Notes under the pieces: generated by a model
Databases searched by the model: none
What the model was told of the DNA's origin: nothing
What the model saw: only the letters and a program-made list of their open reading frames with translations
Assembly (NCBI GenBank): GCA_020047755.1
Contig: JAIFNL010000164.1
Coordinates: 1 to 53,854 of the forward strand
Direction of reading: 5' to 3'
From: Bacteroidota bacterium
GTDB taxonomy: Bacteria; Bacteroidota; Bacteroidia; Bacteroidales; JAIFNL01
Length of the DNA stretch: 53,854 bases
Part shown: positions 1-53,854 of the stretch, piece by piece
How the letters are laid out: every line of letters begins with the position of its first letter
How positions within the stretch are numbered: the stretch's first letter is position 1
Made by a program: the position numbers and the translations under genes

Positions 1-23
1 AATTTCTTTTTCTATCGCTATTT

Positions 24-38
24 GCCTTCTACGAAGGC
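24..38. other. Short hairpin GCCTTC-TAC-GAAGGC
   Basis: A perfect 6-bp stem with a 3-nt loop lies downstream of etfB. There is no T-run on the exit side in either direction, so it is not a convincing terminator. Positions 1-135 otherwise hold no gene; the etfA partner expected after etfB is not present inside the window. Confidence 0.4.
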
Positions 39-135
39 TAAAAAAAATGGTACGAAAACGAAAATGATTTTTGACACCCCACCCGACAGGTTTCTTACCT
101 TTGGCTACATTATTTCAAATTCCTAATTAAAAACC

Positions 136-1011
136 CTATCCAATCGTGTGGTTTTCAATAAGTTCTTTCATAAGCGAATCCATATCGGTATCGGAATCGG
201 AAAGCGTTTTCGATTCTTTCGATTGAAGCACCACATTTTCAATTGTTTTCACTTTAGTAGGCGAGCCAGAAAGTCCAAGCCAAGCTACATCGGCTTTGAT
301 GTCGTCCACGCTCCACTCGGCAATGTGCAAATAAGGGCGCGACTGTTGAAGATTCATGTAATCAGCCGTTTCGTCTTGCAATTCGGTTTGCGTGCGAGCG
401 TGCTTATATTTCATTACTTGTTTTCCGTGTCGTGGGCGACATTCGGGAGCCGAACTGTGAACAGTAATAAGCGCAGGAACAGGCGTTTCTACAATCTCAA
501 TACCATTTTCCAATCGGCGTTTGATGCGCAATTTTCCATTTTCAAAGCTTAAAACCTCTTCGGCATAAGTTACTTGCGGAATACCCAATTTATCGGCAAC
601 TTGCGGACCTACTTGCGCCGTGTCGCCGTCAATAGCTTGGCGACCAGCCAAAATCACATCATAATCGGCTATTTTTTCTATGGCTTTTGAAATGGCATAC
701 GAAGTAGCAAGCGTATCAGAACCGGCAAATTTGCGGTCGGTAATTAAAAAACCACCATCGGCACCGCGATACATACCTTCTCTAATGATTTCGGCAGCTC
801 TGCCCGGACCCATAGTTACGAGCGTTACGGTGCTTCCTTTGTATTTGTCTTTGAGTCGGAGAGCTTGCTCAAGGGCATTCATATCTTCGGGGTTAAAAAC
901 AGCCGGAAGGGCTGCACGATTTACCGTTCCGTCCGATTTCATGGCATCTTTGCCAACATTGCGAGTGTCGGGAACTTGCTTTGCCATTACAATAATTTTC
1001 AATCCGTTCAT
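136..1011 (-). CDS. etfB: Electron transfer flavoprotein beta subunit (EtfB)
   Basis: This is the beta subunit of the heterodimeric FAD/AMP-binding electron carrier that takes electrons from acyl-CoA dehydrogenases and passes them to the quinone pool through ETF-quinone oxidoreductase. The protein is 291 aa, slightly longer than the usual 250-265 aa. It shows the family pattern from the N-terminal KIIVMAKQVPDT onward, the NPEDMNALEQALRLKD segment and the AGRQAIDGDTAQVGPQVA nucleotide-loop signature near residues 122-139. The start is the ATG at 1011, which gives the conserved N-terminus with only four extra residues. The partner etfA is probably to the left of the window. The acyl-CoA dehydrogenase at 9.2 kb is a plausible electron donor, although this gene lies on the opposite strand from the fad genes. 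Confidence 0.95.
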   Translation of the reverse strand: MNGLKIIVMAKQVPDTRNVGKDAMKSDGTVNRAALPAVFNPEDMNALEQALRLKDKYKGSTVTLVTMGPGRAAEIIREGMYRGADGGFLITDRKFAGSDTLATSYAISKAIEKIADYDVILAGRQAIDGDTAQVGPQVADKLGIPQVTYAEEVLSFENGKLRIKRRLENGIEIVETPVPALITVHSSAPECRPRHGKQVMKYKHARTQTELQDETADYMNLQQSRPYLHIAEWSVDDIKADVAWLGLSGSPTKVKTIENVVLQSKESKTLSDSDTDMDSLMKELIENHTIG

Positions 1012-1112
1012 TGTTTTTTGAGTTTTTCTTTTATAATATGAGTATATTATTTTATTTTTTTAGAAGCTTGAATGAAAAAAATACTACTTTTTTGCACTAT
1101 ATTTTCAGATTG

Positions 1113-1120
1113 CAAATTTA
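1113..1120 (-). promoter_or_regulatory. Candidate -7 element (TAAATTTG) for etfB
   Basis: On the minus strand this octamer matches the Bacteroidota -7 consensus TAnnTTTG and lies about 100 nt upstream of the etfB start. No clear -33 TTTG was found at the usual distance. The same octamer forms half of the dyad at the marR promoter, so common control is possible but unproven. Confidence 0.35.
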
Positions 1121-1150
1121 AAACAAATATTTAATCTAAAAAACAGTTTT

Positions 1151-1198
1151 ATTGTTAAATTGTTATACTGTCAAATTGTTCTATTGTTTCATCTTTTC
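1151..1198. repeat. 8-bp tandem repeat (ATTGTTNN)x6
   Basis: Six consecutive octamers (attgttaa, attgttat, actgtcaa, attgttct, attgtttc, atcttttc) lie in the etfB-mutY divergent spacer. They are followed by a 7-bp run of atttttc type. The same octamer family recurs at 7315, 7812, 28294 and 31803. Confidence 0.75.
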
Positions 1199-1226
1199 AT
1201 TTTTCATTTTTCATTAAAAAAGTTTC

Positions 1227-1234
1227 TATATTTG
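1227..1234 (+). promoter_or_regulatory. Candidate -7 element (TATATTTG) for mutY
   Basis: This matches TAnnTTTG exactly and lies 53 nt upstream of the mutY ATG. The -33 box is not obvious. Confidence 0.4.
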
Positions 1235-1286
1235 TGCGCTATCCACAATCTGAATTTAATTGCAGTGGAGAAAAAAATAAAACAGA

Positions 1287-2366
1287 ATGAATTTCTCAAA
1301 ACTCTTAATAGACTGGTACAATGCAAACAAGCGCAGCTTGCCTTGGCGCGAAGCCAACGATGCTTATAAAATTTGGCTTTCGGAAATCATTATGCAACAA
1401 ACTAGAATAGAGCAAGGTACTTCATATTATCTAAAATTTGTAGAACATTTTCCCACGGTACAAGATTTGGCTCATGCAGCCGAAGAAGAAGTGCTAATGC
1501 TCTGGCAAGGACTTGGTTATTACTCGCGTGCTCGCAATTTGCACGCCACAGCCAAGCAGATAGTGAATGAATTTGGCGGCAAATTTCCGCAAACCATCGA
1601 ACAACTTCAAACGCTAAAAGGCGTAGGCGAATATACAGCGGCAGCCATTGCCAGCTTTGCCTTCAACCTTCCGCACCCCACCATCGATGGCAATGTGCAA
1701 CGCGTTTTGTGCCGAGCATTTGGTTTGCACGAAGCCATCAATACAGGTGCCAGCAAAAAGGAGCTCAACAACTTAGCTTATAAACTAATCGACACTACAC
1801 AAGCCGCCACGTTCAATCAAGCCTTGATGGATTTTGGGTCTATTCATTGCAAGGCTCAAAACCCTTTGTGTAATTCATGTCCTTTTAGCACAGAATGTTA
1901 CGCATTGCGCGAAAACAAAATAAATGTTTTGCCTCTCAAGAAAAAAGCATTGGCTAAACAAGACCGATTTTTATACTATTTTATTATACTTCACAAAGAA
2001 AACAATCATACTTTTGTATATATCAAGCAGCGAACAGAAAAGGACATTTGGAACAAACTCTACGATTTTCCGTTAATAGACAGCAAAACAGCACTTAACG
2101 AACCCCAACAACTCGAAATACTTACAACAATGCTTGGCTTTTCAATCCCCAAGCAACAAATTAAAACATTCGACAAGAATTACAAACACATCTTGTCTCA
2201 CCAAACACTTTTTGCCACCTTTTATACACTAACCATACAACAATCAGCTACTTTTGAACAAATAAACTCAAAACAAAACTACACTAAAATAAACATTCAA
2301 AACATTTTAGAGTACCCCTTCCCAAAACTAATACATAATTTTTTCAACGATAGTCAATTAGTATAG
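1287..2366 (+). CDS. mutY: A/G-specific adenine DNA glycosylase (MutY)
   Basis: MutY removes adenine mispaired with 8-oxoguanine or guanine in base-excision repair. The helix-hairpin-helix-GPD domain covers roughly residues 20-180, with the catalytic Glu33 in SEIIMQQT, the hairpin LKGVGEYTA at about 110-118 and the catalytic Asp134 in TIDGNVQR. The [4Fe-4S] loop has Cys188, Cys195, Cys198 and Cys204 in the family spacing C-x6-C-x2-C-x5-C. The C-terminal 130 residues fit the Nudix-like 8-oxoG recognition domain. At 359 aa it has normal length. The gene starts at the ATG at 1287 and stands alone, divergent from etfB. Confidence 0.96.
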   Translation: MNFSKLLIDWYNANKRSLPWREANDAYKIWLSEIIMQQTRIEQGTSYYLKFVEHFPTVQDLAHAAEEEVLMLWQGLGYYSRARNLHATAKQIVNEFGGKFPQTIEQLQTLKGVGEYTAAAIASFAFNLPHPTIDGNVQRVLCRAFGLHEAINTGASKKELNNLAYKLIDTTQAATFNQALMDFGSIHCKAQNPLCNSCPFSTECYALRENKINVLPLKKKALAKQDRFLYYFIILHKENNHTFVYIKQRTEKDIWNKLYDFPLIDSKTALNEPQQLEILTTMLGFSIPKQQIKTFDKNYKHILSHQTLFATFYTLTIQQSATFEQINSKQNYTKINIQNILEYPFPKLIHNFFNDSQLV

Positions 2367-2427
2367 GTGAAAGTTATCTTATCAACAACCCAAGTTCTAC
2401 ATAGAATCTGAAAGAAAACTCAGCATA

Positions 2428-2460
2428 ATCGGTTCGACCAGCTTGTCCGGTCGAACCGAT
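2428..2460. repeat. Perfect 12-bp inverted repeat, possible mutY terminator
   Basis: The arms ATCGGTTCGACC and GGTCGAACCGAT are separated by 9 nt and followed by atttttct, as in an intrinsic terminator for mutY. A decayed copy of the right arm (ggtcgaactgat) followed by tttt occurs near 2494-2505. The rest of 2367-2655 shows no gene. Confidence 0.6.
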
Positions 2461-2655
2461 ATTTTTCTAAAAGCCTATCCGACAGACTAACAAGTTGGTC
2501 GAACTGATTTTGTTTTTTCTTTATTTTTCAAAAAAAAAAGATGCGTTTTCTTTCAGACATTATTTATTATTACTAAATACACCTGATTTTTTGAAATCAA
2601 ACTTCGGAATAGATAACTTTTGATTAATCAGCATATTGAAATTATTGATAGCAAG

Positions 2656-3615
2656 TTAAACTGCCAAAAAATTAGCATTTAATTTCTGATAACTAACATG
2701 AAGTTCTGATTTTAAATCGGTTACAATTTGGGAAATAGGTTTAATGTCTTTGATTAATTCAACCGACTGCCCTGCCATCCAAAGCGAGTCCTTAGAACCT
2801 GGAATTACTTTTCCTTCTAGCCATTTCATTCCCCTTATTTGAATGTACATTTTGAAATATTTTTTAGTAAATTTATTGGTAGAAAGTGTTTTTTCAAAAA
2901 AACCTTGTTTAACTCCTAGTTTTTTGATAAAATCGTTGTAAATCACTGCACTTGGCGTACCAGTCAAACGGTCGGTTAAGATTACATCTTCCATAGTTGC
3001 ATTCAAAATACCATTTTTATATTCGTCGGAAACTGCGCATTCGCTGCTCGAAATAAAGCGCGTACCCATCGAAACGCCCGAAGCCCCTAGCGTAATCATG
3101 GCTAAAATGCCTTCGCCCGTAGAAATTCCGCCTGCTGCAATGATTGGCATTTGCGGAAATTCGCGACGCAAAGCCGGAATTAACAAATGCAAAGGATACG
3201 GACCTGCGTGCCCGCCTGCGCCTTGCCCAACTGCAATAAAACCGTCAGTACCAGTCTGTTTCGCTTTGTGTGCGTGTTTTAAGTTCGTTACATCGCTCAA
3301 TACTTTTGCTCCGTAACTATGCGCTGCTTCAACTACTTGCTGAGGATTTCCTAGCGATGTAATGTAAAAAGGAACTTTCTTTTCAACACAAATTTTCAGG
3401 TGTTTTTCATAAAGCGGGTTCGATTTTCCCACAATTAGGTTAATTCCGTAAGTACCAGTAACTTGATTGCTTTGCAGAAAACCATTCAACTCATCGAGCA
3501 CAGCCTCCAACTCGCCTTCTTTTCTGTAATTCAAACTCGGAAAAGTACCTGCAATTCCTTGTTTCATAGCCTCTTTCACCATTGGCACATTGCTAACATA
3601 GTGCATGGGAGCCAT
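2656..3615 (-). CDS. Nitronate monooxygenase / 2-nitropropane dioxygenase family flavoprotein, N-terminus out of frame
   Basis: This is an FMN-dependent TIM-barrel oxidoreductase of the nitronate monooxygenase family. Seen are the substrate loop VGQGAGGHAG, the phosphate-binding IIAAGGISTGEG and the GASGVSMGTRF segment. The first in-frame ATG (3615) gives 319 aa but loses the first barrel strand. Codons upstream in the same frame encode a family-typical leader ending TETLGIEFPLIM, yet hold no ATG, GTG or TTG before a stop. An ATG at 3677-3679 lies in another frame and would join this leader if the A6 run at 3656-3661 (minus strand) were one base shorter. Either the sequence carries a homopolymer error, or the gene is frameshifted. 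The physiological substrate is unknown; the fatty-acid neighbours suggest lipid-related oxidation only by association. Confidence 0.85.
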   Translation of the reverse strand: MAPMHYVSNVPMVKEAMKQGIAGTFPSLNYRKEGELEAVLDELNGFLQSNQVTGTYGINLIVGKSNPLYEKHLKICVEKKVPFYITSLGNPQQVVEAAHSYGAKVLSDVTNLKHAHKAKQTGTDGFIAVGQGAGGHAGPYPLHLLIPALRREFPQMPIIAAGGISTGEGILAMITLGASGVSMGTRFISSSECAVSDEYKNGILNATMEDVILTDRLTGTPSAVIYNDFIKKLGVKQGFFEKTLSTNKFTKKYFKMYIQIRGMKWLEGKVIPGSKDSLWMAGQSVELIKDIKPISQIVTDLKSELHVSYQKLNANFLAV

Positions 3616-3683
3616 AATTAGCGGAAATTCAATTCCAAGAGTTTCGGTAAGATAATTTTTTATAGTTAAGTTGTTGCATTGTT

Positions 3684-3716
3684 ATTGATACGATGACTTT
3701 AAGTCATCGTATCAAT
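3684..3716. repeat. 33-bp near-perfect palindrome, copy 1
   Basis: The 16-bp arm attgatacgatgactt is followed by one central T and its exact reverse complement. The same 33 bp occur at 9033-9065. This copy lies between the broken thioesterase and the nitronate monooxygenase. Confidence 0.9.
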
Positions 3717-3834
3717 TTCGAACCACAAATTTATAATTCAGAAGTGGAAGTCCCAAATTAAGTTCCATTTAAAATTTGCTAAGTGCTTATCTGTTAGTAA
3801 ATAGCACAAAGGCATTCTCAAGTATAAAAAAGGA

Positions 3835-4249
3835 CTAGTCCTTATTTTCAAATTCTTTAATTTTTTGCATTTTATCTTCTTGATTAATAATAGTTTTTCC
3901 CGTTTTCAAATCCACCGAAACCATTGTAGTAATGCTTGTTGCAGCAATATTCTCCTCATTTTTTTCATTTATGGCTACAATCAACTACCAATTTGTTGGA
4001 GAAGAAAATAGGATACTTATACGAAATATTGATATTTGCAACCACCGAACTAAAATCTAAATTGCTTAAATTCAAATCAATAACATCGTTGTAATAAGCA
4101 ATTCGAGCTTCTTCCAAATAGCTCAAATAGGCTTTATTATTTACATGCGCCAAGGTATCTAAATCGGCATAGCGCACCGAAAGTTGGATTTTATGCTTGA
4201 ACTTTTTTAAAATTTCCATAATTAACATTTGCTTTATTTTGATAATCAA
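3835..4249 (-). pseudogene. Broken acyl-CoA thioesterase (4HBT hotdog, YbgC-like)
   Basis: The 5' part encodes a clear 4-hydroxybenzoyl-CoA thioesterase-type hotdog start: the catalytic Asp-containing RYADLDTLAHVNN, then LSYLEEARIAYY and an ISYKYPIFFSNKLVVD strand. It then hits a stop at 3965-3967. A second frame continues downstream with INEKNEENIAATSITTMVSVDLKTGK and a stop at 3835-3837, which is what the end of such a protein looks like. About 15-20 residues of the central helix/strand region are missing at the junction, so this is an internal deletion with a frameshift rather than a single-base error. The probable start is the ATG at 4217-4219; the upstream ATG at 4249 would add 10 residues. 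A candidate promoter TAGATTTG lies at 4291-4298 on the minus strand. Confidence 0.8.
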
Positions 4250-4319
4250 ATTGTTAAATAAATTATCGGTTACTAAAAAAAATATTTTTGCAAATCTAAG
4301 AATTTTTTTTCAAAAATAC

Positions 4320-4373
4320 TTGGCGTGCATAATATTTTTTATTAAATTTGCAATGTACGCATAACAAATTTAA
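4320..4373 (+). promoter_or_regulatory. marR promoter with overlapping inverted-repeat operator
   Basis: A TTG at 4320-4322, a 20-bp spacer and TAAATTTG at 4343-4350 match the Bacteroidota -33/-7 pattern. The arms TTAAATTTG (4342-4350) and CAAATTTAA (4365-4373) form a perfect 9-bp inverted repeat with a 14-nt spacer centred on the expected start point. A MarR dimer bound there would block its own promoter; that part is inference. Confidence 0.55.
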
Positions 4374-4402
4374 TATTGCAAAAAACCAATAGACTTTGAA
4401 AA

Positions 4403-4825
4403 ATGAATCTCAAGCAAACAGTCGATTATTATATAAAATCATCGTGGCACTCCATCGCTCGCATGTACAACCAAGCTGCATCGGAGAATGAGCTATCACA
4501 AACCATTGGTTATGTGCTTATTAACGTACCCAAAGAAGGCGTTCCGGCTACACAAATAGCACCGCTTATGGGTATGGAACCCACAAGCCTTAGCCGATTG
4601 CTCAAAACAATGGAAGACAATGGCTTAATTTACCGACAAAAAGATTTAATCGACAAGCGAGTTGTTAAAATCTTTTTAACCGAAAAAGGCATTGAAAAGA
4701 GGAAGATTTCAAAAAAAATAATCTTGGATTTTAATGCAAAAGTAGAGAAAAATATTCCAGCAGAAAAACTAGAATGTTTTGTAAGTGTTTTGCAACAAAT
4801 TTGTGAATTAACAAAAAAAGATTGA
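4403..4825 (+). CDS. MarR-family transcriptional regulator of the fad genes
   Basis: A 140-aa winged-helix regulator. The recognition region is ATQIAPLMGMEPTSLSRLLK (about 50-69), followed by the wing LIYRQKDLIDKRVVKIFLTEKG (about 75-96). Flanking alpha helices at both ends form the dimer interface, as in MarR. It is the first gene of the plus-strand fatty-acid block and lies 81 bp upstream of the FadN-like gene, so it probably senses an acyl-CoA or fatty acid and represses the operon. It is divergent from the broken thioesterase. The inverted repeat at 4342-4373 suggests autoregulation. Confidence 0.88.
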   Translation: MNLKQTVDYYIKSSWHSIARMYNQAASENELSQTIGYVLINVPKEGVPATQIAPLMGMEPTSLSRLLKTMEDNGLIYRQKDLIDKRVVKIFLTEKGIEKRKISKKIILDFNAKVEKNIPAEKLECFVSVLQQICELTKKD

Positions 4826-4906
4826 TTTGCTTTTACAATCATAAAACCAAATAATTACAACTAATAAAAATATATAATTTTATAAATTACAATTAAACTA
4901 AGCCAA

Positions 4907-7309
4907 ATGAAGAGACGAATAAAAAAAGTAGCTGTTCTTGGTTCGGGAGTAATGGGTTCTGGTATTGCTTGCCACTTTGCAAATATCGGAGTAGAAGTCT
5001 TACTTTTAGACATCGTGCCACGCGAACTTACTGCCGACGAACAAGCCAAAGGGCTCACTATCAATGACAAAGTAGTGAGAAACCGAATTGTGAATACTGC
5101 CCTTGAAGCCTCGCTCAAATCCAAACCTTCGCCCATTTATAAGCAAGAGTTTGCTGGTAGAATTGCTACCGGAAACATGGACGACAACATGAAAGACCTT
5201 GCCTCTTGCGATTGGATTATCGAAGTAGTAGTGGAAAGACTGGACATAAAAAAACAGGTATTTGAAAAGGTTGAAAAATTCAGAAAAAAAGGAACGCTTG
5301 TTACCACAAACACCTCCGGTATTTCCATAGAAGCCATGATAGAAGGCAGAAGCGAAGATTTTCAAAAACATTTTTGCGGAACTCACTTTTTTAATCCTCC
5401 TCGCTATTTAAAACTTTTTGAAATTATTAAATCATCTAAAACTTCGCCTGAAATTATCGAATTTTTAGATGAATACGCTCGCAAATTCTTAGGAAAAACA
5501 ACCGTTTTAGCCAAAGATACTCCTGCTTTTATTGCCAACCGCGTGGGAACTTTTTCGATTATGGAACTGTTCAACAACGTGAAAGATTTAGGATTGAGCA
5601 TTCAAGAAATTGACAAATTAACTGGCACAATTATAGGTAGAGCCAAATCGGCAACTTTCAGAACTGCCGATATTGTTGGTTTGGATACACTTGTGCACGT
5701 TGCCAACGGCATTAGCCAAAACGCACACGACGAAGCTGCCGAGGCATTCAAAATACCTGAATATTTACAAAAAATGCTCGACAATAAATGGTTAGGTTCA
5801 AAAACAAATCAAGGCTTCTATAAAAAGGTAGAGGAGAATGGAAAAAAGAAGTTTTTAACCTTGAATTTGAATACTTTAGAATATGAAGAAACGCCAAAAC
5901 CTAGTTTTTCGGTTTTTGAAAAAACAAAAAAAGTAGATGATTTACGTAAACGTATGAAGATTTTATTTTCCGACAAAGGAAGAGCTGGCGATTTTTACCG
6001 CAAATCTTTTTATTCTCTTTTTCAATTTGTTTCAAACAGAATACCTGAAATATCTGACGACCTTTACAAAATCGACGACGGTTTGAGTGCCGGCTTTGGC
6101 TGGCAATTAGGTGCTTTCGACACTTGGGACGCAGTTGGCGTTGACGAAACCGTAAAAGCAATGGAAGCCGCTGGAAAAAAACCGGCACAATGGGTTTATG
6201 AAATGTTGGAATCCGGCATTACTTCTTTCTACAAAATAGAAAAAGGACAGAAATACTTTTATAACATTTCAGAAAAAACATACAAAATTATCCCCGGAAC
6301 TGAAAACTTGCTTTCGCTCGAAAATCTCAGAGCAAGCAATATTCTTTGGGAAAATACCGAAGCTTCTATTTTCGACCTTGGCGATGGCGTTTTGAATGTA
6401 GAATTTCATAGCAAAATGAACACCATTGGAGCTGGCACTTTGCAGGCACTAAACAAAGCCATTGATATGGCAGAAGCTAATTATAAGGCAGTTGTGATTT
6501 CAAACGAAGGCGAGCATTTTTCGGCGGGCGCCAATGTGGGCATGATTTTTATGCTTGCCGTTGAGCAAGAATGGGACGAACTGGCTTACGTAGTGGCAAT
6601 GTTCCAAAAAACAGTGATGCGCCTGCGTTACTCGTCAATTCCGGTGGTGGCTGCGCCTCACGGAATGGCGCTTGGCGGCGGTTGCGAAATTTGTATGCAC
6701 TCCGACAAAGTGATTGCTCACGCCGAAACCTACATGGGATTGGTTGAATTTGGCGTTGGATTAATTCCGGGCGGCGGCGGCACAAAAGAATTTGCATTGC
6801 GCCTTTCCGACGAATTGAAAGACGGCGATGTTAGAACTAACGCTTTCACTAACAGATTTTTAACAGTAGGTCAAGCAAAAGTTTCAACCTCTGCTTACGA
6901 AGCTTTCGATTTAGGTTATATGCGCAAAGGCACTGACGAAGTGATAGTTAGCCGTGCCGAACAATTAGCTTACGCCAAAAGAACAGCTTTAGCCATGGCT
7001 GAAAAAGGTTACTCACAACCTGCACCTCGCAAAGATATTCAAATACTTGGAAACGAAGCACTTGGGTTGGTTTATGTTGGAGCTGATTCTATGACGGTTG
7101 GTAATTTTATGTCGGAACACGATAAATTAATTGCCGAAAAATTGGGCTTTGTGCTTGCCGGCGGCGACGTTTCTGTGCCTTTGACCAAAGTTTCGGAGCA
7201 ATATTTATTAGACCTCGAACGCCAAGCATTTGTGGAGCTTTGCATGCAACGTAAAACGCTCGAACGTATTCAAAGTTTAATTCAAAAAGGAAAAATATTA
7301 AGGAATTAA
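4907..7309 (+). CDS. fadN: 3-hydroxyacyl-CoA dehydrogenase / enoyl-CoA hydratase fusion (FadN type)
   Basis: This bifunctional beta-oxidation enzyme hydrates trans-2-enoyl-CoA and oxidises the 3-hydroxyacyl-CoA with NAD. The domain order is dehydrogenase first, then hydratase, as in Bacillus FadN and opposite to E. coli FadB. The Rossmann motif VLGSGVMGSGIA is at about 10-21. The catalytic His is in GTHFFNPPRYLKLFEI (about 163-178), followed by the C-terminal 3HCDH domains. The crotonase part has the oxyanion segment HFSAGANVGMIF and GMALGGGCEICMHSD plus GLIPGGGGTKE with the catalytic acids. At 800 aa it matches the FadN length (about 790). It is followed by fadA and fadE, interrupted by a small inserted gene. 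Confidence 0.93.
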   Translation: MKRRIKKVAVLGSGVMGSGIACHFANIGVEVLLLDIVPRELTADEQAKGLTINDKVVRNRIVNTALEASLKSKPSPIYKQEFAGRIATGNMDDNMKDLASCDWIIEVVVERLDIKKQVFEKVEKFRKKGTLVTTNTSGISIEAMIEGRSEDFQKHFCGTHFFNPPRYLKLFEIIKSSKTSPEIIEFLDEYARKFLGKTTVLAKDTPAFIANRVGTFSIMELFNNVKDLGLSIQEIDKLTGTIIGRAKSATFRTADIVGLDTLVHVANGISQNAHDEAAEAFKIPEYLQKMLDNKWLGSKTNQGFYKKVEENGKKKFLTLNLNTLEYEETPKPSFSVFEKTKKVDDLRKRMKILFSDKGRAGDFYRKSFYSLFQFVSNRIPEISDDLYKIDDGLSAGFGWQLGAFDTWDAVGVDETVKAMEAAGKKPAQWVYEMLESGITSFYKIEKGQKYFYNISEKTYKIIPGTENLLSLENLRASNILWENTEASIFDLGDGVLNVEFHSKMNTIGAGTLQALNKAIDMAEANYKAVVISNEGEHFSAGANVGMIFMLAVEQEWDELAYVVAMFQKTVMRLRYSSIPVVAAPHGMALGGGCEICMHSDKVIAHAETYMGLVEFGVGLIPGGGGTKEFALRLSDELKDGDVRTNAFTNRFLTVGQAKVSTSAYEAFDLGYMRKGTDEVIVSRAEQLAYAKRTALAMAEKGYSQPAPRKDIQILGNEALGLVYVGADSMTVGNFMSEHDKLIAEKLGFVLAGGDVSVPLTKVSEQYLLDLERQAFVELCMQRKTLERIQSLIQKGKILRN

Positions 7310-7314
7310 CGTCA

Positions 7315-7346
7315 ATGGTTCAATTGTTTCATTGTTTCATTGTTTT
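7315..7346. repeat. 8-bp tandem repeat left of the four-helix-bundle gene
   Basis: Four octamers (atggttca, attgtttc, attgtttc, attgtttt) begin 5 bp after the fadN stop. They are inverted relative to the AACAATAG-type octamers at 7812-7843, so the small gene between is bracketed by inverted copies. Confidence 0.7.
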
Positions 7347-7363
7347 TTTATTATTTCTAAAAG

Positions 7364-7747
7364 ATGGATTTTAACAAAAAATATCTAAAATTAAATGATA
7401 TAAGTGCATATAAAATAGCATTTAATTTGTCTAATTACATTTGGGATATAATAATAAAATGGGATTATTTTCAAAAAGAAACAGTTGGAAAACAATATGT
7501 AAAAGCCATCGACAGTATTTCGGCAAATATTGCTGAAGGTTTTGGAAGATATAATAAAAATGATAAAATACGATTTTATCGTATAAGTTTCGGTTCGTTA
7601 AAAGAATGTTTTGATTGGAATGAAAAATCAAAAGTCCGAAAACTTTTAACAGAACAAGAATACAATTATATTTTTAAAGAACTCAATAAATTGCCTTACG
7701 AACTGAATACGTTGATAAAATATACAAACGAAAAATTAACAATATAG
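7364..7747 (+). CDS. Four-helix-bundle protein (23S rRNA intervening-sequence / S23 family)
   Basis: A 127-aa protein of the family first found in 23S rRNA intervening sequences, which form pentameric four-helix bundles. It has the characteristic KQYVKAIDSISANIAEGFGR segment (about 46-65), the RFYRISFGSLKECFDW helix and a final helix. The biochemical role of these proteins is not known; they are often found as lone genes between unrelated ones. Here the gene splits a fadN-fadA pair, is much richer in A+T than its neighbours and is bracketed by inverted 8-bp repeats, all of which point to a recent insertion. It has no recognisable promoter of its own and would be read through from fadN. Confidence 0.88.
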   Translation: MDFNKKYLKLNDISAYKIAFNLSNYIWDIIIKWDYFQKETVGKQYVKAIDSISANIAEGFGRYNKNDKIRFYRISFGSLKECFDWNEKSKVRKLLTEQEYNYIFKELNKLPYELNTLIKYTNEKLTI

Positions 7748-7811
7748 CTCTATTGCTCAACAAATCAACTGTTTAATAGTTCAAATTTTAAATTACGAAC
7801 AACAAAACAGT

Positions 7812-7843
7812 GAAACAATAGAACAATAGAACAATAGAACAAT
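7812..7843. repeat. 8-bp tandem repeat (AACAATAG type)x4 before fadA
   Basis: The units are gaaacaat followed by agaacaat three times, ending 6 nt before the fadA ATG. It forms the leader of fadA and an inverted partner to the repeat at 7315-7346. Copy-number change here would alter only the leader. Confidence 0.75.
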
Positions 7844-7849
7844 AAAAAT

Positions 7850-9022
7850 ATGGACGCATATATAATAGGAGGATATCGCTCGGCGATAGGCAAAGCCCCG
7901 CGTGGAAAGTTTAGATTTACACGCCCCGACGACATTGCTGCAGCTGTAATAAAGCATTTATTGGCTGATTTTCCACAATTAGATAAAAAAAGAATTGACG
8001 ACATAGTGGTTGGAAACGCATTTCCAGAAGCCGAATCGGGCTTGAACATGGGCAGAATGCTTTCGCTTATGAGCACCGAAACGGTTGAAGTTCCGGGTTC
8101 GACCATTAACAGATATTGCGCTTCGGGTTTGGAAAGTATTGCTATTGCAACTGCCAAGATTAGAGCGGGTTTGGCTGATATTATTATAGCCGGAGGTGCC
8201 GAAACCATGTCGCAAATTTCAATGGGCGGCTGGAGAAGTGTTCCGAACCCAAAAATTGCAGTTGCGCAGCCAACTTGGTATCATTCAATGGGTTTGACTG
8301 CCGAAGCAGTTGCCAAAGAGTACAATGTTTCGCGTCAAGAGCAAGATGAATTCAGTTTGAACTCGCACGACAAAGCCTTGAAAGCCCAAGCCGAAGGAAA
8401 ATTCAAATCGCAAATAGTGCCGATTGTAGTTACGGAAACCTTTGTAGATGAGAACAATAAAAAGAAAACTCGCGAAGAGATTGTTCTTGCTGACGAAGGA
8501 CCAAGAAAATCGACTCCCGAACAAATTGCAAAACTAAAACCTGCTTTTATGCAAGGCGGAAGTGTAACTGCTGGAAATTCGTCGCAAATGTCTGACGGTG
8601 CGGCTTTTGTTTTGGTGGTTTCGGAACGAGTAGTTAAAGAATTGAATTTGAAACCAATAGCTCGTCTTGTCGATTATCAAGTTGCTGGCGTTGAACCTTA
8701 CAAAATGGGAATTGGTCCTATGGCTGGTATTCCAAAAGTGTTGAAACATGCAGGTTTAAATTTATCGGACATTCACCAAATCGAATTGAACGAAGCATTT
8801 GCTTCTCAGTCGATTGCGATTGTAAAAGAACTGGGAATTAATCCTGAAATAGTAAACGTAAACGGCGGAGCTATTGCTTTGGGGCACCCTCTTGGAGCAA
8901 CAGGCGCAAAACTTACCGTGCAGTTAATCAACGAAATGCAAGCTCGCAAACAACGCTACGGAATGGTAACCATGTGCATTGGTTCAGGTCAAGGAGCAGC
9001 AGGTATTTTTGAAGTTTTTTAA
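7850..9022 (+). CDS. fadA: Acetyl-CoA C-acyltransferase (thiolase, FadA)
   Basis: This enzyme carries out thiolytic cleavage of 3-ketoacyl-CoA, the last step of each beta-oxidation cycle. At 390 aa it has the normal length. The active-site nucleophile Cys90 lies in [10 protein letters not shown], His346 in [15 protein letters not shown] and the second catalytic Cys376 in [12 protein letters not shown]. The ATG at 7850 gives the family N-terminus [18 protein letters not shown]. It follows the FadN-like gene functionally, but 540 bp with an inserted gene separate them. Downstream are the 33-bp palindrome and fadE. Confidence 0.95.
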
Positions 9023-9031
9023 TTACGGCTA

Positions 9032-9066
9032 TATTGATACGATGACTTTAAGTCATCGTATCAATA
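9032..9066. repeat. 33-bp near-perfect palindrome, copy 2 (35 bp here)
   Basis: Identical over 33 bp to 3684-3716, with one further complementary base pair at each end. It starts 9 bp after the fadA stop. As RNA it would form a 17-bp stem with almost no loop space except by opening the centre. It may end or stabilise fadNA mRNA, but has no T-tract. Confidence 0.9.
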
Positions 9067-9207
9067 GTGCTAGGATTTTAGTCGTTAGTAAAAATATTCT
9101 AATAGGTATTTTTTAGTAAGTAAGATAATAATTAGTGTTTTATTTTTAATGATTAGAAGCAAAATAACAATTTTAAAATTTAACAATTCATAAAAAAGAT
9201 ATATAAA

Positions 9208-10992
9208 ATGGAAGAAAGAAAAGTATTGCAAGGCGGGGAATTTTTGATTGAAACAACTGATTTTAAAGATGTTTTTATTCCCGAAGAATTTAACGAAGAG
9301 CAGCGCATGATGGCAGAAAGCGCACACGATTTTGTATATAAAGAAGTTCGCCCCGTAATTGACCGACTTGATGCTCACGAAGAAGGTTTGCTTGCAAAAT
9401 TGATGAAACAAGCCGGAGAGCTTGGTCTTTTGGGCGTTTCGGTGCCCGAAGAGCTTGGTGGTTTTGGACAAAATTACGTAACTGCCGGATTAATTAGCGA
9501 AGAAATAAGTCATGGCTTTTCGTTTTCGGTAGCTTTTTCGGCACATACTGGAATTGCCACATTACCAATTCTTTACTTTGGCAACGATGCCCAAAAAGAA
9601 AAATACGTTTCTAAATTAGCAACTGGCGAATATGTTGGTTCTTACTGCCTTACAGAACCTGGAGCGGGTTCTGACGCTAACGCCGGAAAAACAAAAGCGG
9701 TTTTGAGTGCAGACGGAAAATATTATGTTTTGAACGGACAAAAAATGTGGATTACTAATGGCGGAATTTCAGATACTCACATTGTTTTTGCAAAAATAGA
9801 CGACGACAAAAATTTGAGTGCTTTTATTGTTGAAAGTGCTTGGGAAGGCGTTCAAAAAGGTGCCGAAGAACATAAAATGGGAATAAAAGGCTCTTCAACG
9901 ACTCAAATTTTCTACAACGATGTGAAAGTTCCGGTTGAAAATATGCTTGGCGAACGTGGTGCTGGTTTCAAAATGGCACTTTATATATTGAATATTGGTA
10001 GAGCAAAATTGGCTTCTGCTTCGGTAGGTGCTTGTAAAGCAGTGATTAACGAATCAGTTCGTTACACAAACGAAAGAAAACAATTTGGTACTTTGATAGC
10101 AAATTTTCCAGCTATTAAACACAAATTAGCGCAACAAGCTATTCTTACATTTGTAACAGAATCAGCTACTTATAGAGCTTTGCAAGCCACAGAAGATTCG
10201 ATGCAAAAATATGCAAACGAAGGAATGGACAAAGGACAAGCAGCTTTGGAAGGCATTCGTCAATATGGAATTGAAGCTTCTATTTTGAAAGTTTTTGCAT
10301 CGGAAGCACTCGATTATATTGTAGATGAGGCAGTTCAAATTTATGGAGGAATGGGCTATTCAGCCGAAACTCATGTAGAAAGAGCTTATCGCGACTCGCG
10401 CATCAATCGCATTTTTGAAGGCACAAACGAAATAAATCGCATGGTAATTGTAGGCGAATTGCTCAAACGTGCTATGAAAGGCGAACTAGATTTGATGACT
10501 CCCGCCATGGAAGTTGCTGGCGAATTGATGGGAATACCTGATTTTGGCTCTGGTTCGACCGATTTCTACGAAAGTAAATTTGATTTAATTAAACGTTGGA
10601 AAAAACTCGTGTTGATGGTTGCTGGTGCTGCTATTCAAAAATATATGGACAAATTGAACGACGAGCAAGAATTACTTTTCAATGCTGCTGATATGATAAT
10701 TAGCATATACACAGGCGAATCCGCACTTTTGCGTGTTCAAAAATTGGAAAGCATGAAAGGCGAAGAGGCTGTAAAATTGCAAAAAGATATGCTCGACGTA
10801 TTTTTCTACGACAAAGCTTGGGAAATGTACAAAACCGGAGTTGATGCTGTTAATTCATTTGCCGAAGGCGACGAAAAAATGGGAATGCTCATGGGCGTAA
10901 AACGTTTTACAAAAACTGACGGCGTAAATGTAAAAGATGCACGTCGCCGTGTTGCCGACCGAATTATTGAATTGAACAAATATCCATTTTAG
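9208..10992 (+). CDS. fadE: Acyl-CoA dehydrogenase (FadE type, VLCAD-like)
   Basis: This FAD enzyme introduces the trans-2 double bond into acyl-CoA and passes electrons to ETF. Its 594 aa equal the length of Bacillus FadE. It carries the C-terminal extension of about 180 residues typical of VLCAD-like members. Seen are YCLTEPGAGSDANAGKT and MWITNGGISD (FAD/substrate contacts), QIYGGMGYSAETHVERAYRD and the catalytic-Glu motif IFEGTNEINRM. The gene follows fadA by 185 bp and probably shares control with it. EtfB at the left end is a likely electron acceptor. Confidence 0.94.
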   Translation: MEERKVLQGGEFLIETTDFKDVFIPEEFNEEQRMMAESAHDFVYKEVRPVIDRLDAHEEGLLAKLMKQAGELGLLGVSVPEELGGFGQNYVTAGLISEEISHGFSFSVAFSAHTGIATLPILYFGNDAQKEKYVSKLATGEYVGSYCLTEPGAGSDANAGKTKAVLSADGKYYVLNGQKMWITNGGISDTHIVFAKIDDDKNLSAFIVESAWEGVQKGAEEHKMGIKGSSTTQIFYNDVKVPVENMLGERGAGFKMALYILNIGRAKLASASVGACKAVINESVRYTNERKQFGTLIANFPAIKHKLAQQAILTFVTESATYRALQATEDSMQKYANEGMDKGQAALEGIRQYGIEASILKVFASEALDYIVDEAVQIYGGMGYSAETHVERAYRDSRINRIFEGTNEINRMVIVGELLKRAMKGELDLMTPAMEVAGELMGIPDFGSGSTDFYESKFDLIKRWKKLVLMVAGAAIQKYMDKLNDEQELLFNAADMIISIYTGESALLRVQKLESMKGEEAVKLQKDMLDVFFYDKAWEMYKTGVDAVNSFAEGDEKMGMLMGVKRFTKTDGVNVKDARRRVADRIIELNKYPF

Positions 10993-11009
10993 TTTAGTTT
11001 GGAAAATGA

Positions 11010-11047
11010 AAAGTTGTGAAGTTGTTGAATATCAACTTCATAACTTT
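11010..11047. terminator. 15-bp hairpin between fadE and the DUF4442 gene
   Basis: The arms AAAGTTGTGAAGTTG and CAACTTCATAACTTT pair over 15 positions with one G-T wobble and an 8-nt loop. They are followed by cttatttt. It could be a weak terminator or attenuator limiting read-through into the next gene. Confidence 0.5.
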
Positions 11048-11107
11048 CTTATTTTGAACTAACAAACAACAAAACGTCTGCATTTTAAAATCTAAAAATA
11101 ACAATCC

Positions 11108-11575
11108 ATGTTCCGAAATTTAGTACTTTCACACAATAAGTTACGTTTATATTTTCTAAAAAGCTTGCCAATGGCATTAATTGCTGGCTTGAAGGTTCGC
11201 GAATTGACCAATGAAAACTGCACAGTTTCAATTCCTTACAAATATGTGAATAAAAATCCGTTCCGCTCGATGTATTTTGCGGCGCAAAGCATGGCGGCAG
11301 AACTTTCTACAGCACTTTTAGCCATGGATAAATTGATGGCAACCAAGCAAAAATATTCGATGTTGGTGATTGATATGCAAGCTAATTTTACAAAAAAAGC
11401 AGCCAAAAGAGTTTTTTTTACCTGCAACGATGGAAATTTGGTACACCAAGCCATAGAAAAAGCACTTTCAGACCCCAACGGAGCAAGTTTTGTAGCTAAA
11501 ACCACCGGAATAGACGAAGACGGAAATCAAGTATCTGAATTTCAGTTTACTTGGTCTATCAAAATTAAAAAGTAA
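11108..11575 (+). CDS. DUF4442 hotdog-fold thioesterase-like protein
   Basis: A 155-aa PaaI-like hotdog protein of the DUF4442 family, whose members are predicted acyl-CoA thioesterases. Visible are the MALIAGLKVRELTNENCTVSIPYKY strand block, the RSMYFAAQSMAAELSTALL helix and a late strand VFFTCNDGNLV. It is the last plus-strand gene of the fatty-acid block and converges on the SiaB-like gene 16 bp away. A role in hydrolysing acyl-CoA and releasing CoA is inferred from fold and context. It may compensate for the broken thioesterase at 3.8-4.2 kb. Confidence 0.75.
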   Translation: MFRNLVLSHNKLRLYFLKSLPMALIAGLKVRELTNENCTVSIPYKYVNKNPFRSMYFAAQSMAAELSTALLAMDKLMATKQKYSMLVIDMQANFTKKAAKRVFFTCNDGNLVHQAIEKALSDPNGASFVAKTTGIDEDGNQVSEFQFTWSIKIKK

Positions 11576-11591
11576 AACTTTCAGTCTGAAT

Positions 11592-12722
11592 TTAAATAAT
11601 AGCTTGTATCGTAAAAAAAGAATATTCGTCAGCAACTTTGTCAAAGCGATATTCTAACGAATGCTTACTTTTTAATCGCATTTCGATGATGCTTAAATCG
11701 GGTTTAGTTATTTCATTATCAGCAAAATAGTCGAAAAGACGGTCGTGGAATGTAATTAATTTATCGTAAGTAAGTTTGTTTACAAAATCCAATTTTCGTT
11801 TCAAAATAGGAATATGGTGGTTGTTCATATAATTTCCGGCAGTCAAAATAAAGTCGTGTTTATTTTGGCTTAAATAAAAAATACCAGGGTTTCCTTCTAA
11901 GTCCAATCCCAAACTTTTAATTTCAATAGGAACAGAGTAATTTACAATGTTTTGAAGCATATCAATCATCACTTGCAAAACTCTATTCTTGATGTTTATT
12001 GTCTCGTTTATTTGAGTTTCTATGATAGGTAATAAATTGATTATGTTGTTTTTATTAAATGTTCCATTAAAATTGAGTAATATATTTTCTTGATTTAATA
12101 TCTTATGGATACTAATGATTTTTTCAAACGTATCTCCCGATTCATAAGCTTGATTATCAGGGTCAAATAAGACTTCTACTCTAAAATAGAAATACGACAG
12201 CTTGTCGTTTACTTCAGAAAAAGAGTAGCTCAATTTACTTCTCGATTTTCGAGCCATCGAAATCAACCCGAGCCCTGCGCCGCCTTTGTGCGAAATAATT
12301 CCGGTTTTGAGCATGTGTTTGTAATAGGCTTTTAACTCTTTGACATCTAAACCATTTACTTTGTCTAAATCTTCTTTTAGTTTGGGTATATTTGAATTTG
12401 AAATTAAGTTTCCGGTAGTAATGAGATACCTGTCATTTTTTTGTTGAATCATAAATAAAGCGGTATCTTCAATATTTTTGCTGCCAGGTTTTTCTTGGTG
12501 CCTAGTGATGTTTTGCAAACACTCTACCATAACCAAATATACGTGTTTATTGATAGTCGAAGTGCTTTCGTCTGAGATATGTAGCTTAGCTTCCGATAAA
12601 TTCAATATATTTTCAGTAATGCTTTTAGTAAACAGTCCTCTATAAATATAGTCAAAATCATCGGTTCGCATGAGCGAAATCAATTGAAATGCCAATGTTA
12701 GGCTAGCATCTTTGTTTTCCAT
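11592..12722 (-). CDS. Tandemly duplicated SiaB-like (DUF6272) GHKL protein kinase
   Basis: Two homologous SiaB-type modules lie in one 376-aa chain. The first (about 1-185) has the GHKL N-box VECLQNITRH with Glu67 and Asn71, TTGNLISNSNIPKLKEDLDKVN and the glycine loop KGGAGLGLISMARKS at 146-160. The second (about 195-376) repeats the layout with IDMLQNIVNYS, TAGNYMNNHHIPILKRKLDFVN and a final strand, but its glycine loop is replaced by PDLSIIEMRLKS, so it probably does not bind ATP. In Pseudomonas SiaB phosphorylates the partner SiaC to control biofilm signalling; no SiaC homologue is visible here. The usual family length is about half of this. It lies 16 bp from the convergent DUF4442 gene. 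Confidence 0.75.
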   Translation of the reverse strand: MENKDASLTLAFQLISLMRTDDFDYIYRGLFTKSITENILNLSEAKLHISDESTSTINKHVYLVMVECLQNITRHQEKPGSKNIEDTALFMIQQKNDRYLITTGNLISNSNIPKLKEDLDKVNGLDVKELKAYYKHMLKTGIISHKGGAGLGLISMARKSRSKLSYSFSEVNDKLSYFYFRVEVLFDPDNQAYESGDTFEKIISIHKILNQENILLNFNGTFNKNNIINLLPIIETQINETINIKNRVLQVMIDMLQNIVNYSVPIEIKSLGLDLEGNPGIFYLSQNKHDFILTAGNYMNNHHIPILKRKLDFVNKLTYDKLITFHDRLFDYFADNEITKPDLSIIEMRLKSKHSLEYRFDKVADEYSFFTIQAII

Positions 12723-13001
12723 GTATATTTTTTAAAGTTTTAAAAAGCAAAATTCAGTTTTAGTATGTTTTTGCAAATATAATAATTTTTTGATAAAAAC
12801 ACTTAATTTATCTATTTTTTTGCAAAAGTATTTTTTTTGAAAATTATATATTAAAATATGATTTTTTTTATTTATTACTTATTCCTTCAAAAAAGACATT
12901 AATAGTTTGATTATTAGCATATTAATTTCTAAACCACAAACAGAAACAGAACGAAACGTCAAAATTTCTTTTTTTTTAAACAAAATAGATTTTGCTTTAT
13001 T
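12723..13001. other. AT-rich spacer
   Basis: No gene, hairpin terminator or repeat was recognised. It presumably holds the promoter of the SiaB-like gene and the 3' end of the upstream transcript. Confidence 0.6.
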
Positions 13002-13559
13002 TTACAGTTTCCAGCTTATTTCGTAGCGCGTTTCGGAGTCGCCTTTTGAAAGAGCTTTGGTAATTCTAATTCTCACATCGGTACAACCACTTAATTCTAA
13101 GGCTCTTTCCATCCAGCCACCAATTCTATGTTCTATCAATTTATCTATTTCTTCAAACTTGAAAATGGTTACCACTACCGAGTTTTTTGTCTCTTCGCCA
13201 GAATCAACCATAACATTTTCGTAATAAGTTGCCGTAATTTTCGAGGCGCGCTTAATAATGTAGCTAGGATTTGCCACTTTTACAAAAATTTTATAAACTC
13301 CAGTTAATGTGGCACTTGCACTATGTCTGCCAGATTGCCATGCCGCTTTTAACGAGTTTTGGTCAAAAAACATTTTCAAATGGTAAGTTGGCAATATTGC
13401 ACCTTCTTGCATTGGATACCAATCGGTTGCATAAATTGCACCTTTCATTATTTCTTGCGATTTGGGCGGCAAATTAGCTAACCAATCGTTGTATTGATTA
13501 GGATATTGGTCTTTTACAAAATTTTGTATGGCTTTTACGGTTGTTCCTTTTGTTCTCAT
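13002..13559 (-). CDS. V4R / DUF2378-like ligand-binding domain protein
   Basis: A 185-aa protein that resembles the single-domain V4R / heme-NO-binding-like / DUF2378 group. It has an N-terminal KGTTVKAIQNFVKDQYPNQY helix, ATDWYPMQEGAILP, a WQSGRHSASATLTGVYKIFVKVANPSYIIKRASKI block and a C-terminal RIRITKALSKGDSETRYEISWKL strand pair. In many relatives the last motif carries Cys residues; here none is present in that position, so metal or redox sensing through that site is unlikely. Function unknown; probably a small-molecule or signalling domain. The neighbouring folE is on the same strand 254 bp upstream. Confidence 0.45.
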   Translation of the reverse strand: MRTKGTTVKAIQNFVKDQYPNQYNDWLANLPPKSQEIMKGAIYATDWYPMQEGAILPTYHLKMFFDQNSLKAAWQSGRHSASATLTGVYKIFVKVANPSYIIKRASKITATYYENVMVDSGEETKNSVVVTIFKFEEIDKLIEHRIGGWMERALELSGCTDVRIRITKALSKGDSETRYEISWKL

Positions 13560-13700
13560 AAAAAGTTAATTTTGCATAGATTAAATTATATTATTAAATT
13601 ATTGAATTATTGATAGTGCAACAAGCTGGTAACTTTTTAAAAATCGGCAAAATAAAACATTCAATTTTTTGTGATAAAATAACAATTGAACAATGTTACA

Positions 13701-13787
13701 ATTTGTTATTAGAATTTAGAAAAAAATGCGTAATTTTACTTTTTTTAGAATTTTGGTTGCAAGCAAGTTACGTTATCAATTTATTAG
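13701..13787 (+). repeat. Intergenic element, copy A
   Basis: Ungapped alignment with 17221-17307 gives 62 identities over the first 80 positions by hand count, ending in the shared block TTACGTTATCAAT. Similarity may extend about 20 bp further left. This copy lies between folE and the V4R-like gene and lacks the intact -7 box seen in copy B. Confidence 0.7.
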
Positions 13788-13813
13788 TCCATTTTAGCAT
13801 TAAACATTAAAAA

Positions 13814-14440
13814 CTAGTGCATTTTAGCACTTATTATTTTGAAAAACTCTTCGCGTGTTGCCACTTTTTCAAAAGCACCGGTAAAGTCTGATGTAGTTGT
13901 AACCGAATTTTGTTTTTGTACTCCTCTCATTACCATACACATGTGAGTAGCCTCAATTACTACCGCCACACCCAGCGGATTTAATGTATTTTGAATACAC
14001 TCTTTAATTTGCGTGGTAAGCCTTTCTTGCACCTGCAATCGACGAGCAAAAGCTTCCACTACTCTGGCTATTTTGCTCAAACCTGTTATGTAACCATTTG
14101 GAATATAGGCTACATGAGCTTTTCCAATAAAAGGCAACATGTGATGCTCGCACATCGAATAAAGGTCAATATCCTTAACCACAACCATTTGCGAGTAATT
14201 TTCCTTAAACATAGCAGAACGTAAAATTTCCTCTGGTTTCATGTTATATCCTTGAGTTAAAAACTGCATTGCTTTTGCTACTCTTTCGGGTGTTTTCAGA
14301 AGTCCCTCTCTATTAACATCTTCGCCAAGTTCGTAAATTATTGATTTATAATTTTCGGTCAGAGCTTTGGTTATTCGTTCGTTGTATTTTTCTATTTTTT
14401 CAAAACCATAAGATTTTGAACTATCGATAGTGATATCCAT
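13814..14440 (-). CDS. folE: GTP cyclohydrolase I (FolE)
   Basis: This enzyme converts GTP to 7,8-dihydroneopterin triphosphate, the first step of folate synthesis and also the entry to queuosine precursors. It has 208 aa and the type IA features: [15 protein letters not shown] (about 44-58), the zinc ligands Cys97 and His100 in MCEHHMLPF, Cys168 in [10 protein letters not shown], and the [37 protein letters not shown] core. The ATG at 14440 is the natural start. It is monocistronic by appearance, with 170 bp to the upstream subtilase gene. Confidence 0.96.
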
Positions 14441-14609
14441 TTTTTTGTATGATAAAAACTCTAATAAGCAACAATTTTATAATACTATTCAATCTCCGCC
14501 AAAACTAGCTAATTTGAAACACTTAAAAGATTTTGCTTTGGTACATTGAAATTTTATTTTAAATTTATTTTACAAAGAAAAAATATTTTAGTTAGAAATC
14601 AATACAGAA

Positions 14610-16229
14610 TTAGAAAACAAATAATTTTTCTATGAAATATTTAATTTTATATTCTCTGTTAATTTCTTGATTATTAAGAAGTTTTATAGCTTCTAAGGGC
14701 TGAATAAATTTTCCGGTAGCGGGTGTGTTGTTTGTAGAAAGCCCAGTAAGATTCAAAATCTCGTAGGCTTGCTTTGTAGTTAAACTCGGATTGAAAGATT
14801 TCATAATTCCTAATAAACCAGCTACATAAGGAGTTGCCATTGAAGTACCTTGCAAAGTTTTGTACGAATTGTTGGGGTAAGTAGAATAAATATTTACCCC
14901 TGGCGCACAAACTTTCATGGCAATTTCGGTTACATCGTTAGAAAAATCAGCTTTTCTCATTTCTTCATCTACCGCAGCCACAGTAATTACGTTTTCGCAT
15001 CGAGCAGGCGCGTAAAACTTGGCATTTTCGTATTTATTTCCTGCAGCTACTACCACTATGCAACCGCGTGTATTGGCATATTTTATGGCACTATTGAATG
15101 CTTTTTCGCGCTGAGCACTTACCGGAATACTTAACGACATTGAAATAACATCTGCTCCGCTATTGGCTGCCAAAATAATACCATCTATAATGGTTTTTTG
15201 CTTTCCTACACCTTTGTCGTTCAAAACTTTAACGCCTGTGATGGTAAAAAAATCATTGGTCAGATTCACAGAAGCTACGCCTTTGTTGTTATTGGTAATT
15301 GCGCCAGCTATTCCGGCGCAATGTGTTCCGTGCCCTCGCATATCATAGTCATATTCAGGGTTTAACGAAATATAGTTTTCTTTCAAATCTTCGTGCGTTG
15401 CTTCAACGCCTGTGTCGAGTATAAAAACGCGGGCTTTCTTAACTCCTTTGTTTGCAGACAAATAGCGGTAAAGCTGTTTTTCGTTCCAATATTTGTATCC
15501 CCAGTTTTTGTCAATAAATTTATCGTTGAGCCCAGTTAAAAATTTATAACGCACCGTAGTATCAACATGCTTATATTCAAATGAATCGAGTGCAAAAATT
15601 TTATCTTTTTCTACCCATTCTACAATACCTGATTTGTTTAGTTTTTTTACAATTTTAGGCATATCGCGCAAATAGTTTGCATCAATATCTAAACTGTAAT
15701 AATCTTCCAATTCATTTTTTGCAGTATCTTTTTTATCTACTTCTACTTCATCAAATGTTTTGGAAATCTGAGGATTATATTCTTGCAATATTGTTTTTAA
15801 TTGTTCTAAACTTGCTGTATCTTTTAGTTGTAACAAAATTTCAGAATTGTCGTAAGGTGCAACTTCGTATTTATTAAAATCTACAAAAAAAAGTTTTCCG
15901 GTAGAATGGTATTGATAATACAAACCCAACAAAATAACTGCACCAAAAGCAATACGTAAATAGCGCGAAATAAAATGCCAAAGAATTAATAACAAAACAA
16001 ATATAAGAAAATCGCGCACAAACCAAAACAACCAAAATAGCTCTACACGGCTATAATTTGCAATGAAACTAGCAACATAAATGGCAATAGAGAAGTAAAT
16101 TAAAAAAGTTAAAAATTTGCTTTTCAGCTTAAAATTCTTTTTGTAATCATCTCTTATTGCAAAAAATAGAAAAACAAGCAACATTGTATAAGGATACAAA
16201 GGCTGAAATATTTCAATTAGTTGAGTCAT
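14610..16229 (-). CDS. Membrane-anchored subtilisin-like serine protease (S8)
   Basis: The protein has 539 aa. About four or five hydrophobic segments fill residues 10-110, followed by a propeptide-like region (about 125-215) and an S8 catalytic domain. The catalytic Asp272 is in FILDTGVEATHEDL, His300 in MRGHGTHCAGIAGA, the oxyanion Asn398 in VVVAAGNK and Ser463 in LQGTSMATPYVAG. Most secreted subtilases have a signal peptide instead of a multi-span N-terminus, so the protease is likely held at the cytoplasmic membrane with its catalytic domain on one face. Topology cannot be settled here. There is no classical C-terminal sorting domain. Substrate unknown. Confidence 0.88.
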   Translation of the reverse strand: MTQLIEIFQPLYPYTMLLVFLFFAIRDDYKKNFKLKSKFLTFLIYFSIAIYVASFIANYSRVELFWLFWFVRDFLIFVLLLILWHFISRYLRIAFGAVILLGLYYQYHSTGKLFFVDFNKYEVAPYDNSEILLQLKDTASLEQLKTILQEYNPQISKTFDEVEVDKKDTAKNELEDYYSLDIDANYLRDMPKIVKKLNKSGIVEWVEKDKIFALDSFEYKHVDTTVRYKFLTGLNDKFIDKNWGYKYWNEKQLYRYLSANKGVKKARVFILDTGVEATHEDLKENYISLNPEYDYDMRGHGTHCAGIAGAITNNNKGVASVNLTNDFFTITGVKVLNDKGVGKQKTIIDGIILAANSGADVISMSLSIPVSAQREKAFNSAIKYANTRGCIVVVAAGNKYENAKFYAPARCENVITVAAVDEEMRKADFSNDVTEIAMKVCAPGVNIYSTYPNNSYKTLQGTSMATPYVAGLLGIMKSFNPSLTTKQAYEILNLTGLSTNNTPATGKFIQPLEAIKLLNNQEINREYKIKYFIEKLFVF

Positions 16230-16370
16230 GTTTTACGAAAAATTTAAAGAGTTTTGTATTACAAAAATATAAAAAAATATCGGATATTAAAAAAAAATAG
16301 TAAAAGTTTCTTATTTCAAAATTACGACAAAGTAACTCAATTTTATCTTTTTTTTCACAAAATTAATAAC

Positions 16371-16378
16371 TATTTTTG
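16371..16378 (+). promoter_or_regulatory. Candidate -7 element (TATTTTTG) for mqnB
   Basis: Exact TAnnTTTG match about 70 nt upstream of the mqnB start, inside the divergent spacer with the subtilase gene. No good -33 box was seen. Confidence 0.35.
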
Positions 16379-16448
16379 CATTCAGAAAAAAGAAAAAGCA
16401 TCAAAATTCTAGTTTTTTATTCGAGTTTTACTTTAAAAAACAAAATAA

Positions 16449-17132
16449 ATGCGTATTTTAATTGTAGTTGCAACCCAATTTGAAATAGAATTTTTACTCA
16501 ATTATTTTTCCTGCCAGTTTGATAACGACAGGAATGTGTATTTTTTTGAAAATGAAAAAATGCGCGTTGAAATTTTAATTGCCGGAATTGGAATTGCTTT
16601 TACTATATTTAATTTGAGTAAACTTATTTTCGCCACGTCTCAAAAGTACAACTTGGTGGTAAACGTTGGAATTGCGGGTAGTTTTAACAAACAACTAGCA
16701 TTAGGACAAGTAGTTAGCATTTACGAAGACCAATTTGCCGATTTGGCTATTGAGCAAGCAAATGGCGATTTGCAAACAATTTTTGAAACAAATTTCGCCA
16801 ATGCTAATGAGTTTCCATTCATTGATGGCAAGCTAAAAATAGAGCCATCATTCTCGCGAGTAATGCTCCAAATTGACGAGTTTAAAGCGATTACAGTAAA
16901 TACAACGCATGGATTTGAACAAAATATTCAGGTATTTAAAAAGAAATACAATGCCGATATTGAAAGCATGGAAGGCGCGGCGGTTTTTTATGTGTGCAAA
17001 AAGGAAAAAATTAAAGTTCTACAAGTCAGAAGCATTTCTAATTATGTAGAAATCAGAAATATAAAAAACTGGAAAACCAAAGAAGCGATTCAAAATTTGA
17101 ACCGTTTTTTGATTAATTTTTTACTTTCTTAA
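16449..17132 (+). CDS. mqnB: Futalosine hydrolase (MqnB)
   Basis: A 227-aa nucleoside phosphorylase-fold protein that cleaves futalosine to dehypoxanthine futalosine in the alternative menaquinone pathway. The N-terminal RILIVVATQFEIEF strand, the NVGIAGSFNK phosphate-like loop and the DIESMEGAAVFYVC purine-site motif (Glu/Met/Glu, about 174-187) are family hallmarks shared with MTA/SAH nucleosidases. The next gene is MqnD, which makes the futalosine assignment stronger than a generic nucleosidase call. Other mqn genes (mqnA, mqnC) are not in the window. Confidence 0.9.
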   Translation: MRILIVVATQFEIEFLLNYFSCQFDNDRNVYFFENEKMRVEILIAGIGIAFTIFNLSKLIFATSQKYNLVVNVGIAGSFNKQLALGQVVSIYEDQFADLAIEQANGDLQTIFETNFANANEFPFIDGKLKIEPSFSRVMLQIDEFKAITVNTTHGFEQNIQVFKKKYNADIESMEGAAVFYVCKKEKIKVLQVRSISNYVEIRNIKNWKTKEAIQNLNRFLINFLLS

Positions 17133-17220
17133 AACGGAAGCATCAGTGTTATTTTATTTTTGAACAAAATTCTTTATTTTTTTTACTAAAAAAACAATAG
17201 AATATTTTAGCAATTTAATA

Positions 17221-17307
17221 TTTTATTATTATAATTTTGAAAAATTTACGCAATCTTACATTTTTTAATTTTTTGATTACTAGTAATTTACGTTATCAAT
17301 AAATTCA
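17221..17307 (+). repeat. Intergenic element, copy B, with mqnD promoter
   Basis: Homologous to 13701-13787 over its full length. It contains TAATTTTG at 17232-17239, a match to TAnnTTTG. It ends 11 bp before the mqnD ATG and so forms most of its leader. Two related blocks, ATTTACGCAATC and ATTTACGTTATC, lie about 42 bp apart within it. Confidence 0.7.
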
Positions 17308-17318
17308 CAAAACAAAAT

Positions 17319-18146
17319 ATGAAATTAACGCTCGGATTTTCAACTTGCCCCAACGACACATTTATTTTTGATGCCATGATTCATGGAAAAATAGACACCG
17401 AAGGGCTCGAATTTGTTACAAAAATGGCTGATGTAGAAGAACTTAACCGCGAAGCCTTTGCTAGTTCTATCGACATAACCAAACTTAGCTATCATGCTTA
17501 CGCTTACATTGCTGAGCATTACGTTTTGTTGCATTCGGGCAGCGCACTTGGCAGAAACAACGGACCTTTGCTCATAAGTAAGCACAAAATTTATCCTGAC
17601 GAGGTGAACAACCTAAAAATTGGAATTCCAGGCAAAAATACTACCGCAAATCTTTTGCTTGGAATTGCTTATCCCAAAGCAACCAACAAGCACGAATATC
17701 TTTTTTCTGACATAGAAGAAGCCGTTTTAAGTGGCGAGCTTGACGCTGGACTTATTATTCACGAAAATAGATTTACTTATGAAGCTAAAGGCTTGAAAAA
17801 GATTGTTGATTTGGGCGAATTTTGGGAACAAAAAACAGGTTTGCCCATTCCACTTGGCGGCATTGTAGTAAATAGACGTTTGCCGTTAGAAATTCAGCAA
17901 AAAATAGACCGTGTTTTGCAACGTAGCGTACAATTTGCTTTTGAAAATAGGCGAGAAAGCCTACCATTTATCAAACATTATGCTCAAGAAATGAGCGAAG
18001 AAGTTATGTACAAGCACATTAATTTGTACGTAAATAATTTTACTTTGCAGCTTGGCAGCGAAGGACAAAAAGCGGTTGAAACTCTCTATAAAATAGCTTC
18101 TGAATTGAAAATTATTCCGCAAATAAATCAAAATATATTTGTATAA
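17319..18146 (+). CDS. mqnD: 1,4-dihydroxy-6-naphthoate synthase (MqnD)
   Basis: This enzyme converts cyclic dehypoxanthine futalosine to 1,4-dihydroxy-6-naphthoate, the last naphthoate-forming step of the futalosine pathway. It has 275 aa and the periplasmic-binding-protein-like fold. Family motifs are LGFSTCPNDTFIFDAM (about 5-20), the SYHAYAYIAEHYVLLHSGSALGRNNGPLLIS block and the GLIIHENRFTYEAKGL segment containing the conserved His. It stands with mqnB on the same strand, 186 bp apart, but the spacer contains its own promoter-like sequence and a repeated element. Confidence 0.95.
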   Translation: MKLTLGFSTCPNDTFIFDAMIHGKIDTEGLEFVTKMADVEELNREAFASSIDITKLSYHAYAYIAEHYVLLHSGSALGRNNGPLLISKHKIYPDEVNNLKIGIPGKNTTANLLLGIAYPKATNKHEYLFSDIEEAVLSGELDAGLIIHENRFTYEAKGLKKIVDLGEFWEQKTGLPIPLGGIVVNRRLPLEIQQKIDRVLQRSVQFAFENRRESLPFIKHYAQEMSEEVMYKHINLYVNNFTLQLGSEGQKAVETLYKIASELKIIPQINQNIFV

Positions 18147-18172
18147 AAATAAGCTTTATTAAAAAATAGGAT

Positions 18173-19513
18173 ATGAAAATAGCAATCAAAAATGGAATTA
18201 TTGTAAACGAAGGCAAACGATTTGTTGGCTGTATTTTGATAGAAGATGACTTAATTACAGAGGTTTTGGAAGGCGAAATGGATTTATTTTCGACTGATTA
18301 TCAAATAATTGATGCACAAAATAAACTAGTGATTCCGGGCGTTATCGATGACCAAGTACATTTTCGCGAACCCGGACTTACCCACAAAGCCGAAATTTAC
18401 ACAGAAGCCAAAGCAGCAGTAGCCGGAGGAATTACCTCATTTATGGAAATGCCAAATACTAATCCACAAACGACTACAATAGAGTTACTTAATGAAAAAT
18501 TTGAACGAGCAAAAGAAGTTTCATTGGCTAATTTTTCCTTTTACTTGGGCGCAACCAACGACAATATTGATGAAATTTTGAAAGTAAACCCCAAAACGGT
18601 TTGTGGAGTAAAAGTTTTTATGGGTTCTTCTACTGGTAACATGTTGGTGGACAACGAAGAAAGCTTGGCTCTGATTTTTGAAAAATCGCCCATTTTGGTA
18701 GCAACTCACTGCGAAGATGAACAAACAATAACCGAAAATACAAGGCTTTACAAAGAAAAATACGGTGAAAATATCAATTTTAAATTTCACCCAGAAATAC
18801 GGAGTGCCGAGGCGTGCCACAAATCATCGGCTTTGGCTGTAAAATTAGCTAAAAGATACAACACGCGTTTGCACGTTTTGCATCTTTCAACAGCTTGTGA
18901 ATTAGACCTTTTCGAGAACAATTTGCCTGCCGAAAATAAGCAAATTACTGCCGAAGTTTGCGTGCATCATCTTTGGTTTTCGGACAATGACTACGAAAAA
19001 CACGGAAGCCGAATTAAATGGAATCCGGCAGTAAAATCAGAAGCAGACAGACAGGCTTTATTGAAGGGATTACTTGAAAATAAGCTAGATGTGGTGGCAA
19101 CTGACCACGCGCCACACACTTTGAGCGAAAAAGAAAACAGCTATTTCAAAGCTCCTTCGGGTGGTCCTTTGGTGCAGCATGCACTTTTGGCAATGCTCGA
19201 ACTAGTAAAACAACAACAACTTGATATTGAAACACTTGTTGAAAAAATGTGCCACGCGCCCGCTAAAATTTTCAACATCGAAAAAAGAGGTTTCCTTCGC
19301 AAAAACTACAAAGCCGACATTGTTATTGTTGATTTGGAGCAGCCACAAACGGTTAGCAAAGAAAATATTCTCTACAAATGCGCTTGGTCGCCTTTTGAAG
19401 GACAAAAATTTTCAGCAAGCGTAGAAAAAACATTTGTAAATGGAAATTTAGTGTACAACAACGGTCTTTTTTTGGAAGAAAAAAAAGGCGAAATGCTTAT
19501 TTTTTGCAGATAA
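18173..19513 (+). CDS. pyrC: Dihydroorotase (PyrC, Bacteroidota type)
   Basis: This amidohydrolase of pyrimidine synthesis interconverts carbamoyl aspartate and dihydroorotate. At 446 aa it belongs to the class I-like group. The metal motif is VIDDQVHFREPGLTHK (about 58-72), in which the usual first His of DxHxH is Gln62 and His64-equivalent is retained. The carbamylated-Lys segment is CGVKVFMGSSTGN and the late catalytic Asp is in ATDHAPHT. The substitution DDQVH is a recognised Bacteroidota form and not a sign of decay. It starts 26 bp after mqnD, so the two are probably cotranscribed although metabolically unrelated. Confidence 0.92.
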   Translation: MKIAIKNGIIVNEGKRFVGCILIEDDLITEVLEGEMDLFSTDYQIIDAQNKLVIPGVIDDQVHFREPGLTHKAEIYTEAKAAVAGGITSFMEMPNTNPQTTTIELLNEKFERAKEVSLANFSFYLGATNDNIDEILKVNPKTVCGVKVFMGSSTGNMLVDNEESLALIFEKSPILVATHCEDEQTITENTRLYKEKYGENINFKFHPEIRSAEACHKSSALAVKLAKRYNTRLHVLHLSTACELDLFENNLPAENKQITAEVCVHHLWFSDNDYEKHGSRIKWNPAVKSEADRQALLKGLLENKLDVVATDHAPHTLSEKENSYFKAPSGGPLVQHALLAMLELVKQQQLDIETLVEKMCHAPAKIFNIEKRGFLRKNYKADIVIVDLEQPQTVSKENILYKCAWSPFEGQKFSASVEKTFVNGNLVYNNGLFLEEKKGEMLIFCR

Positions 19514-19580
19514 TTTTTTCATTTAACATTTTTTAATTTTTGTTTTAATAAAAACAAACTGCTATAATAAAACTAATATT

Positions 19581-19588
19581 TATATTTG
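19581..19588 (+). promoter_or_regulatory. Candidate -7 element (TATATTTG) for the OmpH-like gene
   Basis: Exact TAnnTTTG match followed by gcgcc, about 100 nt upstream of the start at 19685. The -33 box is unclear. Confidence 0.4.
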
Positions 19589-19684
19589 CGCCCTACAACT
19601 AATAATTTAATCCATAAATCAATTTGTCTTTTTTTAGCTAAAAAGTCTAGTAAAAAAGACTAAACAAAACCAAATAATTAATGT

Positions 19685-20317
19685 ATGAAGAATATTTCTA
19701 TAATCCTTAACGCAGTATTAATCGTAGCTGTTGGAGTTTTATTTTATTTACATTTTTCAAGTTCAAAACCTGAGGCTAAAACGAAAAGAACGAAAAAAGT
19801 AGAAACAGCCGAAAGTGCTGTAATTGCTTATGTAAATATTGATTCTTTGACTAAAAATTACAATTTTTTTCAAGATTTACGCGAATTGTTGATGCAAAAA
19901 CAACAAAATTCAGAGCAAAGTTTAAACAGAAAAGCGGCTGCTTACGAAAAAGAAGCGATGGATTTTCAAGAAAAAATTGAAAAACACTTAATTACTCAAC
20001 GACAAGCTGAGGAAATGCAACAAAAGCTTATGAGTAAACAGCAAGCAATCTTAAAACTTAGAGAAGATTTAGGAATGCAATTGGCTCAAGATGAGGCTGC
20101 TATGAATAAACAACTTCACGATAGCATCAATTCATTTTTAAACAATTACAATAGTGATGGACGATTCAAATTGATTTTGAGTATTTCGATGGGACAAAAT
20201 TTGCTTTACGGTGATGAAAGTCTCGATATTACAGAGGAGGTGATTGAAGGATTAAATAAAAGATATTCAGGCTCTGAACTTACTGAAAAAGAAGAGGTTA
20301 AGAAAGATGATGAATAA
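19685..20317 (+). CDS. OmpH/Skp-like periplasmic chaperone
   Basis: A 210-aa protein with one N-terminal hydrophobic segment (about 4-24, signal anchor) and a short linker. The Skp/OmpH pattern follows: a first strand AVIAYVNIDSLTKNYNFFQDL, a long charged coiled coil (about 70-150, rich in Gln, Glu and Lys) and a closing strand pair FKLILSISMGQNLLYGDESLDIT. Skp-type proteins hold outer-membrane proteins in the periplasm; this one keeps a probable membrane anchor. The acidic tail EEVKKDDE is unremarkable. Its transcript ends at the hairpin 24324-like site just downstream at 20324-20360. Confidence 0.82.
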   Translation: MKNISIILNAVLIVAVGVLFYLHFSSSKPEAKTKRTKKVETAESAVIAYVNIDSLTKNYNFFQDLRELLMQKQQNSEQSLNRKAAAYEKEAMDFQEKIEKHLITQRQAEEMQQKLMSKQQAILKLREDLGMQLAQDEAAMNKQLHDSINSFLNNYNSDGRFKLILSISMGQNLLYGDESLDITEEVIEGLNKRYSGSELTEKEEVKKDDE

Positions 20318-20323
20318 TTTTTG

Positions 20324-20360
20324 AAAAAAACTTCCGAAATAAATTTTCGGAAGTTTTTTT
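20324..20360. terminator. Bidirectional intrinsic terminator
   Basis: CTTCCGAAA and TTTCGGAAG pair perfectly around a 5-nt loop, extended by A7 on one side and T7 on the other. It serves both the OmpH-like gene (+) and the convergent histidine kinase (-), whose stop is at 20362. Confidence 0.9.
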
Positions 20361-20361
20361 T

Positions 20362-22242
20362 TCAACTAACTTTTTTGCTAATTTCTAATGGTAAAATAAA
20401 CCAAAAAACTGAGCCTTCGTTTATTTTGGATTCCACTCCTATTTTACCTTTGTTTTTTTCTACAAATTCTTTGCAAAGCGGCAGTCCTATGCCAGTTCCT
20501 TTTTCGCCTAAAGTTCCATGGGTTGATACATTTTCGGCAATTTCAAATATTTTGGTTTTATTTTGAGGGTCTATTCCCATGCCTTTGTCGGTAATGGATA
20601 TTTTGAGAAATTGGGCTTCTATTTTTGCCGAAATATCGATAATTCCGTGTTCGTATGAAAATTTAATTGCATTAGAAATTAGATTGCGCAACACTGTTAA
20701 AACCATATTTTTATCAGCTAAAACTTTGTCGTTTTCGGTGATATTCAGGTCAAAACTGATATGTTTTTCCTTCGCACTCGATGCCATGAGGCTAAGCACG
20801 GTATTCAAAAGAGTTGTAAGGCTAAAAACCTCAGGATTGTATTGTATTTTGCCTTTTTGAGATTGGCTCCAACTGAGTAAATTTTCGAGCAAAGTGTAGC
20901 CAGCGTTAATGGTTTGTGTAAGGTATTCCAAAATGGTGGTTAAATGCTGCTTGTCGTCATTTTTTAAATTTTCTTTCATTATTTCAACCAAGCCAAGCAA
21001 GGCATGAAACGGATTTTTTAAATCATGAGCTACTATGGAAAAAAATTTATCTTTTGTGGCGTTCGATTCGTCCAATTCGTCTTTTTGTTGGTGCAAAATT
21101 TGATTAATTTCTTTTAATTTCTGCCTTTCCTTGAACAAAATATACATAAAAACGGATAAAAATACGAAAATTAAAAGTCCTCCTATTTCATAAAAACGCC
21201 TTCGCTCTAAAGTTCTGTCTCGCTCATGTTTTTCATAAGTCAACTTTATGTTTTCATTTTCTTTTTCCTGCAAAAGGCGGTGCATACTAGCTCCAATGAC
21301 CTCGCGCGTGGTTTTGTCTGTCAAGATTTTGTTCTTTTGTTGCAACAAAATAGTTTGGTAATATGCTACTTGTTTGAAATCTTTTTTTTGCGTATAAATC
21401 TCGATAAGAGTAGTGCACAACTCGATGTTTAAATTGACATAATCTAATTCTTTAAAGCCTGTGGAACTCGTTGAGTTGATAACATCAAAGGCGTTTTGGG
21501 CAAGTTGTAAACTTTCGCTTAAATTGTTGGTAGTTAAGAGAATAATTGCTTTCTTTGAATAGGCTCTATACAGTCCAAGGGTGTCGTGGTCAAGTATTTC
21601 TATAGCAATGTTTAGAGTAGATAAGGCTTGTTTGTAGTTTTTCAGTGCGAAATAAATATCCGAGTTTTTTAAATAAAGTGCACCTAATCGGGTGGAGTCA
21701 TTTTTTTTTATTTTAATCGGTTCTACTTTGCTTGACCACGAAAGTGCTTTTTCGTATTGCTTTAATTCGCTGCTGTTTAGGTTGTTACCTATTTGCATGC
21801 CTTTCAAAAAATTAATTTCAGCTTTGTTGTATTCTTTTTGGCTAAAATAAGTAAATCCTAAATTGATGTACGAAAAACCTTCTTCTTCTGGTATTTTGTA
21901 GGCTATCGAAAGTTCGAGGGCTTCTGTAAAATACCGAATTGCTTCTTGGTAATACTCGGCAGAGCGCAAGGCAACGCCAATATAGCTCATGCTTTTAATT
22001 ATTTTTTCGTTCGATGCATTTGTTTTGGATAATTGCAATGCTTCATAGCTATAATTAATTGATTTTAAAGGATTAATTCGCCTATTTAGCCACGACAATT
22101 CCAAAAGCACATTTATTTTTGTAGAATCTTCCTTTACAGTTAAGAGTTGTTTTTCAAGAATATCTGTTTTATTTTGTCCTAAAACACTTAATTGTATGAA
22201 AATAAAAAGAATAAAATAAAGAATTTTTTGTTTAAATTGCAT
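20362..22242 (-). CDS. TPR-containing sensor histidine kinase
   Basis: A 626-aa Bacteroidota-type kinase. It has a signal peptide (about 1-22), a periplasmic TPR region of several repeats (about 45-300), a membrane helix at about 352-370 and a cytoplasmic coiled coil. The HisKA box FSIVAHDLKNPFHALLG carries phospho-acceptor His406. The HATPase domain has N-box LRNLISNAIKFSYEHG, G1 ITDKGMGIDPQNK and G2 GEKGTGIGLPLCKEFV. No receiver or DNA-binding output is fused and no response regulator is adjacent, so its partner lies elsewhere. The TPRs presumably sense protein or peptide interactions in the periplasm. Confidence 0.92.
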   Translation of the reverse strand: MQFKQKILYFILFIFIQLSVLGQNKTDILEKQLLTVKEDSTKINVLLELSWLNRRINPLKSINYSYEALQLSKTNASNEKIIKSMSYIGVALRSAEYYQEAIRYFTEALELSIAYKIPEEEGFSYINLGFTYFSQKEYNKAEINFLKGMQIGNNLNSSELKQYEKALSWSSKVEPIKIKKNDSTRLGALYLKNSDIYFALKNYKQALSTLNIAIEILDHDTLGLYRAYSKKAIILLTTNNLSESLQLAQNAFDVINSTSSTGFKELDYVNLNIELCTTLIEIYTQKKDFKQVAYYQTILLQQKNKILTDKTTREVIGASMHRLLQEKENENIKLTYEKHERDRTLERRRFYEIGGLLIFVFLSVFMYILFKERQKLKEINQILHQQKDELDESNATKDKFFSIVAHDLKNPFHALLGLVEIMKENLKNDDKQHLTTILEYLTQTINAGYTLLENLLSWSQSQKGKIQYNPEVFSLTTLLNTVLSLMASSAKEKHISFDLNITENDKVLADKNMVLTVLRNLISNAIKFSYEHGIIDISAKIEAQFLKISITDKGMGIDPQNKTKIFEIAENVSTHGTLGEKGTGIGLPLCKEFVEKNKGKIGVESKINEGSVFWFILPLEISKKVS

Positions 22243-22832
22243 AATTACAAACTATAAAATAGGATTCACTGGAATTTTTAAATTTCTTGTTGCTTTTCAC
22301 AGCATCAAAATTCTTATTTAGTATTTGAACGAAAACAGCAGATTTACAATAACCAATAAATCAATGCTTTGATATCTTGTTTTTCAAAAGAATAAACTAA
22401 AAATCCTTTTTTAATTTATCTACGATATTACAAAAAAAAGATGAGAAATGCAACTAATTTGCTGTTTTTTTTGAAATACGAGCAATTTATTTTGCTCATT
22501 GCTTGCTTGTATAACAAACTGATGCCTTTTTGAAAAAATTAAACGCAAGTGCTACTTTGTTTTTGTGCAAATACCTTATTATTTGTTTATATTTAAGTGC
22601 TTAGTAGCCAAAAGATATAATTAATTTAGGTTTCCTTTTAAAGTCAACAAACCAACGACTAAATTAGAAAAAATACCGAATTATTTTTATTGAAATACTT
22701 TAATAACAACTATTTAAAACCGAATTGGCATAAGTAACTACCAGGCACTTGCACCAATACGGTTTTTATAATTTTTGCGTTTGAAATATTTCGTAACTTT
22801 TTTAATACTATTAGTGCAGGAAAGTAACGAAT
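22243..22832. other. 590-bp spacer between the chemosensory operon and the TPR kinase
   Basis: No conserved gene was found. A 30-codon ORF starts at the ATG at 22441 (MRNATNLLFFLKYEQF...) and is hydrophobic, but nothing supports translation. The stretch contains the imperfect inverted repeat at 22716-22766 and presumably the promoter of the kinase. Confidence 0.6.
22716..22766. repeat. Long imperfect inverted repeat downstream of cheW
   Basis: The 19-nt arms aaaccgaattggcataagt and its partner (22747-22765) pair at 15 of 19 positions, with an 11-nt loop, plus one more A-T pair outside. In the minus direction it lies about 65 nt after the cheW stop and may end or stabilise the operon mRNA. 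The exit side is tttaaata, a poor T-tract. Confidence 0.55.
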
Positions 22833-23357
22833 TTATTCGTTTTCTTCCGTTTTTTCTGTATTTTCTTGGCTATTTTCCTTAAATTCGATAATATCGTCGG
22901 TAGAAAACACTTTGTCTATATCGAGCATCATAATAAAATTGTCGTTTTGCTTCAACATACCTGTGATAAAGTTCGATTTGTACTTGTTGCCCAAGCTCGG
23001 TGGTGGCGTAATGGCTTCTGCGCTTACTTCAATTACTTCAAGCACCGAATCTACAAGAGCACCAAGCTCAATTCGTTCGCCATTAATGTTTATTTCCATT
23101 ACTATTATGCACGTGTTTTTAGTAAACGAAATAGCTTCCATTCCAAACTTCAAACGAGTATCAATCACAGGAAGTACTTTTCCCCTGAGGTTTATAACCC
23201 CTTTCATATAATAAGGCGCCTTGGGGACTTCTGTAATTTTTGTCAGTTCCAAAATATTTATCACTTGATGAACATTTACTGCAAATAATTCATTATCAAG
23301 TCTGAAAGACAAATACGAACTAACTATTTTAGCATCTGAATTGTATCCTGTTTCCAT
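22833..23357 (-). CDS. cheW: CheW chemotaxis coupling protein
   Basis: A 174-aa CheW/SH3-like adaptor linking receptors to CheA. Typical segments are YLSFRLDNELFAVNVHQVINILELTKITEVPKAPYYMKGVINLRGKVLPVIDTRLKFGM (about 15-75, quoted in part by motif) and a second half ending MLKQNDNFIMMLDIDKVF. An acidic tail (EFKENSQENTEKTEENE) follows the folded domain. It is the last gene of the minus-strand chemosensory operon, 38 bp after cheA. Confidence 0.92.
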   Translation of the reverse strand: METGYNSDAKIVSSYLSFRLDNELFAVNVHQVINILELTKITEVPKAPYYMKGVINLRGKVLPVIDTRLKFGMEAISFTKNTCIIVMEININGERIELGALVDSVLEVIEVSAEAITPPPSLGNKYKSNFITGMLKQNDNFIMMLDIDKVFSTDDIIEFKENSQENTEKTEENE

Positions 23358-23395
23358 TTATTGCTGAGTTTTATAAGTTGCTTTTATTAAGTCGT

Positions 23396-25438
23396 TTATT
23401 GTATCAGTTGTTGGTTTTTTTTTGAGAATAATTTAATTATTTTGTTGGTATCAAGCACTAGCGAAACGGTTCCATCACCAAAGATAGAAGCTCCAGAGAT
23501 AAATTCTTGTTTTCTAAAAAAATAACCAAGAGGTTTTAATACCGCTTGATACTCACCAAGTACATTATCAACAACCAGTCCTACTTTTTTTCCTTCGTAG
23601 TTGATGATGATAACTCTCTCTAATTCAGGTGGGTCGGTAAAAATGTCAAATTCTTTGCGCAAATAAACGTAAGGAATTTGTTCTCCTTGATAAACAATCA
23701 GTTCGTTGAAATTCTTAACTGTTTTTGAATGTTCAATTTCAAAAATTTTACGTACTTCGGGAAGCGGCAAAATGAATTTTGTATTGTTTATTTCAATTAA
23801 TAAACCATCTATAATAGAGAGCGTTAGTGGCAATTTTATAGTTATAGTTGTGCCTTCGCCTACAATGGAATCAATTTCTACTTCTCCTCTAATTTCGTCT
23901 ATCTTGCGCTTTACTACGTCCATTCCAACACCTCTGCCCGAAATATCGGTAACTTTGGAGGCGGTTGTAAAACCAGCTTTGAAAATTAGATTAATGATTT
24001 GTTTGTCAGTCATTTTAGTATTTGGCAGCACAAATTCTTTGTCAATTGCTTTTTTAAGAATAATTTTGGGGTCAATTCCTCGCCCGTCATCGTGAATTTG
24101 TACTATTACGTTGGGTCCTGAATGAAAGGCTTTTAGAATTATTTTGCCTACTTCGGGCTTTCCTTTTGCAAGTCGCTCTTCTTTGGTTTCTATTCCGTGG
24201 TCGATGCTGTTGCGTATGGTGTGCATAATGGGCGAAACCAGGTGTTCAATGATTGTTTTATCAAGCTCTGTTTCAACCCCTTCGGTTTTGAAATCGATGA
24301 GTTTGTTTTGCTCACTTGCAAGGTCGCGAACCAATCGCTTGAAGCGCACCAAAATACTTTCGAGCGGAACAAGCGAAATGTCAAAAGCAATATCTCGTAG
24401 TTGGCGCGAAAGTTTATTAAAATCTTCGGTTATATTAATTAAAGCGGTATTTTTAGTATTCTCTTCTATGAGCAAATTTAAACGAGCCTGATTTGTTACT
24501 ATCTCGCTTACAATATTCAACAAGCTATCCAATTTTTCCGAATCTACTCTTACGCTCGAAATAGAAACTTCGTTTATTTTATTTTTTAGTTGCTTTCCTA
24601 CGTCGGTTTGTTTAACTACAATTTCTTCTTTTTTCTTTTTATTGAAATTGATAATTTTATCTAAATCAATTACATCGGAGTTTATTAGTTCTAAAAAGTC
24701 ATTGTTTTCAAATAAATTTTGCTCAGCTAGCAGTGTAATGGTAATTTCGGCATCGTCTTCTATGAAAATGAAGATGTTGGCAATATCTTCGTCGGTATAT
24801 TTTCCCGAAATGATAATAGACCAGCTAGTATAGCATTGGGTTTCGTTGAGAGCTTGAAGCTCTGGCAAGGTCGAAACATTTACAAATAACTTAATTCTCG
24901 AATCTGTTGCAAGCTCATCGAGAATGTACAACGGATTTGTTCCATTGTCAAAAATATCATCTTTGGGCTTAAATTTAATTAAAAAAGTAGCTTGTGAGTT
25001 TATTTTGGAAATATTGGTTAACGTTTGCGCGTTGTTTTTTTGATTTTCATCTTTTACCTCTAAATTTTCTAAAACGTGTTGAATATTTTCAAGCATTTTC
25101 TTTTGCTTTTCAGCCGTTTCTGCATTTAGGGAATTGCCCTGCGCAAGTAGTTGTTTTAATTGGTCAACCGCCAAAAAAGAAATATCAAGCAACTCATCAG
25201 TAATGGGTATTTTTTCAGTTCTTATAATATCATAAGCCGATTCTAGGTTGTGAGTTAGGTCGCTAATTTTTTCAAATCCAAACATACTGCTTCCTCCTTT
25301 GAGGGAGTGCATTACACGAAAAACTTCTTCAACCAATTCGGGGTTTTCTTTTTCTTTTTCTACCAAAAGAAGAGAAGTTTCCAACGAAATAATCAAATCT
25401 TGAGCTTCTTCAATATATTTTTTTTGGAACCTATCCAT
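23396..25438 (-). CDS. cheA: CheA chemotaxis histidine kinase
   Basis: A 680-aa CheA. The P1 Hpt domain carries phosphorylatable His44 in RVMHSLKGGSSMFGFE. A P2-like region spans about 145-250. The P3 dimerisation helices contain VRVDSEKLDSLLNIVSEIV. P4 has the HATPase N-box MHTIRNSIDHGIE, G1 IHDDGRGIDP and G2 DISGRGVGMDVVK. The C-terminal P5 CheW-like domain starts near LPLTLSIIDGLLIEINN. All catalytic motifs are intact. It follows cheY and precedes cheW. Because cheR and cheB are absent from the operon, receptor adaptation must be supplied from elsewhere or be lacking. Confidence 0.95.
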   Translation of the reverse strand: MDRFQKKYIEEAQDLIISLETSLLLVEKEKENPELVEEVFRVMHSLKGGSSMFGFEKISDLTHNLESAYDIIRTEKIPITDELLDISFLAVDQLKQLLAQGNSLNAETAEKQKKMLENIQHVLENLEVKDENQKNNAQTLTNISKINSQATFLIKFKPKDDIFDNGTNPLYILDELATDSRIKLFVNVSTLPELQALNETQCYTSWSIIISGKYTDEDIANIFIFIEDDAEITITLLAEQNLFENNDFLELINSDVIDLDKIINFNKKKKEEIVVKQTDVGKQLKNKINEVSISSVRVDSEKLDSLLNIVSEIVTNQARLNLLIEENTKNTALINITEDFNKLSRQLRDIAFDISLVPLESILVRFKRLVRDLASEQNKLIDFKTEGVETELDKTIIEHLVSPIMHTIRNSIDHGIETKEERLAKGKPEVGKIILKAFHSGPNVIVQIHDDGRGIDPKIILKKAIDKEFVLPNTKMTDKQIINLIFKAGFTTASKVTDISGRGVGMDVVKRKIDEIRGEVEIDSIVGEGTTITIKLPLTLSIIDGLLIEINNTKFILPLPEVRKIFEIEHSKTVKNFNELIVYQGEQIPYVYLRKEFDIFTDPPELERVIIINYEGKKVGLVVDNVLGEYQAVLKPLGYFFRKQEFISGASIFGDGTVSLVLDTNKIIKLFSKKNQQLIQ

Positions 25439-25634
25439 TTTGTTTGTATTAGATTAAGAACTTTATTTAAAAATAGAACATAAGTAACGATTAATGCTTA
25501 CCGATTGATGCTTTTTTGTATTGATATATACTATTTTACAAAAAACATAAATGCCTTTTATTTCTATTGATTTTTTTATTCGTTTTTTTCAAAACTATTT
25601 TGTTTCAAACAAAAGGCAAACAACGATTATCATT

Positions 25635-26000
25635 TTATCGTAATACTTTTCTAAGTGCCGAAAGCAATTTGCCAGGTACAAATGGCTTGATAATCCAGCC
25701 GGTAGCACCCGCTTCTTTTGCTTCCATCTTTTTAGCAACTTGCGATTCGGTTGTTAGAAATAAAATAGGAGTGCGCTTGTATTGTTCCGTTGCTCTTACA
25801 AATTTGATAAAATCAATACCATTCATGTGTGGCATGTGTAAATCGGTTATAATTAAATCAATTTGCCTACCATCGAGAAATTTTGTTGCTACATCGCCAT
25901 CAGTTCCCACAAATACTTCAAAACCTGCGTTTTCTAAGGTAAAAGTTACTACTTCTCGAATACTCTCTGAGTCATCAACTATTAAAATTGATTTTTTCAT
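25635..26000 (-). CDS. cheY: CheY-like single-domain response regulator
   Basis: A 121-aa receiver with the acidic pair Asp9/Asp10 in LIVDDSESIRE, phospho-acceptor Asp53 in LIITDLHMPHMNG, a Thr in FLTTES and Lys in WIIKPFVPG. There is no output domain, so its effector is a protein partner. It is placed between the STAS gene and cheA and is the obvious CheA target. The symbol is by operon position and domain content. Confidence 0.88.
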   Translation of the reverse strand: MKKSILIVDDSESIREVVTFTLENAGFEVFVGTDGDVATKFLDGRQIDLIITDLHMPHMNGIDFIKFVRATEQYKRTPILFLTTESQVAKKMEAKEAGATGWIIKPFVPGKLLSALRKVLR

Positions 26001-26122
26001 ATTTTGTAATTATTTTTTTGTCAAGAAATTTGATTTTATATTGCTTATGCAAAGATAATTTTTTGGTTTGTTTTTATTGAAAATGTGCAAAAAAAACGAG
26101 TTTTTTTGTATTTAATCTTATT

Positions 26123-26434
26123 TTAATTTAAAAGCCCATTGAACCCCGAGTTGGTAAAAATAGCTTGCATTTCTTTTGAAAAATCGAAAGAAAATGTAAT
26201 TTTTTTACCTTTATTTACTACTGTTTTGCGAGCAGAAACGAGTAGTTGCAAACCAGGCAAATCAATGTAATCTATTTTTTTTAAAATTACATCAATTTGA
26301 TTGTATTCATTAATCGCTTTGATGAGTTTTTCTTTCACCTCGGTTGCATTGTTAATTGATAATTCTTTTTTTATTGTAAATTTTACCACCGTATTGTCTT
26401 GTTCGGCGGTTATCGAAACGTTACTATCAATCAT
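26123..26434 (-). CDS. STAS-domain protein lacking the phosphorylatable serine
   Basis: A 103-aa STAS (anti-anti-sigma-like) protein. The conserved loop that normally reads D-S/T-S/T-G is IDLPGLQLL here (Asp58-Leu59-Pro60-Gly61), so neither position can accept phosphate. The remainder fits the fold: a VVKFTIKKELSINNATEVKEKL opening, an IDVILKKIDYID strand and a KGKKITFSFDFSKEMQAIFTNSGF end. Similar lone STAS proteins are found in some chemosensory operons. A phosphorylation-independent scaffolding role is inferred. Confidence 0.82.
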   Translation of the reverse strand: MIDSNVSITAEQDNTVVKFTIKKELSINNATEVKEKLIKAINEYNQIDVILKKIDYIDLPGLQLLVSARKTVVNKGKKITFSFDFSKEMQAIFTNSGFNGLLN

Positions 26435-26517
26435 AATTTATTGTTTTTTAATTAGTTTGTCAATTTAATTGGTTTTATTGATAAAAACTTAAACGTTTAC
26501 AAAAGTAATATTTTTTT

Positions 26518-28284
26518 TTAGAAAAATTCTACTTCTGAATCTTCTTCTGTTTTTATTTCGCTCATGTCAAATTCTTGGCTCGACATGATTAAATTATGGA
26601 TTTCTTTTTCAGTTTTTACGGTATAAATATTTTCAAATTGTTTTAAATTTTCAATTTCTTCTTTTGATACCGCGTCTTTTTTATATTTTAATTTTCCATT
26701 CAAAAAATTTAGTTTTCCGATAATTTCTTCCACCGATTTCTCGAAAAAATCATAGTATCCAACTCCTTGAATAGAATTGATAACTTCGCTCGAAATTTTT
26801 TTTGCTAAGTTAATGCTTTTTTTTAGAATTTCTTGCAAAACATCTTCATTACTTTTTACTTTTTTTAGCTTTATTTCTATATCCTCTATTGTTTCTATTT
26901 TTAAGTCCAAAATAAGTTCTTCAAAGTTTGCAAGTTGCCATATTTCGGGGTTAATTCCATTGTAACTTTTTATCAAACTGCTTGTTATGTTTTCTATATT
27001 GTTGCTTATTTCTTTTAGTTTTTTAAAATTGATTGTTTTCGACAAGTTTTTATGCTCTTCTATTTTTATGTTGCTAATGTAATTTGTAGTTTGCGCCGAA
27101 GCTTCTTTTATTTCAAAAATAGTTGATTTAAAATTAGTTAGCAATGATTTTAATTCTTCTACATTGTTTGTAAATGAAACTTTAGAAGTTTGAATTTGGC
27201 TTTTTCCATTTTTTATTTGGGCTAAATATTTTTTTGTCCAGTTGATAAATGTTTCCTCTTGTTTTGGCAGTTCGTTGGTAAAAATTCTGAAATAGAACGA
27301 AATGTCGTTTACGCTGAGTGTTATTTGTAGCAATTGCTCGCTAATGCTTTCTATTGCTTGCTCGTACTCATGATTGGTTTGTATCAATTGAGCTACTTGA
27401 AGGCTTGCAATGTATTCTATTTTAGAATAATATTGAACTATTTCATCGTCTTTGGTGTCGGCATTTTTCGAAATTTCGTCAAAATAATTTATAATTTTTT
27501 TATAAATTATTTGCATGTGTTCCATTTTTTGCCGTATAATGTCTTGGTATTGAAGCTTTATCACAATTTTATTAATACTATCGGAAGCTTCGGTTATTTT
27601 TTGTTTTATTTTGGGATAATATTTTTCGCTTTCTTCGTATTCTTTTTCTATTAGAACTACTGTATTTTTGAGTCTATCAAAATTATTGGTAATATGTTCA
27701 AAAATTTCAAAAATTCCGCTCGATTCTATTGTAATTTGTTCTTCCAGTAGTTTTGCAAGTATCGATAAAGTGTTTTCGGTACTTTTTATAAACTCTGTTG
27801 TTTTTTTTATGTTTTGTTCTATTATTTCTATTTCGTTTTTATAATCATTTTCTTGGGTTAAGTGATAGGTTTCGAGTTTCAAATTAGCCAAAATGTATTT
27901 TAAAGTAAAAAAATTTTGCTTTAAGTTTTTGATGGGCAAGTTCAAATATCTAAGTCTATCGTGAAAATCGGAAAGCATCAAACTTTGCGATTTCAATTTA
28001 TCTTTGAATAGAACACAACTATTGCTTAGCTCAAAATATTCATCTTTGAGCTTGGCAATGAGCTTTTTATTGTGATTGGTGCTCGAAAGTTCGATAATTT
28101 CGTTGGCAAAACGAGAGATTGAATTTGCATTTTCGTGTGCTTTTTTCATCACCTCGTTAAAGGTTTTGAAATCCTTCTCTGAGTATTCGTGCAATTTTGC
28201 AATTTCTAAATCTATATCTACAAACACATTGATGATATGATTTATCAAAATTGGTTCATCTAATTTATTTTGCGGCTCTATCAT
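26518..28284 (-). CDS. Large coiled-coil protein with a CheZ-like phosphatase motif
   Basis: A 588-aa protein predicted to be almost entirely helical coiled coil, without signal peptide or membrane segment. Residues about 244-254 read LQYQDIIRQKM, matching the CheZ active-site pattern in which a catalytic Asp (here Asp248) is followed four residues later by Gln (Gln252), as in E. coli DLTGQ. This suggests phospho-CheY hydrolysis. It is far longer than CheZ (about 210 aa). The C-terminus is acidic. It lies between the first receiver gene and the STAS gene in the chemosensory operon. The phosphatase role is an inference from a five-residue motif and context. Confidence 0.55.
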   Translation of the reverse strand: MIEPQNKLDEPILINHIINVFVDIDLEIAKLHEYSEKDFKTFNEVMKKAHENANSISRFANEIIELSSTNHNKKLIAKLKDEYFELSNSCVLFKDKLKSQSLMLSDFHDRLRYLNLPIKNLKQNFFTLKYILANLKLETYHLTQENDYKNEIEIIEQNIKKTTEFIKSTENTLSILAKLLEEQITIESSGIFEIFEHITNNFDRLKNTVVLIEKEYEESEKYYPKIKQKITEASDSINKIVIKLQYQDIIRQKMEHMQIIYKKIINYFDEISKNADTKDDEIVQYYSKIEYIASLQVAQLIQTNHEYEQAIESISEQLLQITLSVNDISFYFRIFTNELPKQEETFINWTKKYLAQIKNGKSQIQTSKVSFTNNVEELKSLLTNFKSTIFEIKEASAQTTNYISNIKIEEHKNLSKTINFKKLKEISNNIENITSSLIKSYNGINPEIWQLANFEELILDLKIETIEDIEIKLKKVKSNEDVLQEILKKSINLAKKISSEVINSIQGVGYYDFFEKSVEEIIGKLNFLNGKLKYKKDAVSKEEIENLKQFENIYTVKTEKEIHNLIMSSQEFDMSEIKTEEDSEVEFF

Positions 28285-28293
28285 TTGTGTTCT

Positions 28294-28341
28294 ATTGTTA
28301 AATTGTTCTATTGCTCTATTGTTCTATTGTTAAATTGTTTT
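28294..28341. repeat. 8-bp tandem repeat (ATTGTTNN)x6 in the chemosensory operon
   Basis: Units attgttaa, attgttct, attgctct, attgttct, attgttaa and attgtttt lie just upstream of the start of the 588-aa gene (minus strand). They are followed on the outer side by the 7-bp repeat at 28354-28400. The pair is a mirror image of 31751-31852. Confidence 0.8.
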
Positions 28342-28353
28342 TTAATTAAAAAT

Positions 28354-28400
28354 AATTCTTAATTCTTAATTCTTAATTCCTAATTCCTAATTCCTAATTT
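28354..28400. repeat. 7-bp tandem repeat (TTCYTAA)x6
   Basis: About three copies of the form with cttaatt and three with cctaatt, ending a few bases past the receiver-gene stop (minus strand). Read on the minus strand it is (AATTAGG/AATTAAG)n, the same unit as at 31751-31799. Confidence 0.8.
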
Positions 28401-28404
28401 TTAT

Positions 28405-28806
28405 TCAGGCAAAGTTATAAAAATCTTTTAATATTTGAATTATTTTTTCAAGAAGTTTATTTTCGCCAATGGGTTTAGAAATAAATGCTTTAGCACCTAA
28501 GTCTTTACATTTTTTAATTGCATCAGGCGCAGTTAAAGCACTCACTATTACAACCGGAATGTTTTTATACAACTCGTTGTTTTTTAATTCTTTCAAAAAG
28601 GTGAAGCCGTCCACCTTTGGTAGCATCAAATCAAGCAAAATAAGCTCAAAGCTTTGCTTTTTGAGTAAAGTTCGTGCAATAATTACGCTTTTGGCAATGC
28701 TTATTTTAAACATTTCCGATTCCTCAAAAATGGATTGCATAAGCATTGCACTAGCTTCGCTGTCGTCAACAACAAGTATGTTTATTTGATTCTTAAAAAT
28801 CCTCAT
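28405..28806 (-). CDS. Single-domain response regulator
   Basis: A 133-aa receiver with Asp14/Asp15 in LVVDDSEAS, phospho-acceptor Asp59 in [14 protein letters not shown], conserved Ser in VVIVSAL and Lys in FISKPIG. It overlaps the end of the receptor gene by 14 bp, implying coupled translation. The operon therefore has two CheY-like receivers, one beside the receptor and one beside cheA, which may compete for CheA phosphoryl groups. Confidence 0.9.
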
Positions 28807-30811
28807 ATTCGTTATCTAGTTTGTTTCCACCTAGATTCAAATGAACGCTTTTTTCATGATTTTTGTGGAATACGTTTGCATGTTGTATTCTAGTTTTGTT
28901 TCGAGTTGATTTGTACGACTGTGCTTGTTGCTTCATATCTACTTTGAAATAGGCTACAAAATCCTTGAGCATTTCGGCTTGGCTCGAAAGTTCTTCGGCA
29001 CCCGATGCGAGTTCTTCGGCAGCGGCAGCGTTTTGTTGCGTTACTTGGTTCAATTGTTGAAGTGCTGTATTTACTTGGCTTGCACCTGAGGTTTGTTCTA
29101 CACTGGCAGCCGAAATTTCTTGTACAAGGCTGGCAGTTTTTTCTATTTCGGGTACTATTTGCATCAAAAGTTTTCCGGCATTGTCTGAAATTTCAACACC
29201 TTCTTTCGACACCGAGTCAATTTCGCTGGCAGCTTTGGCACTTTTTTCGGCAAGCTTGCGCACTTCGGCAGCTACTACAGCAAAACCTTTTCCGTGTTCG
29301 CCTGCTCTGGCAGCTTCTACGGCGGCATTGAGAGCCAAAATGTTTGTCTGGAAAGCTATTTCGTTTACGATGGCTATTTTTTCGGTGATTTCGCGCATGG
29401 CGGCAACCGAGCGGTTGCTGGCATCGCTTCCTTTTTTGATGCTGCTAGCTGCTTGGCGAGCTATGCGCTCTGTTTGCTGTGCATTGTCGGTATTTTGCTG
29501 AATATTAGCACCCATTTGCTCCATCGAAGCCGAAACTTCTTCCGCCGAAGAGGCTTGTTCCGATACGCCTTGCGACATTTCCTGCGAAGTAGAACTCATC
29601 TCAAAACTAGCTGCTGCAATGTTGTTTGCTCCTGTTATTATGTTGGTAATTACTTCTTTAAGCTTTTCTGCCATATTGGTAAGAGCTTTTGCAAGGTCGC
29701 CAATTTCATCTTTTTGGTCCACATCTATTTTTTGCATCAAATCGCCACTGGCTAAGGCAATTGCAAATTCAACGCCTTTGCGTACCGGTTCGGTAATTAA
29801 GCGGGTAATGTACATAGCTAGCAAAATGCCCACTACCATAGCTATCAACAACCCGATAATCATAATCAGGCTCGATGAACCTAGCAAGGTTACTGCATCG
29901 CTTGCCACAGTTTCGGTTTGGCTTATGCCCGCAAGTGCTACGGCTTTCGCTTGCTCAAGTACTGCATTTCCTGTTTTAGTGCGCTCTTCGCCTACTTTTT
30001 CTCTTTCGAGCCAATCAACCAAAAAAGTTTGCATTGCTACTTTATACGTTTTAGCCGAATTTTCAACCGCATTTAAGTAGGCAATACCTTCGGCATTTAC
30101 CGTAACCTCTCGTAAAGTTTGAATTTCAGTAGCAATATTAAACATTTCAATGGCGGTTTTGTAGCCATTGGGGTCGCGCAAGGTTTGGTATTTGAAATTT
30201 GCAACTCTTAATTCGTTGCCTTTATCAACTATTTTGTTAATTTCATTTATTTTTAAAAAGCGGTCGGACAAAGAGCCACTTGCTTTTTTTGTTCCTACTG
30301 CATTATTAAAATTGTTGTTTTGATAATCCAAATAAGCACGGCAATTTTTGAGAAATTCAGATGCCGATTCGTCCATTTGGCGGCGTAGCGTAATTAACTT
30401 TTCATTCAAAGTAGTGGTTTTGGTCATTAAACTTTCGTATTGAGTTACACTTGTTTTTACCGTTGTAACGCTTTCTTTAAGTTTATCTAAATTTTTCGAT
30501 GAAGCCAAAAGCTCGTCCACTTTTTGCAAATCTTGCTTTAAGTGTCCCATTTGCTCATTTGCCAAATTCAAAAATTCTTTCTCCTCTGTATAAGCATATC
30601 CCCGCATATTGTACATAGTTGTTAGCGAGGCTCGTTCTATTTCATTGGCTATTTTAACTTCCGGAATATATTCATTGCTAAGTTTTTTTGCTTCCGACGA
30701 AACATTTTGCATATTTATGATAGCCAAAATGCCCAAAAGTGCGGAAATGGCGATTAAGATTCCAAATCCTAAGCCCAGTTTTTGTCCTAATCTTAAATTA
30801 CTAAAATTCAT
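28793..30811 (-). CDS. Methyl-accepting chemotaxis protein with HBM-like sensor domain
   Basis: A 672-aa receptor. TM1 is at about 12-32. A helical periplasmic domain follows (about 35-300, size and helicity fit a helical bimodular or 4HB type). TM2 is at about 311-335, then HAMP (about 336-390). The signalling domain has the near-invariant tip [21 protein letters not shown]. The C-terminal tail after about 620 ends in NEYEDF, matching the x-aromatic-x-x-aromatic pentapeptide used to tether CheR or CheB. It is the first gene of the minus-strand chemosensory operon. The ligand is unknown. Confidence 0.93.
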
Positions 30812-31077
30812 AAGTTTATTTTTTAGTTGAATGATTACTCAATTTATTTTGTGTGCAAATTACATTTTTTTTTAGAACAGAAAGTTTTTTTGATAGTATA
30901 AGAAAACTAGTTTTAACGTATATTTTTTTGAAAAATAAACTGTATTTTTATTTATTTTAATCTGTAATTTTCTAATTTTAATTTTATTTATTATATTTCG
31001 ACTTTCTAATAATTGCCTTATTTTATTCTTTTTGACAGTTAAAATGCTGATTTATAAAAAATAACAATCTAATTTAC

Positions 31078-31752
31078 ATGAATTATCCTACTGTCATCGA
31101 TACATTAATAAAAAAGTGGAATTTCTCGGAGCAAGAGCACGATTTATTCTTTTCTGCTTTGCATTTGATTGAATACAAACGTGGTGAAAGCTTGCAAAAA
31201 CAAGGAATTTGTTCAAACCAACTGTTTTTTATTGCATCGGGTTTGGTTAAACTTATTATCGAAGGATATAAAGAACGAGGGTTTGTGTTTGAAATATTGA
31301 CCAGTAATGAAATACTCGGATTCAATACTTTATACACCAATCAGCCAAATTTATTTTCAGCCATCGCCTTATCAAATGTTCATGTTTTTTATATTGAGGC
31401 TAATATTATAACAAAAATCTCGGAACAAAACATCAATTTCTACCAGTTCTTGTGCTCCGAACAGCAAAAAAATATTCAATTTATTTTGCATAAATTGAAT
31501 ACTTTGGGCAACAAACAAATACACGGGAGGTTTTCCGAAAGTGTTTTGTATCTTGCATCGGAGAAATTTAAAGAAATAGAAATCTATAATTTTATTTCCA
31601 GGAAAGAACTTGCCGAACTTTCGGCAATTTCATTAGATAGTACAATGAAAATAATTAACGAACTAAAAAATGATAAAATATTAGAAGTTAATGGGAAAGA
31701 AATTATAATTAAAGACTTAGAAATGATGCAAAGACTCTCTAAAATAGGCTAA
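31078..31752 (+). CDS. Crp/Fnr-family transcriptional regulator
   Basis: A 224-aa regulator with an N-terminal cyclic-nucleotide-binding-like beta roll (about 20-125) and a C-terminal winged helix. The HTH is FISRKELAELSAISLDSTMKIINELKNDKILEVNG. The effector pocket lacks the canonical Arg-Thr cAMP motif, so the ligand is open. There are few Cys residues and no N-terminal Cys cluster of the Fnr type. It diverges from the chemosensory operon across a 266-bp spacer and may control it. A receiver gene follows. Confidence 0.85.
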   Translation: MNYPTVIDTLIKKWNFSEQEHDLFFSALHLIEYKRGESLQKQGICSNQLFFIASGLVKLIIEGYKERGFVFEILTSNEILGFNTLYTNQPNLFSAIALSNVHVFYIEANIITKISEQNINFYQFLCSEQQKNIQFILHKLNTLGNKQIHGRFSESVLYLASEKFKEIEIYNFISRKELAELSAISLDSTMKIINELKNDKILEVNGKEIIIKDLEMMQRLSKIG

Positions 31753-31799
31753 TTAGGAATTAGGAATTAGGAATTAGGAATTGGGAATTAGGAATTAAA
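31751..31799. repeat. 7-bp tandem repeat (AATTAGG)x7 overlapping a stop codon
   Basis: Five units are exact AATTAGG, one is AATTGGG and the last is AATTAAA. The array begins inside the stop codon of the Crp-family gene. It is the inverted equivalent of 28354-28400. Confidence 0.85.
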
Positions 31800-31802
31800 A
31801 TG

Positions 31803-31852
31803 AACAATTTAACAATTTAACAATTTAACAATAGAATTTAATTTAACAATTT
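31803..31852. repeat. 8-bp tandem repeat (AACAATTT) in a receiver-gene leader
   Basis: Units are aacaattt three times, aacaatag, a degenerate unit and a further aacaattt, ending 9 bp before the ATG of the receiver gene at 31862. Confidence 0.8.
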
Positions 31853-31861
31853 AAAGCAAAT

Positions 31862-32245
31862 ATGTTCAAAGGGTTAGAAATATTAATAGTTGATGATATT
31901 TTTGTAAATAGAATGTTATTAATCGAAATAGCTGAAAATTTAGAAGCAAATTATTCAGAAGCAAGAAATGGAAAAGAAGCCATTGAATGGCTGAAAATCA
32001 AGAAATTTGATGTTGTTTTTATGGATATAGAAATGCCGGTAATGAACGGATTTGAAACCACACGTTTCATTCGCAAGCAAATGCAAAAGCCTATTTGTGA
32101 TATGCCTATCCTTGCTATCACAGCGCACAATACCACAGAACTGAACAAAAATTTTGTGGAAAGTGGCTTTACTCTTATCCTTTCCAAGCCTTATACGCTC
32201 GAAAAAATAGAACGAGCTTTGATGAAAATTTTAAATAAAGAATAG
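31862..32245 (+). CDS. Single-domain response regulator
   Basis: A 127-aa receiver with the acidic pair in LIVDDIFVNRM, phospho-acceptor Asp55 in VVFMDIEMPVMNGFE, Thr in AITAHN and Lys in ILSKPYT. The motif after Asp (MPVMNGFE) is that of receivers paired with hybrid kinases. There is no output domain. It follows the Crp-family gene by 110 bp through repeat DNA. Its kinase is not adjacent. Confidence 0.9.
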   Translation: MFKGLEILIVDDIFVNRMLLIEIAENLEANYSEARNGKEAIEWLKIKKFDVVFMDIEMPVMNGFETTRFIRKQMQKPICDMPILAITAHNTTELNKNFVESGFTLILSKPYTLEKIERALMKILNKE

Positions 32246-32645
32246 ATTTTTGTTTTTATTGCATAATGTATTCTCATAAAATAAAACTTGTTTTGTTGAA
32301 TTAATTGACAATAAGGAATTTATAATTGGTACATTTTATAAAATCAAACCAGAGAAGTCTTTTTGGGCTTGATTTGTTAATATAAGCTTACTACTTACTT
32401 GAATATTTATTTTTTATAAAAATAACTGAAAACTATTTTTCCATAAATATCTATCCAAAACCATTTCATCTTTTTGCTTATTTCTATATTCAAAATCGAT
32501 AAATCTTTTCATTTTTTTTTTGAAAAATCTAAATTTAAAATCTAATTTTGAGCCAATTTTAAAGAGGTTTTACAAAACGAAAAAAGTTTTAACTGTTTTT
32601 TTTTTTGACAAAAACAACCCAAATAATATTAATTTGCAAAACAGC
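32246..32645. other. 400-bp AT-rich stretch before the nitroreductase
   Basis: No gene is seen. An inverted repeat AAATCAAACC / GGCTTGATTT (32341-32350 and 32366-32375, one mismatch) may end the receiver transcript. A promoter-like TTG with TTAATTTG (one mismatch to TAnnTTTG) lies about 10-40 bp before the chosen nitroreductase start. Confidence 0.5.
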
Positions 32646-33419
32646 ATGTTACAAACAATTTTGGAACACAAAACGATACGAAAATACAAGCCCGATTCCG
32701 TTTCGCAAAACTTGCTTAATGAAATTCTCGAAGCCGGAACTAGAGCTTCTACAACTGGTAATATGCAGGTTTACAGTATTATAGTAAGCCAAAAGCAAGA
32801 AACGAAAGATAAATTGTGGGAATGTCATTTTAAGCAAAATATGGTAAAACAAGCACCAATTGTGTTAACGTTTTGCGCCGATTTTAACCGTTTCAACAAA
32901 TGGTGCGAGCTTAGAGAAGCGCAACCCGGTTACGACAACTTTCAGTCTTTTTTTACAGCTGCTATTGATGCGCTTTTGGTTGCTCAAAATGTAGCCCTTG
33001 CTGCCGAAGCTAATGGCTTGGGAATTTGTTATTTAGGCACCACAACTTACTTAACCAATCAAATTATAGAGGTATTGAATTTGCCCAAAGGAGTTGTGCC
33101 AATTACCACGCTCACAATTGGTTATGCCGACGAAAATCCACCACAAGCTGAGCGTTTGCCTTTGAGCGGAGTGGTGCATTACGAAACCTACTGCGACTAC
33201 TCGAGCCAGCAAATTGACGAAATCTACAAAGAAAAAGAAGCATTGGAAGTAAATCAAAAATTTGTGCGCGAAAATAATAAACAGACTTTAGCTCAGGTAT
33301 TTACCGATGTGCGATACACAAAACAAAATAATGAAACGTTTTCAAAATTATTTTTGGAAGCCATTAAACGACAGAATTTTAGCATAGAAAACTGTCTCGA
33401 AATTAAAACTAGTAAGTAG
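32646..33419 (+). CDS. Nitroreductase-family NAD(P)H:FMN oxidoreductase
   Basis: A flavoprotein of the NfsA/FRP-like nitroreductase group. The ATG at 32646 gives a 257-aa protein that starts MLQTILEHKTIRKYKPDSV, the family N-terminus with the FMN-binding Arg pair. A longer reading from a TTG at 32520 would add 42 low-complexity residues and is not favoured. Other features: GTRASTTGNMQ, DALLVAQNVALAAEANGLGICYLG, and the GVVPITTLTIGYADENPP strand. The substrate may be nitro compounds, quinones or flavin. It is monocistronic by appearance. Confidence 0.87.
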   Translation: MLQTILEHKTIRKYKPDSVSQNLLNEILEAGTRASTTGNMQVYSIIVSQKQETKDKLWECHFKQNMVKQAPIVLTFCADFNRFNKWCELREAQPGYDNFQSFFTAAIDALLVAQNVALAAEANGLGICYLGTTTYLTNQIIEVLNLPKGVVPITTLTIGYADENPPQAERLPLSGVVHYETYCDYSSQQIDEIYKEKEALEVNQKFVRENNKQTLAQVFTDVRYTKQNNETFSKLFLEAIKRQNFSIENCLEIKTSK

Positions 33420-33448
33420 TGAACCAAAATTAATTGTATATTTCGTTT

Positions 33449-33483
33449 TGCCAAGTGCTTAAAAATAAGCAAATAGCAAAAGG
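33449..33483. repeat. Short dispersed element shared with 3777-3812
   Basis: Both copies have the layout tgcYaagtgctta, about 8 variable bases, then Yaaatagca and aaagg. Similarity is about 28 of 35 positions with one 1-nt gap. It lies between the nitroreductase and a small membrane-protein ORF. Confidence 0.4.
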
Positions 33484-33531
33484 TTTGCTCAAAAATAAAA
33501 TAGTATTACCAGCATTGCAGCTACTCTTGTT

Positions 33532-33774
33532 TTGCTAACAGTAGCAGCTTATATGTTTTTTACTACCGGAAATTACATAAATTCAACAATTTGGGTCATT
33601 GCAAGCCCATTGTTTTTATCGTTGCACCCTATTTTTAGGCAAAATGCAAAACAACTCGACATGGAGCAAAATGAATATGAAAAGCTAAAAAACATATTAA
33701 ATTTTACACGTTTTTCGCTTTTTGCACTCGGAATATTAATGTTTTTTTATCAAATAACCGAAGATATTTTTTAG
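33532..33774 (+). CDS. Small two-helix membrane protein, unrecognised
   Basis: An 80-codon reading with two likely membrane helices (about 1-28 including TIWVIASPLFLSLHPIF, and NFTRFSLFALGILMFFYQI at the end) around a charged loop NAKQLDMEQNEYEKLK. No family recognised. The start is uncertain: TTG at 33532 or ATG at 33553. In-frame hydrophobic codons continue upstream to a stop at 33496 without a standard start, so the N-terminus may be miscalled or disrupted. It ends 14 bp before the lipoprotein gene and could be cotranscribed with it. Confidence 0.45.
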   Translation: MLTVAAYMFFTTGNYINSTIWVIASPLFLSLHPIFRQNAKQLDMEQNEYEKLKNILNFTRFSLFALGILMFFYQITEDIF

Positions 33775-33788
33775 AAATTTAATTGTTT

Positions 33789-34871
33789 ATGAAAAAAATC
33801 AGCTTAATTTTTACGCTTATTTTTGCACTTTCGTGTACAAATAATGAAAATACATCGTCAGAAGATAGCCAGAACCAAAACAACTCAGTTGCCGAAAAAC
33901 CAGCAACTATCGAGGTTTCTATTCCTCTGGTAAAAGCAAAAATAGGCGATAATATTGCGCTTTCTATAAACGAAAAAGACACTTTAGCGTTCGACTCGGT
34001 TGTGGTTTTTGCCAATAAGAAACGAATAGCGTCGTTTTTAGAAAATACTGCAACAATTAATTGGAACTCAAAAGCTGCCAAAGTGGGAAATTTTTTCTTT
34101 ACCGTAGAAAGTTACCATAAAGGAAAAAAAACAATTGCCAGCAAAAGTATTGAATTGCTTTCTGACATTGTACCCGAAAAATATACTTTCAAAATACACA
34201 AGACGTATCAGCATGATAGCAAGGCATATACACAAGGTTTGTTTTGGCACAACGGCTTTATGTACGAAGGCACTGGACTAAAAGGCTACTCCACACTTCG
34301 AAAAGTGGATTTAAAAACCGGAGCTATTTTGCAAAATTATACCATACAAGAGGATTATTTTGGCGAAGGAATTACGCTTTATAATAATAAAATAATACAA
34401 CTTACTTGGCGTTCCAATGTTGGTTTTGTTTATGATTTGAACACTTTTGAATTGCTCGATAAGTTTAATTATCCGCGCGAAGGTTGGGGAATTACCACTT
34501 TAGGCGATTCGCTTGTAATGAGCGACGGTACAGCTACTTTATATTTTTTAAGTACTCAAAATTACAGCGAGCTTAGCCGAATAGAGGTTTATGATGACCA
34601 AGGAGCTGTTCCATATCTTAATGAATTAGAGTTCATTAACAACGAAATTTGGGCAAATATTTATGGCGAGCAACAAATTGTATGCATCGATCCAAATACC
34701 GGAAAAGTTTTGAAACGCATTGATTTTTCTACTATTCTCGACAAAGCCGACGACCATCGAAATATAGATGTTTTCAATGGAATAGCTTACAACAGTGCCG
34801 ATAAAAAAATATATGTAACGGGCAAAAACTGGCCTAAAATATATGAAATAACAGTGTTTAAAAAACAGTAA
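33789..34871 (+). CDS. Glutaminyl-peptide cyclotransferase-like lipoprotein
   Basis: A 360-aa protein with a lipoprotein signal ending in LSC (Cys16) and a serine/asparagine-rich tether. A short beta domain (about 45-115) is followed by a Glu_cyclase_2 beta-propeller-like domain (about 130-360). Signature stretches are HDSKAYTQGLFWHNGFMYEGTGL, YFGEGITLYNNKIIQLTW, PREGWGITT, MSDGTATLYFL, LNELEFINNEIWANIYG and FNGIAYNS. The family forms pyroglutamate at the N-terminus of peptides. The ATG at 33789 gives the signal peptide directly. Confidence 0.9.
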   Translation: MKKISLIFTLIFALSCTNNENTSSEDSQNQNNSVAEKPATIEVSIPLVKAKIGDNIALSINEKDTLAFDSVVVFANKKRIASFLENTATINWNSKAAKVGNFFFTVESYHKGKKTIASKSIELLSDIVPEKYTFKIHKTYQHDSKAYTQGLFWHNGFMYEGTGLKGYSTLRKVDLKTGAILQNYTIQEDYFGEGITLYNNKIIQLTWRSNVGFVYDLNTFELLDKFNYPREGWGITTLGDSLVMSDGTATLYFLSTQNYSELSRIEVYDDQGAVPYLNELEFINNEIWANIYGEQQIVCIDPNTGKVLKRIDFSTILDKADDHRNIDVFNGIAYNSADKKIYVTGKNWPKIYEITVFKKQ

Positions 34872-34896
34872 CTACTTTTATATAGATACTTATTTG

Positions 34897-35277
34897 CTAT
34901 TTTGTTAGATATTTATCTATCAGCAAAAGAAGCTCTCGCTTATTTATTGGTTTTGAGATATACGAATCGCAACCTGCAAGCAAGCTGTTTTCTTTTTCGT
35001 TGGTCATTGTAAAAGCCGTTTGGGCTATGATAGGCACATTTGGTTTGAAAAGTTTTATGGCTTTTGTGGCTTCATATCCATCGAGCTTCGGCATTTGTAT
35101 GTCCATCAAAATTAAATCAACATCGTTATTTCTAGCCAATTCAACGACTTCTTCACCATTTTTTGCCCAAAAAAGAGTAACATTTGTTTTTTTTAGATTG
35201 AGCTCGAGTAGTCTAAAATTAATTTGTACATCTTCTGCTACAATTATAATTTTGCCTTCCCAGTTATATTCGTTCAT
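34897..35277 (-). CDS. Single-domain response regulator of the PAS-kinase module
   Basis: A 126-aa receiver starting at the ATG at 35277; an upstream ATG (35337) would overlap the kinase gene and add basic, non-homologous residues. Phospho-acceptor Asp59 is in LILMDIQMPKLDGYEA. The acidic pair reads AED instead of the usual DD (IIVAEDVQIN), which retains two carboxylates. Thr is in AQTAF and Lys in YISKPIN. It lies 41 bp after the PAS kinase stop and is its likely substrate. Confidence 0.88.
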   Translation of the reverse strand: MNEYNWEGKIIIVAEDVQINFRLLELNLKKTNVTLFWAKNGEEVVELARNNDVDLILMDIQMPKLDGYEATKAIKLFKPNVPIIAQTAFTMTNEKENSLLAGCDSYISKPINKRELLLLIDKYLTK

Positions 35278-35318
35278 TGTTCTGTATATTAAATTCTTAG
35301 TTCTTTTTTTAAAAATTC

Positions 35319-36638
35319 TTAGATTTTTTTTGTGCAATCCAACGAATTAATTTCTATTGGAAGTTCCACAAAAAAAGTACTTCCTTTGTTTATTTCTGAT
35401 TCCAGCCATATATGACCATTCATAAGCTTTACTATATTGTCTGTAATCGATAAGCCTAGTCCGGTTCCTGATCTATTTCGTTTTAAATCTTCTTCTATTT
35501 GACCAAATTGCTGAAAAATAATTTTTTGCTTATCCTTTGGAATTCCACTGCCAGTATCCTTTATGAAAAAAGTCAATTTGTTGTTTCCCAGTATTTTATA
35601 TCCAATAGTTATACTTCCTGTATCTGTAAATTTTAAAGCATTACTTACAAAATTATTCAAAATTTGTTTTACTCGGAACTCATCGGTCAAAATAATTAAT
35701 TCCTTTTGATTTTCAATATATTCAAATTTTATTTCCAATTCATTTTTGTTCAAATGCAATTTTCTGTTCTCTGCAAATTTATAAATTTCTTCAAAAATAT
35801 CATAAATTTTGGTTTTTGATAACGTTATTTTCAACTGATTGGCTTCTATTTTTGCAATATTAATAATATCGTCGATTAAATTGAGTAAAGTATCGCCACT
35901 ATTAATAATGTATTTTAAATATTTTTTTGAGTCTTCGTCTAGTTCTTTTTGCAAAAGCAAATCGGAAAAACCAATAATCGCATTCATAGGAGTTCTAATT
36001 TCGTGCGACATATTGGCAAAGAAAAACGATTTTAAACGCTCGCCTTCTTCCGCTTTTCGCTTGGCTTCAATTAAATGTTGCCTGTCTAAAATGCTTTGGG
36101 TTATATCTTTAGTAATGCCTACTATGCCTACTATTTGTCCATTACGGTCATAAATTGGCAATTTGGAGGTCGAAACCCACATTGCTTTTTTGCTACTATC
36201 TTTTATTTGTTCTACTACATCAATCAGCGGAATGCCATTTTCTATGATTTTTCGCTCATCGTCGTAAGCTAATTGTGCATGGTCAAAAAAATCAAAATCA
36301 CTTTTTCCAACGGCATCTTCGGTATTTTTAATTCCCAAAATACGTGCTTGATTTGAATTAATTCGTGTAAATTTACTATTTATATCTTTAAAATAAATAT
36401 TGTAAGGAATATTTTCTATTAAAATATCTAACAACTCAGCATCTTTCGATTTACTTTCAGTTTCTTTTTTCAATTTTACTATTGCTTCCTTTTCAGTTTT
36501 TATTATTTTAGTGTAAAAAAACAATAGAGCTGTAATAGAAACGATAGCCACTAATACTATCAATTCTAATTGATAATTTTTAATTTCTAAAAGAGTGTTT
36601 ATAATAAAAAAACTGAACATTTTTGTCGTTATTTGCAA
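35319..36638 (-). CDS. PAS sensor histidine kinase
   Basis: A 439-aa kinase. One membrane helix (about 24-42), a short coiled coil and a PAS fold (about 72-180, ENIPYNIYFKDINSKFTRINSN) precede the HisKA box FFFANMSHEIRTPMNAIIGF with His212. The HATPase region has LNNFVSNALKFTDTG, IKDTGSGIPKDK and SGTGLGLSITDNIV. No receiver is fused; the separate receiver at 34.9-35.3 kb is next in the same direction. It follows the HAMP-GAF-PAS sensor gene by 22 bp, so the three form an operon. A start at the seventh codon is equally possible. Confidence 0.92.
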   Translation of the reverse strand: MQITTKMFSFFIINTLLEIKNYQLELIVLVAIVSITALLFFYTKIIKTEKEAIVKLKKETESKSKDAELLDILIENIPYNIYFKDINSKFTRINSNQARILGIKNTEDAVGKSDFDFFDHAQLAYDDERKIIENGIPLIDVVEQIKDSSKKAMWVSTSKLPIYDRNGQIVGIVGITKDITQSILDRQHLIEAKRKAEEGERLKSFFFANMSHEIRTPMNAIIGFSDLLLQKELDEDSKKYLKYIINSGDTLLNLIDDIINIAKIEANQLKITLSKTKIYDIFEEIYKFAENRKLHLNKNELEIKFEYIENQKELIILTDEFRVKQILNNFVSNALKFTDTGSITIGYKILGNNKLTFFIKDTGSGIPKDKQKIIFQQFGQIEEDLKRNRSGTGLGLSITDNIVKLMNGHIWLESEINKGSTFFVELPIEINSLDCTKKI

Positions 36639-36660
36639 AAATTTGTAAATAATATACCTT

Positions 36661-38739
36661 TTATTGTGTCACGATTATGTTTTCGGGCTCTGCTTTAGAA
36701 ACATTGTAGCTCACCAAAATAATTTGAATCCATTCCTGTTTTTCATTTTTCACTGGCGTAAATGTTTCGTAAAGCCAAATTTCTTTGTTTCCAAAGAAAT
36801 AATGATGTTTTGCAGATTGAATATTTCCTTGTTTTAAATTTTCCCAAAAAATAGAGTATGCTTCGGATTCTGAAATTTCTTTGCTTAGAAAATTTCTCAT
36901 GTTTTGTCCAACTACCTGCTCTTTGGTCAATTCTGTTTGCGTTAAATACTTGTCGTTCAAATCAAGAAAGTCACCATCTAATGTCAAATATGCCATTCCT
37001 ATGGAATTGTTTATCGATTGTTGTATATTCTGAAACTTAATATTTTGATTATTAATGATTTCATCATTATCTTCTACTTTTCGTTTCAGTCTTTTTAATT
37101 CGCTTAGATAATTGTTTTTTTCTTTATCATCTTTTTCTTTTTCTTCCATTTGTTGCATGCTCATCTCTTCTTGTGTAGCCTGCATTTCCTCAAGAGTTTG
37201 CCTCATTTCTTCTTCTTGAGCCGATAGTTGGTTTGCCAAAATTTGAGATTCCTCAAGAAGTTTTTCGGTATGCTCATTGTTTTTTATTACAGAGATAGTA
37301 CTTGCAATTGACTCACAGATTTTTTCAACAAAATCAATTTTATAATTTTGAAAAGTACCAAAAGAAGCTAACTCAATAACACCAAATACCGTTTCTTCTA
37401 ACTTTATAGGAACCAGTAAAATAGATGCAGGAATCTCACTGCCTAAGCCCGAGCTGATTTGCAAATAATTTGGTGGAACTTCCGTTACATAGATACTTTC
37501 TTTTTCTAAAAAGCATTGACCTACAAGAGTTTCACCTGGTTTTACTTTTTTATTTACCGTTTCGTGCAGCTCGTATGCGTATGAGGCTTTTAAGTCTAAG
37601 AAATTATCAGAATCTTCCGTTTCGAGCAAAAAGAAACCGCCTTGCTGAATTTCTAAATAACGCACTAATTCACTTATAAGTATATACGCAAATTTATCTA
37701 AATTGTTGCTATTATTTCGCAAATAATCACTAAATTTTGCTACACCGGTAGCACGCCAATTTCGTTGTTGTTCTTTTTCCTCATTTTTTCTGCGCTCCTG
37801 TTCTGCTTTTAGCAAATTATTTTTGGTAGTAATCAATGAATTACCTAAAATATCTTTTTCACTTAGAGGAATAAATTCTAAGGTAAAATTACCTTTTCCT
37901 ATTTCTTGGCTAAAGTTAGCCGTTTCTTTCAATCCTTTTGTTAATTTGCTTATAGCCTGCAAAATATCTCCAATCTCATCATTTTGCAAACTTAGTTTTG
38001 TGTCTATCAAAATTCCTTTGCTTAAGCTAATTAAAACTTGTTTTATTTGTTTTATAGGTTTTATTATTTTACGAATGGTCAAAATACCAATAAAAATAGC
38101 TATCAGCACCAAAAGAAAAGCTCTAAAGTAAAGTGAAGTTTGCGTGTCTTTGTATATTTCAAGTAGTTCATTTTGCTTTGAATTGTGTTCTTGTTTTATA
38201 TTTTCGCGCAAAACATTAATATTTTCACACACTCCAAAACCCAATTCAGATAAAGGTCGATTGGTTCCAAATTTACTTTTTATTGCAACTATGTTTTGTT
38301 CGTTTTGATAATCTACTTCATTTTCAAGCTTTTGCATTACCTCTAACTGCTTATTCATCAGCTCATTCAAATCATGTTTGATTTTTTGATAATGCTTTTT
38401 TTGTTCTTTTGTCCAATTTTTTTCGTATTCATCTGTTTTGTTCAAAAGCTCGGGTAGTTTGTAGCCTACTATATTGTCTAGTAAATTCTTACTATGCGTA
38501 TTTCTATCAGTTTCGACATATACCCAAATCAAAATCAATTCGTTAGCCGTTTTTACTTGGCTGTTTATTTCATTCAAAAGCGCAATAGAAGGTAAATATT
38601 TTTGCTTATTTTCGTCGATATTCACTTTAAATTGTTGCATAGTGTTAAATAAATATAAGCCACTTACAATAATTATGATGCTGAAAAAAACGAAAATTGT
38701 CATCAATTTTGTACCAACTGAAAAACGTAATTTACTCAT
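36661..38739 (-). CDS. HAMP-GAF-PAS membrane sensor without kinase or cyclase output
   Basis: A 692-aa sensor. TM1 is at about 10-30, a helical periplasmic 4HB-like domain at about 32-205 and TM2 at about 206-226, followed by HAMP (about 225-280). A GAF domain (about 345-495) has LVGQCFLEKESIYVTEVPPNYLQISSGLG. A Gln/Glu-rich coiled coil (about 500-590, QEEEMRQTLEEMQATQEEM) leads to a PAS fold (about 595-690). No phospho-acceptor His, GGDEF, EAL or MCP tip is present, so it must signal through a partner, most simply the PAS kinase encoded next to it. Confidence 0.88.
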   Translation of the reverse strand: MSKLRFSVGTKLMTIFVFFSIIIIVSGLYLFNTMQQFKVNIDENKQKYLPSIALLNEINSQVKTANELILIWVYVETDRNTHSKNLLDNIVGYKLPELLNKTDEYEKNWTKEQKKHYQKIKHDLNELMNKQLEVMQKLENEVDYQNEQNIVAIKSKFGTNRPLSELGFGVCENINVLRENIKQEHNSKQNELLEIYKDTQTSLYFRAFLLVLIAIFIGILTIRKIIKPIKQIKQVLISLSKGILIDTKLSLQNDEIGDILQAISKLTKGLKETANFSQEIGKGNFTLEFIPLSEKDILGNSLITTKNNLLKAEQERRKNEEKEQQRNWRATGVAKFSDYLRNNSNNLDKFAYILISELVRYLEIQQGGFFLLETEDSDNFLDLKASYAYELHETVNKKVKPGETLVGQCFLEKESIYVTEVPPNYLQISSGLGSEIPASILLVPIKLEETVFGVIELASFGTFQNYKIDFVEKICESIASTISVIKNNEHTEKLLEESQILANQLSAQEEEMRQTLEEMQATQEEMSMQQMEEKEKDDKEKNNYLSELKRLKRKVEDNDEIINNQNIKFQNIQQSINNSIGMAYLTLDGDFLDLNDKYLTQTELTKEQVVGQNMRNFLSKEISESEAYSIFWENLKQGNIQSAKHHYFFGNKEIWLYETFTPVKNEKQEWIQIILVSYNVSKAEPENIIVTQ

Positions 38740-39326
38740 TCCTTTGTTTTTAAAGTTTCATTAGCTAGTAATTTTATTAAAAAAACAGATATTATAACAT
38801 CTATTTATTCAAAATATATAGAAAATAAATTTAACTTCTTTTATTAAGATTAGCATTTTTTATAAAGTTCAAATCTATGTTCTCATAATAATTAAAATCT
38901 ATTTCTATTGCTTATTCTATTTATTTTCAAATAATTATATACACTCATTGTATTTTAAGAGCAATTTATTTTTCTTTATCACGCTCTTTTCATCAAAAAA
39001 TAATTAGCTGTTTGAACATTAATTTCAAATAAAAATTGATTGAATTAACGATATTTTTCTTAGCTATTTTGTTTATTTTCAATAAATTAAAAAAACATTT
39101 TATGATTTTGAGGTCAACGTTTTTTCTGAAAAAAATGAAATCTTAATTTTATTTTCAGAAAAATGCTTATTTTTGAAAAAAAATAAAACAAATATATGAA
39201 ATATAATCGTTTTATTTATATTTACATGAATTTTTTTTTTGAAAATAGGTATTATCGATAGAATAAATAAAAACAATAGAAATGCGTAAATTAAATTGCA
39301 TTCTATTTAAAATAAAAGAGTTGATT
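38740..39326. other. 587-bp AT-rich divergent spacer
   Basis: No gene is seen. It contains the perfect 12-bp inverted repeat at 39121-39163 and a TAnnTTTG match (TATTTTTG, 39168-39175) that may drive the esterase operon. The promoter of the sensor operon should lie at its left end. Confidence 0.6.
39121..39163. repeat. Perfect 12-bp inverted repeat upstream of the esterase operon
   Basis: The arms TTTTTCTGAAAA and TTTTCAGAAAAA are separated by 19 nt. It lies 5 bp before a promoter-like TATTTTTG and could be an operator; no regulator is known. Confidence 0.45.
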
Positions 39327-40160
39327 ATGAGAAAAATACGCTTCTTTTTAAGTATTGTTGCAATTTTATATACTTCTTTTGTTTTTTCGGCAAGTGTAGA
39401 TAGTATTTTTATTAAAAGCAAGTCGATGAATAAAGAAATTGGCGCACTTGTTATAAAACCAGAAAACTATTCAACTACTAACAAAGAATATCCAGTTATT
39501 TATATTTTGCATGGATTTAGCGACACGTATGGAATGTTTTTCCAAAAAGTTCCTAAGCTAACCTTTTTTGCCGATGTGATGAATGTGATAATTGTTTGTC
39601 CTGATGGAGGTTACTCAAGTTGGTACGTGAATAGTCCTACCGACAAAACCTATCAATACGAAACCCACATCTCGTCGGAACTAATAACAGAAATCGACAC
39701 CCGTTTTAGAACCATAAAATCGCCAAAAGGCAGAGCAATAACAGGTTTGAGCATGGGCGGGCATGGAGCTTTGCTCATGGCAACTAACCACCCCGATGTA
39801 TTTGGTGCCGCCGGAAGTATGAGCGGAGGAGTGGATTTAACTTTCAAACCAAAATCGTGGCAAATTGCCTCTCGACTAGGCAATTATGAAACCAATAAAG
39901 AAGTTTGGTTCAAAAATTCGGTGTTTCATCAAATACAAAAGTTACAAGGTAAAAACGTAGCTCTAATTATCGACTGCGGAAAAGATGATTTCTTTTATGA
40001 AATAAATAAAAAGTTGCACAATAAAATGCTAGAGCTCAAAATTCCGCATGATTTTATCATTCGCCCAGGCGAACATTCATGGGAATATTGGAAAAGTTCG
40101 ATAGAATTTCAAATGTTATTTTTTTATAAGTTTTTTTATCCTCAAACCGAAAATAAATGA
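39327..40160 (+). CDS. Secreted esterase (PF00756 family)
   Basis: A 277-aa alpha/beta hydrolase of the esterase D / antigen 85-like family. The ATG at 39327 is chosen because it gives a clean signal peptide (about 1-21, ending FSAS); a start at 39282 adds 15 non-signal residues. The oxyanion region is ILHGFSDTYGM. The nucleophile Ser142 is in TGLSMGGHGAL, the acid is Asp220 or Asp221 in DCGKDDFF and the base is His250 in RPGEHSWEYW. The substrate is unknown. It overlaps the next gene by 4 bp (ATGA), indicating coupled translation with the phosphohistidine phosphatase. Confidence 0.9.
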   Translation: MRKIRFFLSIVAILYTSFVFSASVDSIFIKSKSMNKEIGALVIKPENYSTTNKEYPVIYILHGFSDTYGMFFQKVPKLTFFADVMNVIIVCPDGGYSSWYVNSPTDKTYQYETHISSELITEIDTRFRTIKSPKGRAITGLSMGGHGALLMATNHPDVFGAAGSMSGGVDLTFKPKSWQIASRLGNYETNKEVWFKNSVFHQIQKLQGKNVALIIDCGKDDFFYEINKKLHNKMLELKIPHDFIIRPGEHSWEYWKSSIEFQMLFFYKFFYPQTENK

Positions 40161-40645
40161 AAAATATATTAATTATGCGCCACGCCAAATCGGACTGGGG
40201 CACAGGGCAAAAAGATTTTGAACGCCCTTTGAACAAACGTGGCGAAGAAGCCGCGCCTTTTATGGGTGAATATTTGCGAAAGTTAAATAAAATACCCGAT
40301 TTGATTATTTCATCACCTGCCGAAAGAGCTAAATCAACTACATTTTTTGTAAAAAATGCGTTAAATTACAAAGGTAAAATTCTTTGGAATCCAAATTATT
40401 ACTACGGCGATGAATCAAATATGCTCGACAGCCTTTGGGAGCTAGGCGATGAAGTAAACTGCGTGCTTTTGGTGGGGCACAATTCAACGGTCGAAAATTT
40501 TGTAACCAATCTTACAACCACTTACAGCCCTATGTCCACTGCCAATATTGTTTCGGTAATAGCAGATATCGACTCTTGGAAACAGTTGAAACTCTATGAT
40601 AATCAGTTTGAATGGCATTTGCGACCTAAAAATTTGATGGAATAA
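40157..40645 (+). CDS. SixA-like histidine phosphatase
   Basis: A 162-aa member of the histidine-phosphatase superfamily, SixA type. The catalytic motif LIMRHAKSDW carries Arg8-His9; a second Arg is in SSPAERAKST, and the late His in LLVGHNSTVENF. SixA removes phosphate from Hpt-type phosphohistidines in E. coli. CheA, with its Hpt domain, and several kinases are encoded in this window, but no direct link is shown. It starts inside the last codons of the esterase gene. Confidence 0.88.
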   Translation: MKNILIMRHAKSDWGTGQKDFERPLNKRGEEAAPFMGEYLRKLNKIPDLIISSPAERAKSTTFFVKNALNYKGKILWNPNYYYGDESNMLDSLWELGDEVNCVLLVGHNSTVENFVTNLTTTYSPMSTANIVSVIADIDSWKQLKLYDNQFEWHLRPKNLME

Positions 40646-40677
40646 CTTTAATTCTTACAATTTATAAATAAACAAAA

Positions 40678-41808
40678 ATGAAAAAATATTTTAATTTTTT
40701 AATTGCTTTCGCCTTATTTTTGAGTTTCTCAGCTCAAGGGCAAACAAATTTTGAATTCAAATTAGTAAAAAATTCAGCAGCAACATCGGTAAAAAACCAA
40801 GCAAGTTCGAGCACTTGCTGGAGTTATTCTTCTCTTTCGTTCATCGAATCCGAACTACTTCGTTTGGGCAAGCCAGAACTGGATTTGTCTGAAATGTACG
40901 TAGTTAGAATGTCATACATTGAAAAAGCAAAATTGTATGTAAAAATGCACGGCTCTGTAAATTTTTCGGCAGGTGGAGCGTTGCAAGATGCTTTCAATGT
41001 GATGGATAAGTACGGTTTAGTGCCACAAGAAGCTTATGCAGGCTTAAATTATGGAACTACAAGCAACGACCATTCTGAACTCGATGCTGTATTAAAAGCT
41101 TACATTGATGTGGTTATTAAAAGCGAAAAACCAACTTCGGCTTGGATAAACGGCTTTATTGCTTTGCTAGATAGTTACTTAGGCAAATGCCCCGAAAAAT
41201 TTACTTACAAAGGAAAAGAATACACACCCAGAACGTTTGCTGATGGAGTTGTTGCTTTAAAATCAAGCGATTATATGTATTTTTCATCATATACCCATCA
41301 CCCGTTTTATGAGCAATTTATTATGGAAGTACCCGACAACTGGTCGTGGGGAAAGGTAGTAAATTTGCCCATCAACGAAATGCTATTGGTAATGAAAGCA
41401 GCCGTAAATAACAACTACACAATAGCTTGGGCAAGCGATGTAAGCGAAAAAGGCTTCTCGTCGGCAAATGCAGTTGCCTTAGTTCCTTCAAAAGATTTGA
41501 GCTATACCTCACGCGACGATGTTAAAAACTATCTTTCTCAACCAGTTGAAGAACAGAACATTACTCAAGAAATGCGACAACTTGCTTTTGAGAACTACGA
41601 AACTACCGACGACCATGGTATGCACATTGTTGGTTTGGCTACCGACAAGGCTCAAAATGAATACTTTTATGTAAAAAATTCGTGGGGCGAAAGTACCGGA
41701 GCAAAAGGATATTTTTACGCATCGGATAATTTTGTTGCTTACAAAACCATGTCGTTTATGCTTCATAAAGATGCTGTTCCGGCTGAAATTTTGAAAAAGC
41801 TAAAATAA
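40678..41808 (+). CDS. Secreted C1-family cysteine peptidase (bleomycin hydrolase-like)
   Basis: A 376-aa exported papain-fold enzyme related to aminopeptidase C / bleomycin hydrolase. The signal peptide (about 1-21) ends SAQGQ. The catalytic Cys47 is in SSSTCWSYSS, preceded by the oxyanion Gln41. His316 is in DDHGMHIVG and Asn334 in VKNSWGES. The mature region is short compared with cytosolic bleomycin hydrolases (about 450 aa). It lies 32 bp after the phosphatase gene. Confidence 0.92.
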   Translation: MKKYFNFLIAFALFLSFSAQGQTNFEFKLVKNSAATSVKNQASSSTCWSYSSLSFIESELLRLGKPELDLSEMYVVRMSYIEKAKLYVKMHGSVNFSAGGALQDAFNVMDKYGLVPQEAYAGLNYGTTSNDHSELDAVLKAYIDVVIKSEKPTSAWINGFIALLDSYLGKCPEKFTYKGKEYTPRTFADGVVALKSSDYMYFSSYTHHPFYEQFIMEVPDNWSWGKVVNLPINEMLLVMKAAVNNNYTIAWASDVSEKGFSSANAVALVPSKDLSYTSRDDVKNYLSQPVEEQNITQEMRQLAFENYETTDDHGMHIVGLATDKAQNEYFYVKNSWGESTGAKGYFYASDNFVAYKTMSFMLHKDAVPAEILKKLK

Positions 41809-41867
41809 ATTTCGATAACAATAATTTGCTCTACAAAAAGATTTGTCTTGAAAAATAAAACGGTAAA

Positions 41868-42554
41868 ATGAAAAAATTAACAATTGCTATCGATGGGCAT
41901 TCGTCATGTGGCAAAAGTACTCTGGCAAAGCAACTTGCAGCCAAATTGAATTATTCGTATGTGGACACAGGAGCTATGTATAGATGTGTAACGTTGTTTG
42001 CTTTCAATAAAGACTTGATTGTGAATGGATTAATTGACGAAAATAGTTTGGTTTCACAGTTAAATCAAATAAATATCCACTTTCAGTACAACGAAAATTT
42101 AGGCAAAAGCGAAACTTTTTTGAATGACGAAAATGTTGAAAATGAGATACGAAGCTTGAAAATATCGGACATGGTAAGTCCGATAGCAAAAATAAAAGAA
42201 GTTAGAGCTTTTTTGGTAGAACAGCAACAAAAAATGGGCAAGCAAGGCGGAATTGTGATGGACGGCAGAGATATTGGCACCGTAGTTTTTCCTAATGCCG
42301 ATTTGAAATTGTTTATGACCGCTTCCGTTGAAGTACGTGCGCAAAGGCGTTTTTTGGAACTTTCGGAAACAGACAACTTTGCGAGTATCAATGATATAAA
42401 GAAAAACATCGAAGAGCGTGATTTTATCGACTCTAATAGGGAAGAAAGCCCTTTGCGGAAAGCTGATGATGCTTACGTGTTGGATAATAGTAATTTAACC
42501 CGCGAAGAACAACTTGCTTGGATACTCGAAAAAATTAGCAATCTGAAAATTTAA
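41868..42554 (+). CDS. cmk: Cytidylate kinase (Cmk)
   Basis: This enzyme phosphorylates CMP and dCMP with ATP. It has 228 aa and the P-loop IDGHSSCGKSTLAK at about 6-19. The CMP-binding segment YVDTGAMYRCVTLFA, the GIVMDGRDIGTVVFPNADLKLFMTAS block and the lid region AQRRFLEL with RDFIDSNREESPLRKADDA complete the family signature. It starts 59 bp after the peptidase gene and is followed by the outer-membrane barrel gene after 29 bp. Confidence 0.96.
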   Translation: MKKLTIAIDGHSSCGKSTLAKQLAAKLNYSYVDTGAMYRCVTLFAFNKDLIVNGLIDENSLVSQLNQINIHFQYNENLGKSETFLNDENVENEIRSLKISDMVSPIAKIKEVRAFLVEQQQKMGKQGGIVMDGRDIGTVVFPNADLKLFMTASVEVRAQRRFLELSETDNFASINDIKKNIEERDFIDSNREESPLRKADDAYVLDNSNLTREEQLAWILEKISNLKI

Positions 42555-42583
42555 CTTGTAAATAAATATTAAAACCTGTACGT

Positions 42584-43915
42584 ATGAAAAAAAATCTCTT
42601 TGTTTTACTTGTACTTTTCTTGCAGCTTAGCTTGCTCAATGTACAAGCTCAGACCGATTCGGCTGAAGTAAAAAAAGGCTTTACTTTTGGTGTATTGCCA
42701 GCAATAGCTTACGATAGCGACGTTGGATTTCGTTACGGCGCACTTACCAATTTGTATTGGTTTGGCGATGGTTCGCAGTATCCAAAATACCGACATTCGC
42801 TCTATGCCGAGTGGTCAAAAACAACCAAAGGAAGCGGACAAACTATTTTGCGTTACGACTCTGAATACCTGATTCCGAAAGTTAGAATGCAACTCGAAAC
42901 CAGTTTATTCACAGAAAAAGCGCTTGATTTTTATGGATTTAATGGAGCTAAATCCATTTTCAATGCCGATTTTTCTGACCAAGAGAGCGGCGACAATTAT
43001 ATTTCGCGTGCTTATTATCGCTACGACCGCAAGCAAATTATGCTAAAATCCGATTTTTGGGGCGAAATAATAGGTAAGGAATTGAGATGGTATGCTGGTT
43101 TTCAGTTCAATAAAATAGATATTGCAACGGTAGATGTTGCCAACATCAATGGCGATTTAGCAACCGACGACCCTGATTATTTAGACCCTAGCCAAAAGTT
43201 GCTTTATGACAAATACGTGGATTGGGGACTTATAAAAGCTGACCAAAAGGAGGGAGGTATAACAACTCAATTAAAGCTTGGTTTTGTGTACGATACGCGC
43301 GATGAAGAACCAAATCCCACAAAAGGAATGTGGACAGAAGCTTTAGTAGTACTTTCACCTTCATTTTTGGGTAATGACTTTGCTTACAGTAACTTAGTGC
43401 TTACTCACCGCCAATACATTCCGATTGTAGAAAATCGTTTGTCGGCAGCTTTGCGCTTGTCGTATCAAGCCAAAATAGGCGGCGAAACTCCTTTTTATAT
43501 GTTGCCATTTTATTATAGCACTTTCAGCACGCGCGATGGGCTTGGCGGCGCTAAAACCATTAGAGGTATTTTGCGCAATAGAGTTGTAGGCGAATCGGTA
43601 GGTTTAGGAAATGCCGAGCTGCGTTGGAAATTTTTTAGAGGCAAGTTTTTAGGGCAAAACCTTTACCTTGCGTTGAGTTCTTTCCTCGATGCCGGAATGG
43701 TTTTGAAAGAATACGAACTTGATTTGACAGGTGTGGATCCCGATGAGTTAGCCGCTAATTTTTCTACCGAATCGGAGCGTTTGCACATGGCAGCCGGTGC
43801 TGGTTTTCACTTTGTTATGAATCGAAATTTCATCATTGCTGTTGATTACGGACGTGCTTTGAATGAGCAAGATGGAGCTTCAGGCTTGTATATTGGATTG
43901 AACTTCTTATATTAA
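42584..43915 (+). CDS. BamA/Omp85-like outer-membrane barrel without POTRA domains
   Basis: A 443-aa protein with a signal peptide (about 1-22, ending VQAQ). Alternating aromatic-hydrophobic strands throughout fit a 16-strand barrel. The Omp85 signatures are GFVYDTRDEEPNPTKGMWTEA (motif near 240-260) and RDGLGGAKTIRGILRNRVVGE, containing the loop-6 type GxxxRG-like IRG. There is no room for POTRA domains before the barrel. Such proteins are annotated as surface-antigen or DUF5982 types. A transport or enzyme-anchoring role is unknown. It ends with aromatic Tyr, as barrel proteins do. Confidence 0.85.
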   Translation: MKKNLFVLLVLFLQLSLLNVQAQTDSAEVKKGFTFGVLPAIAYDSDVGFRYGALTNLYWFGDGSQYPKYRHSLYAEWSKTTKGSGQTILRYDSEYLIPKVRMQLETSLFTEKALDFYGFNGAKSIFNADFSDQESGDNYISRAYYRYDRKQIMLKSDFWGEIIGKELRWYAGFQFNKIDIATVDVANINGDLATDDPDYLDPSQKLLYDKYVDWGLIKADQKEGGITTQLKLGFVYDTRDEEPNPTKGMWTEALVVLSPSFLGNDFAYSNLVLTHRQYIPIVENRLSAALRLSYQAKIGGETPFYMLPFYYSTFSTRDGLGGAKTIRGILRNRVVGESVGLGNAELRWKFFRGKFLGQNLYLALSSFLDAGMVLKEYELDLTGVDPDELAANFSTESERLHMAAGAGFHFVMNRNFIIAVDYGRALNEQDGASGLYIGLNFLY

Positions 43916-43984
43916 TGTGCTGATTTGTTGATTTGAAAACAAGTTTATATTTACATTAATTATTTCATTAATTATCAGTTGCTT

Positions 43985-44020
43985 AAACCAGTCAGATTTT
44001 CAAAACCTGACTGGTTTTTT
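43985..44020. terminator. Intrinsic terminator between the barrel gene and the XRE gene
   Basis: AAACCAGTCAG and CTGACTGGTTT pair perfectly over 11 bp. The loop adds a further TTTT/AAAA pairing with one mismatch, and T6 follows. It can end the plus-strand cmk-barrel transcript. Confidence 0.88.
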
Positions 44021-44115
44021 AACTAAACGACAATGGTTTCTATTCTTTATTTAGCTAATTTTCAAATCATCAAATAACTAATTAATCAATCACCAAATCA
44101 TCACATCAACACATT

Positions 44116-44889
44116 TTAGCTATTTTTTTTAGCATTTGGTAGTTTTTTTGTCGATTGCAAGAGTTGTTCGAGTTTGTTTTCGATAGAATTTAGTCGATTG
44201 TTTAAGAGCGGCGAAGCTATTTTTTTTGTAACTATGTATTCTATTGCCCAAATTTCGATTACTTCTGCTACGTCAAAGGCATGGATAGAAAATTCTAAAA
44301 CATCTGATTTTACTACTATTTCGGAGTCAAAACTAACCAATCGGCGAACAAGAATTTCGTTTTTCAAAACAAAAACAAAAACAGTGTCCAAAATTAGCTC
44401 TTTTTTGAAATCCACAACTTTTTTACAAACAAGCAAATCGCCCTTAAAAATGCCATTTTCGCCGTTAATCATTTCATTATCAGAATGTTCAAAGCTAATC
44501 ATGTCGGGATTTATATTGGGCAAAGAAAGCGTGCAAAGTGAGTTTAAGAAAATGGAATCTGAATTATTTTTGATATAATTTTTAGCATTTGCTAAATTTA
44601 TTAGCTTTATTTCGTAAGAAATATTTCCATTTTTTGCTTTTTTTAGGGTCGCTTTTATCGGGTCGAAGTGCGTGATTTCGTTCACAGTAAGCTCTTTTAC
44701 AATTAGTTGCTCTAAGCTCAAACTAAAATATTTAGCAATTTCAACCACAGTATCTATTTTTGCCTCCGACCTGCCTTCTTCGTAGGCACCTACACTAGCA
44801 CGTTTGAGCTTGAAAAGGTCAGCAAACGCGCTTTGGCTCAGCTTTTTAACTGTTCTAATCTTCCTTATGTTTTTACCGAAATTTGTCAT
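44116..44889 (-). CDS. XRE-family transcriptional regulator with S24-like C-terminal region
   Basis: A 257-aa regulator. The helix-turn-helix covers about 5-60 (IRTVKKLSQSAFADLFKLKRASVGAYEEGRSEAKIDTVVEIAKYF). The middle and C-terminal part (about 115-220) has the beta-rich layout of a LexA/CI S24 domain (SFEHSDNEMINGENGIFKGDLLVCKKVVD), but the usual Ser-Lys dyad is not evident. A coiled tail follows. It diverges from the YbjN-PspA-flotillin genes and its promoter shares a 19-bp palindrome. It is probably a local repressor and not a phage repressor: no phage genes are near. Confidence 0.85.
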   Translation of the reverse strand: MTNFGKNIRKIRTVKKLSQSAFADLFKLKRASVGAYEEGRSEAKIDTVVEIAKYFSLSLEQLIVKELTVNEITHFDPIKATLKKAKNGNISYEIKLINLANAKNYIKNNSDSIFLNSLCTLSLPNINPDMISFEHSDNEMINGENGIFKGDLLVCKKVVDFKKELILDTVFVFVLKNEILVRRLVSFDSEIVVKSDVLEFSIHAFDVAEVIEIWAIEYIVTKKIASPLLNNRLNSIENKLEQLLQSTKKLPNAKKNS

Positions 44890-44913
44890 TTAACTTTTTT
44901 TAACTAAAAATAT

Positions 44914-44932
44914 TTGCTAAAAATTTTAGCAA
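44914..44932. promoter_or_regulatory. 19-bp perfect palindrome, candidate XRE operator
   Basis: TTGCTAAAA and TTTTAGCAA flank a single central A. It lies at the expected start point of the XRE gene and over the -33 position of the opposing promoter. Confidence 0.65.
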
Positions 44933-44934
44933 TT

Positions 44935-44965
44935 CAAAATTATTTCCTATATTTGAAGTAACAAA
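44935..44965 (-). promoter_or_regulatory. XRE-gene promoter (TTTG-N19-TAATTTTG)
   Basis: On the minus strand TTTG at 44965-44962, a 19-bp spacer and TAATTTTG at 44942-44935 fit the Bacteroidota consensus closely. The start of transcription would fall near 44928, inside the palindrome. Confidence 0.65.
44948..44955 (+). promoter_or_regulatory. Candidate -7 element (TATATTTG) for the ybjN-pspA operon
   Basis: Exact TAnnTTTG match that overlaps the opposing promoter. The -33 region would read TTTTAG, a weak match lying inside the palindrome, so repressor binding would also block it. Confidence 0.5.
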
Positions 44966-45074
44966 TTTAAGAAAAAAAAGCAAGAAAGCAATAATTTTTT
45001 TCTTAAGTGTTGGAAAAAAAGAAAAACAGCTTATTAGTTCACGGATAAAAAAACTTTTAAAATTCAAGAAAAAA

Positions 45075-45470
45075 ATGGCAAGTTATTTTGACAAAGTGAA
45101 AAATTTCCTTATCGACCTCGAACTTCCGATAAGTTTTGAAAACTCTGAAGATGAGGTTTTCATTATCAATAAAGAAGATGCCGGCATTAACGACCTTGTT
45201 ATTGGTGTAGCAGAACCTATTTTGATTATGGAACAGACCATTTTTGAGGTGCCCGACGGAAAAAAAGATGTATATAAACGCCTACTTCAATTGAATGGGC
45301 AAGTGGTTCACGGAGCTTTTGTTTTAGATGAAGACTCTAACAGAGTGGTTTTCAGAGATACTTTGCAACTCGAAAACCTTGATTTGAACGAAATTGAAGC
45401 TTCTATTAATTCAATTAGTTTGATGATGGCTGAGTTTTCGAGTGAAATTATAGCTCTTTCTAAGAATTAA
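45075..45470 (+). CDS. YbjN/Tir-chaperone-like protein of the PspA operon
   Basis: A 131-aa acidic protein with the fold-typical opening SYFDKVKNFLIDLELPISFENSEDE and a middle VKVxx-like VPDGKKDVYKRLLQLNGQVVHGAFVLDEDSNRVVFRDTL block. This resembles the YbjN / type III secretion chaperone-like group. Relatives commonly precede pspA and a flotillin gene, as here. Function is not established; a chaperone or adaptor for the membrane-stress proteins is a fair inference. Confidence 0.65.
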   Translation: MASYFDKVKNFLIDLELPISFENSEDEVFIINKEDAGINDLVIGVAEPILIMEQTIFEVPDGKKDVYKRLLQLNGQVVHGAFVLDEDSNRVVFRDTLQLENLDLNEIEASINSISLMMAEFSSEIIALSKN

Positions 45471-45572
45471 TTTTTCAACATTTCATTTTTAAGATTTTAA
45501 CATTTCAAAAAAATAAAATAAGGTAAATTTAGTTTCAAAAAGTAAAAAATAGTAATAACAACTTTAAATATA

Positions 45573-45576
45573 GGAG
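45573..45576 (+). promoter_or_regulatory. Shine-Dalgarno GGAG of pspA
   Basis: GGAG lies 8 nt before the ATG at 45585. Clear Shine-Dalgarno sites are rare in this window, so it supports this start and suggests strong translation of pspA. Confidence 0.55.
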
Positions 45577-45584
45577 ATTACAAA

Positions 45585-46295
45585 ATGGGAATTTTCAGCA
45601 GATTATTCAAAATAGGTGAAGCAGAAGCTCACAACGCTATTAATAAATTGGAAGATCCAATCAAAATGGCAAACCAAGGAATCAGAGATTTGAAAGAAGA
45701 CCTTGACAAATCGTTACACGCTTTGGCTCAAGTGAAAGCAATCTCTATCCGTACTCGCAACGATTCAGAAACTGCAAAACAAAAAATGATTGATTACGAA
45801 AAGAAAGCTGTTCTTTTGTTGCAACGTGCTCAACAAGGGCAAATTGACCCTGCCGAAGCTGACCGTTTGGCTGCTATCGCTCTCGAAAAAAAGGAAGAAG
45901 CTAAAGTAGAAATGGAACGCAATGCCGCTGAATATCAACGCCACGAAGCAAGTGTAGCAAAACTTGATGCAAAAATCAAACAGTTGCGCCAGCACATTTC
46001 AAAATGGGAAAACGAATTACGTACTCTTGAGGCTCGTGCAAAAGTGAGCACTGCTACAAAAAACGTAAACAAACAACTTTCGCAAATTGACTCTTCGGGA
46101 ACAGTTGCTATGCTTGAAAGAATGAAAGAAAAAGTGCAACAAGACGAAGCTTTGTCTGATGCTTATGCCGACATTGCCGACGAAAGCCGTACTGTAGATG
46201 ATGAATTGAACAAAGCGCTCGACAAATCGAACACTTCTTCAACTGACGCTCTTGCTGCCTTGAAAGCTAAAATGAACATGACTCCTCCAGTGTAG
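45585..46295 (+). CDS. pspA: PspA/IM30 family membrane-remodelling protein
   Basis: A 236-aa ESCRT-III-like coiled-coil protein that binds the cytoplasmic face of stressed membranes. It opens with an amphipathic helix (MGIFSRLFKIGEAEAHNAINKLEDP), followed by the long helical hairpin with family stretches MANQGIRDLKEDLDKSLHALAQVKA and KIKQLRQHISKWENELRTLEARAKVSTATK. Length is normal. Expression is probably controlled with the YbjN-like gene; a strong terminator lies 47 bp downstream, so the next genes are likely read by leakage or from their own promoter. Confidence 0.94.
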   Translation: MGIFSRLFKIGEAEAHNAINKLEDPIKMANQGIRDLKEDLDKSLHALAQVKAISIRTRNDSETAKQKMIDYEKKAVLLLQRAQQGQIDPAEADRLAAIALEKKEEAKVEMERNAAEYQRHEASVAKLDAKIKQLRQHISKWENELRTLEARAKVSTATKNVNKQLSQIDSSGTVAMLERMKEKVQQDEALSDAYADIADESRTVDDELNKALDKSNTSSTDALAALKAKMNMTPPV

Positions 46296-46672
46296 TTTTA
46301 AAAATAAATATACGCTAAGTAGTTAATATATAGATAATAAAGCCGGACATTTAAAAAGTCCGGTTTTTTTTTACAAAAAAATGTTTTTTTTTGAAAGCAA
46401 TTTTGTATATTTGAATATTCATTTTAAGTAGTGAACCGTGAATTATAAATAGAGAATAATGCGTTTAATTGTTTGATTTATAGGGTTTCTATGAAATCTA
46501 AAATGTCGCATATTCTTGTTGCATTACTTAAGTGATTTTTTTAAAATTTTGTTTTGAGAACAAAACATATTTTTCAGGAATGTGTTTTTTTGAAAGAAAA
46601 CTCATAAATAGTGCTTAAAAGAAAATACAATTTTAGATTGTTCCACTGTTTTTGCAATTAAAATTTAGGCGA
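46296..46672. other. 377-bp spacer after pspA
   Basis: It contains the terminator at 46343-46372, an exact TAnnTTTG match (TATATTTG, 46406-46413) that may start a second transcript, and no recognised gene. Confidence 0.6.
46343..46372 (+). terminator. Intrinsic terminator of pspA
   Basis: CCGGAC and GTCCGG pair around a 9-nt A-rich loop and are followed by T9. Confidence 0.9.
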
Positions 46673-47350
46673 ATGTTAGAATTTTTTAATGAAACTTTTT
46701 CGTGGGTAAATATTATTCCTACCGGATTTTTAGTATTTACATTAATTTATTGGTTATCAGTGCTTATTGGAATGCTCGATATGAATTTTCTTGATGTAAA
46801 TGTTGACAAACATTTGTCCATTGATAAACACATAACTATTGATAAAAATGTATCCATCGACAAAAATATAGACAAAGACATAGCTAAAAACCTAGATGTA
46901 AGCTGGTTAAATGCTGTGCTTTCGTTTTTTAATTTAGGAAAAATTCCTTTCATGGTTTTTCTTACTTTTTGGGCTTTGCCAATGTGGTTTATTTCGCTGA
47001 TTATCAATCATTATCTGGGTATTTCGAGTATTTTGTTGTCGTTGGTGCTTTTAATCCCCAATATTGTTGTTAGTTTGTTTGTTTCTAAGGCTTTAACTCA
47101 GCCGCTAGTGAAGGTTTTTGCAAAGCTCGAAACCGATGAAACCGACGATGATTTTGAAACAAAACTAGGCATTGCAATAACAAATGTGAGCCACGACAAG
47201 CCCGGGCAAATTGAAATAAAAAACAAAGGTGTGCATATTCGATTAAATGCAATAAGTATGAAAGAAAAAGAAATTGAACGAGATACAAAAGTTATTGTAA
47301 TTCAGTATCTTGAAGATAAAGATTTGTATTTGATTGATGTGTTTGAATAA
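46673..47350 (+). CDS. YqiJ/NfeD-like membrane protein with OB-fold tail
   Basis: A 225-aa protein from the ATG at 46673 (an upstream TTG adds seven residues and is rejected). It has a membrane helix at about 17-36, a polar insert with DK-repeats (about 45-75), two to three more membrane helices (about 82-152) and a C-terminal beta domain (about 165-225, GQIEIKNKGVHIRLNAIS ... DTKVIVIQYLED). The last part fits the OB-fold of NfeD/YqiJ proteins, which partner flotillins. It lies 84 bp upstream of the flotillin gene, as expected. Confidence 0.78.
   Translation: MLEFFNETFSWVNIIPTGFLVFTLIYWLSVLIGMLDMNFLDVNVDKHLSIDKHITIDKNVSIDKNIDKDIAKNLDVSWLNAVLSFFNLGKIPFMVFLTFWALPMWFISLIINHYLGISSILLSLVLLIPNIVVSLFVSKALTQPLVKVFAKLETDETDDDFETKLGIAITNVSHDKPGQIEIKNKGVHIRLNAISMKEKEIERDTKVIVIQYLEDKDLYLIDVFE
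46805..46897 (+). repeat. DKxxxI coding repeat in the YqiJ-like gene
   Basis: Four consecutive hexapeptide-like units (DKHLSI, DKHITI, DKNVSI, DKNI) and the degenerate DKDIAKNLD form a charged loop after the first membrane helix. The DNA copies are about 18 bp. Confidence 0.7.
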
Positions 47351-47434
47351 AAGTTGCAACTTGTTAATCTTCAAATTCTTCTATGAAAATAATAAAAATT
47401 TAGATAAATTCAAAAATAAACTAAAAGCAGAGGT

Positions 47435-49651
47435 ATGATAATATTAAATTTTTTAGGAACAGCAATTGCTTCGGTAGTAACAATTATAGGAGTAGTTCTA
47501 CTTTTAATCGTTGGATTAATTATAAAATGGTATCAGAAACCGGTTCACGGTCGTGCACTTGTACGCTCGGGAAATGGCGGTACAAAGGTGCAATTTGATA
47601 GAGGTCTTTTTGTAATTCCGGTTTTGCACAAGATAGAAATAATGGATATTACTCTGAAAACCATCACTATTAGCAGAACAGAACAAGATGGTTTGATTTG
47701 TAAAGACAACATGAGGGCTGATATTAAAGTATCATTTTTTGTGCGTGTAAACAGAACTGTGGAAGACGTTACCGATGTGGCTTTTGCTATTGGTTGCGAA
47801 AGAGCTTCGCGGGAAGATACACTTTTGAGTCTCTTCGATTCAAAATTTTCGGAAGCCTTAAAAACGGTAGGGAAACGTTTCGATTTTGTGGATTTGTACA
47901 ATTCCAGAGAAGGCTTTAAGCGCGAAATCATCGAAATTATTGGTCGCGATTTGAATGGTTATTATCTTGACGATGTGGCTATTGACTATTTGGAACAAAC
48001 CAGCTTGGCATTTTTGAAAGCCGATAATATTTTGGATTCGGAAGGTATTAAGAAAATTGCAGAACTGACTTCTACACAACAAATTTTGGCAAACCAAATT
48101 AACAGGGAACGAGAGAAAACCATTAGAAAACAAGACGTTGAGGCTCGTGAGACTATTTTGGAACTGAACAAACAGTTAGCCGAAAAAGAAGAGCAACAAC
48201 GCCGCGAGATAGAAAGTATTAAAAACAGAGAACAGGCTGAAATAGATAAAGTTAGGTCGCAACAAAAATTAATTTCGGAAAATGCACGCATTGAAACAGA
48301 ACAAGCTATTGCAATAGCCGAAGAGAATAAACAACGCCAAATCATTGTAGCTCAAAGAAATAAAGAGCGTGTTTCGTTAGTAGAACTCGAAAAAGTAGAA
48401 AAAGATAGACAACTCGAAATCAATGAGCGTGAGCGTATTGTAACGCTTGCTCAAATTGAAAAAGAGAAAGCGGTAGAAGAAGAAAAGAAAAATATTCAGG
48501 ATATAATTAGAGAGCGTGTAATTGTTCAAAAAACAGTGGTGCAAGAAGAAGAGAAAATAAAAGATACTCAAGCATTTGCACTGGCACAACGCGAAAAAGA
48601 AGTAGCTATAACCAACGCCGAAAAGCTGGCTCAACAAGATTTGGTAAAGCAAATCAAAAAAGCAGAAGCTGAACGCCAAGCAGCTGATTTTGAATCACAA
48701 ACACGCATAATTCATTCCGAAGCCTCTAAAGAAGCGGCAGTGAGAGATGCGGCTGCACAAAAAGTACTTGCCGAAGCCAAAGCCGCCAACGAAGCTGCGC
48801 AAGGTATTTCGGAAGCACAAGTTACTGAAGCTAAAGCAAATGCAAGCTTAGTGGAAGGTCAGATGATAGCTAAAAACATAGAGCTAAAAGCGGTAGCCGA
48901 ATCGAAAGGTATTTTGGCAAAAGCAAGCGCAGAAGCTGAAGGAATTCAAAAAATTGGTGCTTCGGAAGCAACAGTGGTTGAAAATAAAGGAGTTGCCGAA
49001 GCGAATGTGATTACAGCCAAAGCCGTAGCCGAAAAGAATAAAGGTATGGCAGAAGCCGACGTAATGAAACAAAAGTATTTCTCTGAAGCTGAAGGTGTTA
49101 AACAAAAAGCAGAAGCAATGAAATTGCTCGACTCGGTAGGAAAAGACCACGAAGAGTTTAAACTTGAGCTTGAAAAAGACAAACAAATTCAATTGGCTCG
49201 TATCAATATTCAAAAAGATATTGCAATGGCTCAGGCTGAAGTAATTAGCAGCGCGTTGAAAGTAGCTAAAATTGATATTGTGGGCGGCGAAACAATGTTT
49301 TTCGACCAAATTATTGGTTCTATTACAAGAGGAAAATCTATTGATAGAATGGTGAACAACAGCGAGGTAATTAAAGAAGTAAAGGATAAATTTTTGCCAG
49401 ACTTTGATGTTCCCGACCCAAGCAATCCAGATGCTCCTGTTTTGAATTTCAAAGACAGATTGAAATATTTTGTTGAGCAATTTGGCATAACTTCAAACGA
49501 TGTGAAGAATTTAACGGTTTCGGCTTTGATTTTTAAATTGACTCAAAAGGCTAAAAATAGTGAAGAAAAATCGGCTCTTGAGCAACTTTTAGATTTGGCT
49601 ATTTCAAAAGGCATTGACAATATTCCGGTTAAAGGGTTGGGAATTAAGTAG
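47435..49651 (+). CDS. Flotillin (YqiK-like SPFH protein), long form
   Basis: A 738-aa flotillin. An N-terminal membrane helix (about 10-30) leads to the SPFH domain (about 35-230, GRALVRSGNGGTKVQFDRGLFVIPVLH ... ICKDNMRADIKVSFFVRV). A very long Gln/Glu/Arg-rich coiled coil follows (about 225-430), then an Ala/Glu-rich EA-repeat segment (about 430-570). The C-terminal region is GRSIDRMVN with a folded tail. Standard flotillins are 430-560 aa, so the coiled coil is extended. It probably forms membrane microdomain scaffolds with the YqiJ-like protein and PspA. It is followed by an intrinsic terminator. Confidence 0.93.
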   Translation: MIILNFLGTAIASVVTIIGVVLLLIVGLIIKWYQKPVHGRALVRSGNGGTKVQFDRGLFVIPVLHKIEIMDITLKTITISRTEQDGLICKDNMRADIKVSFFVRVNRTVEDVTDVAFAIGCERASREDTLLSLFDSKFSEALKTVGKRFDFVDLYNSREGFKREIIEIIGRDLNGYYLDDVAIDYLEQTSLAFLKADNILDSEGIKKIAELTSTQQILANQINREREKTIRKQDVEARETILELNKQLAEKEEQQRREIESIKNREQAEIDKVRSQQKLISENARIETEQAIAIAEENKQRQIIVAQRNKERVSLVELEKVEKDRQLEINERERIVTLAQIEKEKAVEEEKKNIQDIIRERVIVQKTVVQEEEKIKDTQAFALAQREKEVAITNAEKLAQQDLVKQIKKAEAERQAADFESQTRIIHSEASKEAAVRDAAAQKVLAEAKAANEAAQGISEAQVTEAKANASLVEGQMIAKNIELKAVAESKGILAKASAEAEGIQKIGASEATVVENKGVAEANVITAKAVAEKNKGMAEADVMKQKYFSEAEGVKQKAEAMKLLDSVGKDHEEFKLELEKDKQIQLARINIQKDIAMAQAEVISSALKVAKIDIVGGETMFFDQIIGSITRGKSIDRMVNNSEVIKEVKDKFLPDFDVPDPSNPDAPVLNFKDRLKYFVEQFGITSNDVKNLTVSALIFKLTQKAKNSEEKSALEQLLDLAISKGIDNIPVKGLGIK

Positions 49652-49664
49652 CGTGTATTCATTG

Positions 49665-49703
49665 AAAAACCGCAGTTACTTTTTTATAGTAAGTGCGGTT
49701 TTC
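49665..49703. terminator. Intrinsic terminator of the flotillin operon
   Basis: AAAACCGCA pairs with TGCGGTTTT, and the inner TTACT pairs with AGTAA after one mismatch. The hairpin lies 14 bp after the flotillin stop. Confidence 0.8.
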
Positions 49704-49868
49704 AATTTAATTCCCAGTATTTTATTTGTTTATATTTTATTTTGGTTATCTGCATCTTAAACCTCCTTTTTTTTGAGTTATTTACTATTTTTTGTTTTTT
49801 CTCCTTCTTTTTATAATATTAAACGATTGCAATGTATTTATTTTGTTGTTGGAAAATTCATTTTTGTA

Positions 49869-50504
49869 TTATAAATGAGTATTTTCAAAATGGATAGTGT
49901 AAGTTAAACCTACTTTTAATAGTAAGCCGGCTGAAAAGTCTTGTGTAAAAACACACCATGAATTTCTGCTGTCGGCATTTAATAAATTGCTGTAATGTCC
50001 GCCAATTCCAACGGCTGCGTCTATTCTTAGATTTTCAACAACTTTAATCAAAATTCCAAAACCTGCATACGCTTCGAGTGTGTTGAATTTTTCGTATTCG
50101 CTAATACCCGCTTGAACGTTTTCGGCAAATTCGGGAGTATGAGTCATATTATTGTATTTTATCGACTTAGGAGTTTGGTGAAAATAGTTGATTGTTCCAT
50201 TGAAGTATAAATCGACATTGTACTCTCCTTTTATTGCTGTGTAATTGTATTCTGCTCCAAAACCTGTTACTTTTTTGTAGTCGTTTTGCATAATTGCACC
50301 AACTCCAAAATTGCATCGCGAAGTTCCGTAAGAAATTTTGGCTGACGACAAGTAACCTTGGCTACTTCCAGTTACCATTTGATTTACTTTGATACTTAGG
50401 TTTGTAACTTTTCCGCAAGGAAGTTCATTTATTTGTGCATTTGCACTAAGGGTTGCTAAACTAAGAGCAACTAAAACCGAGATTATATTATTGAGCGTTT
50501 TCAT
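49869..50504 (-). CDS. Small outer-membrane beta-barrel protein
   Basis: A 211-aa protein with a signal peptide (about 1-23, ending LSANAQ) and regularly spaced amphipathic strands (GYLSSAKISYG, NFGVGAIM, GFGAEYNYTAIKGEYNVDLYF, LEAYAGFGILIKVVENLRIDAAVGIGG, SAGLLLKVGLTYTIHF). It fits an eight-strand barrel of the OmpW/porin-like size. Two Cys residues are in the exported part. Substrate unknown. It ends with no obvious terminator and is convergent with the flotillin gene. A promoter-like TATTTTTG lies at 50545-50552 on the minus strand. Confidence 0.7.
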   Translation of the reverse strand: MKTLNNIISVLVALSLATLSANAQINELPCGKVTNLSIKVNQMVTGSSQGYLSSAKISYGTSRCNFGVGAIMQNDYKKVTGFGAEYNYTAIKGEYNVDLYFNGTINYFHQTPKSIKYNNMTHTPEFAENVQAGISEYEKFNTLEAYAGFGILIKVVENLRIDAAVGIGGHYSNLLNADSRNSWCVFTQDFSAGLLLKVGLTYTIHFENTHL

Positions 50505-50772
50505 GACCGTAGATTTTAAAATGAATAATTTTATTTATTTGATACAAAAATACATTAATACTAAAGGTTATATTAGAGTGAAAAATACCAAAGCCTATTT
50601 ATCTTGCTCAATTAAGCTTTTCTACCTATATTTTATACACGTATTTTTATTCTTTTAGAATGAAATAAATTTTATAGTAAATTATTAATTGATAATTATT
50701 TGTAATTTATTTTAGGGTTAATTATTTAAAAATTAACTGGCTTTAATATTTGTTTGAAAAAGATAAATGTAT

Positions 50773-50810
50773 TTTTACCTAATATTTTTGTATTTTGTGT
50801 ATAGGTAAAA
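50773..50810 (+). promoter_or_regulatory. Orphan promoter-like site inside an inverted repeat
   Basis: TTTTACCTA and TAGGTAAAA form a perfect 9-bp inverted repeat with a 20-nt spacer that holds TATTTTTG (50783-50790), a match to TAnnTTTG. No gene follows on the plus strand. Confidence 0.45.
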
Positions 50811-50941
50811 GATGCAACAGAACGACTAAGACTGTTTCATTTTTGAGCAAAACCATTCTTACATGTTTATTATTAGGCACTTGATAAAACAAAATATACT
50901 ATTAATTTGGGTTCACGACTTATTTTTTTAGGAGGGAAATA

Positions 50942-50975
50942 AAAAAACCGTGCAATAAATTTTGCACGGTTTTTT
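50942..50975. terminator. groEL terminator (bidirectional)
   Basis: A 14-bp perfect stem, AAAAAACCGTGCAA with TTGCACGGTTTTTT, has a 6-nt loop. T-runs on both exits allow termination of groEL (-) and of any plus-strand transcript. Confidence 0.9.
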
Positions 50976-51000
50976 AGTATTCGTTTGTTCAAAAATAGGC

Positions 51001-52674
<1,674 letters not shown>

Positions 52675-52709
52675 TTAACTACTATTTTACACTAAAATTT
52701 TAATTAAAG

Positions 52710-52970
52710 TTATAAAATTGCCATAATATCTTCCGATTTCACAATCACATAATTTTTGCCGTCCACCGTTACTTCGTTGGCAGCAAACTTAGTGTATAAC
52801 ACGCTGTCGCCTATTTTCACTTCTATTTTTTCGTCGGTGCCTATGGCTACAACAGTACCTCTTGGTTGCTTTTCTTTGGCTGAGTCGGGAATAATTAAAC
52901 CCGAAGCAGTTTTAGTTTCTGCTTCTTTTACTTCAATAAGCACGCGGTTGCCTAGTGGTTTTATGTTCAT
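52710..52970 (-). CDS. groES: Co-chaperonin GroES (Hsp10)
   Basis: An 86-aa GroES that caps the GroEL ring. KPLGNRVLIEVKEAETKTASGLIIPDSAKEKQPRGTVVAIG includes the mobile loop (about 18-32) and roof region; the YVIVKSEDIMAIL end is typical. It forms the groES-groEL operon. No CIRCE element (TTAGCACTC-type inverted repeat) was seen upstream. Confidence 0.97.
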   Translation of the reverse strand: MNIKPLGNRVLIEVKEAETKTASGLIIPDSAKEKQPRGTVVAIGTDEKIEVKIGDSVLYTKFAANEVTVDGKNYVIVKSEDIMAIL

Positions 52971-53330
52971 ATTTTTACTATTTTTATGTTATTGTTATTT
53001 TTTTCAATGTTTTTCATGCTTTCCAATAGTCATAATGTATGCCAAGCGAAGGTATATTTTTTATTAAAACGAAATATTTTCAAATTATTTGTACCAACTA
53101 TTTTACTATTAGAGTTTTAGTATTAAAATTGAAAAGTTTCTATTTTTAGATATTTCACAAAAATGGCAGTTGTTTTTACTGAAAAATGACAAAAATTCAG
53201 AGTTTACTCCTATAATCAAGATTCTCACTTGAATTTTTGTCAGTTTGGATTAAAAAAATGTCAGTTATATTTTTGAAAATGAAAAAACGTTTTATCTTAG
53301 TTCGTTAAATCTAGCTAAAGTTAAGGATTC
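52971..53330. other. 360-bp stretch upstream of groES
   Basis: It has no gene and no clear heat-shock operator. A perfect 13-bp inverted repeat (TGACAAAAATTCA at 53187-53199 and its complement at 53230-53242, 30-nt spacer) lies about 90 bp from the tandem array. The trinucleotide-rich words gtcagtt/gcagtt recur nearby. Confidence 0.6.
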
Positions 53331-53854
53331 AAATCATAATGGTTTTGAAAAAATTATAATGCTTTCGCCGAAATTATAATGCTTTCGCCGAAATTATAAT
53401 GCTTTTACCAAAATTATAATGCTTTCGCCGAAATTATAATGCTTTTCCCGAAATTATAATGCTTTCGCCGAAATTATAATGCTTTTCCCAAAATTATAAT
53501 GCTTTTGAAAAAATTATAATGGTTTCGCCGAAATTATAATGCCTTTTCAAAAAATTATAATGCTTTCGCCAAAATTATAATGCTTTTCCCAAAATTATAA
53601 TGCTTTCGCCAAAATTATAATGCTTTTCCCAAAATTATAATGCTTTCGCCGAAATTATAATGCCTTTTCAAAAAATTATAATGCTTTTACCAAAATTATA
53701 ATGGTTTTGCAAAAAAATAAAATGGTTTTGCAATGAATAAAATGGTTTTGCAATGAATAAAATGCTTTTGCAATGAATAAAATGGTTTTGCAATGAATAA
53801 AATGGTTTTGCAAAAAAATAAAATGGTTTTGCAATGAATAAAATGGTTTTGCAA
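53331..53854. repeat. 26-unit tandem array with 20-bp period, continuing past the window
   Basis: Units 1-19 (53331-53712) are of type AAATTATAATGCTTTYGCCR with a variable last third. Units 20-26 (53713-53854) are of type TGAATAAAATGGTTTTGCAA. Four units are 21 bp (starting 53531, 53652, 53713, 53814), the rest 20 bp. There are no spacers. Stop codons close the plus strand throughout and the minus strand in the first part, so it is not coding. It begins about 360 bp upstream of groES and the last complete unit ends exactly at the window edge. Confidence 0.95.

Follow-up and report, generated by a model that had tools for sequence, protein, structure and literature searches.

A short intergenic repeat beside folE and mqnD in a Bacteroidota genome is very probably a miniature transposon of the ISH6 type

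What is the intergenic sequence that occurs twice, 3.5 kb apart, beside folE and mqnD in a Bacteroidota genome? The window, that is the whole stretch of 53,854 bp analyzed here (contig JAIFNL010000164.1 of assembly GCA_020047755.1), contains both copies, and the initial annotation had proposed an element of 80–100 bp that could be either an undescribed short interspersed element or a shared regulatory RNA/DNA site. The underlying similarity was reproduced: positions 13701-13780 and 17221-17300 align without gaps at 62 of 80 positions, and other placements of either 80-mer in the window, on both strands, reach 42-46 of 80 at best. Within the window, the common 13-mer TTACGTTATCAAT has exact matches at two positions only, 13768 and 17288, each on the + strand; the two copies lie in the same orientation. 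Searching the genome with this 13-mer at up to one mismatch gave 63 matches, most of them in the form TTACGCTATCAAT, versus 25 for the reversed pattern used as a control. The genome therefore holds more than chance AT-rich matches, and copies beyond the first two exist.

With a 21-mer of the right end and up to three mismatches, at least 102 right ends were found in the host genome (G000), compared with one for the reversed control; the two window copies were not among the roughly 100 matches listed of these 102. This many further copies sharing one right end agrees well with the term “short interspersed element.” A BLAST search of the genome with the family consensus returned at least 47 matches, about 40 of them near-full copies at E below 1e-35. 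The number 47 is a lower bound because only 40 of 345 first-look candidates were scored.

Aligned on their right end, the copies share a common sequence that reaches ∼90 bp further left and begins with the inverted right end. Alignment to the family consensus showed that the stretches originally named are only the right-hand portions of a longer element and that the boundaries of ∼80-100 bp were wrong. The left inverted repeat lies ∼90 bp outside them, and the statement that no known insertion sequence ends are present does not hold: together with the right end, this repeat gives a transposon layout with direct repeats of the ISH6 type. The element begins with GGTAGTGTAAAAAAATGGTGAC and finishes with GTTACGCTATC. 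Its terminal inverted repeats read GGTAGTGTAA on the left and GATAGCGTAA on the right (reverse complement), and among the 106 distinct right ends collected from the fetched loci the left end is recognizable as well in 68. A consensus built from 31 copies spans 184 bp, from TTGGTAGTGTAA to TTACGCTATCAA, and the mean identity to it is 92% for 51 copies that are each at least 75% identical. None of the 106 copies lies inside an open reading frame of at least 100 aa; for comparison, 1058 of 4000 points placed at random in loci of this kind fell outside open reading frames. In agreement with the initial annotation, no open reading frame of 80 aa or more runs over copy 1.

The interior contains tandem 8-bp units AACAATNN, located at about 13662-13700 in the window, and their number varies from 0 to 4 across full copies. 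Runs similar to AACAATNN were also matched elsewhere in the order, in G048, G067, and G076. Matches outside the genus to the 184-nt query mostly correspond to this tandem part (query positions 73-109) and were not counted as copies. Two unusual loci were seen in the host genome: a 37-bp palindromic stretch with little beyond the two ends (L075:2501-2537, contig C118), and a series of some nine repeats like TTGGGAGCGTAAAGATTGGTTT (L090:2393-2785, contig C188), which resembles the end of the element by chance or descent. For several of the 106 right ends in the host genome, a convergent gene has its stop codon at a distance of 0-4 bp; this would be expected if TTA/TAA stops contribute to the AANNNNTT target and the bases around it.

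This target is visible in the flanks, where 8-bp direct repeats follow the pattern AANNNNTT. Exact repeats of 8 bp were found in 16 of 67 full copies, compared with a mean of 1.46 and a maximum of 6 in 2000 shuffles, and repeats matching at seven or more of the eight positions in 28 of 67 (shuffle mean 6.5); repeats of 4-7 or 9-12 bp showed no excess in these 67 copies. Positions 1-2 are A and positions 7-8 are T, each in 119-127 of 134 repeats, and the middle four are mostly A or T. Our first reading had been a 4-bp target duplication (14 of 42 copies, then 22 of 67). It was superseded by the 8-bp repeat, because the fixed AA and TT beside the shorter duplication (AA at –6/–5 in 50 of 67 copies, TT at +5/+6 in 58, both in 43) belong to the repeat itself. 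The AA and TT columns were noticed before the published ISH6 motif was known to us; the shift of the ends by two bases was made afterwards and was prompted by that motif. The modal length between the outer TT..AA is 184 bp (17 of 67 copies), equivalent to 180 bp without them. Since the ends moved inward by two bases each give the 8-bp repeat, the element proper is 180 bp, GG...TC.

The same combination of ends and target was found on an insertion sequence in G174, a genome from another family of the order. This insertion sequence is 1448 bp long, as measured across two contigs overlapping by 55 bp, and has identical 24-base ends GATGGCGTAAAAAAAAGGTGACTT with AAATAATT on both sides. Its transposase part (252 aa) matches the ISH6 profile NF041731 with 103.1 bits (E 1.4e-29), which is below the cut-off of 240 and covers profile positions 150-405 of 414, part of the protein only. 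It has no Pfam match above threshold, TAF10 appearing below it, and no relative of the protein was found in plasmids, phages, or viral contigs. The transposase reading frame is split between different frames (L207:230-502 and L207:1-219), and this insertion sequence may be a dead copy.

ISH6 (p-MULT 2, Mutator-like DDE) is described as an element of 1456 bp with an 8-bp duplication (PMC10264941), and the motif reported to be duplicated is AANATNTT (PMC3942029). The insertion sequence of G174, at 1448 bp, is of similar length. In the latter article, all but one of the ISH6 members known came from archaea, and another survey finds ISH6 in 15 genomes, with a strong archaeal predominance and a spread over fewer than 9 phyla (PMC9208149). 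Because the insertion sequence of G174 unites the ends and the AANNNNTT target of our repeat with an ISH6-like transposase, and because AANATNTT is the published ISH6 target, we conclude that the repeat is very probably a non-autonomous mini-transposon (MITE) of the ISH6 type. It is short and non-coding, has inverted repeats and a target-site duplication, is dispersed in high copy number, and has its ends in common with an autonomous element, that of G174. It differs from the ISH6 family in that the window elements have no transposase and reside in a Bacteroidia-type genome, and the exact direct repeat being kept in just 16 of the 67 host-genome copies is a point against the assignment.

Neither the G174 protein nor the NF041731 profile detected an ISH6-like transposase in the host genome, an assembly of 313 contigs. 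Repeated insertion sequences are often collapsed in such assemblies or left out of them, so that this result does not establish absence, and the insertion sequence may reside on a collapsed or unbinned contig. Moreover, an autonomous partner in the same genome is not essential to a MITE. Among the 393 genomes searched in the order, 43 gave NF041731 matches, none of them above the cut-off, and of the matched loci that were taken only those of G174 carry the MITE ends. No autonomous element was found in loci L177, L191, L196, and L216.

The ends themselves are more widespread. A 24-base pattern of the terminal inverted repeat (TIR) matched in eight of the 393 genomes, and its reversed control in none: G037 has 232 matches, G000 50, G085 9, G174 8, G001 5, G115 4, G071 3, and G067 1. 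The counts of G000 and G037 point to a burst of MITEs in these two genomes at least. The interiors vary between genomes, and it is mainly the ends that are common. Of the MITE copies in other genomes, 13 were examined and five have an exact 8-bp repeat on their flanks; in G037, most copies lacking one may have been assembled across a collapsed repeat. The 232 end matches of G037 belong to a different MITE of 190 bp with the same ends, seen in L152, L156, and L159 and at contig ends, which seems to interrupt the assembly at many contigs. This genome also has a second end type, TTTCTTG, similar to one of the two ends of the G174 insertion sequence; it could stem from an unassembled insertion sequence. 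In G115, an extremely short palindromic form of 61 bp (L198:1462-1522) has an exact 8-bp repeat.

The two window copies and their neighbors are listed in Table 1. The end-points of copy 1 were set by its 8-bp direct repeats, which are identical at 6 of 8 bases; its alignment to the consensus runs from 13610 to 13779 with 144 of 170 aligned positions identical. For copy 2, the alignment covers about 17146-17299 (117 of 154 identical), and its left boundary is approximate due to the decay of the left end. Mononucleotide shuffles scored far below both copies against the consensus. Regarding the neighborhood, copy 1 had been placed between folE and a V4R-like gene. The folE label is backed by its Pfam domain, but the V4R-like label could not be confirmed for the other neighbor. 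The position of copy 2 in front of mqnD holds, with the start codon 21 bp past the end of the copy. A lone match to the MITE end pattern, TTGATAGTATAA, occurs at 30890-30901.

Table 1. Copies of the candidate MITE in the window, their direct repeats, and the adjoining genes.
Feature	Position	Strand	Remarks
Uncharacterized 185-aa gene, adjoins copy 1	13002..13559	-	no Pfam match at E<=0.001
Left 8-bp direct repeat GAATTATT, copy 1 (target-site duplication)	13604..13611		AANNNNTT form, one base changed
Candidate MITE, copy 1, 166 bp, full length	13612..13777	+	both inverted ends, GATAGTGCAACAAG... / ...AGTTACGTTATC
Right 8-bp direct repeat AATTTATT, copy 1	13778..13785		
folE, GTP cyclohydrolase I, adjoins copy 1	13814..14440	-	PF01227, E 8.9e-76
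mqnB-like nucleosidase gene, phosphorylase superfamily, adjoins copy 2	16449..17132	+	PF01048, E 5.1e-14
Candidate MITE, copy 2, between mqnB-like gene and mqnD	17146..17297	+	right end intact, ...ATTTACGTTATC
Right direct repeat AATAAATT, copy 2	17298..17305		left partner past recognition
mqnD-like menaquinone biosynthesis gene, adjoins copy 2	17319..18146	+	PF02621, E 8.3e-76

Gene order at both sites is kept in G002, a genome of the same genus, where the 185-aa gene is syntenic at 85%. The spacer between this gene and folE is at most 69 bp in G002 versus 254 bp in the window, and that between the mqnB-like gene and mqnD at most 64 bp versus 186 bp. G002 thus presents an unoccupied counterpart of both window sites, the exact junction being beyond resolution at such divergence. 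A deletion in G002, rather than an insertion in the window genome, could strictly still account for the difference, because the spacers have diverged too far for one intact AANNNNTT to be made out where the element is missing. The element does occur elsewhere in G002, with an exact 8-bp repeat (L103). The flanks in G001 gave no clear empty-site pair. A metagenome assembly whose record bears the label Draconibacterium orientale (Bacteroidota) apparently contains the same copy and flank (L131). Both window copies are old insertions, one with a decayed left end, beside folE and mqnD, and they probably have no function of their own.

Other explanations of the repeat have to be weighed against an ISH6-type MITE. 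That a single intergenic spacer was duplicated within the window, with no wider family behind it, would fit two copies 3.5 kb apart in the same orientation; the more than 100 further right ends and the near-full copies elsewhere in the genome have already refuted it. A MITE moved by a transposase of another family (IS4/IS5-type, IS256, or other), its ends resembling those of the ISH6-like element by coincidence, is in our view quite unlikely. It would agree with the missing detection of an ISH6-like transposase in the host genome and with the presence of PF01609 transposases in both G000 and G037. However, neither PF01609 locus bears the MITE ends, and we rejected these transposases as partners, whereas the G174 insertion sequence has ends, 8-bp AANNNNTT repeat, and ISH6-like transposase in one place. 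IS256-type elements showed no target motif in the published comparison (PMC3942029), and no Pfam match above threshold marks the G174 protein part as an IS256-type transposase.

A further alternative is a conserved regulatory RNA or cis-acting site, in which a transcribed hairpin or an internal promoter would control the neighboring genes and thereby keep the copies in place. The consensus folds with –42.0 kcal/mol on the + strand versus –21.1 on the – strand, and the + strand fold is the more stable one in 64 of 68 full copies. In the first set of copies, the element runs with both flanking genes in 35 cases and against both in 6 (33 and 6 when recomputed). Yet this bias is absent from the copies fetched later (9 versus 9; Fisher p 0.0096 between the sets), and we do not claim it, although pooling all copies gives 42 with and 15 against. 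Point changes confined to single copies, counted over 51 copies, preserve pairing 13 times on the + strand and 11 times on the – strand, giving no sign of selection on the hairpin at the RNA level; a by-copy count gives 119 versus 81 (p 0.009) but is inflated by inherited subfamily changes. In MITEs of other genomes the stronger-folding strand differs, Rfam has no match at the site, and the much shorter spacers of G002 count against a regulatory role as well. We therefore regard the regulatory site put forward by the initial annotation as very unlikely and return to the ISH6-type MITE.

Cardinium is a member of the Bacteroidota. Its MITECca01 resembles our element in being short (∼240 bp), numerous (169 copies), and mostly intergenic, but it stems from an IS982 element that its own host genome carries (PMC9769881). 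BrickBuilt and other MITEs of Porphyromonas gingivalis are likewise intergenic, come from the same broad bacterial group, and have an internal tandem repeat; they differ by IS5-like ends GAGACCTTTGCA, 23-nt repeats, duplications of variable length, and a copy number of 19 (PMC4596501). A parallel for movement in trans is ISH2 of Halobacterium, a mini-element moved by the transposase of ISH8, which belongs to another family and makes a 10-bp duplication (PMC10264941). A word search of the open-access literature returned no report of an ISH6-type MITE in Bacteroidota, as weak evidence of absence. In kind, the repeat is ordinary mobile DNA; as a family, it is new.

In the mechanism inferred here, the gene-less copies of ∼180 bp would be recognized at their inverted repeats of ∼22 bp by a transposase made elsewhere. 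This enzyme would excise or copy the element and insert it at AT-rich palindromic AANNNNTT targets, and repair of the staggered cut would duplicate 8 bp of target. It is conceivable, if rather doubtful, that an ISH6-type system, a kind described chiefly from haloarchaea, is established across several families of one Bacteroidia-type order almost wholly as MITEs. These would have been amplified to more than 100 copies in genomes without a detectable transposase and would owe their movement to transposases of outside origin that are gained and lost again.

The finding accounts for what appeared to be an undescribed regulatory repeat. Because the copies are short and intergenic, they can alter the spacing of genes, for example upstream of mqnD, and short-read assemblies appear to be interrupted by them. 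The full definition of ends, target, and direct repeat allows such elements to be masked or annotated in many genomes. The assignment would also extend to these bacteria an insertion sequence family so far known chiefly from archaea.
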